Below, one piece after another: positions 1 through 64,000 of a stretch of DNA of 64,000 nucleotides. This DNA comes from Methylicorpusculum oleiharenae. Its GTDB lineage: Bacteria > Pseudomonadota > Gammaproteobacteria > Methylococcales > Methylomonadaceae. How positions within the stretch are numbered: position 1 is the first letter of the stretch; each line of letters starts with the position of its first letter. Made by a program: the position numbers and the translations under genes. Where the stretch lies: the NCBI RefSeq assembly GCF_009828925.2, contig NZ_WUTY02000001.1, forward strand, positions 4,742,492 to 4,806,491. Direction: 5' to 3'. The notes beneath the pieces are model-generated. The model was given only the letters and a program-made list of their open reading frames with translations. It did not search any database and was not told the origin of the DNA.

Positions 1-552
1 GGATAAGCTTCACTTTCATCCAAAATTCTGAGTTCGATTTTTCCATCACATTCAGGGAGGTTCTGTTGCATTAACTTCAAAAACGCATGTTTAGCCGAGC
101 AAGAATGCCAGCTCTTCAAACTGGACGGATTTATTCTGTCAAGGCAATATTGCTGGTCGGTTTTGGACGGACGTCAACAGATTATTACGCTGTTTAGCAA
201 ACTGCAGAGTCAGTACCTAATAGTGACGTGCCTGATATAGCAAACGGCCGTGTGACAGTAACGAATGGGGTTATTCCAAACGGATAAGCGGTGGGTGTGA
301 CCTCAATTTTTGGCTTCGTGTCAGGCTGCACGTCAAGAGCACCTTGACGACACTGTCAACATCGACACCACTGCGTCCAGAAAAAACATCACCTACACTA
401 CGGGACCTATGACCCGTACTGACTCAAAATGCCATGAAATAAGGGGTTAATCGGAGATTCATTGAAATAATTAGGTTCAATATTATCATAAAAATGCCGC
501 GCAGTATTATCTCAAACCTTGGATTCAAGTTATATGCAAACTAAATTAGTTA
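1..552. other. no recognisable gene
   Basis: I see no open frame longer than about 60 codons, no ribosome-binding site and no protein match on either strand. Multiple stops occur in every frame. It sits outside a block of decayed insertion sequences and is probably degenerate DNA. The rest of hisF, which should lie on this side, was not found here. Confidence 0.5.
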
Positions 553-678
553 GGAATAATTTACGACAGAAGTTTCCCAATAATTTCAAAACGAGACTTT
601 CATTATGCTTGGGCTGAAGTGATTATCGATGGGCTTTCTGTAAACTTCGGCAAACCCATTAACAGCCAAAAGTTTGGA
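553..678 (+). repeat. dispersed repeat, copy 1 (transposase remnant)
   Basis: This stretch aligns nearly end to end with 11243-11370, sharing runs such as ATAATTTACGAC, AAGTTTCCCAATAA, ATTATCGATGGG and CGGCAAACCCATTAA. Translated forward, both copies give the same short peptide (IIDG-S-VN--GKPI). In the second copy this peptide runs straight into a transposase-like coding frame. This copy is therefore probably the 5' remnant of the same transposon family, with the coding part lost. Confidence 0.65.
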
Positions 679-722
679 TACCCAAAATAGAGTAAAACAA
701 AGCCAAAAATTATAGAAAAAAC

Positions 723-960
723 GTAAGCGTCCATCCGAGCCACCTATTCGTGCTCGACTTGACATGGTTTAATTCAAGCGGCTGAACGGCAACAGTTCGT
801 CGATCCGGCTGTTGGGCCAGATGGGTAGTTTTACCAGGGTTTCATTTAACCAAGCGGCGGGATCAAGGCCATTGAGTTTGGCGGTGCCGAGCAGGGTTTG
901 GATGTCAGCGGCCCGTTGACCGGCACGCTCGGATCCCGCGAACAGCCAGTTTTTTCGATT
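723..960 (-). mobile_element. IS66-family element, 3' end remnant
   Basis: The minus-strand frame ending at 769 reads RKNWLFAGSERAGQRAA..IQTLLGTAKLNGLDP..WL..TL..LP.WPN.RIDELLPF, the typical C-terminus of IS66-family transposases (DDE_Tnp_IS66_C). About 45 bases beyond the stop lies GTAAGCGT at 723, matching the GTAAGCG tip of IS66 terminal inverted repeats. Only the last ~60 codons and one end survive. At about 960 the frame changes abruptly into a Y1-type transposase, so IS66 appears to have inserted into or recombined with that older element. Confidence 0.75.
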
Positions 961-1253
961 ATGCAAAGCTTTGCATAACAAAAATAATTGTAGTATTGCA
1001 AATAGTAACGCCCCAGCATTTGCATGGCTTTGCCCAGGCTCTGTTCGTGATGTGGGGTAATGAGCAGATGCTCATGGTTAGTCATTAACACATAAGCATG
1101 AACAGAGCATCCATGCTTGTCACAGGCCAATTTCAACTTTTCAAGATAGAAATTGTAATCAGCATCAGCGCAGAAAGTTTCTGCGCGATTATTACCTCGA
1201 AGAATCACATGTTGTGGTTAGTTGGGGATAACAAATCTGGGTAAACGTGCCAT
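961..1253 (-). pseudogene. REP-associated Y1 (IS200-like) transposase, truncated and with a nonsense codon
   Basis: The ATG at 1253 opens MARLPRFVIPN, then a TAA stop at 1218-1220, then PQHVILRGNNRAETF in the same frame. Family members read NQPQHV here, so a CAA codon has become TAA. The frame continues through the HUH-type metal motif (TNHEHLLITP) to LGRYYLQYYNYF and is then cut by IS66 sequence at about 960. The catalytic tyrosine region is missing. Y1 transposases nick and rejoin single-stranded DNA. This copy cannot be active. Confidence 0.75.
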
Positions 1254-1305
1254 GGCCTGCTCTTTGGTCGAAAAAATAGGCCTCCTACGACGCTAAAAAC
1301 CTTAA

Positions 1306-1333
1306 ATCAATCGGGGGTCTGACCCCCATTGAT
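1306..1333. repeat. REP-like hairpin at the edge of the Y1 transposase element
   Basis: ATCAAT, GGGGGTCTGACCCCC and ATTGAT form a near-perfect inverted repeat with one bulged base. Hairpins with a GGGGTCAGACCCC-like core commonly flank REP-associated tyrosine transposases. Its position just upstream of the transposase start, and abutting the hisF remnant, suggests it marks the outer end of the inserted element. Confidence 0.6.
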
Positions 1334-1336
1334 CGC

Positions 1337-1393
1337 AGTGTGCTTGAAGCCAAGCAACATATGGCATCACGCGGCATTGAGGTGCGTTTATAG
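1337..1393 (+). pseudogene. hisF: hisF, 3' terminal remnant
   Basis: The frame ending in TAG at 1391-1393 reads [17 protein letters not shown], which matches the C-terminal helix and tail of imidazole glycerol phosphate synthase subunit HisF. It overlaps the GTG start of hisI by one base, as expected for an intact his operon. Upstream, the frame runs directly into a REP-like hairpin and transposase debris. About 240 upstream codons are absent from the window. Either hisF is inactivated or an intact copy lies elsewhere. Confidence 0.7.
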
Positions 1394-1785
1394 TGACAGG
1401 CGATTGGTTGGATGAAATACGCTGGACCAGCGAAGGTCTGATACCGGTCATCGCCCAGCAGGCCGATACCGGAAAAGTGTTAATGTTTGCCTGGATGAAT
1501 CGTGAGTCGCTGGCATTGACGGTCGAGGAAGGCTATGCGGTCTATTGGTCCCGGTCAAGAAACCGGCTTTGGCGCAAAGGCGAAGAATCCGGGCACAGAC
1601 AGAAAGTCATTTCACTTTACCTGGACTGTGATGAAGATGTTATTTTATTAGCCGTTGATCAGCACGACGGTATCGCCTGTCATACCGGGCGGCACAGCTG
1701 TTTTTACAGAAAACTGGTCGATGGTCAATGGCAGGCTGTTGATCCGGTACTAAAAGACCCTAAAGCGATATACAATCATGAATGA
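1393..1785 (+). CDS. hisI: phosphoribosyl-AMP cyclohydrolase HisI
   Basis: HisI opens the purine ring of phosphoribosyl-AMP in the third step of histidine synthesis, in the cytoplasm. The 130-residue protein has the family length for a stand-alone HisI. It shows the expected blocks: [30 protein letters not shown], and the metal-site segment [17 protein letters not shown] with the conserved Cys and His ligands. The GTG start overlaps the hisF stop by one base. The last eight bases overlap hisE. Its normal upstream operon partner hisF is broken, so expression from the usual his promoter is doubtful. Confidence 0.95.
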
Positions 1786-2098
1786 TGTTTTGCAACAATT
1801 AGCCGATATACTGGAACAGCGCAAACAGGCGACGGAAGAAAAATCTTATGTTGCCAGCCTCTATGCAAAAGGTTTGGACAGTATTTTAAAAAAAATTGGT
1901 GAAGAGGCTACAGAAACGGTTATTGCCGCTAAAAACGGTGATAAAGAGCAAATTATTTATGAAACAGCAGACTTGTGGTTCCATTGCATGGTGTTGCTGG
2001 CTCAACAAGGTCTGGGGCCGGAGCAGGTCCTGCAAGAATTACAGCGGCGCTTTGGTTTATCCGGATTAGAGGAAAAAGCAAAACGCAAAAAAAATTAA
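1778..2098 (+). CDS. hisE: phosphoribosyl-ATP pyrophosphatase HisE
   Basis: HisE removes pyrophosphate from phosphoribosyl-ATP, the second step of histidine synthesis. The protein has 106 residues and is an all-helical MazG-like pyrophosphohydrolase. The acidic metal-binding helix is visible in [16 protein letters not shown] and YETADLWFH. It overlaps hisI by eight bases, implying translational coupling. In many bacteria HisI and HisE are fused; here they are separate. The tat genes follow after 33 bases. Confidence 0.95.
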
Positions 2099-2131
2099 CA
2101 TCATTTCGGCATAAGCCAATTCGGAGTCAAA

Positions 2132-2350
2132 ATGGGCATCAGTGTTACTCAATTACTCATAGTTTTAGTTATCGTCATTGTGTTGTTCGGCACAAAAAGA
2201 CTGCGCAATATCGGTTCAGATCTGGGCGGCGCCATCAAGGGTTTTCGTTCAGCCATGAAAGATGGAGAGGCTGGAAAAAACCTGCCGGATAAAGATGACG
2301 AAGACGATATCGTCAGTCATGTCGAATCAAAAGATGACAAAAAAGTTTAG
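2132..2350 (+). CDS. tatA: Sec-independent translocase subunit TatA
   Basis: TatA oligomerises in the inner membrane to form the pore through which folded twin-arginine proteins pass. The 72-residue protein has one N-terminal membrane helix (residues 3-20), the [14 protein letters not shown] hinge and amphipathic helix, and an acidic, disordered C-terminus. The short helix and the FGxKRL motif separate it from TatB. It lies directly between hisE and tatB in a his-tat operon, an arrangement common in beta- and gammaproteobacteria. Confidence 0.93.
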
Positions 2351-2358
2351 ACAACATT

Positions 2359-2679
2359 ATGTTTGACGTTGGTTTTTGGGAAATTTGCATGGTGGGTTTG
2401 GTCAGTCTGCTAGTGATTGGGCCTGAACGACTCCCCAAGGCTGCGCGGATTGCAGGCTACTGGCTGGGTAAAACACGCAGTATGGTCGCGGCTGTCAAGG
2501 CTGAAATCAAAGAAGAATTACAGGCTGAAGAGATTCGGCAAACCTTGCGGGAACATGCGTCACTTGAAGATCTGAACGAAACTATTTCAGAAGTCAAACA
2601 GGCTTCCCAAAACCTGAAAGAATCAATTGATTCCGTTCCCAAACAATTGAGCGGAAAAACAAAGCCTGTCGATGAGTAA
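2359..2679 (+). CDS. tatB: Sec-independent translocase subunit TatB
   Basis: TatB partners with TatC to form the receptor for twin-arginine signal peptides. The 106-residue product has an N-terminal membrane helix, the [12 protein letters not shown] motif that typifies TatB (TatA has FGxKRL), and a long charged helical tail. The start lies eight bases after tatA. Its 3' end overlaps tatC by eight bases, so all three subunits should be made together. Confidence 0.93.
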
Positions 2680-3445
2680 ACATACTTTTGATCATCAAGA
2701 AGAACTGCCTTTCATCTCGCATTTAATCGAGCTACGAAATCGGATTTTAAAAGTCGTTCTTTCTGTTCTGGTTGTGTTTCTGGGTTTAGCGACCTATGCA
2801 AATCAGATATACAGTTATCTGGCCGGACCGCTGTTAAAGCATTTGCCAGAAAATAGCACGATGATTGCGATTGATGTCGCATCCCCTTTTTTCACTCCGT
2901 TTAAGCTTGCGTTGGTTCTTTCGGTATTCATAGCAGTGCCTATTATTCTGTATCAATTCTGGGCTTTTGTGGCGCCGGGGCTGTATAAGAACGAACGGAA
3001 AATGATCCTGCCGCTGCTTGTTGCGAGCACATTTCTGTTTTACTTGGGCGTGGCTTTTGCCTATTTCGTCGTTTTTCCGTTGATTTTCGGGTTTTTAACG
3101 GCCGCAGCACCGGAAGGGGTTGCGGTAATGACGGATATCAGTAAATACCTGGATTTTGTGCTAACCCTGTTTTTTGCTTTCGGCATTTGCTTTGAAGTGC
3201 CGATATTCACCATAGTTCTGGTTTGGACAGGTTTGACATCGCCGGCTGATTTAGCCGAAAAGCGTCCTTATGTGATTGTTGGGGCTTTTATTATCGGGAT
3301 GTTGCTGACACCACCCGATGCAATATCACAGACCTTATTGGCTATTCCAATGTGGATGTTGTTTGAAATAGGCTTATTGTTCTCGCGTTTATTCGTACGT
3401 AAACATGATAACAGTTTGCAAATCACGACAGGGGAAGATGAGTAA
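2672..3445 (+). CDS. tatC: Sec-independent translocase subunit TatC
   Basis: TatC is the multi-spanning component that binds twin-arginine signal peptides. The 257-residue protein has the usual size, with six predicted membrane helices. Family signatures include the N-terminal HLIELRNRI segment, [15 protein letters not shown] and [10 protein letters not shown]. The final gene of the operon ends at 3445. Downstream there is only gene debris. Confidence 0.95.
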
Positions 3446-3469
3446 TCATTTAGCCCATCCACTTCACAT

Positions 3470-3724
3470 CTATTCTTCAATGTGGATGAAGATGTGAACC
3501 ATAAGTAAATTATGAGAACGCACTTTAGAAGCACACTCAATGCCGGTTTTTTCTTCAAGCCACCCAAATAAGGATGCGATCGGTTGACGAATGCGCGATA
3601 TGGAAGTGGACAACCATTGATCCGAAGGTTCTAAACGACCTTGCCCTTGGTCTTTTTTAACGGGGGTAACACGCTGAGTCCTTGGACGGCTTCGATCAAT
3701 TGCGCATCCGGTCTGCGTTTTCAA
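3470..3724 (-). pseudogene. transposase C-terminal fragment
   Basis: The minus frame contains DQWLSTSISRIRQPIASLFGWLEEKTGIE.ASKVRS...LMVHIF, which resembles the C-terminal end of DDE transposases of the IS4/IS5/IS982 broad group. The N-terminal catalytic part is missing and no terminal repeats are evident. A 9-bp inverted repeat (TTCACATCT / AGATGTGAA) lies at 3463-3498 over the fragment's 3' end. Family assignment is uncertain. Confidence 0.5.
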
Positions 3725-3857
3725 TCAACCTCATCACCCTGTTTGCGTTGGTACTGACCATTGGCATTGTCGTGGACAATGCTATTGTGGTTACTGAAGT
3801 CGTGCATGCCAAGATGGAACAATGGGTACCAATAAACAAAAGACCTAAAGTTTCATA
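3723..3857 (+). pseudogene. RND efflux pump fragment
   Basis: The plus frame reads INLITLFALVLTIGIVVDNAIVVTEVVHAKME and then soon ends at a TAG. This is the highly conserved transmembrane-4 region of AcrB/HAE1-type RND transporters, including the aspartates of the proton relay (VVDNAIVV). Only about 40 codons of a normal ~1050 remain, joined on the left to a transposase fragment on the other strand. It is a relic of a lost efflux pump gene. Confidence 0.7.
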
Positions 3858-4134
3858 GAAATTTGTTGAATACCGTATCCAACAAGTCTTTCAGCTTGTT
3901 TTCACCTTCTCAAAAATAGCCCGTTTTGACAGTGTAATTTTTTATGAGATTTAAACTGCCAGAGTTTTTCGCACCAAGAATAATGAATTTGTGTTGATTA
4001 TAGGCCGACGGCGGCTCATAGATAAACGAAAACCCAGGCTATAGGTCAAATGGTCCGCAGGCCCCAAATTTGCGATCGCATATAAAGCCTGAGAAACTTT
4101 AGAGCTCTGTATTTATTAGCATCCAATGGTTAAA
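3858..4134. other. debris; possible ATPase remnant on the minus strand
   Basis: No complete gene is visible. On the minus strand, around 3915-4030, a frame reads FIYEPPSAYNQHKFIILGAKNSG, which loosely recalls the start of an AAA-type ATPase with a damaged P-loop. It ends after about 40 codons. The match is weak. Confidence 0.2.
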
Positions 4135-5463
4135 TTACTGCATAACATCAGTTATTTCATTGGGGTAAATCTGGACAAAAACGATGCGAGGTCCATTCAT
4201 TTTTCTGATCACAACATCGAACTGCCTGAATTCAATCTTTTGGCCTTCGATCGGAATGTCGCGCAGCTTGGCCATGATGAGACCACCAATCGATACCTCA
4301 TCTTCCAATTTAAGCTCTTCATTCTCGACATCGATTCCCAGAATCCGTTCCAGCGAAAATATCGGCAGACTGCCCTTGCCCATAAGTGTGCCGTTATTAA
4401 GCCTGGTCCAGTCATTTTTGTTTTGTCGGAACTCGTCGCGGATCTCACCGACCATCGCACTTAACAAATTATCTAGCGTGATGAAGCCTTGCGGTTTTTG
4501 GCCTTTTTGTCCAATAATAGCGAAATGCGATGTTCCCATGCGGAAGTGACGGAATAGTTCCATTGCCGGTCTGTGCGGCGCTATGTATTGGATAGGCCGC
4601 AAGTAGTCAGTCAAATCCTCAAGCGTTTGGCCCTCCTGCTGGGCGAAAAACAAATCTTTCAAATGAATTACTCCTAACACATCGATGCCGTTAGTGTCGA
4701 AATAGGGATAACGGCTAAAGCGTTTTTCAGACACCCTTTGCAGATTTTTTTGCAATGACTCGTTGCGGTGCAATGCAGTGATCTCATGGATCGGGCGCAT
4801 CAGGTCGGACACTTCGAGTTCGCTGAAGTCTAACGTTTTCGCCAGAATGTTCCATTCATCGCGCGTAAAGCGGTCGTCTGGGAAGTTGCTGCGTAAAATA
4901 AGTTTAAGTTCATCAGCCGAGTAATGCGCATCATGACCATGAACATTATCCAAACCCAACAGGCGTAATACCAAATTGGCGCTGGAGTTGAGCAACCAGA
5001 TCACTGGATACATCAGCCAATAAAATCCGTAGAGCGGCCCGGCGCTCAATAAGCCGATTTTTTCAGGATTACGAATTGCCAGAGATTTCGGTGCAAGCTC
5101 GCCGACGACAATGTGCAGAAACGAAATGATGGTAAAGGCGAAAGCAAATGATATGCCGTGTATCAGCTCCGGTGAGGTGACGCCGAGCTTATCGAACAGA
5201 GATTCCAGCAGGCTCGCAAACGCAGGCTCGCCAATCCAGCCTAAACCGAGCGAAGCGAGTGTAATGCCCAGCTGGCATGCCGATAAATAAGCATCAAGTT
5301 TTGCGTGCACCTTTCCCAAAATGCGTCCACGCCAACCTTTCGTTTTAACAATCGCGTTGATGCGCGTTTTTCGCAGTTTGACCAGACCGAACTCTGCCGC
5401 CACAAAAAAGCCATTGAGCGCGACCAGCAACAGCGCGGTAAAGATCAGAAAAAGATTATTCAT
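4135..5463 (-). CDS. CNNM/CorC-type hemolysin family membrane protein
   Basis: This 442-residue protein has the standard three-part layout of the HlyC/CorC (CNNM) family. It starts with an N-terminal DUF21 domain with about four membrane helices (residues 1-190: FFVAAEFGLVKLRKTRI.., ASLGLGWIGEPAFA, GELAPKSLAIRNPE). A pair of CBS domains follows (about 215-335), then a C-terminal CorC_HlyC transporter-associated domain (about 350-440, G..VSIGGLIMAKLRDIPIEGQKI). Members are linked to magnesium or cobalt efflux and ion homeostasis. Substrate cannot be told from sequence. It stands alone between two debris regions. Confidence 0.9.
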   Translation of the reverse strand: MNNLFLIFTALLLVALNGFFVAAEFGLVKLRKTRINAIVKTKGWRGRILGKVHAKLDAYLSACQLGITLASLGLGWIGEPAFASLLESLFDKLGVTSPELIHGISFAFAFTIISFLHIVVGELAPKSLAIRNPEKIGLLSAGPLYGFYWLMYPVIWLLNSSANLVLRLLGLDNVHGHDAHYSADELKLILRSNFPDDRFTRDEWNILAKTLDFSELEVSDLMRPIHEITALHRNESLQKNLQRVSEKRFSRYPYFDTNGIDVLGVIHLKDLFFAQQEGQTLEDLTDYLRPIQYIAPHRPAMELFRHFRMGTSHFAIIGQKGQKPQGFITLDNLLSAMVGEIRDEFRQNKNDWTRLNNGTLMGKGSLPIFSLERILGIDVENEELKLEDEVSIGGLIMAKLRDIPIEGQKIEFRQFDVVIRKMNGPRIVFVQIYPNEITDVMQ

Positions 5464-5942
5464 AACACTTAAGCTTTAATGGAAAGTAATATTGACGTCG
5501 TCGATCAAATTAAGGAGTGGCAAAATTAAGGGTAGTATACACATAGCTGCCCATACGGACATTGGGTCGGCGTAAAATTGCACAGCCTTCCGCTTCTGGC
5601 TCAAACTCGGCTTTATCTGCTTCGGCGGGCAAGGCCCTGCCAAACAATGCTAAGGCCCCGCGTTGATTGATGACGAAACGCCAACGCCGGTTCATGCCGC
5701 TTCCGCTGGCCACACTGCTTAAAATGGCGGAGGTAGGATCGATCTCATGGGGTGGTGTGATGGGATTGCTGTGCGGGCAATACGGCTGGAACGGCTCACT
5801 GACACAGAAGAGCTCGTTTTTTTCTCCAAGGCGGCGCTTATGCGGGAGTCCCAGTCCCTAACGTGTATCAGGGTGCAGTGGAGCATAACCACCTAAGTTT
5901 TTAAACAGATGTACCTACTACGCCTTCTTCTTGAAGCAATAT
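5464..5942. other. intergenic, no recognised gene
   Basis: Two short overlapping frames of about 65 codons exist on opposite strands (minus 5510-5713, plus 5667-5861). Neither has a ribosome-binding site nor a family I recognise. The region separates two convergent-free minus-strand genes and probably holds decayed coding DNA. Confidence 0.4.
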
Positions 5943-8900
5943 TTACTTTACCAGGACTTTTCTCCGAAACAGTTTTTCAAGTTCCAAAATACCAAACATG
6001 CCAACACCGATGGCGATAATCTCCATGCCATGCACTAAATCCACCGGGCGGCTGTCAAAAAATGCCTCCATAAACGGCGCATAGGTAAACACCAGTTGCA
6101 GGATGATGACCGCAGTGACGCCAATCAGTACCGCCGGTGAATTGAACAGGCGTTTGAAACTTAAGGATGAAACACGCTGATAGCGCACGCTGAACAGGTA
6201 AAAAACCTCCATCGTCACCAGCGTATTGACGGCATAGGTGCGCGCTTCCTCCAGCGTAGAACCCTGATACAGGCTCAATTTGAAAATACCAAATATACCG
6301 GCTGCAAACAATGCGGTTACCAATAGTATGCGCCAAACCAGAAACCCTGAAAGAATAGGCTCGTTCGCAGGTCGCGGTGGATGTGTCATGCTGTCCGGTT
6401 CGCCGGGTTCGAATGCGAGCGTCATGGCCAGAGCTATCGAACTCACCATATTGACCCAAAGGATCTGTAAGGGCGTGATCGGCAAAGTATAGCCCAACAA
6501 GATGGCAACGATGATACTGATGGATTCACCGCCGTTGACCGGTAGCAGAAACGCCACGGCCTTTTTCAGGTTCTCATAAACTGCGCGGCCTTCCTTTACG
6601 GCATGGACGATGGTGGCGAAGTTGTCATCGGTAATCACCATCACTGAAGCTTCCTTGGCGGCTTCGGTGCCTTTATGACCCATGGCGATGCCGATGTCGG
6701 CGCGTCTTAGCGCAGGCGCATCATTCACGCCATCGCCGGTCATCGCCACACAAACGCCGTCCGTTTGCAGCAGTCTGACCAGACGCAGTTTATGTTCCGG
6801 GCTGACCCGTGCGTAGACATCCGTCTCCTGAACCCGGCCACGTAATTCATCATCATTCATCAGCTCCATTTCGTGACCGGTGATGACTTCCGACGAATTG
6901 ACCAGATTCAACTGGGCGGCGATGCTGCAAGCTGTAAGCGCATGATCGCCGGTGATCATCTTGACCCGAATACCGGCGCTTTGGCATTCCTTGATCGCCG
7001 CGATAGCCTCGGTGCGTGGGGGATCAATCAGGCCAAACAGCCCGAGCAACACCAGACCATCATTCAAGTCTTCGAAATTCAGCTCCTGGTTATGACTGGG
7101 CGCGGGTTTACAGGCCACTGCCAAAACCCGTTGCCCTTGCCGAGCCAGCAATTCGATCTGCTTTTGCCAGTAATGGCGGTTGATTGCCTGGTCGCCAGCT
7201 GCGGCGCGCTGCTGCACGCACATCTCCAGGAGACGTTCCGGCGCACCCTTAACAAAAATAAGCGCCTCACCCGTATGGCTGTGGTGCATCGTTGCCATGA
7301 ACCTGTGCTCGGAATCGAAAGGAATCAGGTCGGTACGGGGGTAATTTCTGCCTTCCTCGTCCGCATTCAGTCCAGCCTTCATGGCGGCAATCAGCAATGC
7401 CGCCTCCATCGGATCGCCGTGAATGCGCCATCCTTCCTCCCCTTGCTCAAGCGCTGCATCATTACAGAACAGGCCTGCCCGCAATACCTGTTGTGGTATG
7501 GAGGTCGACTCGACCGCTACCCCCAAGCCATCGTGCAGAAAATCGCCATGCGGATCGTAGCCCGTGCCCGTAACCTCAAGCACTTGGTCGGCCGTCACCA
7601 GCGACCGTACCGTCATCTCGTTGCGCGTCAGGGTGCCGGTTTTGTCAGTGCAAATCACGCTGACCGAGCCCAGTGTTTCCACCGCCGGCAAGCGCCTAAT
7701 AATCGCCTTGCGGGTCGCTAGACGCTGCACGCCGATTGCCAGCGTCACCGAAAGAATAGCCGGTAATCCTTCAGGGATGGCTGCGACAGCCATCCCCACG
7801 ACAATCATGAACATGTCCATCGCACTGAAATCACGCACCCATACACCAAACATAAACATGAATATCGACAGCAGCAACACCGCCGCGGTAACCCAGCGGG
7901 CAAAGACCGCCATTTGCCGCAACAACGGTGTCGTCAATGTGTGTACTTGCGACACCAGCGTGCTGATATGTCCGATTTCGGTTTGAGCACCGGTCGCCAC
8001 CACAAGTCCTGATGCCTGACCTGTGGTGACCAGCGTTCCGGAATAGGCCATGCCAAGCCGATCGCTCAATACGGCATCGCAGGCAACCGCTTCGGCGCTT
8101 TTTTCAACCGGCACTGATTCACCGGTCAGCACTGCCTCTTGAATTTGCAGGTTTTTGACTTTTAGCAGCCTCATATCCGCAGGCACTTTATCGCCCGGTT
8201 GCAGCAGCACGATATCGCCGGGCACCAGTTCTTCGGCGGGTACGGTTATACGCCGTCCATCACGCTGCACCATGGCATGTGCTGACAGCATCTGCCGTAT
8301 TGCCCACAGTGCATTTTCGGCTTTGCCTTCCTGAATAAAGCCGAACACGGCATTCAGCATGACCACCGCCAAAATTACACCGGTATCCGTCCAGTGTCCC
8401 AGTATCGCAGTAATGCTTGCGGTGCCGATTAACACATAGAGCAGTAGATTATGAAATTGCACGATGAAACGCATAAACGCCGATCGTGGCTTGCTTTCAG
8501 GCAAGCGGTTCGAACCGTACAAAGCGCGTCGACGCACGATCTCGTCATCCGTCAGGCCTTGGTTTTCATCGGCGTCAAGGGTGCTGAGCACGGCTTCTGT
8601 GGATAATGCATGCCAGTTTTGGTCAGGTATTTGGGGGCTGGTTGTTTCAGTAGGCACATGGGCGCTATCGTCCAGTCCGGGTGCTTCTTTGTCCTGTCCT
8701 TGCTGTTTCAGCCATGCCTGCCAAACAGACAGCAATACAGCCAGAATCACGGGGCCCAAAAAGAGGCCTATCCCGCCGAAGGTCGTGAGTCCACCCAAAA
8801 CACCGAACATCACTACAAGAAAGGGCACTTGGCTAGCGCCACTGATAACTATTGGACGAATTACATTATCTACCGTGCTAACTACCAGAAAGCCCCAAAG

Positions 8901-9746
8901 CAATAGCCCTACCCCCTGCCAAAACTGATCCATAAGCACCAACATGATGCCAATGGGCATCCACACCAATGTGGCACCCATAGGAACCAGCGCCAATAGC
9001 GCGGTAATTGCTCCAAACAGCACGGGTGCCTTGACACCTGCTACAAAGTAACCAATCCCGGCTATTACCCCCTGTGCCAGTGCCGCAAGCACCAGGCCGT
9101 AAACGACGGCACGCGTTGTGTTGCCGGCAGCTTGTAGATATACATCCTGATATTTTCCTAGAAATCGAACCAGTCCTTGATGCAACTGCCTGGTTATTTC
9201 TTTACCATCGCGAAAACAGAAGAACACCGTAACCAGGATAACACCCAGTTTTAAAACGTTTTGCCCAATACCACCAAGGAATCGGGCAAATCCGCCCATC
9301 CCCTGTTTTACCCAGTCTGCAAGTTGTGTCGCCAGCTCTGCCCGGTCACTGGTCAACCGGGCGATCCATTCCTGTGCAGTAGAGCCCAGCCAGGGAATGC
9401 GCCGAATAAAGTCGGGGAGTTGATATGCTTCTTGAGTTAAGTTATCCGCTAAGGTTTGATAAGCGATTTTGATTTCTTCTTGTAGCATGGCAGCAAGCCA
9501 AAAGGCTGACAAAGAGATCACCGTCGCAATAAGGGTCGTCATCACTGCTGCACTGAGGGTGGCTTTGTCTTTGAGTAAATGCCTCAACCACTGGTAAGGT
9601 GGCCACATGACATAGGTTATGATCAATGCCCATGCCAGTGTTAGCAAGAATTCACGCAACACCATAAAGCCCAGCAATAAAAGAGCGGATAATAAAATGC
9701 CGGGAATCAAGGATCGTATCGGGTTTCTACTTAAAAAATCATTCAT
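5943..9746 (-). CDS. AI-2E/PerM-type permease fused to a P2A-type cation ATPase
   Basis: One 1267-residue frame without a break joins two membrane families. Residues 1 to about 350 form a PerM/AI-2E family permease (about eight helices, with the family's GLFLGPVILAVLLSVW end). After a ~30-residue hydrophilic linker comes a complete P-type ATPase: N-terminal cation-ATPase domain, actuator TGES near residue 540, IPEGLPA in helix M4 near 657, the phosphorylated aspartate in DKTGTLT near 701, the ATP-binding KGAPE loop, the GDGVNDAPALRRADIGIAM hinge near 1001, and a C-terminal helical bundle. The PEGL motif places it with Ca2+/Mn2+-type (P2A) pumps. Fusion of these two families is unusual. A sequencing or assembly join looks unlikely because the linker is coding throughout. 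Confidence 0.88.
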   Translation of the reverse strand: MNDFLSRNPIRSLIPGILLSALLLLGFMVLREFLLTLAWALIITYVMWPPYQWLRHLLKDKATLSAAVMTTLIATVISLSAFWLAAMLQEEIKIAYQTLADNLTQEAYQLPDFIRRIPWLGSTAQEWIARLTSDRAELATQLADWVKQGMGGFARFLGGIGQNVLKLGVILVTVFFCFRDGKEITRQLHQGLVRFLGKYQDVYLQAAGNTTRAVVYGLVLAALAQGVIAGIGYFVAGVKAPVLFGAITALLALVPMGATLVWMPIGIMLVLMDQFWQGVGLLLWGFLVVSTVDNVIRPIVISGASQVPFLVVMFGVLGGLTTFGGIGLFLGPVILAVLLSVWQAWLKQQGQDKEAPGLDDSAHVPTETTSPQIPDQNWHALSTEAVLSTLDADENQGLTDDEIVRRRALYGSNRLPESKPRSAFMRFIVQFHNLLLYVLIGTASITAILGHWTDTGVILAVVMLNAVFGFIQEGKAENALWAIRQMLSAHAMVQRDGRRITVPAEELVPGDIVLLQPGDKVPADMRLLKVKNLQIQEAVLTGESVPVEKSAEAVACDAVLSDRLGMAYSGTLVTTGQASGLVVATGAQTEIGHISTLVSQVHTLTTPLLRQMAVFARWVTAAVLLLSIFMFMFGVWVRDFSAMDMFMIVVGMAVAAIPEGLPAILSVTLAIGVQRLATRKAIIRRLPAVETLGSVSVICTDKTGTLTRNEMTVRSLVTADQVLEVTGTGYDPHGDFLHDGLGVAVESTSIPQQVLRAGLFCNDAALEQGEEGWRIHGDPMEAALLIAAMKAGLNADEEGRNYPRTDLIPFDSEHRFMATMHHSHTGEALIFVKGAPERLLEMCVQQRAAAGDQAINRHYWQKQIELLARQGQRVLAVACKPAPSHNQELNFEDLNDGLVLLGLFGLIDPPRTEAIAAIKECQSAGIRVKMITGDHALTACSIAAQLNLVNSSEVITGHEMELMNDDELRGRVQETDVYARVSPEHKLRLVRLLQTDGVCVAMTGDGVNDAPALRRADIGIAMGHKGTEAAKEASVMVITDDNFATIVHAVKEGRAVYENLKKAVAFLLPVNGGESISIIVAILLGYTLPITPLQILWVNMVSSIALAMTLAFEPGEPDSMTHPPRPANEPILSGFLVWRILLVTALFAAGIFGIFKLSLYQGSTLEEARTYAVNTLVTMEVFYLFSVRYQRVSSLSFKRLFNSPAVLIGVTAVIILQLVFTYAPFMEAFFDSRPVDLVHGMEIIAIGVGMFGILELEKLFRRKVLVK

Positions 9747-9879
9747 TCACTACGACCTAAAAAGTATCAAATTGAGATTAAAACAGGCTTATGCTCTATA
9801 CCCGAATCTTTCAGGTCTTCATCTAAGATAAGCCACCAAAAATAAACTGCAAGCAGGTCTAGATGAAAGTCATGGCCAT

Positions 9880-10338
9880 TCAGGTGAAGAGTAAAAGGGT
9901 CGCGCTCAGCGAGCTGGTGATAAGAGCAATCCGAATCCAGACGACGATTTTAGATGATTCGGCCAGCGCCAATCGCCGTTCCTGAACGGTGGAGTATGCC
10001 CGTTGCGAAACAATTTTCGCCATGCGCATGAGATACACCATTAAGCCAATGGCGATGGCTAGGCTGCTCCAGAAAAAGATAATTTCCGACGTTCTTTTAG
10101 ACAGATGGAAGGCCCACTCAAAGAAATGTTCGGCTATTGATTCAAAAAGCTCGTACAGTATATGCAAAGCATGTCCCAGCGCTATGAAACCATGTCCGAG
10201 CAACGATAACAGCGTATCGCCAAACAGGAACAAAGTGGGGATGCCCAGCACGAGGCCAACTGTGATACCGCCCAAAAAGTGATACAGGGTTCTTGCGTAA
10301 GCAATCAACTCTGTTCTAATCAGTTCAATTTTGTTCAT
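9880..10338 (-). CDS. membrane protein of unknown function
   Basis: Starting at the ATG at 10338, preceded by a good GAGGAAAA site, the product has 152 residues. Two or three hydrophobic helices are clear (ITVGLVLGIPTLFLF near 25-40, IIFFWSSLAIAIGLMVYLM near 85-105, and a C-terminal helix). Histidines are frequent in the middle. I do not recognise the family. The next minus-strand gene upstream encodes a DUF502 membrane protein and downstream lies the permease-ATPase fusion, so the three may form a transport-related group. Confidence 0.7.
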   Translation of the reverse strand: MNKIELIRTELIAYARTLYHFLGGITVGLVLGIPTLFLFGDTLLSLLGHGFIALGHALHILYELFESIAEHFFEWAFHLSKRTSEIIFFWSSLAIAIGLMVYLMRMAKIVSQRAYSTVQERRLALAESSKIVVWIRIALITSSLSATLLLFT

Positions 10339-10426
10339 GAAATTTTCCTCGCAATCACTGGTAGGCGAAGCACCTGCTTTTGGCATTTACTTGGATAACG
10401 ACCATCGCGATTTGCCGTTGGGTTCT

Positions 10427-11029
10427 TTACCGGGGCAGGTTCCGCGCTTCGTGTGATTTGGGAAAATCGGAACCTACGCTGATCATAAAGCTGGTGACTT
10501 CCTCAAAATTCAATTCCGATTTAATCACCTTGGATTCATGGATGATCACCGTGAAGCCATTGGTGGGATTCGGCGAGGTAGGAATATAGAGCACATAGCG
10601 GTCGTCCTCCCGGTTGGTTACATAGGCTGGTACCCACACGCCGTCTTTGGGGTATTCCACGTAGACCACTTCCCGCACCGGATTCCCGCCTTGGCCGCGA
10701 AACATGTCGATCACCTTCTTGCTGACCCGATAAACGCCGCTCAGGAACGGTACCCGCTCGATGAGCATGTCAAACAGGGATATGATCAGGGACTGCCGGT
10801 ATTTCGCCAACTCGCGTCCGATATACACCAGCAGTGCATAGACGGCAATGAACACAGCGGCGGTAATCCAATAATGCCCCATCCATTCCCTGACATCGAA
10901 AACGGACTGCAGCACAAAGCTGACCAGCCAGACGAAGATCTGCACGACGATATAGACGGGCAGGATTGCGAATGCTCCCACCAGGAAGTGATTGAGCGAG
11001 AGTTTGACGGATTTTAAAAGTTCGGACAT
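10427..11029 (-). CDS. DUF502 family membrane protein
   Basis: The ATG at 11029 follows a GGAG site at proper distance and gives 200 residues. The sequence has two N-terminal membrane helices (FLVGAFAILPVYIVVQIFVWLV and WITAAVFIAVYALLVYIG). The conserved soluble part contains ERVPFLSGVYRVSKKVIDMF, V.YPKDGVWVPAYVTN and YIPTSPNPTNGFTVIIHES, all DUF502 hallmarks. The biochemical role of DUF502 is not established. It lies 88 bases upstream of another small membrane protein on the same strand. Confidence 0.88.
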   Translation of the reverse strand: MSELLKSVKLSLNHFLVGAFAILPVYIVVQIFVWLVSFVLQSVFDVREWMGHYWITAAVFIAVYALLVYIGRELAKYRQSLIISLFDMLIERVPFLSGVYRVSKKVIDMFRGQGGNPVREVVYVEYPKDGVWVPAYVTNREDDRYVLYIPTSPNPTNGFTVIIHESKVIKSELNFEEVTSFMISVGSDFPKSHEARNLPR

Positions 11030-11242
11030 CGATAAGCTCCAATAGTTTTTCTTGGCTAGGGTTACAGGCATCACATCAAGTGCGACTCCTTAAAAGCAAG
11101 CGCCGGCAAATAAATTCAACGATCCGGTTACGAAAAAAATAAAAATCGCTCAGACGGTCAATAGTTATATGTTGGGCCGATGGGCGGAAAGAAATAGCCA
11201 TTCCATGGCTGGAACATAAACGAGTTCCATCTTGATTAGAAA

Positions 11243-11370
11243 GGGATAATTTACGACTGAAGTTTCCCAATAAGTTCAAAAACAGACTGTCATTATACTT
11301 GGGATAAAGGAATTATCGATGGGATTTCGGTAAACCGCGGCAAACCCATTAAATTCCCTATAAGTTTGGA
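11243..11370 (+). repeat. dispersed repeat, copy 2 (5' part of a transposase gene)
   Basis: It is the partner of 553-678 (see there), with a handful of substitutions and small indels. Here the repeat continues in frame into the transposase fragment that follows, showing that the shared segment is transposon-derived. Confidence 0.65.
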
Positions 11371-11638
11371 AACGATCCAGCAAAAGGACGAAGAACTCGG
11401 TGGCTTGAAAGACAAAATAGCGATTTTGAAGGGCGAAAAAGTGCGTCCCAATTTCAAGCCGAGTGGTATAGCGCAAGCAACCTATGGCAAGCAGTCGTTG
11501 GGAACTGGCGAGGACCAGACCAAGCGGTCGGGCTCAAGGAAGCGGAATAAGACGCAGCAGCTCGTCATCTACGAAGAACGAGTGATTCGCCCGTCCTATC
11601 AAGCCTCCGATACACGTTTTAAAGGCTTTCGGTATTGA
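11366..11638 (+). pseudogene. transposase N-terminal fragment
   Basis: The frame reads ETIQQKDEELGGLKDKIAILKGEKVRPNFKPSG..., then SGSRKRNKTQQLVIYEERVIRP and DTRFKGFRY before a stop. This coiled-coil-plus-basic arrangement matches the start of a DDE transposase common in methanotroph and other proteobacterial genomes (often labelled IS66-like). The catalytic domain is absent. Family placement is tentative. Confidence 0.5.
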
Positions 11639-11862
11639 GAAGTTCATAATAGCTTACTAAAGTATTGATTAAAAAAGATATTATAAAATTCCACAGCTTT
11701 GGGATTAAAATCCTACAGTAAATTTGAAAGGCAGGTCTGTATTCCACTTCTGCCATTTAAGGCTGATGCATCAATGAGTGCATTTGGGACACGGATGAGT
11801 TCAACGTCGCAAAATTGCTTGCCGTAAAGCGGACGGTTGTGACTGTCAATAATTGGCCGATA

Positions 11863-11940
11863 GGGTGAGGTCGCCAATGGCTGCTTTGGAGACTTCCAGT
11901 TCGCAGTTTCTGGATTTGGCTGACTGTCCGGTTTGGAGAA
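11863..11940 (-). repeat. dispersed 78-bp repeat, copy 1
   Basis: This segment (GGGTGAGGTCGCCAATGGCT ... GGTTTGGAGAA) recurs at 16454-16531 with about ten differences. It lies inside a 115-codon minus frame (11713-12060) that lacks a ribosome-binding site. That frame looks like a by-product of a repeated intergenic element rather than a gene. Confidence 0.65.
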
Positions 11941-12383
11941 CTGCGTCCGGCTGGTTAGGGTCGCTGGCGACCATCCGCTCTTCAGATTCATCGCCGGAAA
12001 GCTGTCATTGAATTCCGATTCCTGAAAACAGCCATTCGTTACCGAGTTCAATCGACCCACAGCTGACAGATAAGTTTTAATTTGCTGTGACAGGAAAAGG
12101 CAAATAATTTGCCTGTCAAAATGTAGGTGCAGTTAGCGACTTGCGTAATCGCACATTTTGAAGCCAACTTCCTCCGATGCCACTAGCGCTATTCGGAGCT
12201 AAGCGGGCTGTTTTCATACCTACGCATCAATTAATTTGCCATCTTAACTGCAAGGTACGATACCCGGCTTGAGTCTAGCAGTTCCCCAGGCGGATCTCAC
12301 CCGCTAAAATTTGCAACATTGTCCAGCCGCAACGATGACCTGCTCGCTGATCCCATTTTTTCAAGAGCTGATTTAAACTTTTC
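11941..12383. other. intergenic, hairpin only
   Basis: No gene is supported. At about 12090-12118 the run GACAGG-AAAA-GGCAAATAATTTGCC-TGTC makes a compact inverted repeat, but without a T-run it is not a clear terminator. It lies downstream of the minus-strand PEP-CTERM-like gene. Confidence 0.35.
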
Positions 12384-13364
12384 TTACACTTTATAAGCTT
12401 TGAAGCGACCCGCATACATTACCGTGAGCGCAGACCCGAATAGCAGGAAACCTCCGGGCAAGGGTATAGGACTTGTCGGCACAATCGCATTACGGAAATC
12501 GGCGCCAGTTCCCGAAAAGGCAGTAAAATCGGTGACAGGGTTGCCTGCTGCGTCACGCAGGCTGCTGACACCTGCCCAGGTGATCGTGTTGCGAAAATCG
12601 CTCACGAAGGAAGTTGCCGCCGGCAATCCCGGTGTGGTCAGTCCGCCCACCGAACTTGAAGTTGCCGATCCGTAAGTTTCAAGGACCACGGAATAGTTGA
12701 AGGGCGTGCCAAAAACGAAGCTCAGCTCGCCTCCCATTAGTTCGTTCTGGAGACCCACCGCCGGGATATCTTGTTGAAATCCTCTGTTCTCGGCATCAAG
12801 CCGAAAATTCTGTGTCACCGTGTTGATTGCGAAAAGAGTGATTGAGATATCAGCCGACCCGAGCGCTCTGGAATTATTATTGGCGGGGGCATCACGCCCA
12901 GCCGAAAGAACGCCTTCTGCCAGAAAACCGAGGTCTGCGAAACCGATCGTTCCGGTCAATGAGGGGTTATTGATGACAATGGTGTCGAGTACATTGGCAC
13001 GCATCCCAAAAAACGCATGGCCGCCCGCCTCGTCCCGCGCAGGTACTGCAAAGGTGGCACTGCTGCCCACGGCGCCGAAACGCATCCAACCATCGCCCAC
13101 GCGGGCAACGACATCGGCGGCAGCACCGAAGGGTGTCGCGTAAGCGAAGCTACTGGAAGCATTGTTCGTGAGCGGTTGATTGAAAGGCACCGTGTCCCCA
13201 CCCGATAAAATTGGCGATAGGTAAGGGCGATAAGAATAATTGGCCCCAACATAGCCATCGATAGTTGCGATTAGCGCTGCCGAAACCTCAGGCGCTACAA
13301 ATGGCAACACCGCACTCAAGCAGAGTGCGCGCGTAAATTTCGTTAAACCAGTTTTTTCGATCAC
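12384..13364 (-). CDS. PEP-CTERM-like secreted surface protein
   Basis: A GTG start at 13364, seven bases after AGGAGG, gives 326 residues. An N-terminal signal peptide is visible (TRALCLSAVLPFVAPEVSA). The body is rich in Gly, Ala, Ser and Asn with few charges, typical of secreted beta-rich proteins. The C-terminus has a sorting tail: PIPLPGG, a hydrophobic helix (FLLFGSALTVMYAG) and a basic end (RFKAYK). This is the VPLPA/PEP-CTERM type, recognised by exosortase and thought to place proteins on the surface or in exopolysaccharide. No exosortase gene is in this window. A dead IS4-family element begins just upstream and may have separated the gene from its promoter. Confidence 0.75.
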   Translation of the reverse strand: MIEKTGLTKFTRALCLSAVLPFVAPEVSAALIATIDGYVGANYSYRPYLSPILSGGDTVPFNQPLTNNASSSFAYATPFGAAADVVARVGDGWMRFGAVGSSATFAVPARDEAGGHAFFGMRANVLDTIVINNPSLTGTIGFADLGFLAEGVLSAGRDAPANNNSRALGSADISITLFAINTVTQNFRLDAENRGFQQDIPAVGLQNELMGGELSFVFGTPFNYSVVLETYGSATSSSVGGLTTPGLPAATSFVSDFRNTITWAGVSSLRDAAGNPVTDFTAFSGTGADFRNAIVPTSPIPLPGGFLLFGSALTVMYAGRFKAYKV

Positions 13365-13471
13365 GACATACCTCCTGCTCAGAAAAAAGGAATGCATCAA
13401 GTTCATTAAACTATATTGCCGGGGACGATTCAAGCTGAATCCTGTAAACCCAAAAATGAGCAAATGCGGCT

Positions 13472-14911
13472 CAATACCTTCGCCAAAAATCATGCTGCTT
13501 TCGCATGAATTCGACCAATTTCTGCGGCTTGGAAAATCCTATTGTCAATATAAAACTCATCCGCATTTTTGCCGAGCGAATTAATAATGCGCCGCGTGTA
13601 TTTTCGCGCCCTTAAGATAGTTTTTAAGTCCAGCATACTGCTCCTGTTTACGCCCTCGAGTTTGGCTGATAATAGCTGCGAAAAGGTCACCATAAAGAGG
13701 GCAAAGTTAGCGGCATTGTTGACTTGCGTTGCTTTGATATTCATAAAATCTTCGAGTCCCCAGTATTGTTTGGCGTCTCGAAAGTTAAACTCGATTTGAA
13801 AACGCAAGGCGTAATAATCAATCAACTTTTCACTGGCTAGTGTCAGGTCATCACTAAACAACAACACCTTTGCGGTTCGCCCGGTGTTCAGGTTGACTTT
13901 TACGATGATGGCGACATTCAGCAATTCGGGAAAGTTTTTATGCCAAGCCTGCACGTGGTAAACACGGGTGCGGATGTTTTTTCCACAGTTTCTAGTGTTA
14001 GAGAGTCAGCCGTCAGCGTTTCCACGGTTAGTTTTTCGCCCTATTTACGGGGCTTGCCCTTGCCTGAATAAGCCCTGCATTGGGGAAATAGAGCTTTGAA
14101 TCATGGCGTAGCTTAGAAATAAGATGCAGTCCTGCTTCGTTAACCGCTTGCAGACTGGCATTGTTACCCAAGGCACCATCATACACGAAGTAGACGATGG
14201 CCAAGTCCAGGCCTATCAGGGTCAAAGCTGAACGGATGCAGTTCTGCAACTGCGTCTGGAAAGGCGACAATGCCACCGCCTTTCTGTTTTTGTTAAGACT
14301 GCCTTTGGGCCTGCCGACGGCCTGTCCTTTCGTCTTGACCGCTTTGGGTGCACTTTTTTGAACGTCACTGCGCACCAACTGCTCGGTGATTAAAGGATAA
14401 GCGGCTCGCGTTTCAACGTGGAGCAATGACAGGTTTAAAAAGCACAGGCCAGGGAGCGCCTTGTTGTAAATAGATGAAAAAAAATCCCCAGCCCATACGT
14501 TTCTTTCCCAGATTTGGTCACCATGACTTCGTCACCGATGAGCAACCAGGTTCCTTTCGTTTCCAGTGCGTGTGGCTTTACCAGTTGCCAACGCAACCGT
14601 GGCCAGTCTATCTTTTCTTTAAAAAAACGTTGCACCGTTCGATAACTCCCACCTTTTTCCGTCCAGCGGGATATGCCCAGCTGGGTGACTCGCCCGGTCA
14701 TCGCCAACACGGCTTCAATGATCAGGGTTAGCTGCTTGAACGTCCGAGGTGCCAGCGATGAGCTCAGGCTGCTAAGTGTTGTGATTATTTCGTCCATGAT
14801 TGGATTAGGTGGGTGATACTGTGATTTAAGGTTTCTGTATTCTACATTTCTAGGCATCTAAGTTTTGTCCTATCCGCAAAGAATCATGCTTACCGTTTGG
14901 CGAAGGTATTG
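13472..14911 (-). mobile_element. IS4-family insertion sequence, inactive
   Basis: The element is bounded by 16-bp inverted repeats CAATACCTTCGCCAAA (13472-13487) and its complement (14896-14911), giving 1440 bp, a normal IS4-family length. The single transposase gene is broken (see that entry). No clear target duplication is seen next to the ends, which suggests age or later change. It sits between a PEP-CTERM-like gene and another PEP-CTERM-like gene. Confidence 0.75.
13490..14857 (-). pseudogene. IS4-family transposase, multiple lesions
   Basis: Three consecutive minus-strand pieces encode one transposase. The first contains the first catalytic aspartate (LLIGDEVMV). The second has the second aspartate (VYFVYDGALGNN). 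The third carries the exact IS4 YREK signature, Y-x2-R-x3-E-x6-K, in YALRFQIEFNFRDAK. The first break is a +1 shift in a run of eight A at 14477-14484. The second region has an in-frame TAG at 14041-14043, and a missing base in the T-run at 13977-13982. A single sequencing error would not explain all three. Confidence 0.8.
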
Positions 14912-15125
14912 ATCATCATAATACGATTTAAAGTGTCAGTTTTTTTAACATCACCTACTTTATTCCAGTAAAAAATTAAATAATTATATCGTTATACCTT
15001 TGAAATAATTGAAAATAAAGTAATGGGCATAGAGTATGCTTTAGTATGAGAAAAAACTATACCGATGGCGCTAACGACATCCTATTTTCTTCCACTGTAA
15101 ACCACCGACCTATGAGGCATTACCC

Positions 15126-15872
15126 ATGAAAATTTCCAAGCTAATTCCGATACTTCTTCTATTCAGCCCTTATAGCGTAGAGGCCGAAATCTTATACAAC
15201 TTTTATTACACCCAACCCAGTGGCGATGTATCACCATTTGAGGCCATTGATATCTATGGCACTTTCGAACTGGATCCCTTCTCCGAACCGTTGGAATTAT
15301 CTAGAACCAACAAACCTGCTGCATCACTATTGCCTGCGACCTTGACTTACAACGAATTCTTCAGTGCGAGTTTACCTTACCAGCAATTCAATGGGGTGGT
15401 CTTCGACATCGACGACCTGAATTACTCGTATACTTCAGACTTTGCATTTAGGACGTGCAGTGATACTTTTACAAATGCCTGCTCTCCCGGTGAATACACA
15501 ATCGAACAAGGCAATAGTTTTATCTTCAGTGCTGCTGATACGGGAACAACAATTAACCCAGGAGATACCCATGTTTTCCTTCTAGGTACGGCAACACCCA
15601 CCAACGGGAGCGCAGCACCGGGAACTTACGAATTGTTTAGCTTTGGTTTTGGATTGACGCATTATTTTGAAGCCAGCTTGTACGATGAAGAATCAGAAGA
15701 ATTTGTCAATCTGACGCTATCTTTTGAACAATCGTTTAGTGCATGCGAGGACAACAATTCAAGCTGTTCATTTACAAGAACAGTCGTACCTGTTCCACCT
15801 GCATTGGTATTTTTTGCAACTGCGATGATTGGTCTTGCGGGTGCGCGTCTTAAACAAATGAGATCAGTTTAA
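15126..15872 (+). CDS. PEP-CTERM-like secreted protein
   Basis: The 248-residue product begins with a signal peptide (KLIPILLLFSPYSVEAE). The central part is acidic and rich in Ser, Thr and aromatic residues, with two Cys pairs (CSDTFTNAC and CEDNNSSC). The tail shows VVPVPPAL, a hydrophobic stretch (VFFATAMIGLAGA) and basic RLKQMR, a PEP-CTERM-like sorting signal with P-V-P-P in place of P-E-P. It probably ends up on the cell surface through an exosortase pathway. No function can be assigned to the body. Confidence 0.7.
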   Translation: MKISKLIPILLLFSPYSVEAEILYNFYYTQPSGDVSPFEAIDIYGTFELDPFSEPLELSRTNKPAASLLPATLTYNEFFSASLPYQQFNGVVFDIDDLNYSYTSDFAFRTCSDTFTNACSPGEYTIEQGNSFIFSAADTGTTINPGDTHVFLLGTATPTNGSAAPGTYELFSFGFGLTHYFEASLYDEESEEFVNLTLSFEQSFSACEDNNSSCSFTRTVVPVPPALVFFATAMIGLAGARLKQMRSV

Positions 15873-16453
15873 GGCTTCTTTTTTTGGAACTGGGGAAGGG
15901 TTAGATAGGGTTCATTGGTTTCTCTTCCGCTGAAAATCTTGGAAACGGAGCTTTAGCGAAGTGAAGATTTTTATTCCCCGATAGCCGTAGCGCCGGGCGG
16001 GTTTTCGTAGCTTGCGGAGAAAACCTGCAAGGTATCGCGAAACGGCGTTAAGTCATGCGAGAGCCAATGTTTCGACCCCTTGTTGGGTCGAAACGAGGCG
16101 ACGCGGACGAATCGGGGCCGCCGGAGGCATCAGTGGTCGCGTAATTTTTGCCGCTTGATTGGGCTGGGATGCCCAAAACAAGCTTTCGCAAAAATAGAGA
16201 CTCCCCAAAGATCAACCTGCCAATCTTTTGTGTTTTGGGATGAATTTGCAACAGGGATGTTGCTGAGCGTAGCAGAGACCAATTCAGTAGTCCTTTTAAC
16301 AACCATCTTTAGGCTTCTTACATTCAACTTATAAGGGCAATCCCCGCTAATATACGGCAAAGCTTGCCGATCACTGTCGGTCTCTGAATGACCGCTCTCA
16401 AAATATAACCATCCGTCCACTGCAATCTTGTGGCTGTCTCTTCCTGGTCAATT
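15873..16453. other. intergenic with inverted repeats
   Basis: No gene is supported. Overlapping frames of 84-96 codons on both strands lack ribosome-binding sites and family resemblance. Around 15990-16045 there are nested inverted repeats (CGCCG..CGGCG and GGTTTTC..GAAAACC) that could fold into a stable stem. The stretch may be a relic intergenic element. Confidence 0.35.
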
Positions 16454-16531
16454 GGGTGAGGTCGCCAATGGCTGCTTTGGAGACCTCCACTCCGTAGAAT
16501 CTGGATTTGACTGACTGACCGGTTTGGAGAA
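16454..16531 (+). repeat. dispersed 78-bp repeat, copy 2
   Basis: It matches 11863-11940 in the same orientation. It ends about 18 bases before a long perfect palindrome and the left end of the RIT element, so it belongs to the target sequence rather than to the RIT element. Confidence 0.65.
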
Positions 16532-16548
16532 GCGCGAGTGGCAAAAAT

Positions 16549-16580
16549 GGGTCGCTATGGATAGCTATCCATAGCGACCC
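16549..16580. repeat. 32-bp perfect palindrome at the left RIT boundary
   Basis: The sequence is perfectly self-complementary over 32 bases, centred on GGATAGCTATCC at 16564/16565 with outer arms GGGTCGCTAT and ATAGCGACCC. Its last six bases are the first six of the RIT inverted repeat. It could be part of the integration target, a recombinase site, or a hairpin formed on excision. Confidence 0.85.
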
Positions 16581-16607
16581 CTATGTATAGTACCCAACTA
16601 TGTATAG
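16575..16607 (+). repeat. RIT left terminal inverted repeat
   Basis: It is a perfect complement of 20020-20052. Inside it, the ten-base word CTATGTATAG occurs twice, separated by TACCCAA. Two arms around a 7-bp spacer resemble the core site layout of tyrosine recombinases. Confidence 0.9.
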
Positions 16608-16672
16608 AAGTGATCTATTTCGACTGGCAACCCGCGCATTGTCAGAGATGACTGACAGCGTGCTTTACATAA

Positions 16673-17689
16673 TTATAGTGCTTGAAGAAACTGCAACAGT
16701 GCATCATCATCCGGTTGGTAACGGTAGCTTGGCTCCCCTGGCGACTGAAGTCTGGCCAAGGCCTTGTTCTTCATCGCCAAGTCGGCCTCTACATACCGAT
16801 GGGTAGTGGTGGTGCTTTCATGTCCCAGCCATAAGGCAATCACGTTAAACGCCACGCCAGACTGTAGCAGATGCATAGCTGTCGTGTGACGGATGGTGTG
16901 AGGCGATATCTTTCGCTTGGACAGACTACTCATCGTCTGGGCGGCAAGCTCGACTGCAATATTGAGTCGCTGGGTAACATTGCAACGAGTCATCGGCTGA
17001 CCATCTCGATTCGGCAGTAACGCGGCATCAGCATCTAATGCTGGATTACGTTTCAACCAAGCTCTGATTTCCTGGACCGTGCTTTTCCATAAAGGTGTCG
17101 AGCGTTGCTTGCGTCCCTTACCACGCAAGTGGACACAAGCCGATTCGCCCATGACGACATCGCCGACTTTGATACCAATGATTTCGGAAACCCGAGCGCC
17201 GGTGTTGTAAAGTAAGGTCAGTAATAGATGGTCGCGCTGGGATGTCCAGGTTTCACCGGGTTGGCCCAATATGGCTAACATCTCCTCGCGGCTCAGAAAA
17301 CCCAGCATGGGTCGTTCGAACCGTTTCATGGGGATACCCAGCGCCTGTTCAATTACGAAAAATGACGATACGTCGCGTCGGGCGGCGAATTTCAAAAATG
17401 CGCGTAAGGCTGTCAGCCTCAAGTTCCGGCTACGCACGGTGTTGTGGCGTTGCAGTTCCAAGTGGTCCAGGAAGGCCAGGATCAAATCCGGGGTAATATC
17501 GGCCAATTTCACTGCCGTTGGCATTTTCCCCAGGCGATGCTGGGTGAAATCCAGGAATAGCAGCATGGCATCCCGATACGAGGCAATCGTGCGCGGACTC
17601 ATGGCGCGTTGATTGACCAGATATTCGGTAAAAAACTGCTGGACCAAAGCCGAGAAGGAGACTGGATGGGGTGCTGTGGCTTCAGTCAT
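16673..17689 (-). CDS. RIT tyrosine recombinase, third gene
   Basis: The preferred start is the ATG at 17689 (MTEATAPH), overlapping the middle gene by eight bases, giving 338 residues. It has the SAM-like N-terminal domain (about 10-100) and the catalytic domain. Active-site residues are recognisable: Arg in NTGARVSEI, Lys in LRGKGRKQR, HTIRHTTA (His-x-x-Arg), His in LGHES and the nucleophile Tyr in THRYVEAD. It is part of the RIT trio, and each member is thought to be needed for movement of the element. Confidence 0.88.
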   Translation of the reverse strand: MTEATAPHPVSFSALVQQFFTEYLVNQRAMSPRTIASYRDAMLLFLDFTQHRLGKMPTAVKLADITPDLILAFLDHLELQRHNTVRSRNLRLTALRAFLKFAARRDVSSFFVIEQALGIPMKRFERPMLGFLSREEMLAILGQPGETWTSQRDHLLLTLLYNTGARVSEIIGIKVGDVVMGESACVHLRGKGRKQRSTPLWKSTVQEIRAWLKRNPALDADAALLPNRDGQPMTRCNVTQRLNIAVELAAQTMSSLSKRKISPHTIRHTTAMHLLQSGVAFNVIALWLGHESTTTTHRYVEADLAMKNKALARLQSPGEPSYRYQPDDDALLQFLQAL

Positions 17690-18659
17690 GACACACCTCC
17701 GGTAACTGCGCAAAGGCTTCAAACCGATTGGCTGCCACGGCCATCAGCTCGGGAATACCCGTCATATACCAGTAAGTATTGGTGACCATGGCATGCCCGA
17801 CATAAGTGGATAAAGCCAGCATCTGTCGGTCGACATCCATGCCTTGTGCCTGCCATAGCAGTATGCGGCGAACAACAAACGTATGGCGCAAGTCGTGAAT
17901 GCGCGGACCATGATGGGCACCGCGATTGATCCAGCCCAATTGCTCACGTAATTGGATAAACACCCGATGAACCTGCCGAGAATCCAGTTTATGCCCGAGG
18001 AGTCGTCCCCGCGTACTGATAAAAAATGGCGTATCGTCCGTGACAGGGATATGGATGTCGCGTTGCGACCGATACTGTTTAAGCGCCTCTACCGTACTGG
18101 GATGAAGCGGTACATAGCGCGATTTGGCAAACTTGGTTTGCCGTATGGCAAGCATGCCAGTCTTTAAGTCGACATCAGAATCCAGTAAATGCAAGGCTTC
18201 GGAAATTCGCAGCCCCGTCGACGCGAGTAACCCGAACAATGTCTCGTAGGTAGCACCCCGCAAGCCTTGAATAAAGGAATCCAGGTTATGCGCGGCGGCC
18301 AGCAAATCGATGATCTCCTGCTCAGTATAAATATGCGGAGCCAAGCGCTGGCCGACTCGGCCAAAGATGCTGTCATCAGGTACCTCGGTGCGCGGTTCAA
18401 ATTGTTGTAGGTAGCGGCAAAAGGAACGCAGATTCTTCAGTCGCCTGGCCCATGTGGCAGGATCATCGCTATGACCCTGGTCTTGCCGTGCCCAGTCTGC
18501 CATCAGCTCGACGGTTAGTGGTTCTTGGGTGTTCAAAGCATCAATATAATGAGCAAAACTGATGATTGAGTAGCCAGGCGAGCGCAAGCCAAAACCTAGT
18601 CGACGCCGTTCACGCAAGTAATTTTCGGCATGGGTTGTCATCGTAATAGGTATATTCAT
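17682..18659 (-). CDS. RIT tyrosine recombinase, middle gene
   Basis: The ATG at 18659 lies six bases after GGGAG and overlaps the stop of the preceding gene as ATGA, so translation should be coupled. It encodes 325 residues. Catalytic residues are Arg in STGLRISEAL, Lys in QTKFAKSRYVPLHP, HDLRHTFVVRR, His in YVGHAMV and Tyr in NTYWYMTG. The region between box I and box II is longer than in XerC/D, as seen in RIT B-type recombinases. Confidence 0.87.
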   Translation of the reverse strand: MNIPITMTTHAENYLRERRRLGFGLRSPGYSIISFAHYIDALNTQEPLTVELMADWARQDQGHSDDPATWARRLKNLRSFCRYLQQFEPRTEVPDDSIFGRVGQRLAPHIYTEQEIIDLLAAAHNLDSFIQGLRGATYETLFGLLASTGLRISEALHLLDSDVDLKTGMLAIRQTKFAKSRYVPLHPSTVEALKQYRSQRDIHIPVTDDTPFFISTRGRLLGHKLDSRQVHRVFIQLREQLGWINRGAHHGPRIHDLRHTFVVRRILLWQAQGMDVDRQMLALSTYVGHAMVTNTYWYMTGIPELMAVAANRFEAFAQLPEVCHD

Positions 18660-19897
18660 GATGCACTCCCAGGCCAAGGCAAGGCGACCGTTGCCAGGTT
18701 CTGGCTGTCGAGTTTGGCATAAACCAGTGTGGTATTGAGCGAGCGATGCCGCAAGACATCCGCCACTTCTTTGAGGGAGCTACCACTCTCCAGGAGTCTG
18801 CTGGCCATGGTATGCCTCAGCAAATGAGACCGCGTGTAGGGCAAGCCCGCTCGCGCATAAGCCTGGCGGATCGACTTCCGGATCAAATCAGGGCCGATAG
18901 GCTGATCGCGTGGCGCTATGTTACGAACGAACACCGCACGGTTACTGGTGGGTGGTCGTTCATACGTCAGGTAATCGGCAATCGCTTGACCGGTGGCCGC
19001 TGGTAAGGGCATGACATCTTCACGCCGTCCCTTGGTGCCATGTAGAGTAATCGTCGCCGCCGACCAATCGATGTCATCCAGGCTAAGATAAGCGACCTCG
19101 CTACTGCGCAGGCCCAGATCCAATGCGCAATGCACGATGGCCGCCGTTCGAAGCGCCGCCAGGCTATCCTGCGTAAGTGCGCTTAGCAAGCATTCTACTT
19201 CGTGCTTGGTCAGCGTTTTCGGTAGCGAGGCTTGTTGCCAGTTGGCCGGAAAACTGGTGACGCCGATCAGATGATGAACTGCATCGCCCAGGGTGGCGCG
19301 ATAGCGAAAATAGCCGCGTAATGCCGAAACCGATGCACCGATACTGGCCGCCACGGAACATCGCGTGCTTTGGCTGGCTATGAACTGCTGAATCTGGTTC
19401 GGTTTGATCTCGGCAATCACCACTTCTCGATCGGCAAACTGCGCCAATAGCAGACAGCGAACGATACCAAGATACTGCTTACGTGTTGTGGCAGCGAGTC
19501 CGCGCACATGGCTCATGTGACCATCGAATCGTCGAAGTTCCTCGTCTACGGGCGTTTGGCCTATCGATGGATCGCCGATGATGGCATTGGCACGCAGGAT
19601 TTTCAGCAAATGTCCCAGCGCCGCATGTAAATCTTTGGCATAAGAAAATGCCGGCTGCTCGCAGCAACAGCTTGGCAGGTGGTCATTTAGAAAATGTTGG
19701 ATTAGCTTTTCATCGATGGTTTTGACATCAATATGGCTTTCGGTGATCCACTGAGCAAAATGCGTCAGTCCGGCAAGGTAATTATCAATGGTGTGGGATG
19801 CATAGCGGCAATCAAACAGGTGCAGCATAAATGCATCAACGAAGGGTGCCAATTGGCTGTCAAACAGCCAATTGCTTGTATGGTGATCAGATTTCAT
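18656..19897 (-). CDS. RIT tyrosine recombinase, first gene
   Basis: The ATG at 19897 (MKSDHHTS) follows AGGAG at five bases and is a better start than the upstream one at 19927. It gives 413 residues with an N-terminal SAM-like domain, a second core-binding region and the catalytic domain. Active-site residues are Arg in GLRSSEVAYL, Lys in GTKGRREDVMPLP, SHLLRHTMAS, His in LRHRSLNTT and Tyr in LVYAKLD. It is transcribed first in the trio, starting about 120 bases inside the right terminal repeat. Confidence 0.88.
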   Translation of the reverse strand: MKSDHHTSNWLFDSQLAPFVDAFMLHLFDCRYASHTIDNYLAGLTHFAQWITESHIDVKTIDEKLIQHFLNDHLPSCCCEQPAFSYAKDLHAALGHLLKILRANAIIGDPSIGQTPVDEELRRFDGHMSHVRGLAATTRKQYLGIVRCLLLAQFADREVVIAEIKPNQIQQFIASQSTRCSVAASIGASVSALRGYFRYRATLGDAVHHLIGVTSFPANWQQASLPKTLTKHEVECLLSALTQDSLAALRTAAIVHCALDLGLRSSEVAYLSLDDIDWSAATITLHGTKGRREDVMPLPAATGQAIADYLTYERPPTSNRAVFVRNIAPRDQPIGPDLIRKSIRQAYARAGLPYTRSHLLRHTMASRLLESGSSLKEVADVLRHRSLNTTLVYAKLDSQNLATVALPWPGSAS

Positions 19898-20019
19898 TCG
19901 AATCTCCTGAGGTGGGTGAGATTCCACTACAGGAGACAGGTAAAACTATGTCAAGCTAATGGCAGAGATAGCGTTCAATATCGCTGACATCGTGCCTTGC
20001 AGACTATAGCCATTTGGAG

Positions 20020-20052
20020 CTATACATAGTTGGGTACTATACATAGGGGTCG
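20020..20052 (-). repeat. RIT right terminal inverted repeat
   Basis: It is the exact complement of the left end (16575-16607), with the same internal duplication. Just outside it, GGTCGT-N6-ACGACC forms a small hairpin (20048-20065). Confidence 0.9.
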
Positions 20053-20401
20053 TTTGCCGACGACCAGATAACAAAATTTTGCTTAGTGCCAGTGACTGCT
20101 TTTAAGTAATATCAAGAGCAGTGTTTAACGGTGTCAAAGCATTTATATCCATCGGTTTATATTTGAAACTGTGGGTGAACTTTAGAACTTCTTCGATTGT
20201 TTGATCAACTGATCAATTTCCCAGTCTTCCTTATCAGACGACCCTATTTCCAGAGGGAAAACTGTTCCTCGAAACGTTAACCCGGCGAGGTATGATTCAG
20301 TTTCGCCTGCCAGCAAATCACTTCAAGAAAGACCAATTTACTGCAAACGACGGTTCTGTAAACTGATAAAATCAGCAGGTTATGACCAAGGGAGTTAAAC
20401 A
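20053..20401. other. intergenic upstream of ihfB-like gene
   Basis: No open frame of note. It lies between the RIT right end and the ihfB-like gene and should hold that gene's promoter, although I cannot single out convincing -35/-10 boxes. Confidence 0.4.
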
Positions 20402-20707
20402 GTGATTAAGTCAGAACTGGTAAATGCGCTCAATGAGAAATTAGCTGAACTTTCGATAAAAGATGTAGATTTGGCCATCAATTGCATGCTGGCCCAGATG
20501 GTAGATGCATTAGTCCAGGGCCAACGCATCGAAATCAGGGGTTTTGGTAGTTTTGATCTGCATCATCGGACTGCCCGACTTGCCCGAAACCCTAAATCGG
20601 GTGAAAGGATTAATTTACCGGCTAAAGTAGTTATTCATTTCAAACCCGGCAAGGAATTGAGAGACCGCGTGGATGCAGCGCGCGCTCAATGCGACATCAA
20701 GGAATGA
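20402..20707 (+). CDS. ihfB: integration host factor beta subunit-like DNA-bending protein
   Basis: A GTG start preceded by AAGGGAG gives 101 residues, the normal length for the HU/IHF family. The fold signature [15 protein letters not shown], the intercalating proline region [15 protein letters not shown] and the [12 protein letters not shown] tail match IhfB more closely than HU. IhfB pairs with IhfA to bend DNA sharply at recombination, replication and promoter sites. In many relatives ihfB follows rpsA. Here it stands alone near mobile elements, so it could be a second, element-associated copy. Confidence 0.85.
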
Positions 20708-21159
20708 ACTGCTTTATTTGGACAACTAATCCGACCCGAATGCGTTCACTGCTCATTTGTCGTGCTGTCTTACATTATTTTCATTACTCCCGATCACCGC
20801 CAACCAGCATCGGCATGAGCCATTAGTAATTAAAGCGCCGCTCACCGATTTCCCAACCGACCACGCGCGCGGATTATCGGCTGGAAGCCATCGCCAGCCA
20901 CGCTTATTTTTTGTCGGTTTTGGGTCGACCGCCGACGATCAAAAACAAAAATACGCCCATGGCCAATGGTTGCTTTTGAATAGTTTCAAATGTCAGTTTT
21001 ATTTCGTTGGCAGTCTATCAAACCGATTAAAATCGTTACCCTCGAATATCCGTTTTATCAATCTTCCGGTTCACGCTACTCATCAACTTTAGCTCAATCA
21101 GCCTAACCCACCAACACTTATCTCTGTGAGTCATTGATCAGCTTGTTTTTCGCGGTCAT
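20708..21159. other. intergenic, no recognised gene
   Basis: A 111-codon plus frame (20757-21092) lacks a ribosome-binding site and looks compositionally random. The GTCGGTTTTGG word occurs near 20910 and also near 155, which may be chance. Nothing else is evident. Confidence 0.35.
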
Positions 21160-21282
21160 TTAGTCGCGATTAATTTGTCCGCTTGATTCATGATGATTGG
21201 GATCATGTCGATTTTGTCCCTTGGTATTTTCACAGCCCCAAAGGATCACCAGAATCAAAAGCATGAGTGCGGCGGGTTTCAT
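21160..21282 (-). CDS. small lipoprotein
   Basis: The second of two adjacent ATGs (21282) lies six bases after AAGGAG and gives a 40-residue peptide: MKPAALMLLILVILWGC then ENTKGQNRHDPNHHESSGQINRD. The hydrophobic stretch ending in LWGC is a lipobox, so Cys would be lipid-modified and the remaining ~23 polar residues exposed in the periplasm. It resembles entericidin-sized lipoproteins but shows no family motif. Confidence 0.6.
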   Translation of the reverse strand: MKPAALMLLILVILWGCENTKGQNRHDPNHHESSGQINRD

Positions 21283-21285
21283 CAT

Positions 21286-21750
21286 CGTCTCCTTGGTCAA
21301 GGGCTGGCACAGACAAATAAGATAACAGAGTCTGACGGACCGCACCCTGAAATTCACACAAAAGTAGCAGGATCAGGTGGGACTGGTAAGGTAAGATCGG
21401 TAAATATGAACATTTGTTTTCGAGCGTTTACTGAATTGCAGGAGTGACGGTAACTGGGGCAGGAATGACTGGACGTTTTCGGCTTTTGACACTCGCCACG
21501 CAGTCTGTGCTTGATCGGCATCAAAAGGCTCTTGGTTGCGTTAATAGCCCTCTGTGTCAGGATAGTTATCACCCCGCACATGCTAATTGACGCCGGACAG
21601 CTTGTCTGAGTCTGGAAGCCCTGGCTAGCGTTGGCCTGTCACCGCCGTGTGGCCTGGATTCGCTTCGCTTACGCGGTCTAACGGCTCCGGTATTCCCTGC
21701 CGGAATGACGAGGTTGCTGTCCTGTCACGACTTCCGCGAACTATGCCATT
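21286..21750. other. intergenic, boundary region of the ICE-like segment
   Basis: No gene is supported. The segment separates the lipoprotein from the terminator of the ICE operon. I looked for a copy of the tRNA-Asn 3' end that could mark an attachment site and did not see one. Confidence 0.35.
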
Positions 21751-21772
21751 AAAAATGGCCCCTTACGGGGCC
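21751..21772 (-). terminator. rho-independent terminator of the ICE operon
   Basis: Read on the minus strand, GGCCCCGTAAGGGGCC is followed by ATTTTTA. The 6-bp GC stem with a 4-base loop and T-run lies just after the stop of the last minus-strand gene. Confidence 0.85.
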
Positions 21773-21777
21773 GGGTG

Positions 21778-21966
21778 TTAGCGAGGTGAATACCCCTTCT
21801 GTGACAATGCGGATTGTAAACCCGCTATCGCGTTTCTCATGCGTTCGGCTTCGTCCGAGTTGACTGCATGATCGCTGAGGGCCTGCCAGCCCAGCCTTTT
21901 AACCAGCTGTGCCAGCGCCCAGGCGTCTTGATCGTTGAGTTCTAAAGTCAGGGTCACCGTCATCAT
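21778..21966 (-). CDS. small conserved ICE protein of unknown function
   Basis: The ATG at 21966 lies seven bases after AAAGGAGG, giving 62 residues (MMTVTLTLELNDQDAWALAQLVKRLGWQ...). The sequence suggests a short strand followed by helices and contains no catalytic motif. Proteins of this look are common in ICE accessory operons (DUF7706-like). It is the last gene before the operon terminator. Confidence 0.65.
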   Translation of the reverse strand: MMTVTLTLELNDQDAWALAQLVKRLGWQALSDHAVNSDEAERMRNAIAGLQSALSQKGYSPR

Positions 21967-21991
21967 AAAATGGCCTCCTTTGACTGAGCAG

Positions 21992-22414
21992 TTAATATTC
22001 ACTGGGTAATAACAGGATCCGGTGCTCCCCCTCTTCGATCAGGAATAAACGCCAGTCCCCTGGGTGCAGATCGGTATAGAAGAGCTCGAAGCTGGCGAGC
22101 GTCACGTCATTGCCGTCCGTGACGGTGATGACCGCCGTTTTATCGGGGTTGACCGTCAATGACAGTGCCCCAAAGGCCTGTTGCTGGACTGCCAGGAACG
22201 GGGCTATTTCCAGCGCGACAGTATCGAGCAGCCAATAGGCGCCTTGTTTGCCGCCATGTTCGGCCAGGTACTTGACGCCATCGGTATACAGCAGCGTGGG
22301 ATTGAAAGGATGCCGGTACCAGCGCTCGGTACCGGTGAATTGGTTTAATGATGAACGGGATGCCGCGGCATCCCGTTCGGGTTGGCCAGGTTGTTCAGGG
22401 TTGGCTTCTGTCAT
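21992..22414 (-). CDS. DUF6876-like ICE protein
   Basis: The ATG at 22414, with GGAG at seven bases, gives 140 residues. After a low-complexity start, the body (LNQFTGTERWYRHPF.P.LLYTDGVKYLAEHGGKQGAYWLLD) matches a DUF6876-type protein found on plasmids and conjugative elements next to DUF932 genes. The function is unknown. The leader holds a hairpin (GGCACAC..GTGTTCC) resembling those before neighbouring genes. Confidence 0.65.
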   Translation of the reverse strand: MTEANPEQPGQPERDAAASRSSLNQFTGTERWYRHPFNPTLLYTDGVKYLAEHGGKQGAYWLLDTVALEIAPFLAVQQQAFGALSLTVNPDKTAVITVTDGNDVTLASFELFYTDLHPGDWRLFLIEEGEHRILLLPSEY

Positions 22415-22497
22415 GGTGTTGCTCCACGGTTGGAAAAGGCGGGAACACACGTTTCCCCGAAACCAGGGATCGGTGTGCCCCGGTTGGGTTGATGACA

Positions 22498-23316
22498 CTA
22501 CGCTTTCAAGGCTTGCATGGCTTCAGCCAGGGTCCACAGCGCTTTATTCAGCCGCACATCGCCGTCAATGCCATTGATCTGGCGGGTGCGGGTGACTTTG
22601 CCCTGCTGATTGAGCCGCGGAAGACCGCCTTTGAGCAGATTTTCCTGAACCACGTTGAAGGTGGTCCATAAATCATCACCGGCATCGGCCGAGCGTCTGC
22701 GTCTCAGTACCGCCTGCTCGGTTGGTTTCGCATCGGTTTCACTGAAGCGTAAGGGCAAGGCGGCGTGGGCAAAGGCCTGTTGTTCAGCCTCGGATAAGCG
22801 CAATGCCGACATGTCGGCTTTGGCAGCGCTGATCCGGTCAAAGTTAGCGAGCACCTGATAAGCGCCCTCAATGACATTGTCCACCACCTGACCGCAGTGC
22901 CGGACGCGGATATCGTGGTATTGATCGCCACAGACCATGCCGTTTTGGCACACATACCGGAAACAGCCGGCCAGCATTTGATAGGAACTGGAGCCGTCAT
23001 GTGAATTCAGTAAGATGATTTCATTGGCGGCATCGTCTGCTTCAATTTGACTGGCATGGCGCAGCCGGAGCATGTGTTTGGCAAAGCCCTGACGGGAATC
23101 ATCCCGCACCAGGGCCTGGGTCGCCATGAACGGCTGAAAGCCTTCTTTTCGAAGGGCCGTCAAGACCACACGGGTCGGGATATGGGCATAGCGGTCGGAC
23201 CGCGATTCATGGGCAGTATCGGCATAAATCGAAGGAACGACCGTACGTAATTGTTCATCGGTCAAAGGCAGGTGTGAACGCAGCAGCTGACCGTTGGTAA
23301 AGCGTGAAGCTAACAT
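22498..23316 (-). CDS. DUF932 domain protein
   Basis: The 272-residue protein begins seven bases after GGAG. The features RYAHIPTRVVLTALRKEGFQPFMATQALVRD, KHMLRLRH, EIILLNSHDGSSSYQMLAGCFRYVCQNGMVCGD and VIEGAYQVL are characteristic of DUF932, a family confined largely to plasmids, phages and ICEs. Its role is unproven; maintenance or anti-defence functions have been suggested. The 90-base leader contains a perfect 9-bp stem (CCTGGGCAT / ATGCCCAGG). Confidence 0.88.
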   Translation of the reverse strand: MLASRFTNGQLLRSHLPLTDEQLRTVVPSIYADTAHESRSDRYAHIPTRVVLTALRKEGFQPFMATQALVRDDSRQGFAKHMLRLRHASQIEADDAANEIILLNSHDGSSSYQMLAGCFRYVCQNGMVCGDQYHDIRVRHCGQVVDNVIEGAYQVLANFDRISAAKADMSALRLSEAEQQAFAHAALPLRFSETDAKPTEQAVLRRRRSADAGDDLWTTFNVVQENLLKGGLPRLNQQGKVTRTRQINGIDGDVRLNKALWTLAEAMQALKA

Positions 23317-23410
23317 GGGTAGTCTCCAGTCAACCTGGGCATTACCGCCCCACTGGGACCGGATGCCCAGGGGGTTAAAAAATAACAGCGGTGTTCGGGG
23401 TTAAACCCGG

Positions 23411-23884
23411 TTACAACAAGCCGTTTTCAGCAAAGGAATACACCGATTCACCGATAATGAAGTGATCGAGTAATTTGACATCGATCAACGCCAGGGCGTT
23501 TTTCAATTTGTCGGTAATGGTTCTATCGGCCTGGCTGGGTTCTGCCTTGCCGGACGGATGATTATGGGCCACGATCATGGCGGCGGCATTGTGCTGCAAT
23601 ACCGCTTTGATGACTTCCCGTGGATAGACAGAGGCGCCGTCAATCGTGCCCCGGAACAGTTCATCCACCGCCAGCACTTGGTGTTGGCTATTTAAAAACA
23701 CGCAGACAAAGACTTCATGTTCGTATTGTGCCAATTGCAATTTAAGGTATTCCGCCGCCTTGGCCGGTTCGGTCAGGGGGTTGCCGGTGCAAAAATGGCG
23801 TTTGAACAGCGCGGTGGCAGCACCGAGTACATCGGCTTCTGTGGCTTTACGGTAAGCACCGTTGCTTTCTTGAATGTATAACAT
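23411..23884 (-). CDS. radC: RadC-type JAB domain protein
   Basis: The ATG at 23884 (MLYIQESNGAYRKA) follows GGGAGA and gives 157 residues. It has the JAB1/MPN metalloprotease-like fold of RadC with the metal motif AHNHPSGKAEPSQAD and the partner glutamate in the preceding strands. Chromosomal RadC has an extra N-terminal helix-hairpin-helix region. This short form is the version carried by ICEs and plasmids. The original DNA repair role is disputed. A structured leader of about 90 bases precedes it. Confidence 0.87.
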   Translation of the reverse strand: MLYIQESNGAYRKATEADVLGAATALFKRHFCTGNPLTEPAKAAEYLKLQLAQYEHEVFVCVFLNSQHQVLAVDELFRGTIDGASVYPREVIKAVLQHNAAAMIVAHNHPSGKAEPSQADRTITDKLKNALALIDVKLLDHFIIGESVYSFAENGLL

Positions 23885-24040
23885 GGGGGTTCTCCCGGGA
23901 TTGAATGACACCGAAGCACACCGCACGTCCGCAACGCGAGGACTGTGTTGCCCCGGTTGGGTGGTTAAAATGGCTCACACTGAAGCAATCCAGATAAGCC
24001 GGTTTCCAAGACCGATCAGATGTCGACCGGATGGCTTGAT

Positions 24041-24493
24041 TTAGAGGTCTAGCCAGGGCTGAGCCGGCTTGACCGTATACCACTCGTTGCCGGTTGGCGC
24101 ATCGTGGTGAAAGTTCTGCAGGCGGACAGTGCCGTCTTCAGTGACGAAGACCTTGAAGGTGCAGTCGGTAGCGGGCAGGATGTTGGCCAAAAACCGGGCA
24201 CCAGTGTCGGCCTCAAAGTCCTTAAAACCGTTGCGGCTGCGCCATCCGAAGTGAGTCACTTCGGCATGCCAATAGCCTGAGGGATTGAGCGTATTGAGGA
24301 GCACGGTTAACTGTTCGGTTAACGCAGCCCATTCATAGGCGATAAGATCAGGGTCTTCACAGCCTTTGGCAAAGCCTTGATCGACATCGGCCGCAGCGCC
24401 TATTTCAACTAGCAGGTGGGCCTGCTGTTGAGCCAGTGCTCCCGTATCCCACACCAAACAGGGTTCAGAATCAGTCAATTGATGGCCGTTCAT
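24041..24493 (-). CDS. hypothetical ICE protein
   Basis: The ATG at 24493 is placed six bases after GGAG and yields 150 residues. The N-terminal half is acidic and helical (AHLLVEIGAAADVDQGFAKGCEDPDLIAYEWAALTEQL). The C-terminal half looks like beta strands with aromatic residues. I do not recognise the family. A long hairpin-rich leader lies upstream (24494-25168). Confidence 0.6.
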   Translation of the reverse strand: MNGHQLTDSEPCLVWDTGALAQQQAHLLVEIGAAADVDQGFAKGCEDPDLIAYEWAALTEQLTVLLNTLNPSGYWHAEVTHFGWRSRNGFKDFEADTGARFLANILPATDCTFKVFVTEDGTVRLQNFHHDAPTGNEWYTVKPAQPWLDL

Positions 24494-25168
24494 AAGCATC
24501 TCCAATTCAGATTTAAAATCGAAGAACGCCGTTCCCCGCAGACCGGGAAATGCGTTCCCGATGGGGTTGAAAAAAAGTGTCTGCGGCAATTCCCACAGGA
24601 ATCGGCAACCGGCATGGCAGACGCGCGGTTACTAAAGGTCTCACTGAAACGCAGTGAGCACGGGTAAAGCCTTGAGTGTGGGTAACGGTTTTTTCCCACT
24701 GCCCTGCCCTCTTGGGCAAGCCCTTCGGAAAAAACCGGGTGTACAGGCGATCTCAAGTCGGCCTGTACACCGTTGGGGTGGTAAAACAAGGTCAATTGCC
24801 ATGGCGGTCTGTCACATGACAGGCGCTCATGCCTTACTCAGGTCGAAATGATCGACCGGCCACTCTGTAACTGCATGAGCCTGGTTTCCCGTTGTTTAAC
24901 CTGAACTCACGGCGGTCTGACTGGATTATCGAGTGTTCTCAGCGCCTATTCAGTGGGCACGGTCTACCGCACAAAAGGTTCCATCACATACCGACGATGG
25001 CAGTCGGTGGGGTCAGGAAGCAACGCATTGATGCGCGTTTTCCCAGAAGGTCCTGCCGATACAAACCGGTAAGACCTTCTGCGAAAAGAGCACGGCTACA
25101 GGTCAGGGAGCGCTACCGCAAACCGCAACCTTCATCCCTGAGGGTTGGCGGGCGCCGGTAGCGCTGGG
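24494..25168 (-). promoter_or_regulatory. hairpin-rich non-coding leader region
   Basis: No gene is supported in these 675 bases, but several perfect stems are present. They are GGTTTTTTCC/GGAAAAAACC (near 24688-24737), GGTGTACAGG/CCTGTACACC (near 24739-24771), CTCACTG/CAGTGAG (near 24641-24660), AGAAGGTC/GACCTTCT (near 25045-25082) and AGCGCTACCG/CGGTAGCGCT (near 25109-25165). Minus-strand motifs of the form TTTTAACCC or TTTTACCACCCC precede several stems, as they do before neighbouring genes. The segment 24545-24670 recurs at 25880-26035. It could carry cis-acting RNA structures or small RNAs. Confidence 0.6.
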
Positions 25169-25351
25169 TTAAAAGGGAATCGCCCGTTCCAGGGCGGTGT
25201 AACAAAACGGGCCGGCATAGACGTCATCTGGCATCAAGACGGCGGCACACCACTCAGGTTGCTGAATTAAGGTTGCAAGCGCAGCGTTAAAAAAGCCGTC
25301 CTGATCGGTTTTGTCGCCAAACCGGGTACGGATCATGACCGGGGCATCCAT
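25169..25351 (-). CDS. small hypothetical ICE protein
   Basis: A 60-residue product starts at the ATG at 25351, with GTGAGGT upstream, 21 bases after the DUF3577 gene. It is mildly acidic (DKTDQDGFFNAALATLIQQPEWCAAVLMPDDVYAGPFCYTALE) and has no recognised motif. Its spacing and site suggest it is translated with DUF3577. Confidence 0.55.
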   Translation of the reverse strand: MDAPVMIRTRFGDKTDQDGFFNAALATLIQQPEWCAAVLMPDDVYAGPFCYTALERAIPF

Positions 25352-25372
25352 CGCGTTGACCTCACGGCAGGC

Positions 25373-25855
25373 TTAAGCCGGGGCGGCCTGGGCGCTGTGA
25401 TCCGGCGCGGTATGATCGGTGGTCTGGGGTGCGGCCGGGCCCTCGTTGCCGGCTTCGGCTTTGGACGGGGCAGTATACACGGTGACACCGTCGACCTTGA
25501 TCCAGTGGATAAACAGCAGCCGGGCTTTCAGGCTGACGCCGGTTTCGCCCTGTTTGGCTCCGGATTCGTAGGTAAAGGTATCGGTGTACAGATCGCCGAG
25601 TTTAAAACCGATCAGGATCTTTTTATCGTCTTGACCGGCTTTTTGCATGCGTTTGATCAGCTTTTCGGCTTCCGATCCGCTGACCCGGCAATCGAAGCGG
25701 GTGTATTGCACCGCAGCTTCCGCACCGTGTAAGGCGGCGATATCACACGCCCAAAAGTTATCACCGCGCTTGACGCTCACTTCGCGAATGCGGTTGACAT
25801 AACCGATGCCGTGAATATGAAGATCAAAGTAGTGGGTTTGAGTGGCTGTCGACAT
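25373..25855 (-). CDS. DUF3577 (STY4534 family) ICE replication-associated protein
   Basis: The 160-residue protein starts seven bases after GGAG. The core YFDLHIHGIGYVNRIREVSVKRGDNFWACDIAALHG and RFDCRVSGSEAEKLIKRM matches DUF3577/STY4534, which is found in SPI-7-type elements near topoisomerase and single-strand binding genes. The C-terminal 25 residues are Ala/Pro-rich and probably disordered. The precise role is unknown; a part in element replication is inferred from its neighbours. Confidence 0.82.
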   Translation of the reverse strand: MSTATQTHYFDLHIHGIGYVNRIREVSVKRGDNFWACDIAALHGAEAAVQYTRFDCRVSGSEAEKLIKRMQKAGQDDKKILIGFKLGDLYTDTFTYESGAKQGETGVSLKARLLFIHWIKVDGVTVYTAPSKAEAGNEGPAAPQTTDHTAPDHSAQAAPA

Positions 25856-25879
25856 AAGGCTTCTCCAGGTTGGAAAGAA

Positions 25880-26035
25880 AAAAACCGGAATAACGCCCTG
25901 TCGCCCAAGGGGAAACAGGGTTTCCCGATGGGTCTAACATCTGCGCGATTCCCGCAGGAACCGGCTACCGGTGGACAGATGCGCGGTAGCGAAAGGTCTC
26001 ACTGAAAACGCAGTGAGCACGGTGTAAACCTGAGT
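25880..26035 (-). repeat. structured leader repeat, second copy
   Basis: This leader upstream of DUF3577 shares with 24545-24670 the sequence of a TCTGC..GCAGA-type stem, an ATTCCC-loop-GGAA hairpin and GGTCTCACTGAAA-CGCAGTGAGCACG (7-bp stem). It also contains CCCTGT/ACAGGG. The conservation of stems rather than loops suggests an RNA element. Confidence 0.6.
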
Positions 26036-26098
26036 TCATCGCTTAAGGTCATCCCGCTGGGGCCACGCCAGTCTGCTGTTATCTCCTTCCGGTCAGAC

Positions 26099-26940
26099 TC
26101 AATGATATTCGGTGTAAGCACAGGCCGGAAACCGGCTGCAGCCGATAAAGGTTTGCCCGCGGCGTTGGCCTTTGCGTACGATGCGCTCGACCCGTTGCCC
26201 CTGACCGCATTCCGGACAGGCCTCGCCGGTGGCTTGTGCAGGCTGGCGAAGCGTTCCGGGTTTGCCGTGCTCATCGTGGACAATCACCTGACAGTCCGGA
26301 TAATTGCGGCAGCCCCAAAAATAACCGTATTGGTTCTTGCGCCGGACCAGCGGATACTGACAGCGGGGACAGTTAACCTGCATCTGGCCGCTCAGCCCGT
26401 CAAACTCGGCAGGCTGTTGCTGTTGCTGTTGCTGTTTCACCTGAGCCGTTAACTGCGACACGCTGCCGCCCTGGATTTTAACAAACTGATCGGCCTCGCC
26501 GCGGCCTTGGGCATTCGCGTCCAGGATCTGTATCCTGACGCCCGTTGTCGCAGGGTCTGGGCCGGACTCCCACAGCGCATCGAGCCTGCCACGCCCATTT
26601 GCGTAACCAAGCCATAGCCGCACAAGTAGACCGCCTGCCGGAACCTCGCTACCGAGAACAGTAAGAACGGTGAAACAAGGACCCTGATCGGGGCGATGTT
26701 CGAAACAGCTGCAGTCTGAGTCCGGTTCTGGTCTGCCGCAATCGGGGCCTCGGCTTGACTGAAACAGCGGCCCTCAGCGTCCGGTACCGCCAAGCCCAGC
26801 CAATGGCCAAAACAGCCGATCACGAAGACCTGAACGCCGCTAAACGAACTGTCTTGGCGGAGCCAGGCGCCCAAAACACGTACGATAGCGTTTGCCTGGC
26901 TGGGTTTTTCGCATAAACAACGTGCTGTCATGAAAGACCT
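26099..26940 (-). pseudogene. topB: topoisomerase III-like gene, truncated and frameshifted, with zinc ribbons
   Basis: One minus frame, from about 26940, has the start of topoisomerase III: ARCLCEKPSQANAIVRVLGA, then VFVIGCFGHWLGLAVPDA (Toprim region). The similarity then stops. From about 26770 a frame shifted by two bases reads smoothly to 26099. It carries a LLVRLWLGYANGRGRLDALWE segment, a Gln run, and two topoisomerase-type C4 zinc ribbons (CPRCQYPLV..GCRNYPDC and CPECGQG..GCSRFPAC). The ~500-residue catalytic core with the active tyrosine is absent. The C-terminal part from 26623 could still be made as a small zinc-ribbon DNA-binding protein. Confidence 0.55.
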
Positions 26941-27091
26941 GCTCACATAATGGGCCGGGGTCGCCTAACTGAAACAGCCGGCAAGAATGGCACAGCTCCC
27001 CTGTTGCCGATACAGTACTGATTTTGGCGGCAATATGAAGTGAAAACCCTAATCCCGTTGTGCTCGGTTTTTGAGTGACACGATGCCTGGC

Positions 27092-27508
27092 TTAACCCAG
27101 GTCTTTGAGGTATTTTTTCAAGCGCCTGATTTCATTCAAGCGCAGTGAATGGGCCAGATTCAACGCCAGAGCCCAGTGATCGAACTGCCGGTAGCACTGC
27201 TGAAGTTCCGGAGCCTGACGCAGCAACACGGCCTGACCTGCCGGGCTGTTGAGTAAGCAATAAGCTTGCTGGCCGCGAACGCCTCGCCGACGCCAACGGA
27301 TATACACCGTCAACGAACGTACCTGTTGAACGTTCAGATACAGCTCCCGAGGTTCGGCCAGCACCTGCCGGAACGCCCCGGCACAGTCGTTCATCAACCT
27401 GACCACCTGGGTCATTTCTGATTCAAGTACCGCAATTCTGCGCCAGACCCCCTGCCGGGAGCTGAACGGTAACACGACATGAAGACGTTTTTCGAAATCA
27501 CTGGCCAT
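27092..27508 (-). CDS. DUF3158-like ICE protein
   Basis: Starting at the ATG at 27508 it gives 138 residues. The pattern LNVQQVRSLTVYIRWRRRG followed by a helical ALNLAHSLRLNEIRRLKKYL tail resembles DUF3158. That gene lies directly after the PFL_4669-type gene in PFGI-1-like elements, exactly as here. Similarity is modest and the context carries much of the call. A block of 39-bp repeats occupies most of the 311 bases between this gene and the upstream one. Confidence 0.5.
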   Translation of the reverse strand: MASDFEKRLHVVLPFSSRQGVWRRIAVLESEMTQVVRLMNDCAGAFRQVLAEPRELYLNVQQVRSLTVYIRWRRRGVRGQQAYCLLNSPAGQAVLLRQAPELQQCYRQFDHWALALNLAHSLRLNEIRRLKKYLKDLG

Positions 27509-27665
27509 AGCGAAAGTCAACGAAAAGGAATAAAAAGGGCTAGCTCATCAAAAGGCTTCCCCTTACCCTTAAAGGGTTAAAACCTTTTGTAAGTGCTGTT
27601 AGCTACCCCGCACCGGATTCAGCCGGGCTGGATCAATGGTCAAAATGGCTAAACGCGACCAGGGG

Positions 27666-27799
27666 GTGTGCAGCCTGCACAGTTGATTGCTCCTGCTCAG
27701 AGCGGTGTGCAGCCCGCACAGCTGATTGCTCTTGCCCTGAGAAGTGTGCAGCCTGCACAGCTGATTGCTCTTGTCCGAAGGGGTGTGCAGCCCGCACAG
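27666..27799 (-). repeat. 39-bp palindromic repeat array, block 1 (3 units)
   Basis: Three 39-bp units plus a terminal half unit, each opening with GTGTGCAGCCTGCACAG or a one-base variant. The core TGTGCAG-C-CTGCACA is a palindrome. The array follows the 3' end of the PFL_4669-type gene. Its outer flank (CAGGGGCAAACCCGC) resembles the flank of block 2 (CAGGAGCAAATCCCTC). Minus-strand reading gives the 13-residue repeat VQAAH-SGQEQSA, with more deviations than in the other blocks. Confidence 0.9.
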
Positions 27800-27819
27800 G
27801 GGCAAACCCGCGCAGATCT

Positions 27820-28650
27820 TCAGTCTGAAGACAGCTCATTGCTGATGGCCGTTGCGACAGGTTCTCCACGTTGCGTTTCATCCGGATTTTCCCTGCCGCT
27901 AAGGCCGCTGGTGTTGCTGACTACCACGGCAGAAGGCTTGGGCTTGGCTTTAATGACCGGCGCGATCTTGGCCCGCTGGGTTTTGGCGACAATGGCCCCC
28001 GGACATTCGCCCAACAGCCCTTGTGCTCGCAGCGCATTAGGATTTTGAGCCAGCACATCGTCGCGGATGACACCGGTGAATTTCCATTGACTGGCCAAAT
28101 TGAAGGTGCGACGGATAGCTTTACCGGTCACCTGCAACAGCTGTTCGGCCACTGCGCGATCAATCAGGGCGATGTGCCGGGCAGTAAAGACACTGCGCGC
28201 CAAAGCATCATAATCGGCAATCAAATAGGCACCCATGTAACCAAACGGGTTCTGAAAATAGATCGGCACCTGCAAGGGCTGCAGTGATTGGGCCACCTGA
28301 ATGTCAAAGCCTTCGATTTCGTCCAGGCGGGTCGTCAACCAAGTGGTCTTGGCCTGGATCAGCGCTTGACTGTCAGCCAGCGACTGCTCGATTTTGACTA
28401 AAAACCAGTCGGCAAAAGGATCATCGGCTTCGGCGGATAACCAAATCAACTTCATGCGCCGACCAAAATCCAGCAAACCGATAATCGCTTCGACATGCTC
28501 GCTGCTTTTGCGGCCAACCACTAGCTTTTGGGCTTGCCGGGTTTGTATCGTCATCCGCGTCTCACTGCGCAGATCGCCCGGCTGTTCGATGAAGGTCCGC
28601 TCCGGTTGAATCCTTGCGGGTTGAGGCTCAGGGTCAAAGAAAGCATTCAT
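27820..28650 (-). CDS. ICE protein of the PFL_4669/TIGR03761 family
   Basis: The 276-residue protein shows the family's conserved run: TRQAQKLVVGRKSSEHVEAI, LLDFGRRMKLIWLSAEADDP.ADWFLVKIE, NPFGYMGAYLIADYDALARSVFTARHIALIDR and VTGKAIRRTFNLASQWKFTGV. It is a standard member of the replication module of PFGI-1-type ICEs; its biochemical role is unknown. The ATG overlaps the stop of the upstream repeat-rich frame as ATGA, implying coupled translation. The C-terminus is immediately followed by repeat block 1. Confidence 0.87.
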   Translation of the reverse strand: MNAFFDPEPQPARIQPERTFIEQPGDLRSETRMTIQTRQAQKLVVGRKSSEHVEAIIGLLDFGRRMKLIWLSAEADDPFADWFLVKIEQSLADSQALIQAKTTWLTTRLDEIEGFDIQVAQSLQPLQVPIYFQNPFGYMGAYLIADYDALARSVFTARHIALIDRAVAEQLLQVTGKAIRRTFNLASQWKFTGVIRDDVLAQNPNALRAQGLLGECPGAIVAKTQRAKIAPVIKAKPKPSAVVVSNTSGLSGRENPDETQRGEPVATAISNELSSD

Positions 28651-29564
28651 GCGTTAATCCTCTTGAGTTGAATTTCAGGGTGTGCAGCCCGCACAGTTTG
28701 TAATTCTTGGCCGGAGCGGTGTGCTGCCCGCACAGCTGATGGCTCTTGACCTGAGAAGTGTGCAGCCTGCACAGTTGATGGCTCTTGTCCGGAGCGGTGT
28801 GCAGCCTGCACAGTTGATTGCTCCTGCCCCGAGGGGTGTGCAGCCTGCACAGCAGATTGCTCTTGACCTGAGAAGTGTGCAGCCTGCACAGCTGATTGCT
28901 CCTGCCCCGAGAGGTGTGCAGCCTGCACAGCAGATTGCTCTTGACCCGAGCAGTGTGCAGCCTGCACAGCTGATTGCTCCTGCCCCGAGAGGTGTGCAGC
29001 CTGCACAGCAGATTGCTCTTGACCCGAGCAGTGTGCAGCCTGCACAGCTGATGGCTCCTGCCCCGAGAGGTGTGCAGCCTGCACAGCAGATTGCTCTTGA
29101 CCCGAGAAGTGTGCAGCCTGCACAGCAGATTGCTCTTGTCCGGAGCGGTGTGCAGCCCGCACAGTTGGTAATTCTTGGCCGGAGCGGTGTGCAGCCTGCA
29201 CAGCTGATGGCTCCTGCCCCGAGGGGTGTGCGGCCTGCACAGCTGATGGCTCCTGCCCTGAGAAGTGTGCAGCCTGCACAGCAGATTGCTCTTGACCCGA
29301 GAAGTGTGCAGCCTGCACAGCAGATTGCTCTTGTCCGGAGCGTTGTGCAGCCTGCACAGCTGATGGCTCTTGTCCGGAGCGGTGTGCAGCCCGCACAGTT
29401 GGTAATTCTTGGCCGGAGCGGTGTGCAGCCAGCACAGTTGATTGCCATTGCCCCGAGCAGTGTGCAGCTCGCACAGGAGCAAATCCCTCAATTGTCCAGC
29501 GTTGAATTTGGGCACCATGCTGGTCGATGGCAGTCAGAACCCGATACAGTGGTATTTTCGTCAT
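28647..29564 (-). CDS. repeat protein with ~20 tandem 13-residue repeats
   Basis: The ATG at 29564 lies six bases after AGGAG and opens MTKIPLYRVLTAIDQHGAQ..., then about 20 copies of VQAAH-x-SGQE-Q/P-S-A/T, ending PEIQLKRINA. The stop overlaps the next gene as ATGA. Evidence that this frame is the translated one comes from codon variation between units: Ser appears as TCG, TCC or TCA, Gly as all four codons and Gln as CAA or CAG, while SGQ itself is nearly invariant. The other open frames do not show this. I know no family with this repeat. The first ~27 residues may be the remains of an ordinary gene taken over by the repeats. Confidence 0.6.
   Translation of the reverse strand: MTKIPLYRVLTAIDQHGAQIQRWTIEGFAPVRAAHCSGQWQSTVLAAHRSGQELPTVRAAHRSGQEPSAVQAAQRSGQEQSAVQAAHFSGQEQSAVQAAHFSGQEPSAVQAAHPSGQEPSAVQAAHRSGQELPTVRAAHRSGQEQSAVQAAHFSGQEQSAVQAAHLSGQEPSAVQAAHCSGQEQSAVQAAHLSGQEQSAVQAAHCSGQEQSAVQAAHLSGQEQSAVQAAHFSGQEQSAVQAAHPSGQEQSTVQAAHRSGQEPSTVQAAHFSGQEPSAVRAAHRSGQELQTVRAAHPEIQLKRINA
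28680..29476 (-). repeat. 39-bp palindromic repeat array, block 2 (20 units)
   Basis: Twenty 39-bp units plus a final palindrome, in perfect register. Each unit is a 17-base near-constant part (GTGTGCAGCCTGCACAG) and a 22-base part with a few recurring variants (for example CTGATGGCTCCTGCCCCGAG or CAGATTGCTCTTGACCCGAG). Recurrent unit types in alternating order show expansion by unequal exchange. Because 39 is divisible by three and units lack stops in several frames, long spurious frames appear on both strands. Confidence 0.97.
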
Positions 29565-29585
29565 TGTTCTCTCCTGCGTTTCAGG

Positions 29586-29992
29586 CTGTGCAGCCTACAC
29601 AGCTGATTGCTCTTGGCCCGAGCAGTGTGCAGCCAGCACAGTTGATTGTTCTTGCCCTGAGCAGTGTGCAGCCTGCACAGTTGATGGCTCCTGCCCTGAG
29701 CAGTGTGCAGCCTGCACAGCTGATGGCTCTTGCCCCGAGCGGTGTGCAGCCCGCACAGTTGATGGCTCTTGACCCGAGCGGTGTGCAGCCTGCACAGCTG
29801 ATGGCTCTTGGCCCGAGCGGTGTGCAGCCTGCACAGCTGATGGCTCTTGGCCCGAGCGGTGTGCAGCCTGCACAGCAGATTGCTCTTGCCCCGAGAAGTG
29901 TGCAGCCCGCACAGTTGATTGCTCTTGGCCGGAGCGGTGTGCAGCCTGCACAGTTGATTACTCCTGCTTAGAGGGGTGTGCAGCCCGCACAG
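29586..29992 (-). repeat. 39-bp palindromic repeat array, block 3 (10 units)
   Basis: Ten 39-bp units plus a final palindrome lie between the stop of the replication gene (30000) and the ribosome-binding site of the repeat protein. Read in the same frame as the replication gene, it encodes the VQAAH-SGQEQSA repeat but is interrupted by TAA in unit 10 and TAG in unit 1. The left flank (TTTCAGGCTGTGCAGCC) matches that of block 2 (TTTCAGGGTGTGCAGCC). Confidence 0.95.
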
Positions 29993-29999
29993 GGGACGA

Positions 30000-31358
30000 T
30001 TAGTTGTCTGAATGCGCATTGTTCAGTGCCTCCCGCAGTTGTTGGGTGGGTTTCGTTGATTTCTGTGGCTTGTCGTGGCGCTTATTCGGGTTTTCAGCCG
30101 GAGCGTTGCGCCCACTCAGGGCGGCCAGTTCTTGCTGATGGTTGCGCACCTGCTGTTCTGTGCGTTGCTGGCGTTCACGGTTGTCCCGGTAGCGAATACT
30201 CAAACTCGTCAACACCGGGTGGCCTTTGGCGTGTTCTTGACATAACCAGCTGAGATACGCCAACGGATTTCGAATCGGTCGATGGCTCGTGCGTTTAGCG
30301 TCTATTTGCGCGGCGGTTTCATCGAGAAAGGCTTGGTGTAGCTCGGGGTCGATCGGGTTCAGGTAGCGCTGGGCGAGTGCTTGCTCGCTGGCATTGAAGC
30401 TGGGCGGATAGCTGAGCGGTGCGCGGGCCGCATCGGTTAAATTTTTTTCCCTGTTAGCTGAAACAGGCGTAGTAGTAGTTATTTTAAATTTATTTAAAAA
30501 ACTACTACTACAACTACTACTTGTAGTAGTTGTTATATAGGTGCTGCGGTTCAATTTTTGAACTTCATCGCTAAGTGATTGTTTTTCTTTTGGTTTTTCT
30601 TTTGGTTCTTGTTTTGGATTAGCCAGGTTCAATTTTTGAACCTGGTCGGTTTCAGCCAGGTTCATTTTTTGAACCTGGTTGATTTTAGCCAAGTTCACTT
30701 TTTGAACTCGGTCATCAGCCAGGTTAACTATTTGAACCCGGTGGGGTCCGTTAAAAAAATGAACCTGGCGTTGGCCGTTCACTTGCTGAAAGAAGTCACT
30801 CACCGCCGCACAGGGGGGTGGTTCTTCCCGGCGGTCGATCGCTTGCCAGATCTGCCGGGCCAGGGTTCGGATTTGGGCTTGGTGATGCCGGCGTTGGTGG
30901 TTGACGAATTCGAGGTACTCGGGGTCCAGGTAGAGGGCATCGGCCAGGGCGAGGCGGTGATCATGAACGGCATAGACATGGCCTTTGAATTGGCCGGTTG
31001 GCGTGCGGAGCGCGGAACACAGGGACAGCCAGCGGGTTAAGCGCAGCACATACAACACTTTTGAAACGGTGGGCTTGGCGATCCCTAAGTGGCTGTGTAA
31101 TAACCGGTGCAAAGACAGCAGCACGGCGGAACCGGTCAGGGTCTGGGTGCGCATCAGTCCCCAACAGCGGACATCGATGGCTTCCAGATCCGGATCGCTC
31201 CAAATGGCTCGAGGAATGGCATCTTGCCAGTGGCCGATATACAGCAGGGCTTCGCGCTGGGCAACTGGACCGGTAGTCTCGGGCCCCAGGGCCTGGGCAA
31301 TCCGCTCGCCGAGCTGCACGATCGCGGCGGAGATGGGCGTTGCGGTTGGCGGGGTCAT
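30000..31358 (-). CDS. STY4528-type ICE replication protein
   Basis: The ATG at 31358 (MTPPTATPISAAIVQLGERI) gives 452 residues. The N-terminal two-thirds carry the family's features (EALLYIGHWQDAIPRAIWSDPDLEAIDVRCWGLMRTQ, a winged-helix-like LLHSHLGIAKPTVSKVLYVLRLTRWLSLCSALR, GHVYAVHDHRLALADAL). Residues ~205-275 hold imperfect repeats of VQK-NLA with a spacing of about 11 residues; at DNA level these are palindromes (see the origin candidate). The C-terminal part is helical and charged. It is proposed as the initiator of element replication in SPI-7-type islands. Repeat block 3 starts right after its stop, in the same frame. Confidence 0.8.
   Translation of the reverse strand: MTPPTATPISAAIVQLGERIAQALGPETTGPVAQREALLYIGHWQDAIPRAIWSDPDLEAIDVRCWGLMRTQTLTGSAVLLSLHRLLHSHLGIAKPTVSKVLYVLRLTRWLSLCSALRTPTGQFKGHVYAVHDHRLALADALYLDPEYLEFVNHQRRHHQAQIRTLARQIWQAIDRREEPPPCAAVSDFFQQVNGQRQVHFFNGPHRVQIVNLADDRVQKVNLAKINQVQKMNLAETDQVQKLNLANPKQEPKEKPKEKQSLSDEVQKLNRSTYITTTTSSSCSSSFLNKFKITTTTPVSANREKNLTDAARAPLSYPPSFNASEQALAQRYLNPIDPELHQAFLDETAAQIDAKRTSHRPIRNPLAYLSWLCQEHAKGHPVLTSLSIRYRDNRERQQRTEQQVRNHQQELAALSGRNAPAENPNKRHDKPQKSTKPTQQLREALNNAHSDN
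30465..30790. other. candidate replication origin inside the replication gene
   Basis: Five imperfect to perfect palindromes of the type GGTTCAAtttTTGAACC lie at 30548-30563, 30623-30645, 30656-30678, 30689-30711 and 30719-30741, with a half site near 30748-30768. Spacing is 33, 33, 30 and about 28 bases, near three helical turns. Next to them, 30468-30540 is AT-rich with GTAGTAGTT / AACTACTAC inverted repeats. Iterons beside an AT-rich stretch inside an initiator gene are typical of phage and plasmid origins. Confidence 0.55.
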
Positions 31359-31396
31359 GGCTGCCGGTCTTTGCGGGTCACGGTAAGCGCTGCCGA

Positions 31397-31954
31397 CTAG
31401 GCGTGGCCATCGAGGTTGCCGGCAAACCAGTCCTGAATCAGCGGCCAGATGGCGCTGATTTTGATGCCGGTGTGGTGATGGACATAGAGCAGGCGTTCGG
31501 CGATGCCGAGCGGTTCGGAGTCGGTGGCTTTCCAAAGCTCCCAGATGTTGACTTGCTGGGCATCGGTGGGCAGGGCCGGACGGCCGTCGGCTTTGGGAAG
31601 ATTCAGGTATTTGCGGTATTGGGCGGTGTCGGCGCTGGTGAAGCCGAACAAGGTGCGCATGACCGGTAAGGAGGCCCCTGCAGTCAACAGTTGCAGGATC
31701 AATTGCCGCTGCCGGATCCGCTGCGCACAGACCTGCATGGCGGTATCGAGGGCGTCGGCATCAAACAGGATGCGCAGATAGCGGGCTTTGGTGGTTGCGG
31801 CCATCTCATGGATTTCCTGGGTGCTGAGGGTCATGATTTTTTCGATTTGATCGGTGCGCAGACCCAGTTGGTGGGGCGTGTCAAAGTCCCCTTCGGCGGC
31901 CATGCGCGATACAAACATCAAGGTGTGCAAGGCAAATTCGGCGTGATAGTTCAT
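31397..31954 (-). CDS. DUF2857 ICE protein
   Basis: The ATG at 31954 gives 185 residues; a longer upstream frame would overlap parB and lacks a better site. The sequence (FALHTLMFVSRMAAEGDF.TPHQLGLRTDQIEKIMTLSTQEIHEMA, then RQLILQLLTAGASLPVMRTLFGFTSADTAQYRKYL) matches DUF2857, with a possible helix-turn-helix near residues 100-125. It is a constant neighbour of parB in SPI-7-type elements. Function is unknown; DNA binding is likely. Confidence 0.82.
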   Translation of the reverse strand: MNYHAEFALHTLMFVSRMAAEGDFDTPHQLGLRTDQIEKIMTLSTQEIHEMAATTKARYLRILFDADALDTAMQVCAQRIRQRQLILQLLTAGASLPVMRTLFGFTSADTAQYRKYLNLPKADGRPALPTDAQQVNIWELWKATDSEPLGIAERLLYVHHHTGIKISAIWPLIQDWFAGNLDGHA

Positions 31955-31967
31955 GGTGACCTCGCTG

Positions 31968-33455
31968 TTAAGGTGGGCCTGAGGGCCATAACTGGGTAGA
32001 GGGGTAGTGCTGACGAATGTGCCGGCAGGTTTCGATGAGTTGGCAGATATCCGTGAACACCGGATCGGGAACAATCGCTTTATTTTGCAGAACTTCGTGG
32101 GGATAATGGGAGACACTGGGTGCCGGTCCGACTAACTGCTGAAGTGCCGTGCCCTCGGGGTCTTGCTGGAGCTGGTACAAGTCCGTGTGTTGCCACAAGG
32201 GGTCGCGTTCGGGACTGACGCTTTGTTCGGCGATGCCCAGCAATAACCACCACAGCCCCCAGGTGGCGTGAGCGGTGAAAGCGGCTTGCGGTTTTTCGAT
32301 GATAAAACCCAGGCCTTGGGAGACCGGTACCACGACCTGTTCCAGGTGAATCGAACGGGCAATGCGGTGGGCGAGCCCGTAGGTTCGCTCATACAGGGCG
32401 TGAATATCGGCTGGGGTGTCGGGTTCTGCCGGATAACGGGGCGTGACGGTGTCGACATCGGTACTGGCGGGGCACGGATCGGTTGGGCTGGCGTGCGCCG
32501 AGCTCTGGTCCAGTGTCGTTGAGGCTTGATGGTCAGTCGCTGTCGGTTGGCCGGGATCATCCGGCCAGTCCTCGTCATCGGGGGCGTTGAACAGTGACGC
32601 GTCGATAGTCTGACGCAGCCGTGTGACGGGGATGTCGAGCAGCGGTGCCAGTTGCTTGTCCAGTTCCCGGCGCACGACCTCAAGGTCCCAGGGTTCGTCA
32701 TCACAACTGGCCAGGGTATGGGCAAACAAGGCGGCAAATTGCGGGGTTTTATCCTGGCAGAGCCGTTGGTAGGCTTTTTCGGTGGCTTTGATCTGATCGA
32801 TGCCCGTGGCGCCTAAGCCGTTCCGGAGGGTATGGGGGATCAGCTGGTCCAGTGTCATGGCATAATCAAAACGGATCAATTGCCGCCGGGATAGGCTGTA
32901 ACCCATGGCTTTAAGGCGTTGACAGAAGGCCGTGCGGGTCAACTTCATCTCGTGTTCTGTTTCCAGTTGCTGGTGCAACTCTCTGAGCGCATAGGCTTTG
33001 TCAATCAGGGTCATCTCGCCACGCAGCTCGTTTTCGATGAGGTGGGCGGTGAGAAGCGAGGTTTCCGATTGCCAGGGTCGATACAGGCACTGGACGCTGT
33101 TGAAAGCGGCATCGCCGGTCTCGGCGAAGAGTTCCTTGAGGATGGCCAGCCGGGTATTGCCGCCGGCCTGAACCATGAACAGGGTTTCCCCGGGACGGCG
33201 CGTCACGGTGAAGGGGTTGTTCAAGCCGCGCTGTTCGTGAACCGAAGCTTTGATTGCGTCGTAGGCAGGATTTCTTTCCCGTCTGGGGTTATGGTCATAG
33301 GCTTTGATTTGGGCTAAGGTCAGCACCAGTTGCACCGGCGTGACGGGTTCTGAGGGCGCGAGGCGGCCTGGGTCTTCGGTAGCCGTGTTAAACGGCCCTT
33401 CTAACAATAAGGCTTTGAGATCGTCCGGATCAGGCCGTTTGAAGCGGGTGGTCAT
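31968..33455 (-). CDS. ParB-family partition protein of the ICE
   Basis: The 495-residue protein corresponds to the large ParB of PFGI-1-class elements (TIGR03764). The N-terminal ParB/Sulfiredoxin-type domain contains LTLAQIKAYDHNPRRERNPAYDAIKASV and the motif FMVQAGGNTRLAILKEL (nucleotide-binding). It is followed by a helix-turn-helix region (HLIENELRGEMTLIDKAYALRELHQQLE, KAMGYSLSRRQLIRFDYAMTL). The remaining C-terminal half is less conserved, with an acidic, Thr-rich linker near 300-345. ParB marks the centromere-like site and works with ParA. Its ATG overlaps parA as ATGA. Confidence 0.88.
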   Translation of the reverse strand: MTTRFKRPDPDDLKALLLEGPFNTATEDPGRLAPSEPVTPVQLVLTLAQIKAYDHNPRRERNPAYDAIKASVHEQRGLNNPFTVTRRPGETLFMVQAGGNTRLAILKELFAETGDAAFNSVQCLYRPWQSETSLLTAHLIENELRGEMTLIDKAYALRELHQQLETEHEMKLTRTAFCQRLKAMGYSLSRRQLIRFDYAMTLDQLIPHTLRNGLGATGIDQIKATEKAYQRLCQDKTPQFAALFAHTLASCDDEPWDLEVVRRELDKQLAPLLDIPVTRLRQTIDASLFNAPDDEDWPDDPGQPTATDHQASTTLDQSSAHASPTDPCPASTDVDTVTPRYPAEPDTPADIHALYERTYGLAHRIARSIHLEQVVVPVSQGLGFIIEKPQAAFTAHATWGLWWLLLGIAEQSVSPERDPLWQHTDLYQLQQDPEGTALQQLVGPAPSVSHYPHEVLQNKAIVPDPVFTDICQLIETCRHIRQHYPSTQLWPSGPP

Positions 33456-34285
33456 GGCCGGGCCTCGTGCGCCAGTGCCGAGGCCGCCAGGTTCGGTAAA
33501 TGGGGAATCAGTTCCTGGGCCAGCGCCTGCATGGTCTCTAAGGCGCTGGGGGCCTGGCCTTTGCGGCTGCGGTCAAAGCGGTGCACCGGCATTTTATGCG
33601 TGGCGGCTTCCCGGTACGCGACGGCATTGGGAATGACGGTGTTCAAAATGGTGATGGCGCCCTTGCTCGGTAAAAAGGCTTCTTTGCGTAATTCATCGGC
33701 TATGCGGCGGGCATCAACGGTCCGGTCCTGGCGGTAAATGACGCCGCGTAACGGTCCGATCGGGGCACCTAAGCGGGCCATGGGTTCCAGGCGTTGAATC
33801 ATGGCGACGGTACCGCGCACGAATTCGCGGGCCGATAAAATTTCCGGGGGAATGGGTGACACCATGAAATCGGCAGCGGCGACAGCGGCATCTTGCAAGG
33901 GCCCGACTGCGCCTTGGGTATCCAGCAGGACAAAGTCGTATTGCGCCGCCACCTGCGTCAAACTGTATTTGAGCCGGACCCGGCCATCGACCGTATCGCG
34001 GATCCAATCACGCAGTTTTCCCTGGGGGTCATCGGAAAGTACAATATCGAGGTTGTCGATGCGGGTTTGACTGATGACCTGAGCCGCCGAGGCACTGATC
34101 ATCAGCTGGGTCAGTCCGTGTTGAGCCCTGACTTTCAGCGGGTAGTAGCTGGATAAAGTCGGTTGAGGATCGGCGTCGATCAGCAGCACACGGTAGCCGA
34201 AATCGGCTAAAATTCCGCCTATATTGGCCGTTAGCGTGGTTTTACCGACGCCCCCTTTAGTACTGACAATGGTGATTTTAATCAT
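33452..34285 (-). CDS. parA: ParA-family partition ATPase of the ICE
   Basis: The 277-residue protein starts with the deviant Walker A box STKGGVGKTTLTANI (residues 8-22), has the switch DADPQPTLSSYYPL and Walker B-like YDFVLLDTQGAVG, and ends in a helical region. ParA uses ATP-driven dimerisation on DNA to segregate or stabilise plasmids and ICEs. It is the first gene of the minus-strand operon and overlaps parB by four bases. Confidence 0.92.
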   Translation of the reverse strand: MIKITIVSTKGGVGKTTLTANIGGILADFGYRVLLIDADPQPTLSSYYPLKVRAQHGLTQLMISASAAQVISQTRIDNLDIVLSDDPQGKLRDWIRDTVDGRVRLKYSLTQVAAQYDFVLLDTQGAVGPLQDAAVAAADFMVSPIPPEILSAREFVRGTVAMIQRLEPMARLGAPIGPLRGVIYRQDRTVDARRIADELRKEAFLPSKGAITILNTVIPNAVAYREAATHKMPVHRFDRSRKGQAPSALETMQALAQELIPHLPNLAASALAHEARP

Positions 34286-34378
34286 AATATTTAGTGTAAA
34301 TAAATATGAATAAATGATTTAATAACAGTTGATTATGATCATATATTACATTTTTTAAAAAAACAATAAATAGAGAGA
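34286..34378. promoter_or_regulatory. divergent promoter region parA / cargo genes
   Basis: The 93-base gap between divergent genes is strongly AT-rich and contains the palindrome TATGATCATA (about 34334-34343) and several TATAAT-like words (ATATTAC, TAAATAAATATG). It should hold back-to-back promoters and perhaps a ParA/ParB operator. Exact boxes are not certain. Confidence 0.45.
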
Positions 34379-35320
34379 ATGAAACCTGAAAAATCTGCCC
34401 CAGCGTTGCCACCTGAGCGATTAATCCTGCCTTATGAGCAGTGGTTAACCATTACGGAGCCTGACTACTTTGCTCAAACAGATTCATCGAGCGAAGCTCA
34501 TTGGCGTGCCGTTCAGGCATCCAGCGCTCTCAACGCTTACCTGAACACAGTTAGCTTGATTCGACTGGGACCTGATCAGCTGATTAAATTGAATGGTGGA
34601 CGGCGCAAGCAACTGTGGACATCCGGCGCACTTGAACCGCCGTTGTTCATTGCGGCCGATGTCTACACCCTAACCCCTGATGAATTTGCCACGTTGAGTA
34701 AAAGACTGTACACCGAACAACTTGAAAATTTACCGCCCCATGAGATGGTCGTTGCCGTTTATAAAGAATTAGGCCTCAACTTAAGCTCGGAGCGTTTAAA
34801 TAAGGGCTTCATTACCGAAGCCCTCAATATCGCCTTACGCGGCAAACCGAGAGCCCAACAAGATAAGCGCTCGATACGAGAAAAGCAGGATATCAACATC
34901 ACAAAGGCGATCGGCGCCTTACAAGAAGAACTCTTGGCTCTGGATGGGCTTAATCTAAAGCCGGATATCTTCGTCACCGGCGTTCTCGCCGCAGCCCTCT
35001 TGATGGTGGCGCTGGATAAAGACAACATTGGCTTTTTCAGACGATTGAATAATCTTGATGGCCAGGTTTCCGATGAGGGCTTATTAGATCCACTAGAAGC
35101 CCTGCTCTCCGTGCTTGATAGCTATAAAGGCAAACGCATAACTCAGGTCCGCCTGCAACTGGAACTGTGCGGTAAAACGGTGAAAGCCGTGCTGTTATGG
35201 AATCAGGGGCGTGATTCCACTAAATACTGGACTAAAAATACCTTAAGACTCATCGACTACTTGCCCTACATCAGGGAAATGAAGCGAAAAAAGGGCATTC
35301 ATGAGGCCAATGATTTATAG
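34379..35320 (+). CDS. unknown protein, weakly ParB-like
   Basis: The 313-residue protein follows AGAGAG. The N-terminal part (RLILPYEQWLTITEPDYFAQTDSSSEAHWRAVQ) and LIKLNGGRRKQLWTSGALEPPLFIAADVYTLTPDEF loosely recall the ParB/Srx fold, where G-G-R-R-K-x-L-W would occupy the nucleotide loop. The middle is helical (LGLNLSSERLNKGFITEALNIALRG). I cannot assign a family. It overlaps the next gene by 20 bases, so it is co-transcribed with the binding protein and histidine kinase. It could be a regulator of the cargo or an element-borne DNA-binding protein. Confidence 0.6.
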   Translation: MKPEKSAPALPPERLILPYEQWLTITEPDYFAQTDSSSEAHWRAVQASSALNAYLNTVSLIRLGPDQLIKLNGGRRKQLWTSGALEPPLFIAADVYTLTPDEFATLSKRLYTEQLENLPPHEMVVAVYKELGLNLSSERLNKGFITEALNIALRGKPRAQQDKRSIREKQDINITKAIGALQEELLALDGLNLKPDIFVTGVLAAALLMVALDKDNIGFFRRLNNLDGQVSDEGLLDPLEALLSVLDSYKGKRITQVRLQLELCGKTVKAVLLWNQGRDSTKYWTKNTLRLIDYLPYIREMKRKKGIHEANDL

Positions 35321-36179
35321 CTTAGTGATTCTGGCTTTGTCTCTGCTCAGCTCGATTTGCCTGGCTCAAACCGAGCGCCCCCTTATCCTCCACCCCAAAG
35401 TCAACGCCCCGATCCAACAGGTTTACTCCGCCATTATCGAAGGCGTCAAAACCGTCATGCCGCTGAGCGACACCTTGGTGATTGATGACAGCATGCCTGT
35501 TAGCCAACTCGAAGCAACGCTCAATTCAATCCAACCAACCAAGATCATTGCCTTGGGCCGGATGCCTGCCGAGAAAGTGGCGCAGAGCCGTTACCGCGAG
35601 CAGTTGCTGGTTGCCGGAACATTGTTTGATGCCTCGGAATTCGAGGGCGTCAGCCTGGCCATCGACAGCCGCGTCTTAGTGAGCGAGCTCAAGACCCTGC
35701 TGCCTTCGATCAAGCGCGTGTTTGTGTTCGGCGCCCCCACCCGATCAAGTATTTTCGTGCATCCGGAAAGTTTAATCGGCCAGCCCTTGATGATTTCCCG
35801 GCACCATGAAGATCCGCTGATCAATACGCGAGCGTTATGGCAACTGTTAGCCCATGAGGCTTCGACAACCGACGCCATCCTGCTGCCCAGCCAACTGGAC
35901 CGCGATATTCTGTTCGAGTTGGTCCAGCTGGCGTGGGAAAAAAGAATCATCTTGTTATCCACCAACCTTGCCCATCTGAAAGAGGGGGTTTTAATGGTTT
36001 TTTATCCTGACAATGCCGGTATGGGCCGGCAAATTGGCACCCTGGCTGCCAACCCTAAAGCGCAACGCTATGAAAGTCTGACGCAGATACAGATAGCCGT
36101 GAATACTTCGGTAGCCACGCATTTGCGGATTGACATTACGCCTAAGGATTTGAGGTGCATCCAACTCCAGGTCAAATAA
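35301..36179 (+). CDS. periplasmic ABC-type substrate-binding-like protein
   Basis: The 292-residue protein has a clear signal peptide (YSLVILALSLLSSICLAQ). The remainder has alternating alpha/beta character with I-I-A-L-G-R-M, R-V-F-V-F-G-A-P and A-I-L-L-P-S-Q-L-D-R segments, like the ABC_sub_bind (TrpX/YtfQ-like) superfamily. No permease or ATPase gene lies nearby. Proteins like this often act as sensor input domains for a neighbouring kinase, and the histidine kinase follows after two bases. The ligand is unknown. Confidence 0.7.
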   Translation: MRPMIYSLVILALSLLSSICLAQTERPLILHPKVNAPIQQVYSAIIEGVKTVMPLSDTLVIDDSMPVSQLEATLNSIQPTKIIALGRMPAEKVAQSRYREQLLVAGTLFDASEFEGVSLAIDSRVLVSELKTLLPSIKRVFVFGAPTRSSIFVHPESLIGQPLMISRHHEDPLINTRALWQLLAHEASTTDAILLPSQLDRDILFELVQLAWEKRIILLSTNLAHLKEGVLMVFYPDNAGMGRQIGTLAANPKAQRYESLTQIQIAVNTSVATHLRIDITPKDLRCIQLQVK

Positions 36180-36181
36180 CG

Positions 36182-37693
36182 ATGGCTTGCACATTAAATC
36201 TTCGTCAGCGTTTCAGCTTGACAGTGCTGTTGGCTATCACGCTGGCCTCGACCATTATGATCCTCACTATCTATTGGGCAGTTTCAACCTATACCCGCGA
36301 ATACACCCTGCACTATTGGCAGTCCTTCGCACAGACCTTTGCGAATTCTGCCAAATTCAGTGTCACCCTGGCATCACCCGACAAAGCCAGTGAAATTGCC
36401 CGGCATTTTAAAAAAGAGCGCGCCATTGAGCTGGCCGGTATTTATTCGAGCAACGGTGAACGTTTAGCCACAACGGGAGAGGCGAATCCCTGCACCGGCA
36501 TAGCCGCCAATGAGCCTGTTACTCAGGGGCGCTTTACCAGCGACTTCAAGATCGAATTGTCAAACACCTGGTGTCTTTATGCACCCATCTACTATAAACC
36601 GGCTGCTGCGGACTATTTGGAGGCCGAGCAATCGGCGACGCATGCGCACGCCTTTATTGGCTTTGTTGAATTGGCGGTCTCTAAACAGCCCTTGAACCGG
36701 ATGATTGATCGAATCCTCTGGCTCAGTGTGCTCAGCGTCATAGTCTTTGAGCTGGTCATCTTTGTCTCAGTTCGGCACCTTTCCGATACCTTGACCCGTG
36801 CCCTTCTGGAATTAGCCCGCGTCATGAAACAAACCAGCCTGGGAAAACGCGGGATCAGAGCCACGTTCGAAGGGCCAAGCGACATCGAAGCGTTGAAACA
36901 CCGGTTAAACCAGATGCTCGACCAAATTGAAGCTCAGGAAGAGGAACTCGAACTGAAGGTCGCCACGCGGACTTCGGCTTTACAATTAGCCTTGGAGGGC
37001 GCCTTGTCGGCGTCACGTTATAAATCCAACATCATGTCGATGGTATCGCATGAAATGAAGTCACCTTTGCACGCGGTCATGGGCTATACCCAACTGGCTC
37101 TGGAAGCGACCGAGGCAAGCGCCGATCCCGCACTTAAACAGTTTTTGACCAAGGGCCTGAACAACGCTAAAAACCTCGAACATCAGATCAATCAAATCCT
37201 TGATTATGCCCGCCTGGAAGCGGGCAAAGCCCAGCTTCAAATGACCCGGTTCGCGCTTCGCCACGTGATTCATCAATGCGTTGATAGAATTGAACCGCTC
37301 ACCGAACACACCGGTAACCGTATCCGGATAAACGGTGCTCCGCTGGAAATTGAAACCGATCAAGACAAACTGATGCATATTCTGATGAACCTGATCGGCA
37401 ATGCCAATAAATTTACCCGCGATGGGTTTATTGACATTGCTTGGTCGATGCAGCCCGGCCACTTACTGATAACAGTCAGCGATACCGGTTGCGGCATTGC
37501 TGCAAGCGATCAAGCCAAAATCTTTGAACCGTTTTGGCAGGCCGATATGAGTCTCAGTCGACCGGTGGGCGGCACAGGGCTGGGCTTGGCGATTTGTAAA
37601 CTGTATACCGACCTGCTATCAGGCAAGTTGAGCGTCGAAAGCAGTACCCAGGGTAGCGTGTTTACTCTGGTGCTACCGATTGTAACAGCGTGA
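36182..37693 (+). CDS. membrane histidine kinase
   Basis: The ATG at 36182 (MACTLNLRQRF) gives 503 residues; a GTG 27 bases upstream is the alternative. Membrane helix 1 spans about 10-32 and helix 2 about 185-207, flanking a ~150-residue periplasmic sensor domain. A HAMP-like linker and coiled coil (QIEAQEEELELKVATRTSALQLAL) lead to the phospho-acceptor box MVSHEMKSPLHAVMGY. The ATPase domain has the N box (LIGNANKF), G1 (SDTGCGIA) and G2 (GGTGLGLAI). The gene's 3' end overlaps the convergent response regulator by 32 bases, which suggests they form a pair. Confidence 0.9.
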   Translation: MACTLNLRQRFSLTVLLAITLASTIMILTIYWAVSTYTREYTLHYWQSFAQTFANSAKFSVTLASPDKASEIARHFKKERAIELAGIYSSNGERLATTGEANPCTGIAANEPVTQGRFTSDFKIELSNTWCLYAPIYYKPAAADYLEAEQSATHAHAFIGFVELAVSKQPLNRMIDRILWLSVLSVIVFELVIFVSVRHLSDTLTRALLELARVMKQTSLGKRGIRATFEGPSDIEALKHRLNQMLDQIEAQEEELELKVATRTSALQLALEGALSASRYKSNIMSMVSHEMKSPLHAVMGYTQLALEATEASADPALKQFLTKGLNNAKNLEHQINQILDYARLEAGKAQLQMTRFALRHVIHQCVDRIEPLTEHTGNRIRINGAPLEIETDQDKLMHILMNLIGNANKFTRDGFIDIAWSMQPGHLLITVSDTGCGIAASDQAKIFEPFWQADMSLSRPVGGTGLGLAICKLYTDLLSGKLSVESSTQGSVFTLVLPIVTA

Positions 37694-38585
37694 ACCGTTC
37701 GTCATCGCTGGGCGGCGCTGCCGGCAGCATGGCCTGGATACGTTGCATGACCGCGCGACTGTGAACCAGATCGTTTGTGGCCAGACAGTGATCCAGGAGC
37801 CAGAGCTGAGCATTCAGCTGTTTGAACTTATCTTCCCGGTAATGAATTTCTGAAACCAATCGCGCCCGGTTAGAGACGATTCGGCACAGACGGCGTAAAT
37901 CGGTCAAGCGATAAGGCTTACCCAGAAACTCACTGGCACCGTTGAGCACCAGGTTTTTATGGTTTTCAAGTCCGGCAAAAGCCGTCACGATGATAACCGG
38001 CTGATCACTGTCGATCGCCAGTATGTTAGCGAGCACCTCATCACCCGACAGTCCGGGCAGCATCAGATCCAGCAGGATGAGGTCGTGCCTGTGCTGCAGC
38101 CAGCGCTCATAACCCACCTGACCGTCATAGGCTACGTCGATGCGATAGTGATCGGCCAAGGTGTTAAGGGCAATAGACGCAGCATCCGGCTCGTCTTCGA
38201 TGATCAACAACGTGGGTTTGAAATCATTGGGGCTTGCGGGACTTGAGAGCACCTGCGCTAATTGTTCCACCGCACACACTTTAAAATGATAGTCATTGGC
38301 CAGGATCAGCGGAATCTCCGTTTCATAGCCCTCCTGAATCAGATAGACCGGCACTGTATAATCAGCAAAACGGTTCGACTGAACCAATACCGACAGCTGC
38401 CAAATATCGATATCATCCAACGCATAAGTCGAACACAGGCCGTCATACCGATCGCCCGCTAACGCCTGCAAGACCTCATCAGCCGAGTGGACCGGCGTCA
38501 ATTCGGCAACAAGTCCGGCGCCACGCAAACAGGCATCAATACGGTCTGAAAGGTCGTTAAAACAAGAGGCCACCAGGAGTTTCAT
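37662..38585 (-). CDS. response regulator with degenerate plus intact receiver domains
   Basis: The 307-residue protein has two receiver-like domains and no DNA-binding domain. Residues 1-115 resemble a receiver but lack the acidic pocket. Residues 124-240 form an intact receiver with acidic pair E130/D131 (LLIIEDEPD), phospho-acceptor D173 (LILLDLMLPG) and K223 (LGKPY). The last ~65 residues are helical. It may relay phosphate or bind another protein. It is the third gene of a receptor-P450-regulator operon and overlaps the convergent kinase. Confidence 0.85.
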   Translation of the reverse strand: MKLLVASCFNDLSDRIDACLRGAGLVAELTPVHSADEVLQALAGDRYDGLCSTYALDDIDIWQLSVLVQSNRFADYTVPVYLIQEGYETEIPLILANDYHFKVCAVEQLAQVLSSPASPNDFKPTLLIIEDEPDAASIALNTLADHYRIDVAYDGQVGYERWLQHRHDLILLDLMLPGLSGDEVLANILAIDSDQPVIIVTAFAGLENHKNLVLNGASEFLGKPYRLTDLRRLCRIVSNRARLVSEIHYREDKFKQLNAQLWLLDHCLATNDLVHSRAVMQRIQAMLPAAPPSDDERFTLLQSVAPE

Positions 38586-38587
38586 GT

Positions 38588-39931
38588 TCAGTCCAACAAG
38601 GTTAACGTGATGCCTTTGCGGGCTTTTAGGGTCATGTGCGGGATAAACGTTGCCTTAAAGTTCGCCGGCAGCGTCCATTGAAACTGATTCAGAAACAGGG
38701 CCACCACGGTCAGGATCTCGACCCGGGCCAGATGCAAGCCCAGACAAATGCGTTGCCCGCCCCCGTAAGGCATGAAGGCAAATTTATCCACGCCGGTACC
38801 GCTCATAAACCGCTCCGGGTCGAACCGTTCAGGATCCGGCCATACCTCTTGATGACGATGCGTCAGGTAAGGCGAGAAGACCAGCAGGGCCTGATCATCG
38901 ATACTGAAGCCCCGCATCTGCTGAGCTCCGACGACATCGCGATAAGAAGCATAGGCCGGCGGTGAGAGCCGCATCGATTCATTGATAACGCTGTCGATAA
39001 AGGGCAGCTGATTTAAGTCGGCGTAGGTCAGTTGACCGCTTGTCGCCAGAACCCCCTGAATTTCGCCCCTGGCCCGCTGTTGAATGGCCGGATGCTGAGC
39101 TAAATAATACAACGTGAAGGTGATGGCATTGACGGTGGTGTCCTGACCGCCAAAAAACAAAGTAAACAGATGATCTCGCAGTTCCTGAGGATTGAAATGG
39201 GGCGCAAGTTTTGAGATTAAGCAGGCGTCATCACCCGCCGCTTCGGCCTTAAGTCTCAAGTTAGTCATCGCCTGATTTATGGTCACTAACGCTTGGTTAA
39301 ATTTTCGATTGCCGGGCGTTGGCAGGCGATTCAGGACGCCATTAAAGATAAAGGCGCGGATCAACCGCACCACGTTATGTTGACTCACGGTATTAATGGC
39401 CGCTATCGCCTGCCGGGAATCGTCATCCTCCAGCGGCTGTCCAAACAGGATCCGGCTCATGATGGCTTGAATTAACGGCAGCGTGAGCTGTTCTACCTGG
39501 ACAGTCTTGCTCTGCGAGTCTACCAGCGCTTGAAGCACGCGCTGCGTTTCCGCGTGGATGATCGGAAACCAGGCTTCGCTTTCCCGTTTCTGGAAATACG
39601 GCTGCAGGATGCTGCGCTGTTTTTTCCAGGTTTCACCGTAGCTGTTGAAAATCCCGTTGCCAAATGAAGCCTGATAAGGTTCATGAAAAAACTCCCGGCT
39701 GAAGTGTCCCTTTCTTTCTTCGGCATACAGCGTCGCCAGATCGTTTGGATGACTGATCAGGTAGACTTTTTTACGGCCCAGTTTAAATAAGACGATATCG
39801 CCATAGGTTGCCGTGATGGCTTCAAAAAATCTCAAAATATGCCAGGCCAATGCCGGTAAAGAACCGGCAAACGGACAACCTTTAGGACCCGGCGCTTCTT
39901 GCCCAGCCGGGTGAGGCGCGTTTGGCTTCAA
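38588..39931 (-). CDS. cytochrome P450
   Basis: The 447-residue protein has all P450 marks: the proline-rich N-terminus (GPKGCPFAGSLPAL), the oxygen-activating I-helix (FFGGQDTTVNAI), ExxR in ESMR, PERF in FDPERF and the haem loop FMPYGGGQRICLG with ligand Cys396. No N-terminal membrane anchor is seen, so it is probably soluble. It resembles fatty acid/terpene-oxidising CYP families but substrate cannot be deduced. No ferredoxin or reductase gene is adjacent, so electrons must come from elsewhere. The start overlaps the TonB-dependent receptor stop as ATGA and the regulator follows after two bases. Confidence 0.93.
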   Translation of the reverse strand: MKPNAPHPAGQEAPGPKGCPFAGSLPALAWHILRFFEAITATYGDIVLFKLGRKKVYLISHPNDLATLYAEERKGHFSREFFHEPYQASFGNGIFNSYGETWKKQRSILQPYFQKRESEAWFPIIHAETQRVLQALVDSQSKTVQVEQLTLPLIQAIMSRILFGQPLEDDDSRQAIAAINTVSQHNVVRLIRAFIFNGVLNRLPTPGNRKFNQALVTINQAMTNLRLKAEAAGDDACLISKLAPHFNPQELRDHLFTLFFGGQDTTVNAITFTLYYLAQHPAIQQRARGEIQGVLATSGQLTYADLNQLPFIDSVINESMRLSPPAYASYRDVVGAQQMRGFSIDDQALLVFSPYLTHRHQEVWPDPERFDPERFMSGTGVDKFAFMPYGGGQRICLGLHLARVEILTVVALFLNQFQWTLPANFKATFIPHMTLKARKGITLTLLD

Positions 39932-41988
39932 AAACTCATCTCCACTTGTCCCATAAAGGCTATGCCGGCTATCGGGTAATCGTAGGGGACAGCCGTGCCG
40001 TTGATACTCGGGTGGCTGGCTTCGACATCGAACAGATTATTGACTTTAAAGGTCAATCCCAAACCATCCAAAAGGTTGTCCCGTCTTAACGCCAGGTTAA
40101 CCAGCACATAATCATCAATTGCCGCCCGGCGGTCAGAAGTCGCGCGTTGTCGTCCCAAAATCCAGTCGGAACTCAGATTGACATGCCAGTCTTTAACAAA
40201 GGCCCAGTTGATCTGGGTAAAAATATCGTGTTGCGGCGCACCGACGACAAAACTGTCGTTGCTATCGCTTCTGGGATCAAGCTGTAAAAAAGTATAGTTA
40301 ACGTCAAAAGAGAGCTGCTCATTGAAACGATAGGCGGTGATCAGTTCGAAGCCATAGCCGTTGGCCCCGGCAGAATTTTCAAAGGTCCGCAGCGGATCAG
40401 TGGTTTCAGATATCAAATCGTCACTGGCATACCAAAATAAATTGACCCCGGTAGACACGTCGTATTTCCATTTTTTGGCAATAGAGAGCTCCAAAGTATC
40501 GATGGTCTCGGGGCTCAAGTCTGGATTGCCTTGTAATTGCAGGCCTTGATTACTCCTTAACTCAATAAAGGAGGGCGCTCTGAAGGCACGCCCGTACATC
40601 AGTTTGGCGGATAAGGACGGATCGATCTGCCAAACCAGGCTGCCTCTTGGGTTAACAGTCGCACCAAAATCCGAGTAATGATCCAAGCGAACTCCGGTGG
40701 TCAACGTCCAGTCATTGGTGAAATTCCATTCATCCTGAACAAAACCGAACACAATATGACGGTCAGTGGTATCGGCAAAGGCCTTGACACCGAGGCTATC
40801 GGTGCTGAGCAAGGGCCCAGCCGGCACGATGATGTTATTCGGGGCGATCAAAAAATTCCGGCGTTCATCCAGATCATTCGCGATCGCATATTTGTAGCCT
40901 GCCCCCACATAAACCCGATGATGTTTGAAACCGTCATAGAGGCTTTTAAGGGCAACATCGACGGTATGGGAAAAATAATTGATTTGAGAAGTGACCGGAT
41001 CGTTGAAGGCTCCGCCAAAAGCACCGGCAGGAAAATGATGGTTGAGAATATTGGCTTCGTAGAAAAAGTAATTTAGCTTGAATTGATGTTCAAAGTCGCC
41101 CGAGCGCTGGTTTAAATCGAGTCCTGACGTCCACGATTGATACCGAACCTGACCGTCAGGATCCAACGCTAAGGTAGTCCCCACGCCATTGGCGGTGGTT
41201 GAGTCCTGATAGCGCAGATGAAGTTTGACATTGTCTTTATAACGCACCGACAAGCCTGCATCGATATCCTCCCGGGCGACATTGATCGGGCCGGGCGCCA
41301 ACGATGCCCGCGTATTGAACAACTGGTCCAGTGCCGTCTGCGCATCGGCGCTTACAGTTTCCTGTTGACCCTGCATCGTTCTCCCCTGGGCTGAAAAAGC
41401 CAGATCAAAATCGGCGATTTTTTTGCCCCATTGCGCCCAGCCACCGTAGCTGTCAAAGCTGCCCGCTAGAGCCCCCAGTCTTCCGCCGTCTATTTCCTGA
41501 CCCCGTTTGGTGATGATATTGATCACACCGGCAAAAGCGTCGGCACCATACAAGGCGGAGCCAGGTCCTCGGATCACTTCAATTTTTGAGATATTCTGGG
41601 GCAGATGTGTATAAGAGAATACTTTTCCCGAGTTAACCGGGTCGTTGATGGGAATACCATCCTGCATGATCAGAACGTGTGAACTCAGCGGCGAAAAAAT
41701 GCCTCGAATCACATAAGCAGGCACAAAGCCATTAGCGGAGGAGACATGAAAGCCCGGAATGGTTTCCAGCACGTCTTCAATTGCAACAGCCCCTATATTT
41801 TTAATGTCTTCGGCTGTGATAACGGTGACCACGGACGGCGATTCGGCTAAGGGGCGACTGTAACCGGTTGCAATCCCCACCGTTTGCTCATCGCCATAGA
41901 CATAGCGAAAGTCATCCAGATCGTCTGAACGGGCACTCCAGTTAATCATCAACATCATCCATAAAACATTAAATGGGTGTTTAGCCAT
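39928..41988 (-). CDS. TonB-dependent outer membrane receptor
   Basis: The 686-residue protein begins with a short hydrophobic leader (FNVLWMMLMINWSARS). It has a plug domain (about 40-165: SPSVVTVITAEDIKNIGAVAIEDVLETIPGFHV, YVIRGIFSPLSSHVLIMQDGIPINDP, ISKIEVIRGPGSALYGADAFAGVINIITK) and a C-terminal beta barrel ending in the aromatic strand MGQVEMSF. Such receptors import siderophores, cobalamin, sugars or other rare ligands using TonB energy. It is first in an operon with a P450 and a response regulator, so the imported molecule may be the P450 substrate. Confidence 0.93.
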   Translation of the reverse strand: MAKHPFNVLWMMLMINWSARSDDLDDFRYVYGDEQTVGIATGYSRPLAESPSVVTVITAEDIKNIGAVAIEDVLETIPGFHVSSANGFVPAYVIRGIFSPLSSHVLIMQDGIPINDPVNSGKVFSYTHLPQNISKIEVIRGPGSALYGADAFAGVINIITKRGQEIDGGRLGALAGSFDSYGGWAQWGKKIADFDLAFSAQGRTMQGQQETVSADAQTALDQLFNTRASLAPGPINVAREDIDAGLSVRYKDNVKLHLRYQDSTTANGVGTTLALDPDGQVRYQSWTSGLDLNQRSGDFEHQFKLNYFFYEANILNHHFPAGAFGGAFNDPVTSQINYFSHTVDVALKSLYDGFKHHRVYVGAGYKYAIANDLDERRNFLIAPNNIIVPAGPLLSTDSLGVKAFADTTDRHIVFGFVQDEWNFTNDWTLTTGVRLDHYSDFGATVNPRGSLVWQIDPSLSAKLMYGRAFRAPSFIELRSNQGLQLQGNPDLSPETIDTLELSIAKKWKYDVSTGVNLFWYASDDLISETTDPLRTFENSAGANGYGFELITAYRFNEQLSFDVNYTFLQLDPRSDSNDSFVVGAPQHDIFTQINWAFVKDWHVNLSSDWILGRQRATSDRRAAIDDYVLVNLALRRDNLLDGLGLTFKVNNLFDVEASHPSINGTAVPYDYPIAGIAFMGQVEMSF

Positions 41989-42019
41989 TTTAAGTTCTGG
42001 TTAATGTGGCTCTCTAAAC

Positions 42020-42031
42020 TGTAACGTTACA
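42020..42031. promoter_or_regulatory. 12-bp palindrome upstream of the receptor operon
   Basis: TGTAACGTTACA is perfectly palindromic and lies 32 bases upstream of the receptor start codon, where an operator would overlap the promoter or leader. No second copy was seen upstream of the convergent kinase operon. Confidence 0.35.
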
Positions 42032-42605
42032 CATCGTAATCTGACTCCACTGGAATTCTTTTGTCATAAAATGTAGCGCGCATTTCTTAAAATTTGCTTA
42101 CCACATTTTATAAGGGGCCTAATTTATCAGGATAAAGAGATTAATTTTTAATATTGATGCTTACCCGACAAAGTTTTCAGACCTATCTGGATTTATACAT
42201 GGAAAATTGATCTCTAGAAGTTGCTATCTTTCATATTTTTGAAGGAAAACATGCGACTTTTAATAAAATAGTCTACTGACCATTAGCACTTTTTCATTAT
42301 AAAACCCACCAAGGTTTAATAACGGTTATTTATGGAATGAAATGAACACGTTTGAAATGATGAATCCGACTTTACTTAAAATGATCCTATACGTTCATCA
42401 AGGCGTTTAACCTGACGTTAATAGGGGTCTTTCAGCTCCATCAATCTTTGTTTTGTATGAGTTTACTCCTTTTGGCCATGAATACACCTGCATCATGATG
42501 ACTAGAATCGAACCAAGTAAAGTGCGTAATTTTCGATTGGGAGCAAGGCATCGACTATTGTCGTTTTTTACATTTTTATCATTTAATGATAAGTTGGGAA
42601 CCGTT
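42032..42605. other. intergenic between receptor operon and alpA-like gene
   Basis: The stretch is AT-rich and contains no supported gene. It must hold the promoters for the minus-strand receptor operon and the plus-strand alpA-like gene. An upstream extension of the alpA-like frame (from 42453) has no ribosome-binding site. Confidence 0.4.
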
Positions 42606-42788
42606 ATGACAGATTATTTTTTAACCGCTAATGAGCTTATGGAAACTCTGAAAGTTAAATCAACTACTACTTTCTGGCGAATGAGGAAACGCGGGGATGT
42701 ACCTGAACCCGCCATAAAAAATCCACTTCGCTGGAAAAAATCTCAAGTTGAAAGCTATTATCAAGGCAGATTAAAAGATACTAAATGA
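42606..42788 (+). CDS. AlpA-family excisionase/regulator
   Basis: From the ATG at 42606 the 60-residue product (MTDYFLTANELMETLKVKSTTTFWRMRKRGDVPEPAIKNPLRWKKSQVESYYQ) is an AlpA-type winged helix-turn-helix. Such proteins control prophage and ICE integrases or act as excisionases. Its position next to a tRNA gene and at the edge of the island fits that role, but no integrase follows. The frame upstream of 42606 is not convincing. Confidence 0.8.
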   Translation: MTDYFLTANELMETLKVKSTTTFWRMRKRGDVPEPAIKNPLRWKKSQVESYYQGRLKDTK

Positions 42789-42837
42789 CTGAATTTTAGA
42801 TGGTTATTTTTGAAAGGCACTACGAAAGGCACTATAA

Positions 42838-42875
42838 ACAAAAAAGGCCTGAAGAAAAAAACTCTTCAGGCCTTA
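42838..42875 (-). terminator. bidirectional rho-independent terminator
   Basis: AAGGCCTGAAGA and TCTTCAGGCCTT form a 12-bp stem around a short A-rich loop, with T-runs on both outer sides. It ends the tRNA operon on the minus strand and could also stop transcription from the alpA-like gene. Confidence 0.85.
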
Positions 42876-42882
42876 TCTTGAT

Positions 42883-42958
42883 TGGCTCCCCCGGACGGGC
42901 TCGAACCGCCGACCTAGTGATTAACAGTCACCCGCTCTACCGACTGAGCTACAGGGGA
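42883..42958 (-). tRNA. tRNA-Asn (GTT)
   Basis: The minus strand folds into a full cloverleaf: acceptor TCCCCTG..CGGGGGA, D arm with AGCTCAGTCGGTAGAGC, anticodon loop CTGTTAA (anticodon GTT), T arm GGTTCGAGCCC, and encoded CCA. Its 3' end faces the island side, so it is a plausible ICE integration site. Confidence 0.95.
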
Positions 42959-42974
42959 ATAACTTTTTTAAAAT

Positions 42975-43051
42975 TGGCGCGCCCGGAGAGATTCGAACTC
43001 CCGACCGCTCGGTTCGTAGCCGAGTACTCTATCCAGCTGAGCTACGGGCGC
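42975..43051 (-). tRNA. tRNA-Arg (ACG)
   Basis: Acceptor GCGCCCG pairs with CGGGCGC, D arm AGCTCAGCTGGATAGAG, anticodon stem CTCGG/CCGAG with loop CTACGAA (anticodon ACG), T arm GAGTTCGAATCTC and encoded CCA. It follows tRNA-Ser, as argV follows serV in E. coli downstream of csrA. Confidence 0.95.
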
Positions 43052-43113
43052 TTAATTTAGCCGCTTATTATCTTTTTTTATTGTTTTTGTGTCAAGCTTT
43101 ATCTTACTAAATT

Positions 43114-43205
43114 TGGCGGAGAGTGAGGGATTCGAACCCTCGATGGGAGTTAAAGCCCATACTCCCTTAGCAGGGGAGCGCCTTCAGCCTCTCGGCCAAC
43201 TCTCC
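43114..43205 (-). tRNA. tRNA-Ser (GCT)
   Basis: A long variable arm (AGTATGGGCTTTAACTCCCAT) marks a class II tRNA. The anticodon stem CTCCC/GGGAG holds loop CTGCTAA (anticodon GCT). Acceptor GGAGAGT pairs with ACTCTCC, and CCA is encoded. It is eight bases after csrA. Confidence 0.95.
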
Positions 43206-43212
43206 AAATTCT

Positions 43213-43404
43213 TTACTCTTGGGAACCTGTCGACTCTGACTGTTCTTTTTTAATTCTTTCGTATATTTCTTCTCTGTGAACAGAGACTTCTTTTGGTGCG
43301 TTTACACCGATGCGAACCTGATTTCCTTTAACCCCAAGAACAGTGACAGTTACTTCATCACCAATCATAAGAGTCTCTCCTACCCGACGAGTCAAGATAA
43401 GCAT
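43213..43404 (-). CDS. csrA: carbon storage regulator CsrA
   Basis: CsrA binds GGA-containing leaders of messenger RNAs and represses or activates their translation. The 63-residue protein has the full CsrA fold: [34 protein letters not shown] and [15 protein letters not shown], including the RNA-binding residues L4, R7 and the VHREE segment near R44. It lies between lysC and tRNA-Ser. Confidence 0.97.
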
Positions 43405-43497
43405 GGCTTCTCCCTTTTGTATTTTAAAATATAGACTGCATTCATGCAGTAACCAACCAAGACAGTAATTATATCAGATTAAATAGATAAATAAAGC

Positions 43498-44727
43498 CTA
43501 ACTTTCCTGGGGCTTATGCGCTAAGTCGAAAGCTTCGTGCAAAGCTCTCACGGCAAGTTCAAGGTATTTTTCATCTACAACAACTGAAATTTTAATTTCC
43601 GATGTCGAAATCATACGGATATTAATATTTTCCTGCGCCAGGGTTTTAAACATGGTACTGGCAATGCCTGCGTGAGATCTCATACCAACCCCTACTATGG
43701 ATATTTTGACAATCTTATCGTCACCTGTCACAGCCTTGGCATTAAGTTCACTGCAAATAGAATCCAGTATTTCTTTAGCTTTCGGGTAATCGTTTCGATT
43801 GACTGTAAAGGTAAAATCCGTAGTTAAGTCGCCCGCAATATTCTGAATAATCATGTCGATTTCAATATTTGCATCGGCGATAGGACCCAGAATTTTAAAA
43901 GCTACTCCGGGTAAATCGGGAACACCGGTGATAGTCAGTTTCGCCTCGTCCCGGTTGAACGCGATGCCGGATATTAAAGCTTGTTCCATTTGATCTTCCT
44001 CGTAGGTTATAAGGGTCCCGGGACCATCTTGAAATGATGATAAAACTCTCAATGCCACGTTATATTTACCGGCAAATTCAACTGATCTGATTTGAAGCAC
44101 TTTAGAGCCAAGACTGGCCATTTCCAGCATTTCCTCAAACGTAATTTTATCCAATCGACGGGCATTGGGCACCACCCTGGGATCTGTTGTGTAAACTCCG
44201 TCAACATCGGTATAAATATGACATTCATCCGCTTTAAGTGCTGCCGCCAGCGCAACCGCGGTTGTGTCAGAACCGCCGCGTCCTAATGTGGTGATATTGT
44301 CGTCTTCGTCGACACCTTGAAAGCCAGCGACCACAACTACCCGACCAGAATCGAGATCTTTACGCATCCGCGCATCATCAATTTTACGAATTCTAGCTTT
44401 GGTGAAACTGCTGTCGGTTAAAATCTTTACCTGACTTCCGGTATATGAGCAAGCCGGACACCCCAGATCGTGCAGCGCCATGCTTAATAAGGACATCGTT
44501 ACTTGTTCGCCAGTCGAGACCAGAACATCCAATTCCCGAGAACTGGGTGACTGCTGTATGTCTTTGGCTAAACCGATCAGTCGATTAGTTTCTCCGCTCA
44601 TTGCCGAGACGACCACGACCAATTGGTGGCCTTGATCATGTACTTTTTTAACGCGTTCAGCGACCGCTTTGATTCGCTCAACCGAACCGACAGACGTACC
44701 GCCAAATTTGTAGACGTATAATGCCAT
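43498..44727 (-). CDS. lysC: aspartate kinase
   Basis: The 409-residue monofunctional aspartokinase makes aspartyl phosphate, the first step toward lysine, threonine and methionine. It has the N-terminal kinase signature VYKFGGTSVGSVERI, the GFQGVDEDDNITTLGRGGSDTTA active-site block, and two C-terminal ACT domains (ITGVPDLPGVAFKILGPIADANIEIDMIIQNI and ISIVGVGMRSHAGIASTMF). Feedback control by lysine and threonine is therefore likely. It sits between alaS and csrA; this insertion relative to the E. coli order is usual in many gammaproteobacteria. Confidence 0.96.
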   Translation of the reverse strand: MALYVYKFGGTSVGSVERIKAVAERVKKVHDQGHQLVVVVSAMSGETNRLIGLAKDIQQSPSSRELDVLVSTGEQVTMSLLSMALHDLGCPACSYTGSQVKILTDSSFTKARIRKIDDARMRKDLDSGRVVVVAGFQGVDEDDNITTLGRGGSDTTAVALAAALKADECHIYTDVDGVYTTDPRVVPNARRLDKITFEEMLEMASLGSKVLQIRSVEFAGKYNVALRVLSSFQDGPGTLITYEEDQMEQALISGIAFNRDEAKLTITGVPDLPGVAFKILGPIADANIEIDMIIQNIAGDLTTDFTFTVNRNDYPKAKEILDSICSELNAKAVTGDDKIVKISIVGVGMRSHAGIASTMFKTLAQENINIRMISTSEIKISVVVDEKYLELAVRALHEAFDLAHKPQES

Positions 44728-44745
44728 TCTTGTTTTATCCCTGGT

Positions 44746-47361
44746 TTAAGAACTTAACTGTTGTTCAACCCATTTCGGAATGGCACTTAATGCCTCATCC
44801 AAATGTGTGGGGTCATTCCCGCCTGCCTGAGCCATATCGGGACGACCGCCCCCTTTGCCGCCTACTTTGGAAGCGACTTGATTGACCAGATCTCCGGCTT
44901 TGATACGTGACGTTTGATCTGATGATACACCGGCAATCAGACTGACTTTACCATCAGCAACAGTCGCAAGCACTACTGCAGAGGAGCCTAATTTATTGCG
45001 CAACTGATCGACCATCTCTCGCATGGACTTAGGATCAATGCCATCCAAACGCACTGCCAATACTTTTACACCCTGGATATCGATGGCTTGCGACGATAGT
45101 TCAGTCCCAGCAGAGCTGGCTAGTTTTGACTTGAGCTTTTCAAGCTCTTTTTCCAGCTGCTTGTGTTTTTCAACCAGCTGCTCCACTTTTTCGTAGGCCT
45201 TATCTTGTGGTGTCTTCATCAAGCTGGCGATCAGCGATAAAGTTTTCTCTCTGGAGTCCAGCCAATCCATTGCAGCTTTTCCGGTAACCGCCTCAATCCG
45301 TCTTATTCCCGCAGCCACCCCGGTTTCGCTGACAATCTTGAACAAACCAATATCGCCCGAACGATTAACATGAGTACCGCCACACAACTCGACCGAAAAA
45401 TCGCCAATTTTCAAAACCCTTACTTCATCGCCGTATTTTTCGCCGAATAACGCCATTGCACCTTCCTGCATGGCTGATTCCTTGTCCATCACTTCAGCAA
45501 CTACCGGATCATTCAAGCGTATATGGTCATTAACCAGCTGTTCAATCGTGTTTAACTCACTCTCAGTAACAGGCTCAAAATGTGCGAAGTCAAAACGAAG
45601 CCGTTCGGAATTAACCAAAGAACCTTTTTGGACAACGTGTTCACCTAAAGTTTTTCGCAGAGCCGCATGCAGTAAATGGGTAGCCGAATGATTGAGTTCC
45701 GTGGCCTTGCGATTATTCATATCGACTTTAGCAAGGCAGGTTTGATTTAAACTCAAGCTACCGGCTATGACGATGCCTCTATGAAGAAACTGATCGCCAG
45801 CCTGCTTTTGGGTCGCATCAACGCGAAAAACTGAAGCATTAACTTCCAGCAATCCGCAATCACCCGCCTGCCCTCCCGACTCTCCGTAAAAAGGCGTTTT
45901 ATCAAGCACCACAATACCCTCTTCTCCTTCATTAAGAGACTCAACTGCTTGTCCTGACTTGAACAATCCGACGATTTTCGCCTGATCTTCAAGGAGATGA
46001 TAACCGGTAAACTCGGTAGCCCCTTCGATAGCGATTGCGTTTTTATAATCCGTACCAAAATTGCTGGCGGCTCTTGCCCTGTCACGTTGGGCCGCCATTT
46101 CGGTTTCAAACCCGGCATGATCAACGGTTAAATGATTCTCTCGCGCAAAATCAGCGGTCAAATCAACAGGAAAACCGTAGGTATCGTAAAGTTGAAAAAC
46201 CACTTCGCCGGGTATCGTAGCTCCCTCTAACTTGGCAACGCAGGCTTCAAGAATTTTCATGCCTTGCTCAAGCGTTTCAGCAAAACGCTCTTCTTCTTTT
46301 TTTAGAACGCGCTCAACTTGTTCTCGAGCATGAACCAGTTCCGGGTAGGCATCGCCCATCACATCAGCCAACGGTGCGACCAGTTTGTAAAAGAAAACAT
46401 CCCGGATACCCAGGCGGTAACCATGGCGAATGGCTCGTCTTATGATACGGCGCAGCACATAACCCCGCCCTTCATTCGATGGCATCACTCCGTCAGTCAC
46501 CAGAAATGCGCACGAGCGGATATGATCGGCTATGACACGTAACGAGCTGTTAGTCACATCGTTGGTCCCGGCCAAGCGGGCTGCTGCCTGGAGTAACTGC
46601 TGAAACAAATCAATTTCATAGTTACTGTGAACGTGCTGCATCACTGCCGATATGCGCTCTAACCCCATTCCGGTATCTACCGAAGGTTTAGGCAAAGGGT
46701 GAAGCTGACCGTATTTATCGCGATCATATTGCATGAATACGAGATTCCAAATCTCGATATACCGATCGCCTTCTTCATCAGGTGACCCCGGAGGACCGCC
46801 CGGAATACCTTCACCATGATCATAAAATATTTCACTGCAGGGACCACAAGGACCCACATCACCCATCGCCCAGAAATTATCTTTTGCGCCTATCCTGGAA
46901 AATCGTTCAGGATCGATACCTATGTCTTGCAGCCAGATCTTTTCAGCTTCTGGATCTTCCTCGAAAACCGTTATCCAGAGTTTTGAAGCCGGAATGCTCA
47001 GCTCTTGGGTTAAAAACTCCCAGGCTAGCTTAATTGCGTCTTCTTTGAAGTAGTCGCCAAAGCTGAAGTTACCCAACATTTCAAAGAAAGTGTGGTGACG
47101 GGCCGTATAGCCGACATTTTCCAAATCGTTATGTTTACCACCCGCACGGACACAACGCTGACTGGTGACGGCACGGGTGTAGTCACGGTGTTCGCGTCCT
47201 AAAAATACATCCTTGAACTGCACCATACCGGCATTGGTAAAAAGCAGTGTGGGATCGTTACCGGGAACCAAAGAACTGGAAGGTTGAACGGAGTGTCCGC
47301 GATTCTGAAAGAAACTCAAAAAGGCAGAGCGCAATTCGGCGCTGGTCATATTTTTCATCAT
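44746..47361 (-). CDS. alaS: alanyl-tRNA synthetase
   Basis: The 871-residue enzyme attaches alanine to tRNA-Ala. It starts [19 protein letters not shown] (second codon context), with the class II catalytic core ([52 protein letters not shown]). The editing domain has the zinc motif [12 protein letters not shown] and the CGGTHV loop. It ends with the coiled coil and C-terminal DHHA1 domain ([16 protein letters not shown]). All parts are intact and of normal length. Confidence 0.97.
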
Positions 47362-47385
47362 GATAGTGTTTACAAGTCTTGGAAC

Positions 47386-47844
47386 TTATTCAAATCGTAT
47401 GTTTAATGTTTTAAACAAGGCGCTGACCATGGAACCGGTAAAACCTCGTTGTTGCAAGAAACGGCTGCGTTTAGCCCACTCATTAGGGGTTATAACGGTC
47501 TCTTGTGAAAACTTTTTCTCATAAACCTTGGCTAAAACATCCATCCAACTGTCTGCCGTTTCATCAAGCACAGAATCCATGTCAAAATCATCAATACCCG
47601 CCTGATTTAACTCATACTCAATTCGCTTGGGCCCATAACCTTTTAAAATGCGCTGCCGAGTAAAACTCTCTGCATAACGTTGTTCATTCAGGTAGTTATC
47701 GGCAAGCAATTGCGCAAGCACTTCATTGATCAATGAAAGTTCGAATCCTTTGAATTTCAACTTTCTGATTAACTCCAACACGCTGTGATCACGACGTGCC
47801 AAGAGTTGCAAACAAATCGCTTTAATCCTTTTTTTTGAATCCAT
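47386..47844 (-). CDS. recX: RecA regulator RecX
   Basis: RecX binds RecA filaments and limits recombinase activity. The 152-residue protein consists of three-helix repeats with the signature LLARRDHSVLELIRKLKFKGF, LNEQRYAESFTRQRILKGYGPKRIEYEL and the C-terminal RSRFLQQRGFTGSMVSALF. It lies 25 bases after recA and 24 bases before alaS on the same strand, the conserved order. Confidence 0.94.
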   Translation of the reverse strand: MDSKKRIKAICLQLLARRDHSVLELIRKLKFKGFELSLINEVLAQLLADNYLNEQRYAESFTRQRILKGYGPKRIEYELNQAGIDDFDMDSVLDETADSWMDVLAKVYEKKFSQETVITPNEWAKRSRFLQQRGFTGSMVSALFKTLNIRFE

Positions 47845-47869
47845 TCAACTTTCTGCAGCCAAGTATTAC

Positions 47870-48907
47870 TTACTCTTCTGTAAGCGTATCGTCCGCAACA
47901 CTTTCGATCAAACTGACTTTACCAAAGGCTTCGTTTCTGATTTTTTCTTCTATTTCCTTGGCTTTATCGGCATGTTCCCTAAAATATTGTTTAGCATTAT
48001 CCTTGCCTTGCCCAATCTTTTCATCACCGTAACTGTACCAGGAACCGGCTTTTTGGATAAATCCGTAGGTGACACCGAGATCTACCAGTTCTCCGAAAAA
48101 TGACACGCCTTCACCGTAGAGAATTTCAAATTCTGCCTGTTTAAAGGGGGGAGCCACTTTGTTTTTGACGACTTTTACACGGGTTTCGTTGCCGATAACT
48201 TCCTCGCCTTTTTTGACCGAGCCTATCCTGCGAATATCCAGGCGCACTGACGCATAAAATTTCAGCGCGTTGCCGCCTGTAGTCGTTTCAGGGTTGCCAA
48301 ACATCACACCTATTTTCATACGAATTTGATTGATGAAAATGACCAGTGTATTGGATCGTTTGATATTGGCGGTCAGCTTTCTCAATGCCTGGGACATTAA
48401 GCGCGCCTGCAATCCCATGTGCGAATCGCCCATATCGCCCTCTATTTCGGCTTTAGGCGTCAGCGCGGCAACCGAATCAACGACCACGATATCAACAGCG
48501 CCGGAACGAACCAACATATCCGTGATTTCTAAGGCCTGCTCGCCGGTATCGGGTTGCGAAACCAGCAAATCATCGACATTCACACCAATTTTTTCGGCAT
48601 AACTGGGATCCAACGCATGTTCAGCATCGACGAAAGCAGCGGTTCCACCTAATTTTTGAATTTGGGCAATGACGGATAATGTCAGTGTTGTTTTACCGGA
48701 AGATTCCGGACCGTAAATCTCAACAATACGGCCTCGAGGCAAACCGCCACAGCCCAAGGCAATATCCAAGGTCAAAGAACCGGTGGAGACGACTTGAATA
48801 TCGCGGGAAGCAGTACTATCTCCCATTCGCATGACAGAGCCTTTACCAAATTGTTTTTCAATTTGTAATAATGCGGCACTCAACGCTTTTTTCTTGTTCT
48901 CGTCCAT
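47870..48907 (-). CDS. recA: recombinase RecA
   Basis: The ATG at 48907 follows AGGAC and gives 345 residues ([30 protein letters not shown]). Walker [11 protein letters not shown], the DNA-binding loops L1 ([15 protein letters not shown]) and L2 ([28 protein letters not shown]) and the acidic C-terminus are all present. It catalyses strand exchange in homologous recombination and LexA cleavage. No consensus gammaproteobacterial LexA box was found upstream. Confidence 0.98.
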
Positions 48908-48947
48908 TATGTCCTGCCTTTTAGTCAACCCCAAAAATGGCGTTTAT

Positions 48948-48963
48948 TATGCCATAGGGCATA
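48948..48963. promoter_or_regulatory. palindrome upstream of recA
   Basis: TATGCC-CTAT-GGCATA (minus strand) has 6-bp perfect arms and lies about 41-56 bases before the recA start, in the promoter region. It does not fit CTGT-N8-ACAG, so it would be a non-standard operator if it has a role. Confidence 0.3.
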
Positions 48964-49026
48964 TGTTTAACACAGCTAATATTGCCGGGTAATGCATGAT
49001 GAAAAGCACGTTTAACAGCCTGCCGC

Positions 49027-49701
49027 TCAGTATCCCGGCAACGCTTTTTGCTCCGATAAACTGGCAACAAACTGGCTGGCTTCGGCAATTGTCATTTCCA
49101 TTGCCTGAATCAGTTGAGACATATCCAGGCTGATTTCTATAAATTCATGCTCTATCGCAGAAATAGCCTGAGCATTCAGATTGTGCTTGAGATAAAGGAC
49201 CTGATCTTTAAATGCCATTAACACCGGTGAGATTCTCGCTTCAGCGCGCTGCATGGCTTTGATCAGTCTTGCATAATGCTGCTGGGATAGTTTAAGTTGC
49301 TGGCGGCTGCGGGCTTTTAGCGAACGGTTGGAATATTCATTCAGTTCGCTTTCCCACTCGACAAACAGCGCGTTACTGACTTCTTCAATGGCTTTGATCC
49401 GCTGAGTTACCGTATCGGCCTTTGTCTTGCAAAAATCATACTGGCGCTGCAAAAGCCTGTATTTATGTTCAAGCGACGATTCATCCATAACCACAATGGC
49501 TTTAAACCGTTCCAACGCCCCTTCAAAATGAACTTTGGTATCTTGTAAACTTTCGCAGGCCTGTTCAACCTGACAAACGACGATGTCCCGCTTATGATGC
49601 CCCAAAGACTCCCTTGCCTGGTAATAAACTTTTCGTAATTGTCTTTTTAAATAACGGTTTATCAAATTGACTGTTTTTTGAATCAGGTTAATGTCTTCCA
49701 T
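49027..49701 (-). CDS. DUF2959 coiled-coil protein
   Basis: The 224-residue protein is almost wholly helical. It shows the DUF2959 pattern: YYQARESLGHHKRDIVVCQVEQA, LFVEWESELNEYSNRSLKARSRQQL, ARLIKAMQRAEARISPVLMAFKDQVLYLKHNLNAQAI and MEMTIAEASQFV. Many family members are lipoproteins; this one lacks a signal peptide. Function is unknown. It is the last gene of the pabB/mfn-like operon, starting next to the upstream stop. Confidence 0.82.
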   Translation of the reverse strand: MEDINLIQKTVNLINRYLKRQLRKVYYQARESLGHHKRDIVVCQVEQACESLQDTKVHFEGALERFKAIVVMDESSLEHKYRLLQRQYDFCKTKADTVTQRIKAIEEVSNALFVEWESELNEYSNRSLKARSRQQLKLSQQHYARLIKAMQRAEARISPVLMAFKDQVLYLKHNLNAQAISAIEHEFIEISLDMSQLIQAMEMTIAEASQFVASLSEQKALPGY

Positions 49702-50253
49702 TTAGAGTGCATCTTTATTAATGAGGGTAATGCGATAAGCGTTATTTTTTGTAAATTCTATAAAACAAGGGTCGACAATACCCAACCGGGTTAATGCGGG
49801 CAGATCCAAGCCTGCCGGAATTTCCACAGATTTAACCAGAATCAATTCGTCCGCATTCACCGCGCCTGCCAGCCAGGCAGCCAAACTGTCCGACGTGACA
49901 TCCCAACTAGCAGCAATTCCAGCCTGCTCCAGCAATTTAAAATCGGGCCACCAGATCAATCGCTCTCCATTGCTAACCCTTTCGTTGATTTCTTGTAAAC
50001 TATCCGCAAAATGGAAGCCACTCAGAATCGATTGAAATAACAGCGCCATTTGCTGCATCGCGATAATCGCCATCTGATGGGCTCTAACATCTTCAAATTG
50101 CCAACGCTGCTGGGTTTGCCGCACGGTATCGGCAAAGACACCGCCGCCCGGCACAATAATTAAATCCGAAGGATAATGCTCATCTATTTTCGTCAGATAA
50201 GCCTTTAAGTTACTGCAGCGCTCCAGACTACCGCCCACTTTTACAACTTTCAT
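49702..50253 (-). CDS. amino acid kinase-family protein, MfnE-like
   Basis: The 183-residue protein has the amino-acid-kinase fold start MKVVKVGGSLERCSNLKAYL, the nucleotide-site loop VPGGGVFADTVRQTQQRW, and SWDVTSDSLAAWLAGAVNADELILVKSVE. It is shorter than aspartokinases and matches the small kinase found in H4MPT/methylofuran gene sets. The archaeal relative MfnE phosphorylates the furan intermediate of methanofuran. Overlap with pabB (ATGA) and neighbouring MfnF/MfnD-like genes support that role. The methanotroph substrate is inferred. Confidence 0.78.
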   Translation of the reverse strand: MKVVKVGGSLERCSNLKAYLTKIDEHYPSDLIIVPGGGVFADTVRQTQQRWQFEDVRAHQMAIIAMQQMALLFQSILSGFHFADSLQEINERVSNGERLIWWPDFKLLEQAGIAASWDVTSDSLAAWLAGAVNADELILVKSVEIPAGLDLPALTRLGIVDPCFIEFTKNNAYRITLINKDAL

Positions 50254-51623
50254 GCAGGTTGCATTTGCTGCAATACTTCGAGCAGTGCAGATGCTTTATC
50301 GAAACACTCCTGATATTCGTCGGTCATTTCGGAATCATTGACAATACCGCCGCCCGCCCAGAAACGTATTGTTCCCGCTGATTCAATCAGGGTTCGGATG
50401 ACGATATTGGTGTCCATATTACCATCAAAGCCGATATAGCCGATTGCGCCGCAGTATATTCCTCGTCTATTCGGCTCCAGTTCTTCAATGACTTCCATGG
50501 CGCGAATTTTTGGCGCACCGGTGATCGACCCGCCCGGAAAACAGCTTTTAAGCAAATCCAGCGCATGCCTACCGTCTGCCAATTCACCCGTCACGGTGCT
50601 CACCAAATGGTGAACGGTCGCATAACTTTCAACAGCAAACAATTTAGGTACTTTTACAGAGCCTTTTTTACAGGTTTTACTGATGTCATTCCGCAGTAAA
50701 TCGACAATCATCACATTTTCAGCGCGGTCTTTATCGCTGTTTTCAAGTAATGCGGCTTGCTCCTGATCTTCAAGAATGATAGCCCGGCGAGGCCGAGTTC
50801 CTTTAATCGGTTTGGTTTCAACCCGTCTTTCATGCACTTTGAGAAAGCGTTCGGGCGATGAACTCAGAACGGTTGCCTCGGGCGTTTTCATAAAACAACT
50901 GAATGGAGCTGCATTCAATTCTCTGAGTTTGAGATAAGCCACCCAGGGCTCTCCTTGGCAAGGCGCACAAAACCGTTGCGATAAATTAACCTGATAGCAG
51001 TCTCCCTCTTTCAGATAATGTTTGATCCGGTTAAAAGCCAGTTCATAACCGGCTTGATCCATATTAAATGCTATCGGCCCGGTCACCTCAAATTGTTTTT
51101 CCGGGCACGTCTCCGGCAACTGACTGAAGCGGGCAACCAGTTCTTCACGCTGTTTTTCAGTCAGAAAACCGATCAGCTGACTTTGCATTTTTTCGTGATC
51201 AACCACCACGGCCCAAAGATAAATTCCTACCGCCATTTCGGCAAGATGCTCCTCATCTGTGCTGATCTGCGGCATTTTTTCCAACCGGCGCGCTAAATCG
51301 TAAGCAAAATAACCGATCGCTCCACCGTTGAAAGGTATATCCGGTAAAGCGGGCCAATCCAGGTTCAAAGCCTGCTTAACGAGTTCGAAAGGATCTTCAT
51401 CAGAAAAAATTGTTTCTCCATCTCTTTCAATGGCAGTGATCTGTCCATGCGTCATCAATGTGCAAACCGGCTCGGCCGCGATGATATCAAATCGGCCTTG
51501 TTGAACACTGGGAAAACCGCTATCCAGAAACACCGCCCAGGGCTGTCCGGACAAAGGCGCAAAAAGTTGCGCGCTGTCTTCAAAATAAGGCAGCGGGTGA
51601 ATGGTTTTTATCGGTGAAGACAT
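50250..51623 (-). CDS. pabB: aminodeoxychorismate synthase component I
   Basis: PabB turns chorismate into aminodeoxychorismate on the way to p-aminobenzoate, a building block of both folate and H4MPT. The ATG at 51623 gives 457 residues. The chorismate-binding core is intact: DCYQVNLSQRF, FSCFMKTPEATVLSSSPERFLKV, TKPIKGTRPR, DRAENVMIVDLLRNDISK, GSITGAPKIRAMEVIEELEPNRRGIYCGAIGYI and RFWAGGGIVNDSEMTDEYQECFDKA. Its place in an operon with methylofuran-type genes suggests it mainly feeds C1-cofactor synthesis. Confidence 0.93.
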   Translation of the reverse strand: MSSPIKTIHPLPYFEDSAQLFAPLSGQPWAVFLDSGFPSVQQGRFDIIAAEPVCTLMTHGQITAIERDGETIFSDEDPFELVKQALNLDWPALPDIPFNGGAIGYFAYDLARRLEKMPQISTDEEHLAEMAVGIYLWAVVVDHEKMQSQLIGFLTEKQREELVARFSQLPETCPEKQFEVTGPIAFNMDQAGYELAFNRIKHYLKEGDCYQVNLSQRFCAPCQGEPWVAYLKLRELNAAPFSCFMKTPEATVLSSSPERFLKVHERRVETKPIKGTRPRRAIILEDQEQAALLENSDKDRAENVMIVDLLRNDISKTCKKGSVKVPKLFAVESYATVHHLVSTVTGELADGRHALDLLKSCFPGGSITGAPKIRAMEVIEELEPNRRGIYCGAIGYIGFDGNMDTNIVIRTLIESAGTIRFWAGGGIVNDSEMTDEYQECFDKASALLEVLQQMQPA

Positions 51624-51651
51624 TAGATCAATGCTCAATTAACTGTGTTTT

Positions 51652-52692
51652 TTAGCTTCTTGACAAGAAAGCGATGGCCAACGCAGGCGCGCAATCAGCC
51701 GGACTCAATCCCGATGTTTCGGGCACATTCGGCAGCAAGTCATTAAAATCCATATAAGACATGCCCATGTTAACGGCCAGCTGTTTAACCAAAAAGCGGC
51801 CCACACCGGCACCAATCAAGGGCGGTGGTTGCGTCCAGCAAGATCTGGATAATTGCCGCTCACATCCTAATTGAATAGTTCTAATTTGTTCGGCCCGGAT
51901 TGATTGAGCCAACTGAGACCAACTGAATAAAGGCTCATCTTGCCATTCTTGCCCTATCATCCGTGCGAGACGTTTCGCACTGGCCTGTCGGGTTTTCTCT
52001 GCACCGTCGGCTGTTTCATATTGATCATGAGCTTCATCCAGTTCTTCTGTGAGCCTGTACACATCCGCCATCGTAGCAAAGTACTCAGCCATTACACCCA
52101 CATCATGACCCTTGAAAAAAAACCGGTTGGCAATCGCCATCACCGCGGTGCGAACCACACCGGTATAAATCAACTCACGGGTAATGAGCCTTTCATAATC
52201 GGTTAACCCTTGTGCCAGCACTTGTCCATTGGCAAGCGCCAGTATATCGGTGGTAGTGCTGCCTATATCGATAAAAAGCCCGTTCCCGCACTGTTTCGCA
52301 GCATAATCTGCACTCGCCAACCAGTTGGCAGAAGCAATAGCCTGATAATTCCCTTCGTTGATCGAATCAATGTGCAGAAAGCCCAGTGACCCTGCGTATA
52401 CACTCAAATTACCCACAGGCAGCACAGATTTCATGACGTTTAGAATTTGCTCCACACCCTCTGACCGACTTTGAAAACAATCCGCCAACTCGCCTGTCAT
52501 TGTGATTACATGGCGAACAGGGTGAGGGGGTACTATTTTCAACAATTCATTAACAGCACTTTGCAATTGATCCAGGCCTTTCCATAACGGACAAGGGTGT
52601 TGCAAAACCTGAACAGGTGCACCCTGCGCATCCAACACGACAGCTTTCAGGTGCGCGCCACCGATATCCCAGCCTACCACGTCAATTTGCAT
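51652..52692 (-). CDS. H4MPT-linked C1 pathway protein, MfnF-like
   Basis: The 346-residue protein belongs to the hydantoinase/oxoprolinase-related group annotated as H4MPT-linked C1 transfer pathway protein (COG1548). Visible features are the ASKHA-type phosphate loop VVGWDIGGAHLKAVVLD, TMTGELADCFQSRSEGVEQI, NGLFIDIGSTTTDILAL, LTDYERLITRELIYTGVVRTAV and IGAGVGRFLVKQLA. In methanogens MfnF joins the furan and tyramine-glutamate halves of methanofuran. It overlaps the upstream ATP-grasp gene by 11 bases. Confidence 0.88.
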   Translation of the reverse strand: MQIDVVGWDIGGAHLKAVVLDAQGAPVQVLQHPCPLWKGLDQLQSAVNELLKIVPPHPVRHVITMTGELADCFQSRSEGVEQILNVMKSVLPVGNLSVYAGSLGFLHIDSINEGNYQAIASANWLASADYAAKQCGNGLFIDIGSTTTDILALANGQVLAQGLTDYERLITRELIYTGVVRTAVMAIANRFFFKGHDVGVMAEYFATMADVYRLTEELDEAHDQYETADGAEKTRQASAKRLARMIGQEWQDEPLFSWSQLAQSIRAEQIRTIQLGCERQLSRSCWTQPPPLIGAGVGRFLVKQLAVNMGMSYMDFNDLLPNVPETSGLSPADCAPALAIAFLSRS

Positions 52693-53680
52693 TTGTAATC
52701 CGGCTGACGGAAACAGTTACAGTTTTATTGTTTTTAGCCACAAGTTCTGGGATTTTTTCATTCATTTGGATGACCGTCCCGGCAATATTAAGCCCCAATG
52801 CGTCATAAATACCGGCATAAGATGTAGTCAATCGAGGGTTAATTTCTAAAACATACAGTTGAGAGTCATGTTCAATCAGGTCTATGCCGACATAACCCCA
52901 TAAACCCGGAAAAGCCTTGGCTATGCGATCGACCAGAGCTTGATGCACAGTGGTTTGAACATCTGAATTAACGAGACATTTAACTAATTTAAATTGCCCA
53001 CTATCAATTTCTATCACTTGCGTATTGACACAAATGAGCCGTGCATTTCCGCCGTCAAACAAACAGGAAAAGCTAATTGGCTGACCTTCAATATAGGGTT
53101 GAATAATGTATCGTTCCGGAGCATCCAACGCTACGGAAAGAATGCCTTTATCTATTAAATATGTCGTTTCACACCCCATGCCATCAATCGGTTTAATCAC
53201 AAACAGGCCGGTGGTTGCCAAACGCTCAGAAGTATAGCGTTCGGTTGGCACTGTTTTAATGCCATGGGCTACCAGTGTTTCCCATGTATTGAACTTATTG
53301 GCAGTCAAAGCCACCGCCTGCTCGGAAGATGACAACAGTATTTTGCCGTGTGCGTTAATACGCCGAGTCAAATTCAACAGCGTATTATTCATTTCGGGAG
53401 CGACTGGCCAAACGCCATCGCAACAGGGCAAGAGCATTTCCATGACCTCAACCCAATCGAGCTCTGCATAAACGGGCACTGTATTGAACCGAGTCAAATC
53501 GAAACTTATCGAAGGCAATATTCGAGCATCAACCATAACAGTGACCTGGACGCCATCCAGCTCAGCCAGATCCCTTAACAAGGCGGTCAGCATTAACAGT
53601 CCCTCGTTAACCAAATGTTCAGGGACACGTTCAGAACAACAACCTCCACCGGTAATATATTCAAAAACCAGGAGCTTCAT
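52682..53680 (-). CDS. ATP-grasp ligase, MfnD-like (tyramine-glutamate ligase type)
   Basis: The ATG at 53680 (MKLLVFEYITGGG) gives 332 residues. The fold is ATP-grasp: SSSEQAVALTANKFNTWETL, the ATP-binding lysine in FVIKPIDGMGCETTYL, YIIQPYIEGQPISFSCLFDGG, GYVGIDLIEHDSQLYVLEINPRLTTSYAGI. It corresponds to COG1821, which includes archaeal MfnD, the tyramine-glutamate ligase of methanofuran synthesis. It is first in the operon, divergent from the HisA-like gene. Confidence 0.8.
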   Translation of the reverse strand: MKLLVFEYITGGGCCSERVPEHLVNEGLLMLTALLRDLAELDGVQVTVMVDARILPSISFDLTRFNTVPVYAELDWVEVMEMLLPCCDGVWPVAPEMNNTLLNLTRRINAHGKILLSSSEQAVALTANKFNTWETLVAHGIKTVPTERYTSERLATTGLFVIKPIDGMGCETTYLIDKGILSVALDAPERYIIQPYIEGQPISFSCLFDGGNARLICVNTQVIEIDSGQFKLVKCLVNSDVQTTVHQALVDRIAKAFPGLWGYVGIDLIEHDSQLYVLEINPRLTTSYAGIYDALGLNIAGTVIQMNEKIPELVAKNNKTVTVSVSRITNAN

Positions 53681-53803
53681 ATAGGCCCAATCGAATGCCG
53701 CTTCAAAAAATAACGGATGATATTGTAACATTCCATTAACATAACCGTTCAGCGAGAAATGACGATAAAGTTAACAAGTCCGTAACACACTATTAATAAT
53801 GCT

Positions 53804-54496
53804 ATGCAAATAATACCGGTCATTGATTTAAAAGACGGATGTGTCGTGGCGGCCAAGTACGGCCAAAGGGAACACTATCAACCCATAAAATCCGGATTAT
53901 GCGCATCCCACGAGGCTATCATTATCATTGAGGCTTTACTCAAGCTGCATCCATTTAAGTTATTTTATCTGGCCGATCTTGACGCCATCACTGGCAATGG
54001 CTCGCATCAAAAAGAAATTAAAGCCGTTCTCCGCAGCTTCCCGCACACGGTATTTTGGATAGATCAGGGCTATACCTATTTTGAAAGACCATACAGCGAT
54101 TTTAAAAACGCTGTTCCGGTCATCGGTTCAGAATCACTTGAGGAGTCGGATTTGACCCGTTTGATTCAGATGAACGGTAGCTACATTTTATCCCTGGATC
54201 ACACAAAAGATAAAAAACTGGGTGCGGCAACTGTATTCGAAGACATCCGATTTTGGCCTGAAACCATCATTATCATGAATCTTAATAAAGTCGGGAGTTT
54301 TGAAGGACCTGATTTTAACCTGTTGAAACAATTTAAAATCCACTATCCAGACAAGCAATTTGTCGCTGCCGGTGGCATTCGCAATCTGGCTGATTTAGTG
54401 ACACTAAAAAAATTGGACATACATCAGGCACTTGTCGCAAGCGCCTTGCATTCCGGCGCTATCGGTAAGAGAGAACTTGAACATCTGGAAAAATAA
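53804..54496 (+). CDS. HisA/HisF-like protein of the H4MPT cluster
   Basis: The 230-residue TIM-barrel protein starts MQIIPVIDLKDGCVVAAKYGQREHYQPIKSGLC and ends with the phosphate-binding FVAAGGIRNLADLVTLKKL. It resembles HisA but belongs to the COG1411-type group found in methanogens and H4MPT-using methylotrophs. Residues needed for proFAR isomerase action are not clearly conserved, so it should not be counted as hisA. A role in cofactor synthesis is inferred from its neighbours. It is convergent with fae across a shared terminator. Confidence 0.82.
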   Translation: MQIIPVIDLKDGCVVAAKYGQREHYQPIKSGLCASHEAIIIIEALLKLHPFKLFYLADLDAITGNGSHQKEIKAVLRSFPHTVFWIDQGYTYFERPYSDFKNAVPVIGSESLEESDLTRLIQMNGSYILSLDHTKDKKLGAATVFEDIRFWPETIIIMNLNKVGSFEGPDFNLLKQFKIHYPDKQFVAAGGIRNLADLVTLKKLDIHQALVASALHSGAIGKRELEHLEK

Positions 54497-54518
54497 GACA
54501 AACAAATCTTTCAGGCAA

Positions 54519-54546
54519 AAAAATACCCCGAAACGGGGTATTTTTT
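54519..54546. terminator. bidirectional terminator between the HisA-like gene and fae
   Basis: AATACCCCG-AAA-CGGGGTATT is a 9-bp stem flanked by A-run and T-run, able to act in both directions for the two converging genes. Confidence 0.92.
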
Positions 54547-54566
54547 AACCAGACGAAATGAATCGC

Positions 54567-55076
54567 TTAGTTAGCAGCAAAAGGATGAACAGCAGTTCCT
54601 TTGGCAGCAACTACTTCAGCAGCAGTTGGTAAGCCGGCAACAGCACGCTCAAGCGCTTCTTTAGTTGCTTTGTAGTTGTACTCTTGAATTTTAGCGTTGT
54701 CTTCAGCCAACCAGTGAATGAAAACACCGACTGATACGAACAGGTTGTCTGCTTCGTCAGCTGGAATTGTGCCGTTTTCTACGCAATCAGCAACAGCCAT
54801 AGCTACGCCGCGTTGTGCTGGTCCAAACATTTGAACAGCTTGTTTAGAACCTTTAATGGTTACTTTATTGAACATAACAGTTGCAGGCTTAACCATCAGG
54901 TTAGGTGCAACAACAGCTAATAAGCTTGAAAAGCCGTCTTTGTTATTGGTCAAAGTGTTTGCAAAAGCAGTTTCTGCAGCTGAACCGCGTGGGCCAATGA
55001 TTAAGTCGATGTGTGCAACTTCGTTGCCTTCGCCTATTAATGATTCGCCTACGCGCAAGTTTGTTATTTTAGCCAT
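54567..55076 (-). CDS. fae: formaldehyde-activating enzyme
   Basis: Fae condenses formaldehyde with tetrahydromethanopterin to methylene-H4MPT, protecting the cell and feeding C1 oxidation. The 169-residue protein is full length, with the hallmark [24 protein letters not shown] (conserved catalytic His in VAHIDL), [18 protein letters not shown] and [22 protein letters not shown] strong GAAGGA site precedes the ATG. A 121-base gap separates it from the CitG-like gene, so it may also have its own promoter, as expected for an abundant enzyme. Confidence 0.98.
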
Positions 55077-55197
55077 GCTTGTTGTTTCCTTCGGAGAAAA
55101 AAAATAAAAAGTTTAAATCTATACAGACATTAGGAAATGTCACAGGTATATTTAAGTGATCAATTCCGTCTGAAACCTTATCTGAAGTATAAATCAC

Positions 55198-56046
55198 CTA
55201 CTTGACAAGATCCTCTAAAAATACAGCCATCACCGTTGCTACTGTCAGGTCTGCAGTTGTTCCGGGATTGATATGATGTGCTTTTAATTCTTTATCAACT
55301 TGATAAAGTAAAGGCAATATATCTTCCGGATCAGTTGCGCCCTGCAGCTGCGAATTGATAGCAGCCATTTTCTCTGCCACCCATCCGGTGTAACGATCGC
55401 CATATTTTCGCTCAATGTGGCTATCAGGATAGCGAGCAAGAAGCGTAGTATATACCGAAGCCGCCGCCCAATAACATGAACCCCATCGAGTTAAGCCGCC
55501 ATTATAGCTTAAAATACTCAATTCATAAATATCTTTAAAATCTGTTACATATTGCAAGGCAATTCTGTCCCTTGCACAGGCCAGTTTCATTGCATCTGTC
55601 AGGGTAACACTTGGCGCTGAATGAACATCCTGCTCACTTGCCTGGCCCAACCCGCCTGGCGATGCCAAAGCAATGGCCTTAAACACCCAGTCAGCATCTT
55701 CGCACGTCGTATGATTAAGAACATTATGCAGGCTGGCTCTTATCGATTGCCCGGCAATCGCCTGTTGCGCAGCCTCAAACAGTGGCGCACACAGTAATAT
55801 GATGCCCAGATTGGTGTTGCAGCCAACCGCTTCCCGCGTGGCTTGCACTGCGTAATAAATTTTTTCTCCCAATGAATAACCGGGGTTACTGATCGCCGGT
55901 GCACTTGCGGCAGCACTTAGCCTGAAATCATCGACCGTCATATCATGACCCGCCGAATAAACACTGACATTGCCCGGCTTAAAAGCCTGTAATTCAATTT
56001 CGCAGGCGCTTATATAGAGCTCCGCCAACTGTAAGTGCGAAATCAT
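55198..56046 (-). CDS. CitG-like (triphosphoribosyl-dephospho-CoA synthase family) protein of the H4MPT cluster
   Basis: The 282-residue protein has the CitG/MdcB motif set in modified form: ACEIELQAFKPGNVSVYSAGHDMTVDDFRLSA, GCNTNLGIILLCAPL, DWVFKAIALASPGGLGQASEQDV and LSYNGGLTRWGSCYWAA. It is the family member fixed between mch and fae in methylotroph H4MPT clusters (orf7 position in Methylobacterium order mch-orf5-orf7-fae). Its reaction is not settled; it is needed for the H4MPT pathway in Methylobacterium. It overlaps the upstream ATP-grasp gene by one base. Confidence 0.8.
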   Translation of the reverse strand: MISHLQLAELYISACEIELQAFKPGNVSVYSAGHDMTVDDFRLSAAASAPAISNPGYSLGEKIYYAVQATREAVGCNTNLGIILLCAPLFEAAQQAIAGQSIRASLHNVLNHTTCEDADWVFKAIALASPGGLGQASEQDVHSAPSVTLTDAMKLACARDRIALQYVTDFKDIYELSILSYNGGLTRWGSCYWAAASVYTTLLARYPDSHIERKYGDRYTGWVAEKMAAINSQLQGATDPEDILPLLYQVDKELKAHHINPGTTADLTVATVMAVFLEDLVK

Positions 56047-56969
56047 TACGCCATCGCCATCAGCCGTGATTGACGGGAACAGGCAAGTTGCTTAAGCATA
56101 TCCTCTACCAGCAAGTCGGCTATTGAAATGTTGCAGACACTTTGCAAGCCTTTCCATGCAGGAATGCTATTGACCTCAATCACCACATAGTGACCGTCTT
56201 TATCACGAATAATGTCAACGCCAGCATAGCTCATGGATAAAGCCTGTGCCGCTTGCACCGCTAACTCGGCCATCACCGGATCCAGAACAATTTCTTCGCA
56301 TGCAGCCCCCCGGGCTACATTATTCAACCAGGACAGCCCTTTTCTTCGCATTGCCGCAACCGCTTTGCCGTTAATTATAAAGACGCGATGATCCGAATAA
56401 CCAAGCCCCTCACATTCAACAAACCGCTGCAGGTAGTAAATGCCATGACTGCCGGTCAGCCAGATCAAATCCGTCATTTTCTCCAGTCGCCGGATGCCTT
56501 CGCCTTGCGAGCCAAAGAGAGGCTTACTGATAACCATATGGCCATTCTGTAATTCCTGCTCAACCAAAGCCAAGGCGTCTTCCCTGTCTCGCAGCACCCA
56601 AGTGGGCGGCGTAGCAATCCTATGGTGCTGCAACAAAAAACTGGTCATCGCCTTATCAACACTGCGCTCAATGGCATGACCGTCGTTATAAACAGGAATA
56701 CCCAGAATTTTTAACCCATGCAGAATGTCCAGGTAAAAAACGACCTCTTCCAGCGATCCGCCGGGCACACCCCGGACGAAAACAGCATCCGGTAGAGATT
56801 GCTCAAAACCGGGAATATGAATCGGTAAAAGCTCATGCTCCAGTTGAATCTTACAGGCCGTCAAAGAGCTATAAACGCTGTCATAGCCCCGTTTGGCAAA
56901 CGCCTGAACCAACTGCCTGCCATGCCAACCGGGATCGTCCGTAAATATTGCTATGCTGCCCACAATCAT
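56046..56969 (-). CDS. RimK-like ATP-grasp ligase of the H4MPT cluster
   Basis: The 307-residue enzyme has the ATP-grasp layout: SVDKAMTSFLLQHHRIATPPTW, the ATP-binding lysine region GHMVISKPLFGSQGEGIRRLE, FVECEGLGYSDHRVFIINGKAVAAM and the metal loop YAGVDIIRDKDGHYVVIEVNSIPAWKGL. It resembles RimK/MptN-type glutamate ligases and occupies the orf5 position next to mch. A role in adding a glutamyl or hydroxyglutaryl tail to H4MPT or methylofuran is likely but inferred. Confidence 0.83.
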   Translation of the reverse strand: MIVGSIAIFTDDPGWHGRQLVQAFAKRGYDSVYSSLTACKIQLEHELLPIHIPGFEQSLPDAVFVRGVPGGSLEEVVFYLDILHGLKILGIPVYNDGHAIERSVDKAMTSFLLQHHRIATPPTWVLRDREDALALVEQELQNGHMVISKPLFGSQGEGIRRLEKMTDLIWLTGSHGIYYLQRFVECEGLGYSDHRVFIINGKAVAAMRRKGLSWLNNVARGAACEEIVLDPVMAELAVQAAQALSMSYAGVDIIRDKDGHYVVIEVNSIPAWKGLQSVCNISIADLLVEDMLKQLACSRQSRLMAMA

Positions 56970-57035
56970 TAATCAATAAGTTAAATTTCGGAATGAGACC
57001 ACACAAGCGGCCCCTGACATCGATCTGACTGTTGT

Positions 57036-58019
57036 TTATCGGCCAAAGGATTGATTCAACAAAGCATTATCCAACTGCCCTGCTCTAAAACTTTTCCCCG
57101 ATTCCACTGCGGTTACGATGACGCTGGCAGGGCTGAATAACATCGGATCGACTTTGAAAAAATCATAGCCATATTCCTTGAAAACTTGTGCAAATGGCTT
57201 GCCGTAATCTTTGGAGGTTGAGCTAGGCAATTCATTGGCCAGTTTTTCAGCATCCGCATCACTCCCTTTTACGAACAGGTGAACTTGGCCTGCAAACAGA
57301 ATGGCATCGTTGGTTCGACCCATCGCCTTGATAAAATCAGGATGGGGCGGACAGATTGGAGCACTGCCGCTGCCATCGACTATATTTTCCAGGGGGAAAT
57401 GCAGGGCATGGGCTTTATGCATGGCCACTTCCAACACCCTGGACACAACTTGCACGCCGCCCGCCAAACTACTGGTGGGCGTCACAATAATTGTCAATTT
57501 TGACGGCTCAATCCCACAGGCAGCAGCTACCTTTTCTACAATCGCCAGAGGGGGCACTGCATCGTTTTCAATGACTAGCACTGTTTCGTCAGCGCTATCC
57601 TGATAGCTCAATTCTTTGTAGAGCTCTTCTACCGGCTCACGTTTACCGTCTTTAATTTTGAACGCCATCGCACGCGCAGGACCCGAACCCAGCGCATAGT
57701 ATTTTTCATGCGACAAACTCCAACCCGCATACTGGCTACCCAGGCAACCCAAAACCGGATTACCGGTATGCACATTGACACTTAGCGGCCAATCAGCCGT
57801 ATAGGTACTGTGCGTCAAAGTAACAGTCCCCATGCCACCCAGGCATATTTCAGCTATCAACCGGCCTGCTTCCAGTCCACCAGGAAACTTGATACCTGCA
57901 TCAATCACTGTACACCCGTTTTCGAGCCTCTCTACACCCACACGGAATTTATCCGCCTGATCAATCAATTGTTTAACCAAAGGTTGAGTCAGTTTATTAA
58001 CGCTAGCTGTGTAATGCAT
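57036..58019 (-). CDS. mch: methenyl-H4MPT cyclohydrolase
   Basis: Mch hydrolyses methenyl-H4MPT to formyl-H4MPT in formaldehyde oxidation. The 327-residue protein has family landmarks: [91 protein letters not shown] and [28 protein letters not shown]. Length is normal. It lies four bases after the upstream ATP-grasp gene and 67 bases before the RimK-like gene. Confidence 0.97.
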
Positions 58020-58022
58020 TGT

Positions 58023-59129
58023 TTATCCTGTATTGAAGATTTGAAAAATTCGTTTCCGGGTCGCCTTCAGAGCCTGCAAAAGACCTTCAACGGTGGCGTT
58101 GCGGACAATCAAACTGCATAAAGGCGAACCTTGTCTAATGCGCTGGCCTGGACCGGGCAAATCGACAGCATGGACCGGCCAGCAAACGGCATCAGGAACA
58201 AGCAGATCCTGCCCGGCAAAGACGACCTGATAAGCGCAAAAACCATCATATCGAAAACTGTGCCCAGGCATCAGTCCTGCCAAAGGATCAATTTGGGCCG
58301 CCATCAGGCCGCCCATGTCATACAATTGCATGCTCGCAGAAGGCCGGGGATTAATTTCTACCACCAGCACCTTATCGCCCTGAACCATAAAATCCAACGA
58401 ATTGAGGCCGGTTAAACCTAACTCGGAAACCAGCAATTCCAGCCACTCAGCGACGGTTTGCTGTTGAAATTCGTTTAACGGACTTTGATTGATCACACCG
58501 GAAAACAGAAAGGCGTGCTGATCATCATCGCGCCTGCACCACTGGGTGTTGAAACCAATGATGTGGCTTTGGCAGCTATTGGCTAGAAACAAAACCGAAC
58601 CGGGCACACCCTCGATATAGCGTTGCCAATAAACATTATCGTGAAAATCATCCTGCCTGATACGGTGCCTTATGCCCAAGCCTCCCTGACCCTGCATCGG
58701 CTTAATCAGCCAATCGGCATCATCGTCCGGCGCTGAAAAAACTGTGTCAGGAAAAGCAATGGCCAAGCGTTTTAAAATTGAAAAAAAAACAGCCTTATCC
58801 TGAATCTTTTGAACAACCGAAGGAACATTGCCACTTAGATTGAACGCATTGCTCAAAGCTGACAAGCTCTCGGGATAAGCTTCAAGACCGCTGCCAAAAC
58901 AAGCATGATCGACAACATATTCCTGCTTAATCATATTCAAGACAGGAAGCAAATACTGCTGACTGAGCTCGGTGACCTGAAAAACCTTCGCCGACAAGGC
59001 CTGTGTGTCCTGATCTGCATACAGATCCACCACCAAAGGTATAAAACCAGCGTTCTTCGCCGCTTGCGCCAGCATTCTTCCTGAATGGGCAACGATCAGC
59101 ACCCTCTTAGGCCTCACTCCTTCAGACAT
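58023..59129 (-). CDS. ATP-grasp protein of the H4MPT cluster
   Basis: The 368-residue protein begins RVLIVAHSGRMLAQAAKNAGFIPLVVDLYADQDT and contains VVQKIQDKAVFFSILKRL, LIKPMQGQGGLGIRHRI (ATP-binding lysine), WQRYIEGVPGSVLFLAN and LTGLNSLDFMVQGDKVLVVEINPRPSASMQLYD. This is the ATP-grasp type typically linked to fae/mch clusters in methylotrophs (orf17-like). It probably forms an amide bond in cofactor assembly; the substrate is unknown. It is transcribed toward mch, which starts after three bases. Confidence 0.82.
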   Translation of the reverse strand: MSEGVRPKRVLIVAHSGRMLAQAAKNAGFIPLVVDLYADQDTQALSAKVFQVTELSQQYLLPVLNMIKQEYVVDHACFGSGLEAYPESLSALSNAFNLSGNVPSVVQKIQDKAVFFSILKRLAIAFPDTVFSAPDDDADWLIKPMQGQGGLGIRHRIRQDDFHDNVYWQRYIEGVPGSVLFLANSCQSHIIGFNTQWCRRDDDQHAFLFSGVINQSPLNEFQQQTVAEWLELLVSELGLTGLNSLDFMVQGDKVLVVEINPRPSASMQLYDMGGLMAAQIDPLAGLMPGHSFRYDGFCAYQVVFAGQDLLVPDAVCWPVHAVDLPGPGQRIRQGSPLCSLIVRNATVEGLLQALKATRKRIFQIFNTG

Positions 59130-59164
59130 ATCAAGCGCGAAAGACGAGCAAATTCTGGCGATGC

Positions 59165-60130
59165 CTAGGCGAAACCAGTGATCTCACCACCACTGTTTCT
59201 GGCACTCACTGTTTTAAATTGCAAATTCTCATAACCGGAAAATTCCTGCTGAGCTTTTAAACAAAGGGCTTCAGCACATTCCAGTCCTTCCAGTGCACAA
59301 AAGCCGGTGGGACCCCAAGACGTCTGACCTAGCGCCACAGCGCCATGACGCTCACACCACGACATGGCCTTAGACACCTCGCTACTGGTAAACACGCCTC
59401 CCTGAGCCGACGCAAAATGTTCGCCAACCGCTTTTTGTAACTGCGTGATCACTTCTCCAAATTTGGCGATGTCACGCTCGGCAATTGCTGGCAATCCTTG
59501 CATGAGTAACAGGTAACACAAGCGCGCCGCTTCAGTTTGGGAAAAGGGCGGTAAGGCTTTGAAAGCTTCAATTTCCTGCTTGCCATGCAGGCCTTGCCCG
59601 CGCTTATCAAAGACCAGGATAAAACGCCAATTCTCGGGCACAGCCATCTGGGAAAGCACGGGGGGAGTTATTGTATGCTCACCACGACCGCCATCCACCA
59701 CCAACCCACCCCGCTCGAAGACACCGATTCCTATGCCGGAACGCCGTCCCCGCTCAGTCAATTGAGCAATGTCGCGTACACTGTAGGTAAGACCGTAAAA
59801 GTGACTGAGGCCCATGCCAATCGCCAAGGCCATTTGCGTGCCGGATCCCAATCCGACATGTTCGGGGATGGCTTCATCAACGTGAATATGAACGGTATCA
59901 GGGACATTCAACGCAGCACAGAGGCTTTGTAACTGTTTGGCAACGCGAACCTCAGAAAAACCTGAGGCTACAGGCCGATCAGAACGGGTAATGGTAAGCC
60001 GGGTTACAATCTCATTGAGCGCAACACCGATACTGCCAAAGTGCCGCCCCAACGCCCCGCTCAAATCAATAAAGCCCATATGCAGGCGGGCTGGAGCCAT
60101 AACAGTCACTTTAGAGAATTGCGCTTTCAA
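59165..60130 (-). CDS. mptG: beta-ribofuranosylaminobenzene 5'-phosphate synthase
   Basis: This enzyme joins p-hydroxybenzoate or p-aminobenzoate-type acceptor with phosphoribosyl pyrophosphate, the first committed step of methanopterin synthesis. The 321-residue GHMP-like protein shows VMAPARLHMGFIDLSGALGRHFGSIGVAL, HVGLGSGTQMALAIGMGLSHFYGL, RRSGIGIGVFERGGLVVDGG and GQTSWGPTGFCALEG. The gene heads the fae/mch operon, close to pabB-containing genes that may supply its aromatic substrate. Confidence 0.93.
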   Translation of the reverse strand: MKAQFSKVTVMAPARLHMGFIDLSGALGRHFGSIGVALNEIVTRLTITRSDRPVASGFSEVRVAKQLQSLCAALNVPDTVHIHVDEAIPEHVGLGSGTQMALAIGMGLSHFYGLTYSVRDIAQLTERGRRSGIGIGVFERGGLVVDGGRGEHTITPPVLSQMAVPENWRFILVFDKRGQGLHGKQEIEAFKALPPFSQTEAARLCYLLLMQGLPAIAERDIAKFGEVITQLQKAVGEHFASAQGGVFTSSEVSKAMSWCERHGAVALGQTSWGPTGFCALEGLECAEALCLKAQQEFSGYENLQFKTVSARNSGGEITGFA

Positions 60131-60191
60131 ACCGAGTCATCTTCATCAAAAAAGCGTTTATTATAGCCTATAGGAGCTCGAATAAGTGAAC

Positions 60192-60857
60192 TTATCCGGC
60201 CAGCATCCGAGCGACCAGATCCAGGTCAATCGCATTAAAATCGGCCAAAAATTCAGCGCGTTTATCCAGGGGAGTCTGCGAAGGTACATAAACGGCAATA
60301 CCTCCGGCCTTTACTGCTGCCATGACACCGGATAAAGAATCTTCCAGCACCAAACACCGGCCGATCGGAACTGCCAAAAGCTCGGAAGCTTTGATAAAAA
60401 GATCCGGCGCCGGCTTTGGATTAACACTCATTTCGCGGCTAATAATGGTTGTGAACAGATGAGTGAGTTTCGCCAAATCAAGGCATTCCAACGCATTCGC
60501 CAGCAAACTGTTTGTCGCGAGACAAAAAGGCAAATTCAATTGCGTTATGACGCCTAACAAACTGAAAAAGCCTTTTTTTACAGGGATACCCTGATCACGC
60601 ACCTGTTCACGCCAAATTTCACCACTAATCTGATTGAAATGGTCCAGTGAAAAATCCCGCCCGCAATACGCCAAAATCATTTCACTGACCTGCTTAAAAT
60701 GCAGTCCGCTCAGCGACCGGCAGAACTCATCCGGCAACACATAACCCATCCGCATTGCAGCGTGCTGCCAAGCGGTGAAATAAGTTGTTTCGGTGTCCAG
60801 CACCAAGCCGTCCATATCAAAAATGACCGCGTCAACATCAGGAAAAACAGCCTTCAC
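60192..60857 (-). CDS. HAD-family phosphatase/phosphoglucomutase-like
   Basis: The preferred start is the GTG at 60857, which overlaps the upstream stop as GTGA; a longer frame from 60926 would overlap that gene by 73 bases. It gives 221 residues with the four HAD motifs: AVIFDMDGLVLDTE (nucleophile D), FCLATNSL, NPKPAPDLFIKA (Lys) and CLVLEDSLSGVMAAVKAGG. The C1 cap is helical. Substrates in this subfamily are small sugar phosphates or phosphoglycolate. The context suggests a role near the H4MPT cofactor genes but nothing specific. Confidence 0.85.
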   Translation of the reverse strand: MKAVFPDVDAVIFDMDGLVLDTETTYFTAWQHAAMRMGYVLPDEFCRSLSGLHFKQVSEMILAYCGRDFSLDHFNQISGEIWREQVRDQGIPVKKGFFSLLGVITQLNLPFCLATNSLLANALECLDLAKLTHLFTTIISREMSVNPKPAPDLFIKASELLAVPIGRCLVLEDSLSGVMAAVKAGGIAVYVPSQTPLDKRAEFLADFNAIDLDLVARMLAG

Positions 60858-61780
60858 CGGATCACCCGAATGAATTCTCCAGGTGCTTCGCGGCTTGAAC
60901 CGACCACGATCCGTTGATGCCCACAAGACGACTCTTCCAGCATGCCCGACACTTCAATCCATTCACCTTTGCAGGCCTGACCCACATAAGTTGCAGTAAA
61001 ACACAAAATGATATCAATGGGTCCTGTTTCAACGCCAAAAACAGCAGGGGAATCAAATGCCTGAGTATCATCAATGACTTTTGCCTGAATAGTAACCAAG
61101 CCTTTTTTCTGATAATTTATATCAGACAAGCGCGTATCAATGGCCAGACTGATATCGAATTTTCGCCCATTGATCAACGCCTTATTGAATTTACGTTGTT
61201 CATGCCAAACATAGTCCGCCAAATCAATATGGCATGAGCGGCGACTATAGGAACTTTCCCAACTCGCATCATCCAAGGCAGCGAGATGCTGCTCATCAAT
61301 CAGTTGCTTGACCAAATCGCGCGCAAAGTGAAATTGCTGACGGTTGTAAAAAACCAGGTCTATGTCTGAATCGTCATTATGAACACCGGGCAGCAAAGAT
61401 CCTGTCACGCCAATCAGGGTGCTTTCCAAGCCATATTCGATGAAATGTTTGAGCAGATTTTTAAAATCTTCTTCAACGGCCTGATTTGACGGTTGCTGCA
61501 TTAACATCTGCAACCGCTGCCTGGGCTGATAATGTTTAATGATCGCTGTTTCACTGACCGCATGAAGCGAGACATCTTTTGCAGATGAGTAGTAAAGATA
61601 ATGCGGAAAATAGTCAGCCAGATAGCGATCGGCTTGCTCAGTGGATAATTTTTGCCAAAGGCCGTTTATTTTGGCGTAGCGCAGAAAGCACAAGACTTTT
61701 TCTGCCTCCATACCCGACTCGACAACAGCAAAAAGCAGCTCACCCTGAGCTTCTATAAAGTCTTTTACACAATATTTCAT
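60854..61780 (-). CDS. nucleotidyltransferase-domain protein of the H4MPT region
   Basis: The 308-residue protein has a nucleotidyltransferase core in its middle (IGVTGSLLPGVHNDDSDIDLVFY, with G-S and D-x-D catalytic residues), matching the COG1665-type group found in archaea and some methylotrophs. The N-terminal ~115 residues (FAVVESGMEAEKVLCFLRYAKINGLWQKLSTEQADRYL) and C-terminal ~90 residues are family-specific. The substrate is unknown. It overlaps the HAD gene as GTGA and is divergent from pntA. Confidence 0.75.
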   Translation of the reverse strand: MKYCVKDFIEAQGELLFAVVESGMEAEKVLCFLRYAKINGLWQKLSTEQADRYLADYFPHYLYYSSAKDVSLHAVSETAIIKHYQPRQRLQMLMQQPSNQAVEEDFKNLLKHFIEYGLESTLIGVTGSLLPGVHNDDSDIDLVFYNRQQFHFARDLVKQLIDEQHLAALDDASWESSYSRRSCHIDLADYVWHEQRKFNKALINGRKFDISLAIDTRLSDINYQKKGLVTIQAKVIDDTQAFDSPAVFGVETGPIDIILCFTATYVGQACKGEWIEVSGMLEESSCGHQRIVVGSSREAPGEFIRVIR

Positions 61781-62116
61781 TAATTTAAGTTACCCGATAT
61801 TTTAGTTGCCGCCCAATCATGAAGAGTAGTTTACAAGGTAACTCAGCCATAAAAACCAAATACAGTGCTTTTTTAAAAGGGCATTCAGCCAGCTGACTTT
61901 ACCTTTAACCATAAAAATCAGTCCACGCCTATCATTTCAAGTTGATTCTCATGTTTTTTGATTTTTAGAAAGCTCTTTATTCCCATCAGCCTACTATGGG
62001 GTTTGATTCGTTTATTATTTTGTTGAATTACCCCCATAAATTGCCTATGCTCCGGGCTTGGAAATAAATACCTAAACCCTATGTGTTTCTCTGTGTCTTA
62101 GCTTAAAGGAAGTCTC
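61781..62116. other. divergent intergenic region upstream of pntA
   Basis: No gene is seen. It carries promoters for the minus-strand nucleotidyltransferase and plus-strand pntA. The latter has a good AAAGGAAG site. I cannot place promoter boxes with certainty. Confidence 0.4.
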
Positions 62117-63679
62117 ATGAAAATTGGTGTCCCCAAAGAAGTACACGAAGGTGAAAAACGCGTTGCGACAACGCCCGAAGTTGCAGAACTATTGATCAAA
62201 CTCGGATTTTCAGTCGCTATCGAAAGTGGCGCGGGCTCCGCTGCAGATATTCCGGATGAAGCTTACAAAAATGTAGGCGTAGAAATAATCAATAACACCC
62301 GCACCCTCTGGAAAAACTCCGATATTATCGTAAAAATCAGAGCGCCCGAACTGCACCCCGAAATTAATAAAGACGAAACTGACCTGCTCAAAAAAGGCGG
62401 GCATTTAATCAGTTTCATCTGGCCTGCCCAAAACGAGGCTCTGCTGCAAAAGCTGGCAAAAAAAAATGCGACCGTTTTCGCGATGGATAGCATTCCCCGC
62501 ATTTCCCGAGCACAAAAAATGGATGCCTTAAGCTCCATGGCCAACATTGCCGGTTATCGTGCGGTTGTTGAAGCGGCTCAGCATTTCGGCCGCTTCTTTA
62601 CCGGCCAGATTACCGCTGCCGGTAAAATCCCACCGGCCAAAGTATTGGTGATTGGCGCCGGAGTAGCAGGGCTGGCGGCCATAGGCGCCGCAAAATCATT
62701 AGGCGCAATTGTCAGAGCTTTCGATACCCGTCCTGAAGTCAAAGAACAAATTGAAAGCATGGACGCCGAATTCTTGATGCTGGATTTCAAGGAAGACGGT
62801 TCCGGCACAGGCGGATACGCCAAGACCATGTCCAAAGAATTCATTGAAGCGGAAATGGCTTTGTTTGCCCAGCAGGCCAAAGAAGTCGATATCATCATCA
62901 CGACTGCGTTAATACCTGGAAAACCTGCACCGGTTCTAATCACTGAGGCCATGGTAGCGTCTATGAAACCGGGCAGCGTTATAGTCGATTTGGCCACTGA
63001 ACAAGGTGGAAACTGCGAAGTCAGCACCAAAGATCAGGTGATTTCCAAACACGGCGTTACCGTTATCGGCTACAGTAACTTACCCAGCCGCCTGGCCAAC
63101 CAGGCCAGTCAGTTATATGCCACCAACATTCGTCATTTGTTGACTGATTTGTGTCCCGAGAAAAACGGCGAACTGAACGTCAATATGGAAGATGAAGTCA
63201 TCCGCGGCGCCACCGTCATCAAAGCCGGAAAAATTACCTGGCCGCCACCACCGCCGACACTTTCCGTAGCACCGGCGGCAAAACCTGCGGCCTCGGTTCC
63301 GGTCAAAGTCGAACAGCCAAAAACCAGTATTATTCCTGCTCCTGTCAAACAATATGCTCCGATGATCCTGGGCGCCCTGCTTCTATACCAGTTAGGCTCG
63401 GTAGCCCCGGCATCTTTTATGTCGCATTTCACCGTATTTGTGCTGTCCTGTTTTATCGGCTACCAAGTCATCTGGAACGTCTCGCCCTCTCTGCATACCC
63501 CCCTGATGAGCGTCACCAACGCCATTAGCGGCATCATAGTACTGGGCGCCCTGATTCAAGTCTCGGCACCGGGTTTCTTAATCACACTGCTGGCCGGATT
63601 AGCCGTGCTTGTGGCCTCAATCAACATCGCCGGGGGCTTTTTGGTAACCCGCCGCATGTTGGAAATGTTCAGAAAATAG
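62117..63679 (+). CDS. pntA: NAD(P) transhydrogenase subunit alpha
   Basis: PntA with PntB couples proton entry to hydride transfer from NADH to NADP+, making NADPH. The 520-residue protein has the NAD-binding domain I in the first ~380 residues ([78 protein letters not shown]). A Pro/Ala/Val-rich linker follows (about 385-410), then four membrane helices at the end. This is the E. coli type with both PntAA and PntAB parts in one chain. pntB follows after ten bases. Confidence 0.97.
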
Positions 63680-63689
63680 GGAGAACAGC

Positions 63690-64000
63690 ATGTCACAAAG
63701 TTTAGTTTCTATGGCCTACGTCAGCGCTGCGATTTTGTTCATACTCAGCCTGAGCGGGCTAAGTAATCAGGAAACAGCTCGCAGAGGCAACTATTTCGGC
63801 ATGGCAGGTATGACCATCGCCATTTTAGCCACCATTTTCAGCGCTTCCGTAACGGCTTATGCGATATTGATAACCGCGCTGCTCATTGGCGGATTCATAG
63901 GCGCAAAAGCGGCCGCTAAAGTTGAAATGACCCAAATGCCTGAATTGGTTGCCATCATGCACAGCCTGGTGGGACTTGCTGCGGTGCTTGTCGGCTATGC
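63690..64000 (+). CDS. pntB: NAD(P) transhydrogenase subunit beta, 5' part
   Basis: The ATG at 63690, preceded by GGGAGA, opens [40 protein letters not shown] and continues with [38 protein letters not shown], the N-terminal membrane helices of PntB. The gene runs off the window after about 103 codons; the NADP-binding domain III is not visible here. Confidence 0.96.

Follow-up and report, generated by a model that had tools for sequence, protein, structure and literature searches.

We propose that the palindrome arrays of an integrative conjugative element (ICE) in Methylicorpusculum oleiharenae serve as clustered binding sites for the ParB that the element itself encodes, a BisD-like protein of the TIGR03764 family, and would form the G+C-rich half of its oriV and partition region, a reading to which we assign a probability of about 0.7. 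A preliminary description of this DNA knew of no described family like the array. However, an array of the same kind is already in the literature, where it is described as the putative oriV of the PFGI-1 element, and pKLC102 also has one; the new point here is the probable binder, ParB. In the literature examined, the "oriV iterons" of these widespread ICEs have no assigned binding protein, and the covariation reported below provides a concrete, testable assignment of these sites to the TIGR03764 ParB (BisD-like) clamp. This assignment would bring the origin, the partition function, and the activation of transfer together in a single region.

Layout and conservation of the arrays

The replication and partition genes of the ICE are interspersed with 36 palindromes of the form TGTGC-n5-GCACA, of which 35 are exact and one has a mismatch. 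Most of them follow each other at 39 bp; they are arranged in three blocks of 4, 21, and 11 with 39-bp spacing within blocks (Table 1). The preliminary description counted 20 units in exact 39-base register in block 2, which agrees with the 21 palindromes and 20 exact 39-bp spacings found there. Within the window, that is, the whole 64-kb stretch of DNA analysed, 40 matches with at most one mismatch were found versus 2.6 expected from shuffling, and in a search of the whole genome (5.85 Mb) every one of the 35 exact sites fell at the array locus. The near-invariance reported for the palindrome was borne out: the half-sites TGTGC/GCACA vary in 1 of 330 cells, compared with 125 of 792 in the spacer (Fisher P ~4e-19). 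The conserved unit of the arrays is the palindrome, and the spacers are free. Among the elements compared, the Methylicorpusculum oleiharenae element carries the largest natural site array.

No known RNA family matched at the repeats, and a role as RNA hairpins is disfavoured only in that identical sites are dispersed and their loops variable. A plasmid DNA similarity search returned no match, and none of the viral contigs searched carries the repeat. Arrays 2 and 3 are separated by about 110 bp (29479-29586) that have their own SD and ATG (MTKIPLYRVLTAIDQHGAQIQRWTIE) and are missing in the sister element L020; this block is perhaps a small-gene remnant or the edge of a captured block.

Table 1. 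Positions of the palindrome arrays and neighbouring features in the window
Feature	Position	Strand	Basis or remark
Small ORF in the position of the pKLC102 DUF3158 gene	27092..27520	-	No Pfam match
Array 1: 4 palindromes TGTGC-n5-GCACA	27667..27798		39-bp spacing; past acaB
acaB / PFL_4669 family gene (TIGR03761, PF08900)	27820..28650	-	Profiles; model matches AcaB crystal structure 6n8a
ORF through array 2, VQAAHxSGQEQSA frame, SD and ATG	28647..29564	-	No sign of conservation as a gene
Array 2: 21 palindromes	28681..29475		20 exact 39-bp spacings; array 3 on one side, acaB on the other
ORF through array 3, different frame (LCRLHTARAKSHQ), ATG overlaps STY4528 stop	29561..30019	-	
Array 3: 11 palindromes, a single mismatch in the first	29587..29991		39-bp spacing; adjoins STY4528 gene end
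STY4528-family pathogenicity-island replication protein (NF040582)	30000..31358	-	Profile match; ATG picked by inspection
Second palindrome class: 33-bp repeats AGGTTCA...TGAACCT within the STY4528 gene	30621..30742		
DUF2857 (PF11198) gene, BisC-like ParB partner	31397..31954	-	Pfam
ParB-family protein, TIGR03764 (ICE_PFGI_1_parB), BisD-like; proposed palindrome binder	31968..33455	-	Profile match, model
ParB helix-turn-helix, about residues 174-203, SRTAFCQRLKAMGYSLSRRQLIRF	32847..32936	-	Covaries with palindromes
ParA-family ATPase	33452..34285	-	Profile family

Gene neighbourhood and host element

On the minus strand the order is parA, parB, the DUF2857 gene, the STY4528-family gene, array 3, array 2, acaB/PFL_4669, array 1, and a small ORF, beyond which lie STY4534-family, RadC-like, and tyrosine-recombinase genes. 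Three successive, overlapping tyrosine recombinase genes occupy 16673-19927 (minus strand). Both parB and acaB are present in one copy in the genome, and, judged by acaB, the closest relatives with a name are the methanotrophs Methylomicrobium and Methylomonas. A conjugation ATPase gene (TIGR03744) lies on the same strand, about 80 kb from the module. The host of the arrays is an ICE of the PFGI-1/pKLC102 type in a methanotroph. Housekeeping-type genes, including a his gene (1778-2098) and a P-type ATPase (5943-9746), separate the module from the type IV secretion system (T4SS) gene, and a rearrangement of the element is therefore possible. The ATPase ORF at 5943-9746 is an unusual single ORF of 1267 aa that fuses an AI-2E-transporter domain with a complete P-type cation ATPase.

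A PDB sequence search found no relative of AcaB, ParB, or STY4528, and comparison of folds rather than sequences found structural relatives for AcaB and ParB only. ParB combines a TIGR03764 match with a predicted ParB-CTPase fold and helix-turn-helix; its model (mean pLDDT 84) resembles the structures of Noc, CDP-bound ParB, and KorB.

The 33-bp repeats within the STY4528 gene encode an 11-residue repeat, VQKxNLAxxxQ, and correspond to the A+T-rich part of the oriV in PFGI-1. Palindromes containing GTTC also lie inside the STY4528 genes of several other ICEs, an arrangement that resembles an origin within its own initiator gene.

Palindromes in related elements

Related elements carry palindromes of their own at this locus. 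Four Methylomonas/Methylomicrobium elements (L021-L024, of which L021 ends at a contig end) have 2 to 6 TGTGC-n5-GCACA sites in the gap between STY4528 and acaB, and the Methylocaldum element L025 has TGTGCCA-n-TGGCACA on both sides of acaB and again 3 kb on. Elsewhere the palindrome is TGATAACC-n-GGTTATCA (L032/L033), GTGATGGCA (L077), TGGCCACA (L078/L079), or, in the Pseudomonas elements L044/L046, TTGATGCCT. Some elements have a single palindrome before and a single one after acaB, and L104 has five sites at 50-bp spacing past acaB. In pKLC102 a 57-bp unit recurs about 16 times, in most cases with GTGGTGCCACTGGCACCAC, and L103 carries an independent (convergent) 39-bp array of another palindrome, GTGATTCCCGGGGAATCAC. 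No strict palindrome was found in some of the ParB-bearing elements.

Three further observations concern individual elements. In Methylomicrobium sp. wino1 (L024, 9593-10001), the acaB start region and its flanking palindromes are partly duplicated (two copies of ATGATGAATGCTTTCTTTGAAAC), possibly a first step of array growth. In pKLC102 (L076, 3770-4635), the unit palindromes vary symmetrically (arms GTGTTTCC, GTGTTGCC, GTGATTCC, and GTGATGCGG), and therefore changes on the two arms are kept in step. Finally, a different TGTGC...GCACA pair flanks a GGTATTGC-GCAATACC palindrome in L121 (G004:C20:162-212) and L116 (G143:C88:4584-4634); this set is nearly identical in genomes of two different families and has no link to acaB there.

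Covariation of the palindromes with candidate binding proteins

We compared palindrome half-site distances with protein distances in 21 elements by a Mantel test with 5000 permutations. The palindrome correlates with the ParB helix-turn-helix at r=0.604 (P<=0.0002, the floor of 5000 permutations), where P is optimistic because the elements share ancestry, and where the representative half-site was picked by eye in elements with several palindromes. The rest of ParB gives r=0.213, and among 450 windows along ParB the top one falls on the region of the recognition helix. The correlation ranges from 0.57 to 0.65 in a jackknife and is 0.56 without the GTGC class. The element set was enlarged stepwise after the pattern was first seen, and r did not weaken as it grew (0.57 with 15 elements, 0.54 with 17, and 0.60 with 21). 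Palindrome specificity thus tracks the cognate ParB helix-turn-helix, as is characteristic of parS/bisS sites.

The neighbouring transcription regulator AcaB/PFL_4669 could instead bind the palindromes as operators for its autoregulation. The sites flank acaB in many elements, even in L082, where acaB is inverted, and structure comparison confirmed the AcaB fold. However, AcaB divergence is not tracked by the palindrome (r=0.065, P=0.25; r=0.07 for the N-terminal strand-helix), and even when a 1-bp register shift is allowed the correlation reaches 0.23 (P=0.009), far below the 0.60 of the ParB helix-turn-helix. We therefore regard AcaB operators as very improbable.

The published reading of the homologous region is that of replication iterons: the palindromes would be sites for the STY4528-family protein, and the array a classical oriV as proposed for PFGI-1/pKLC102. 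The winged-helix region of STY4528 does correlate with the palindrome, at r=0.525 across 18 elements, but the ParB helix-turn-helix explains more after partialling, with 0.505 for ParB given STY4528 and 0.322 for STY4528 given ParB. Moreover, palindromes persist in L032/L033 and L091, in which the interval from parB to acaB yielded no gene other than DUF2857, STY4528 being missing from it; likewise, L029 has palindromes and no STY4528 match in the sequence examined. The GTTC-rich second class inside the STY4528 gene is more conserved and a better candidate for the STY4528 site. Taken together, these findings make iterons for STY4528 an unlikely explanation, and they favour, but do not prove, ParB over STY4528 as the binder.

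A rough recognition code can be suggested from these comparisons, in which SRRQLIR goes with GTGC, SQxxIS with TGAT, and GRTxxxW with GGCCACA. Candidate sites predicted for this element are TGTGCAGGCTGCACA for ParB and AGGTTCAAAAATTGAACCT for STY4528.

Coding capacity of the repeats

The preliminary description had proposed a dual constraint, namely that the ORF through array 2 encodes a selected 13-residue repeat protein and that its gene is at the same time an array of binding sites. The protein-binding half of this proposal is well supported, because different ICEs carry, at corresponding positions, dispersed palindromes that are specific to each element and that covary with the helix-turn-helix of ParB. 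The selected repeat protein is not supported, and homologous arrays show what the preliminary description had named as refuting it. The translation signals reported for the ORF (AGGAG, ATG, and ATGA coupling to the following gene) are all present, spacer columns 26, 29, and 32 vary at third codon positions (with nominal P of 0.05 and 0.013 for the frame), and an ATGA-coupled ORF also runs through the 57-bp array of pKLC102. However, the open frame carries no weight as evidence, because all three minus frames through block 2 (28634-29518, 28647-29564, and 28675-29448) and one plus frame (28682-29971) are open; since the 39-bp unit is stop-free in every minus frame, a long ORF arises automatically. 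Variation had also been described as mainly synonymous in the VQAAH frame, but a six-frame test reduced this to a marginal excess: 8 of 20 distinct spacer variants in block 2 are synonymous versus 4.8 expected (P=0.048, for the best of six frames and uncorrected); for block 3 the same frame gives 8 of 16 (P=0.013, uncorrected for six frames).

Relatives keep the palindromes while the frame is broken or absent. The ATG-started ORF of block 3 reads another frame (LCRLHT) than VQAAH, as does the ORF across the single nine-site array of the sister L020 (acaB 97% identical), where the VQAAH frame lacks an ATG and comes directly after the STY4528 stop. In the Methylomonas element L022, the VQAAH frame hits a stop in the region and two palindromes 39 bp apart are retained. 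Several more distant elements have no ORF spanning the sites, and other arrays have periods of 50 or 46 bp, which are not multiples of 3. The frame conservation across homologous arrays that would mark a conserved repeat-protein gene was not found, and the repeat ORFs had no match in Pfam or NCBIfam. A selected repeat protein under dual constraint is accordingly hard to credit. The protein read across the arrays is probably a by-product, and the long ORF may be translated incidentally.

An ORF bridging the sites is present in L022, L024, and pKLC102 and absent in L086, L088, and L030; we rejected it as a general feature on account of these absences. It is also conceivable, if quite doubtful, that the array is deliberately translated: a coupled ORF would be kept open through ParB-site arrays, and ribosomes would cross the operon without polarity or clear bound ParB. 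In both this element and pKLC102, the array period is divisible by 3 and the ORF starts at an overlapping ATG. If translation were purposeful, constraint would act at the DNA level and the translation level together.

Proposed function and growth of the arrays

We infer that the arrays are loading or partition sites for ParB, because the pair of ParB and DUF2857 proteins matches BisD-BisC of ICEclc. A ParB dimer would load onto each palindrome in a CTP-dependent manner and then spread. With many sites side by side, ParB could become concentrated locally, which would serve to partition the excised circle or to control its copy number. This concentration, together with the DUF2857 (BisC-like) partner, might co-activate or repress the par-rep-acaB operon. 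We conclude that the site arrays were amplified in this lineage; an ancestor with few sites would have given rise, by tandem duplication, to the 9+4 sites of the sister L020 and the 11+21+4 of the Methylicorpusculum element.

Comparison with known systems

The oriV of pKLC102/PFGI-1-type ICEs is termed putative or postulated in the literature examined. That of PFGI-1 lies at the same locus, between STY4528/PFL_4668 and PFL_4669 and just upstream of the latter. It has four 46-bp repeats with one palindrome apiece, and its A+T-rich half holds palindromes of another class. Here, arrays 2 and 3 likewise lie between the STY4528 gene and PFL_4669 (acaB), with array 1 past acaB, and palindrome-bearing direct repeats are again accompanied by another palindrome class in an A+T-rich half. 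The pKLC102/PFGI-1 origins and the present region share the gene neighbourhood, one palindrome per tandem repeat in the G+C-rich half, and palindromes of a second kind within or close to the STY4528 gene. They differ in palindrome sequence, in period (57 and 46 bp versus 39 bp here), and in copy number (16 and 4 versus 36 here, in three blocks of which one is past acaB).

In ICEclc, BisD (the former ParB) acts with BisC, a DUF2857 protein, and the element studied here, also an ICE, has the same succession of a ParB-type gene and a DUF2857 (FlhC-like) gene, its ParB matching BisD by location and by domain. BisD is described as a sliding CTP clamp that sets out from bisS boxes and acts as a coactivator at ICE promoters. 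Our palindromes, which covary with the ParB helix-turn-helix, may be sites of the bisS kind.

The sopC centromere of plasmid F is a tandem array of about 12 repeats of 43 bp, and SopB binds an inverted repeat in each of them. The arrays resemble it in having repeats of roughly 40 bp in tandem, a single short palindrome in every repeat, and a parAB pair nearby. In contrast to sopC, they belong with another ParB subfamily and are split into three blocks among replication genes. The IncC parS sites and the RK2 KorB operators likewise consist of several palindromes on a mobile element, sites for ParB or KorB that in part lie in or beside operons, and the ParB model resembles KorB. The IncC parS sites, however, are scattered and even-centred (TTTCACATGTGAAA), whereas the palindromes described here are in tandem and have an odd centre.
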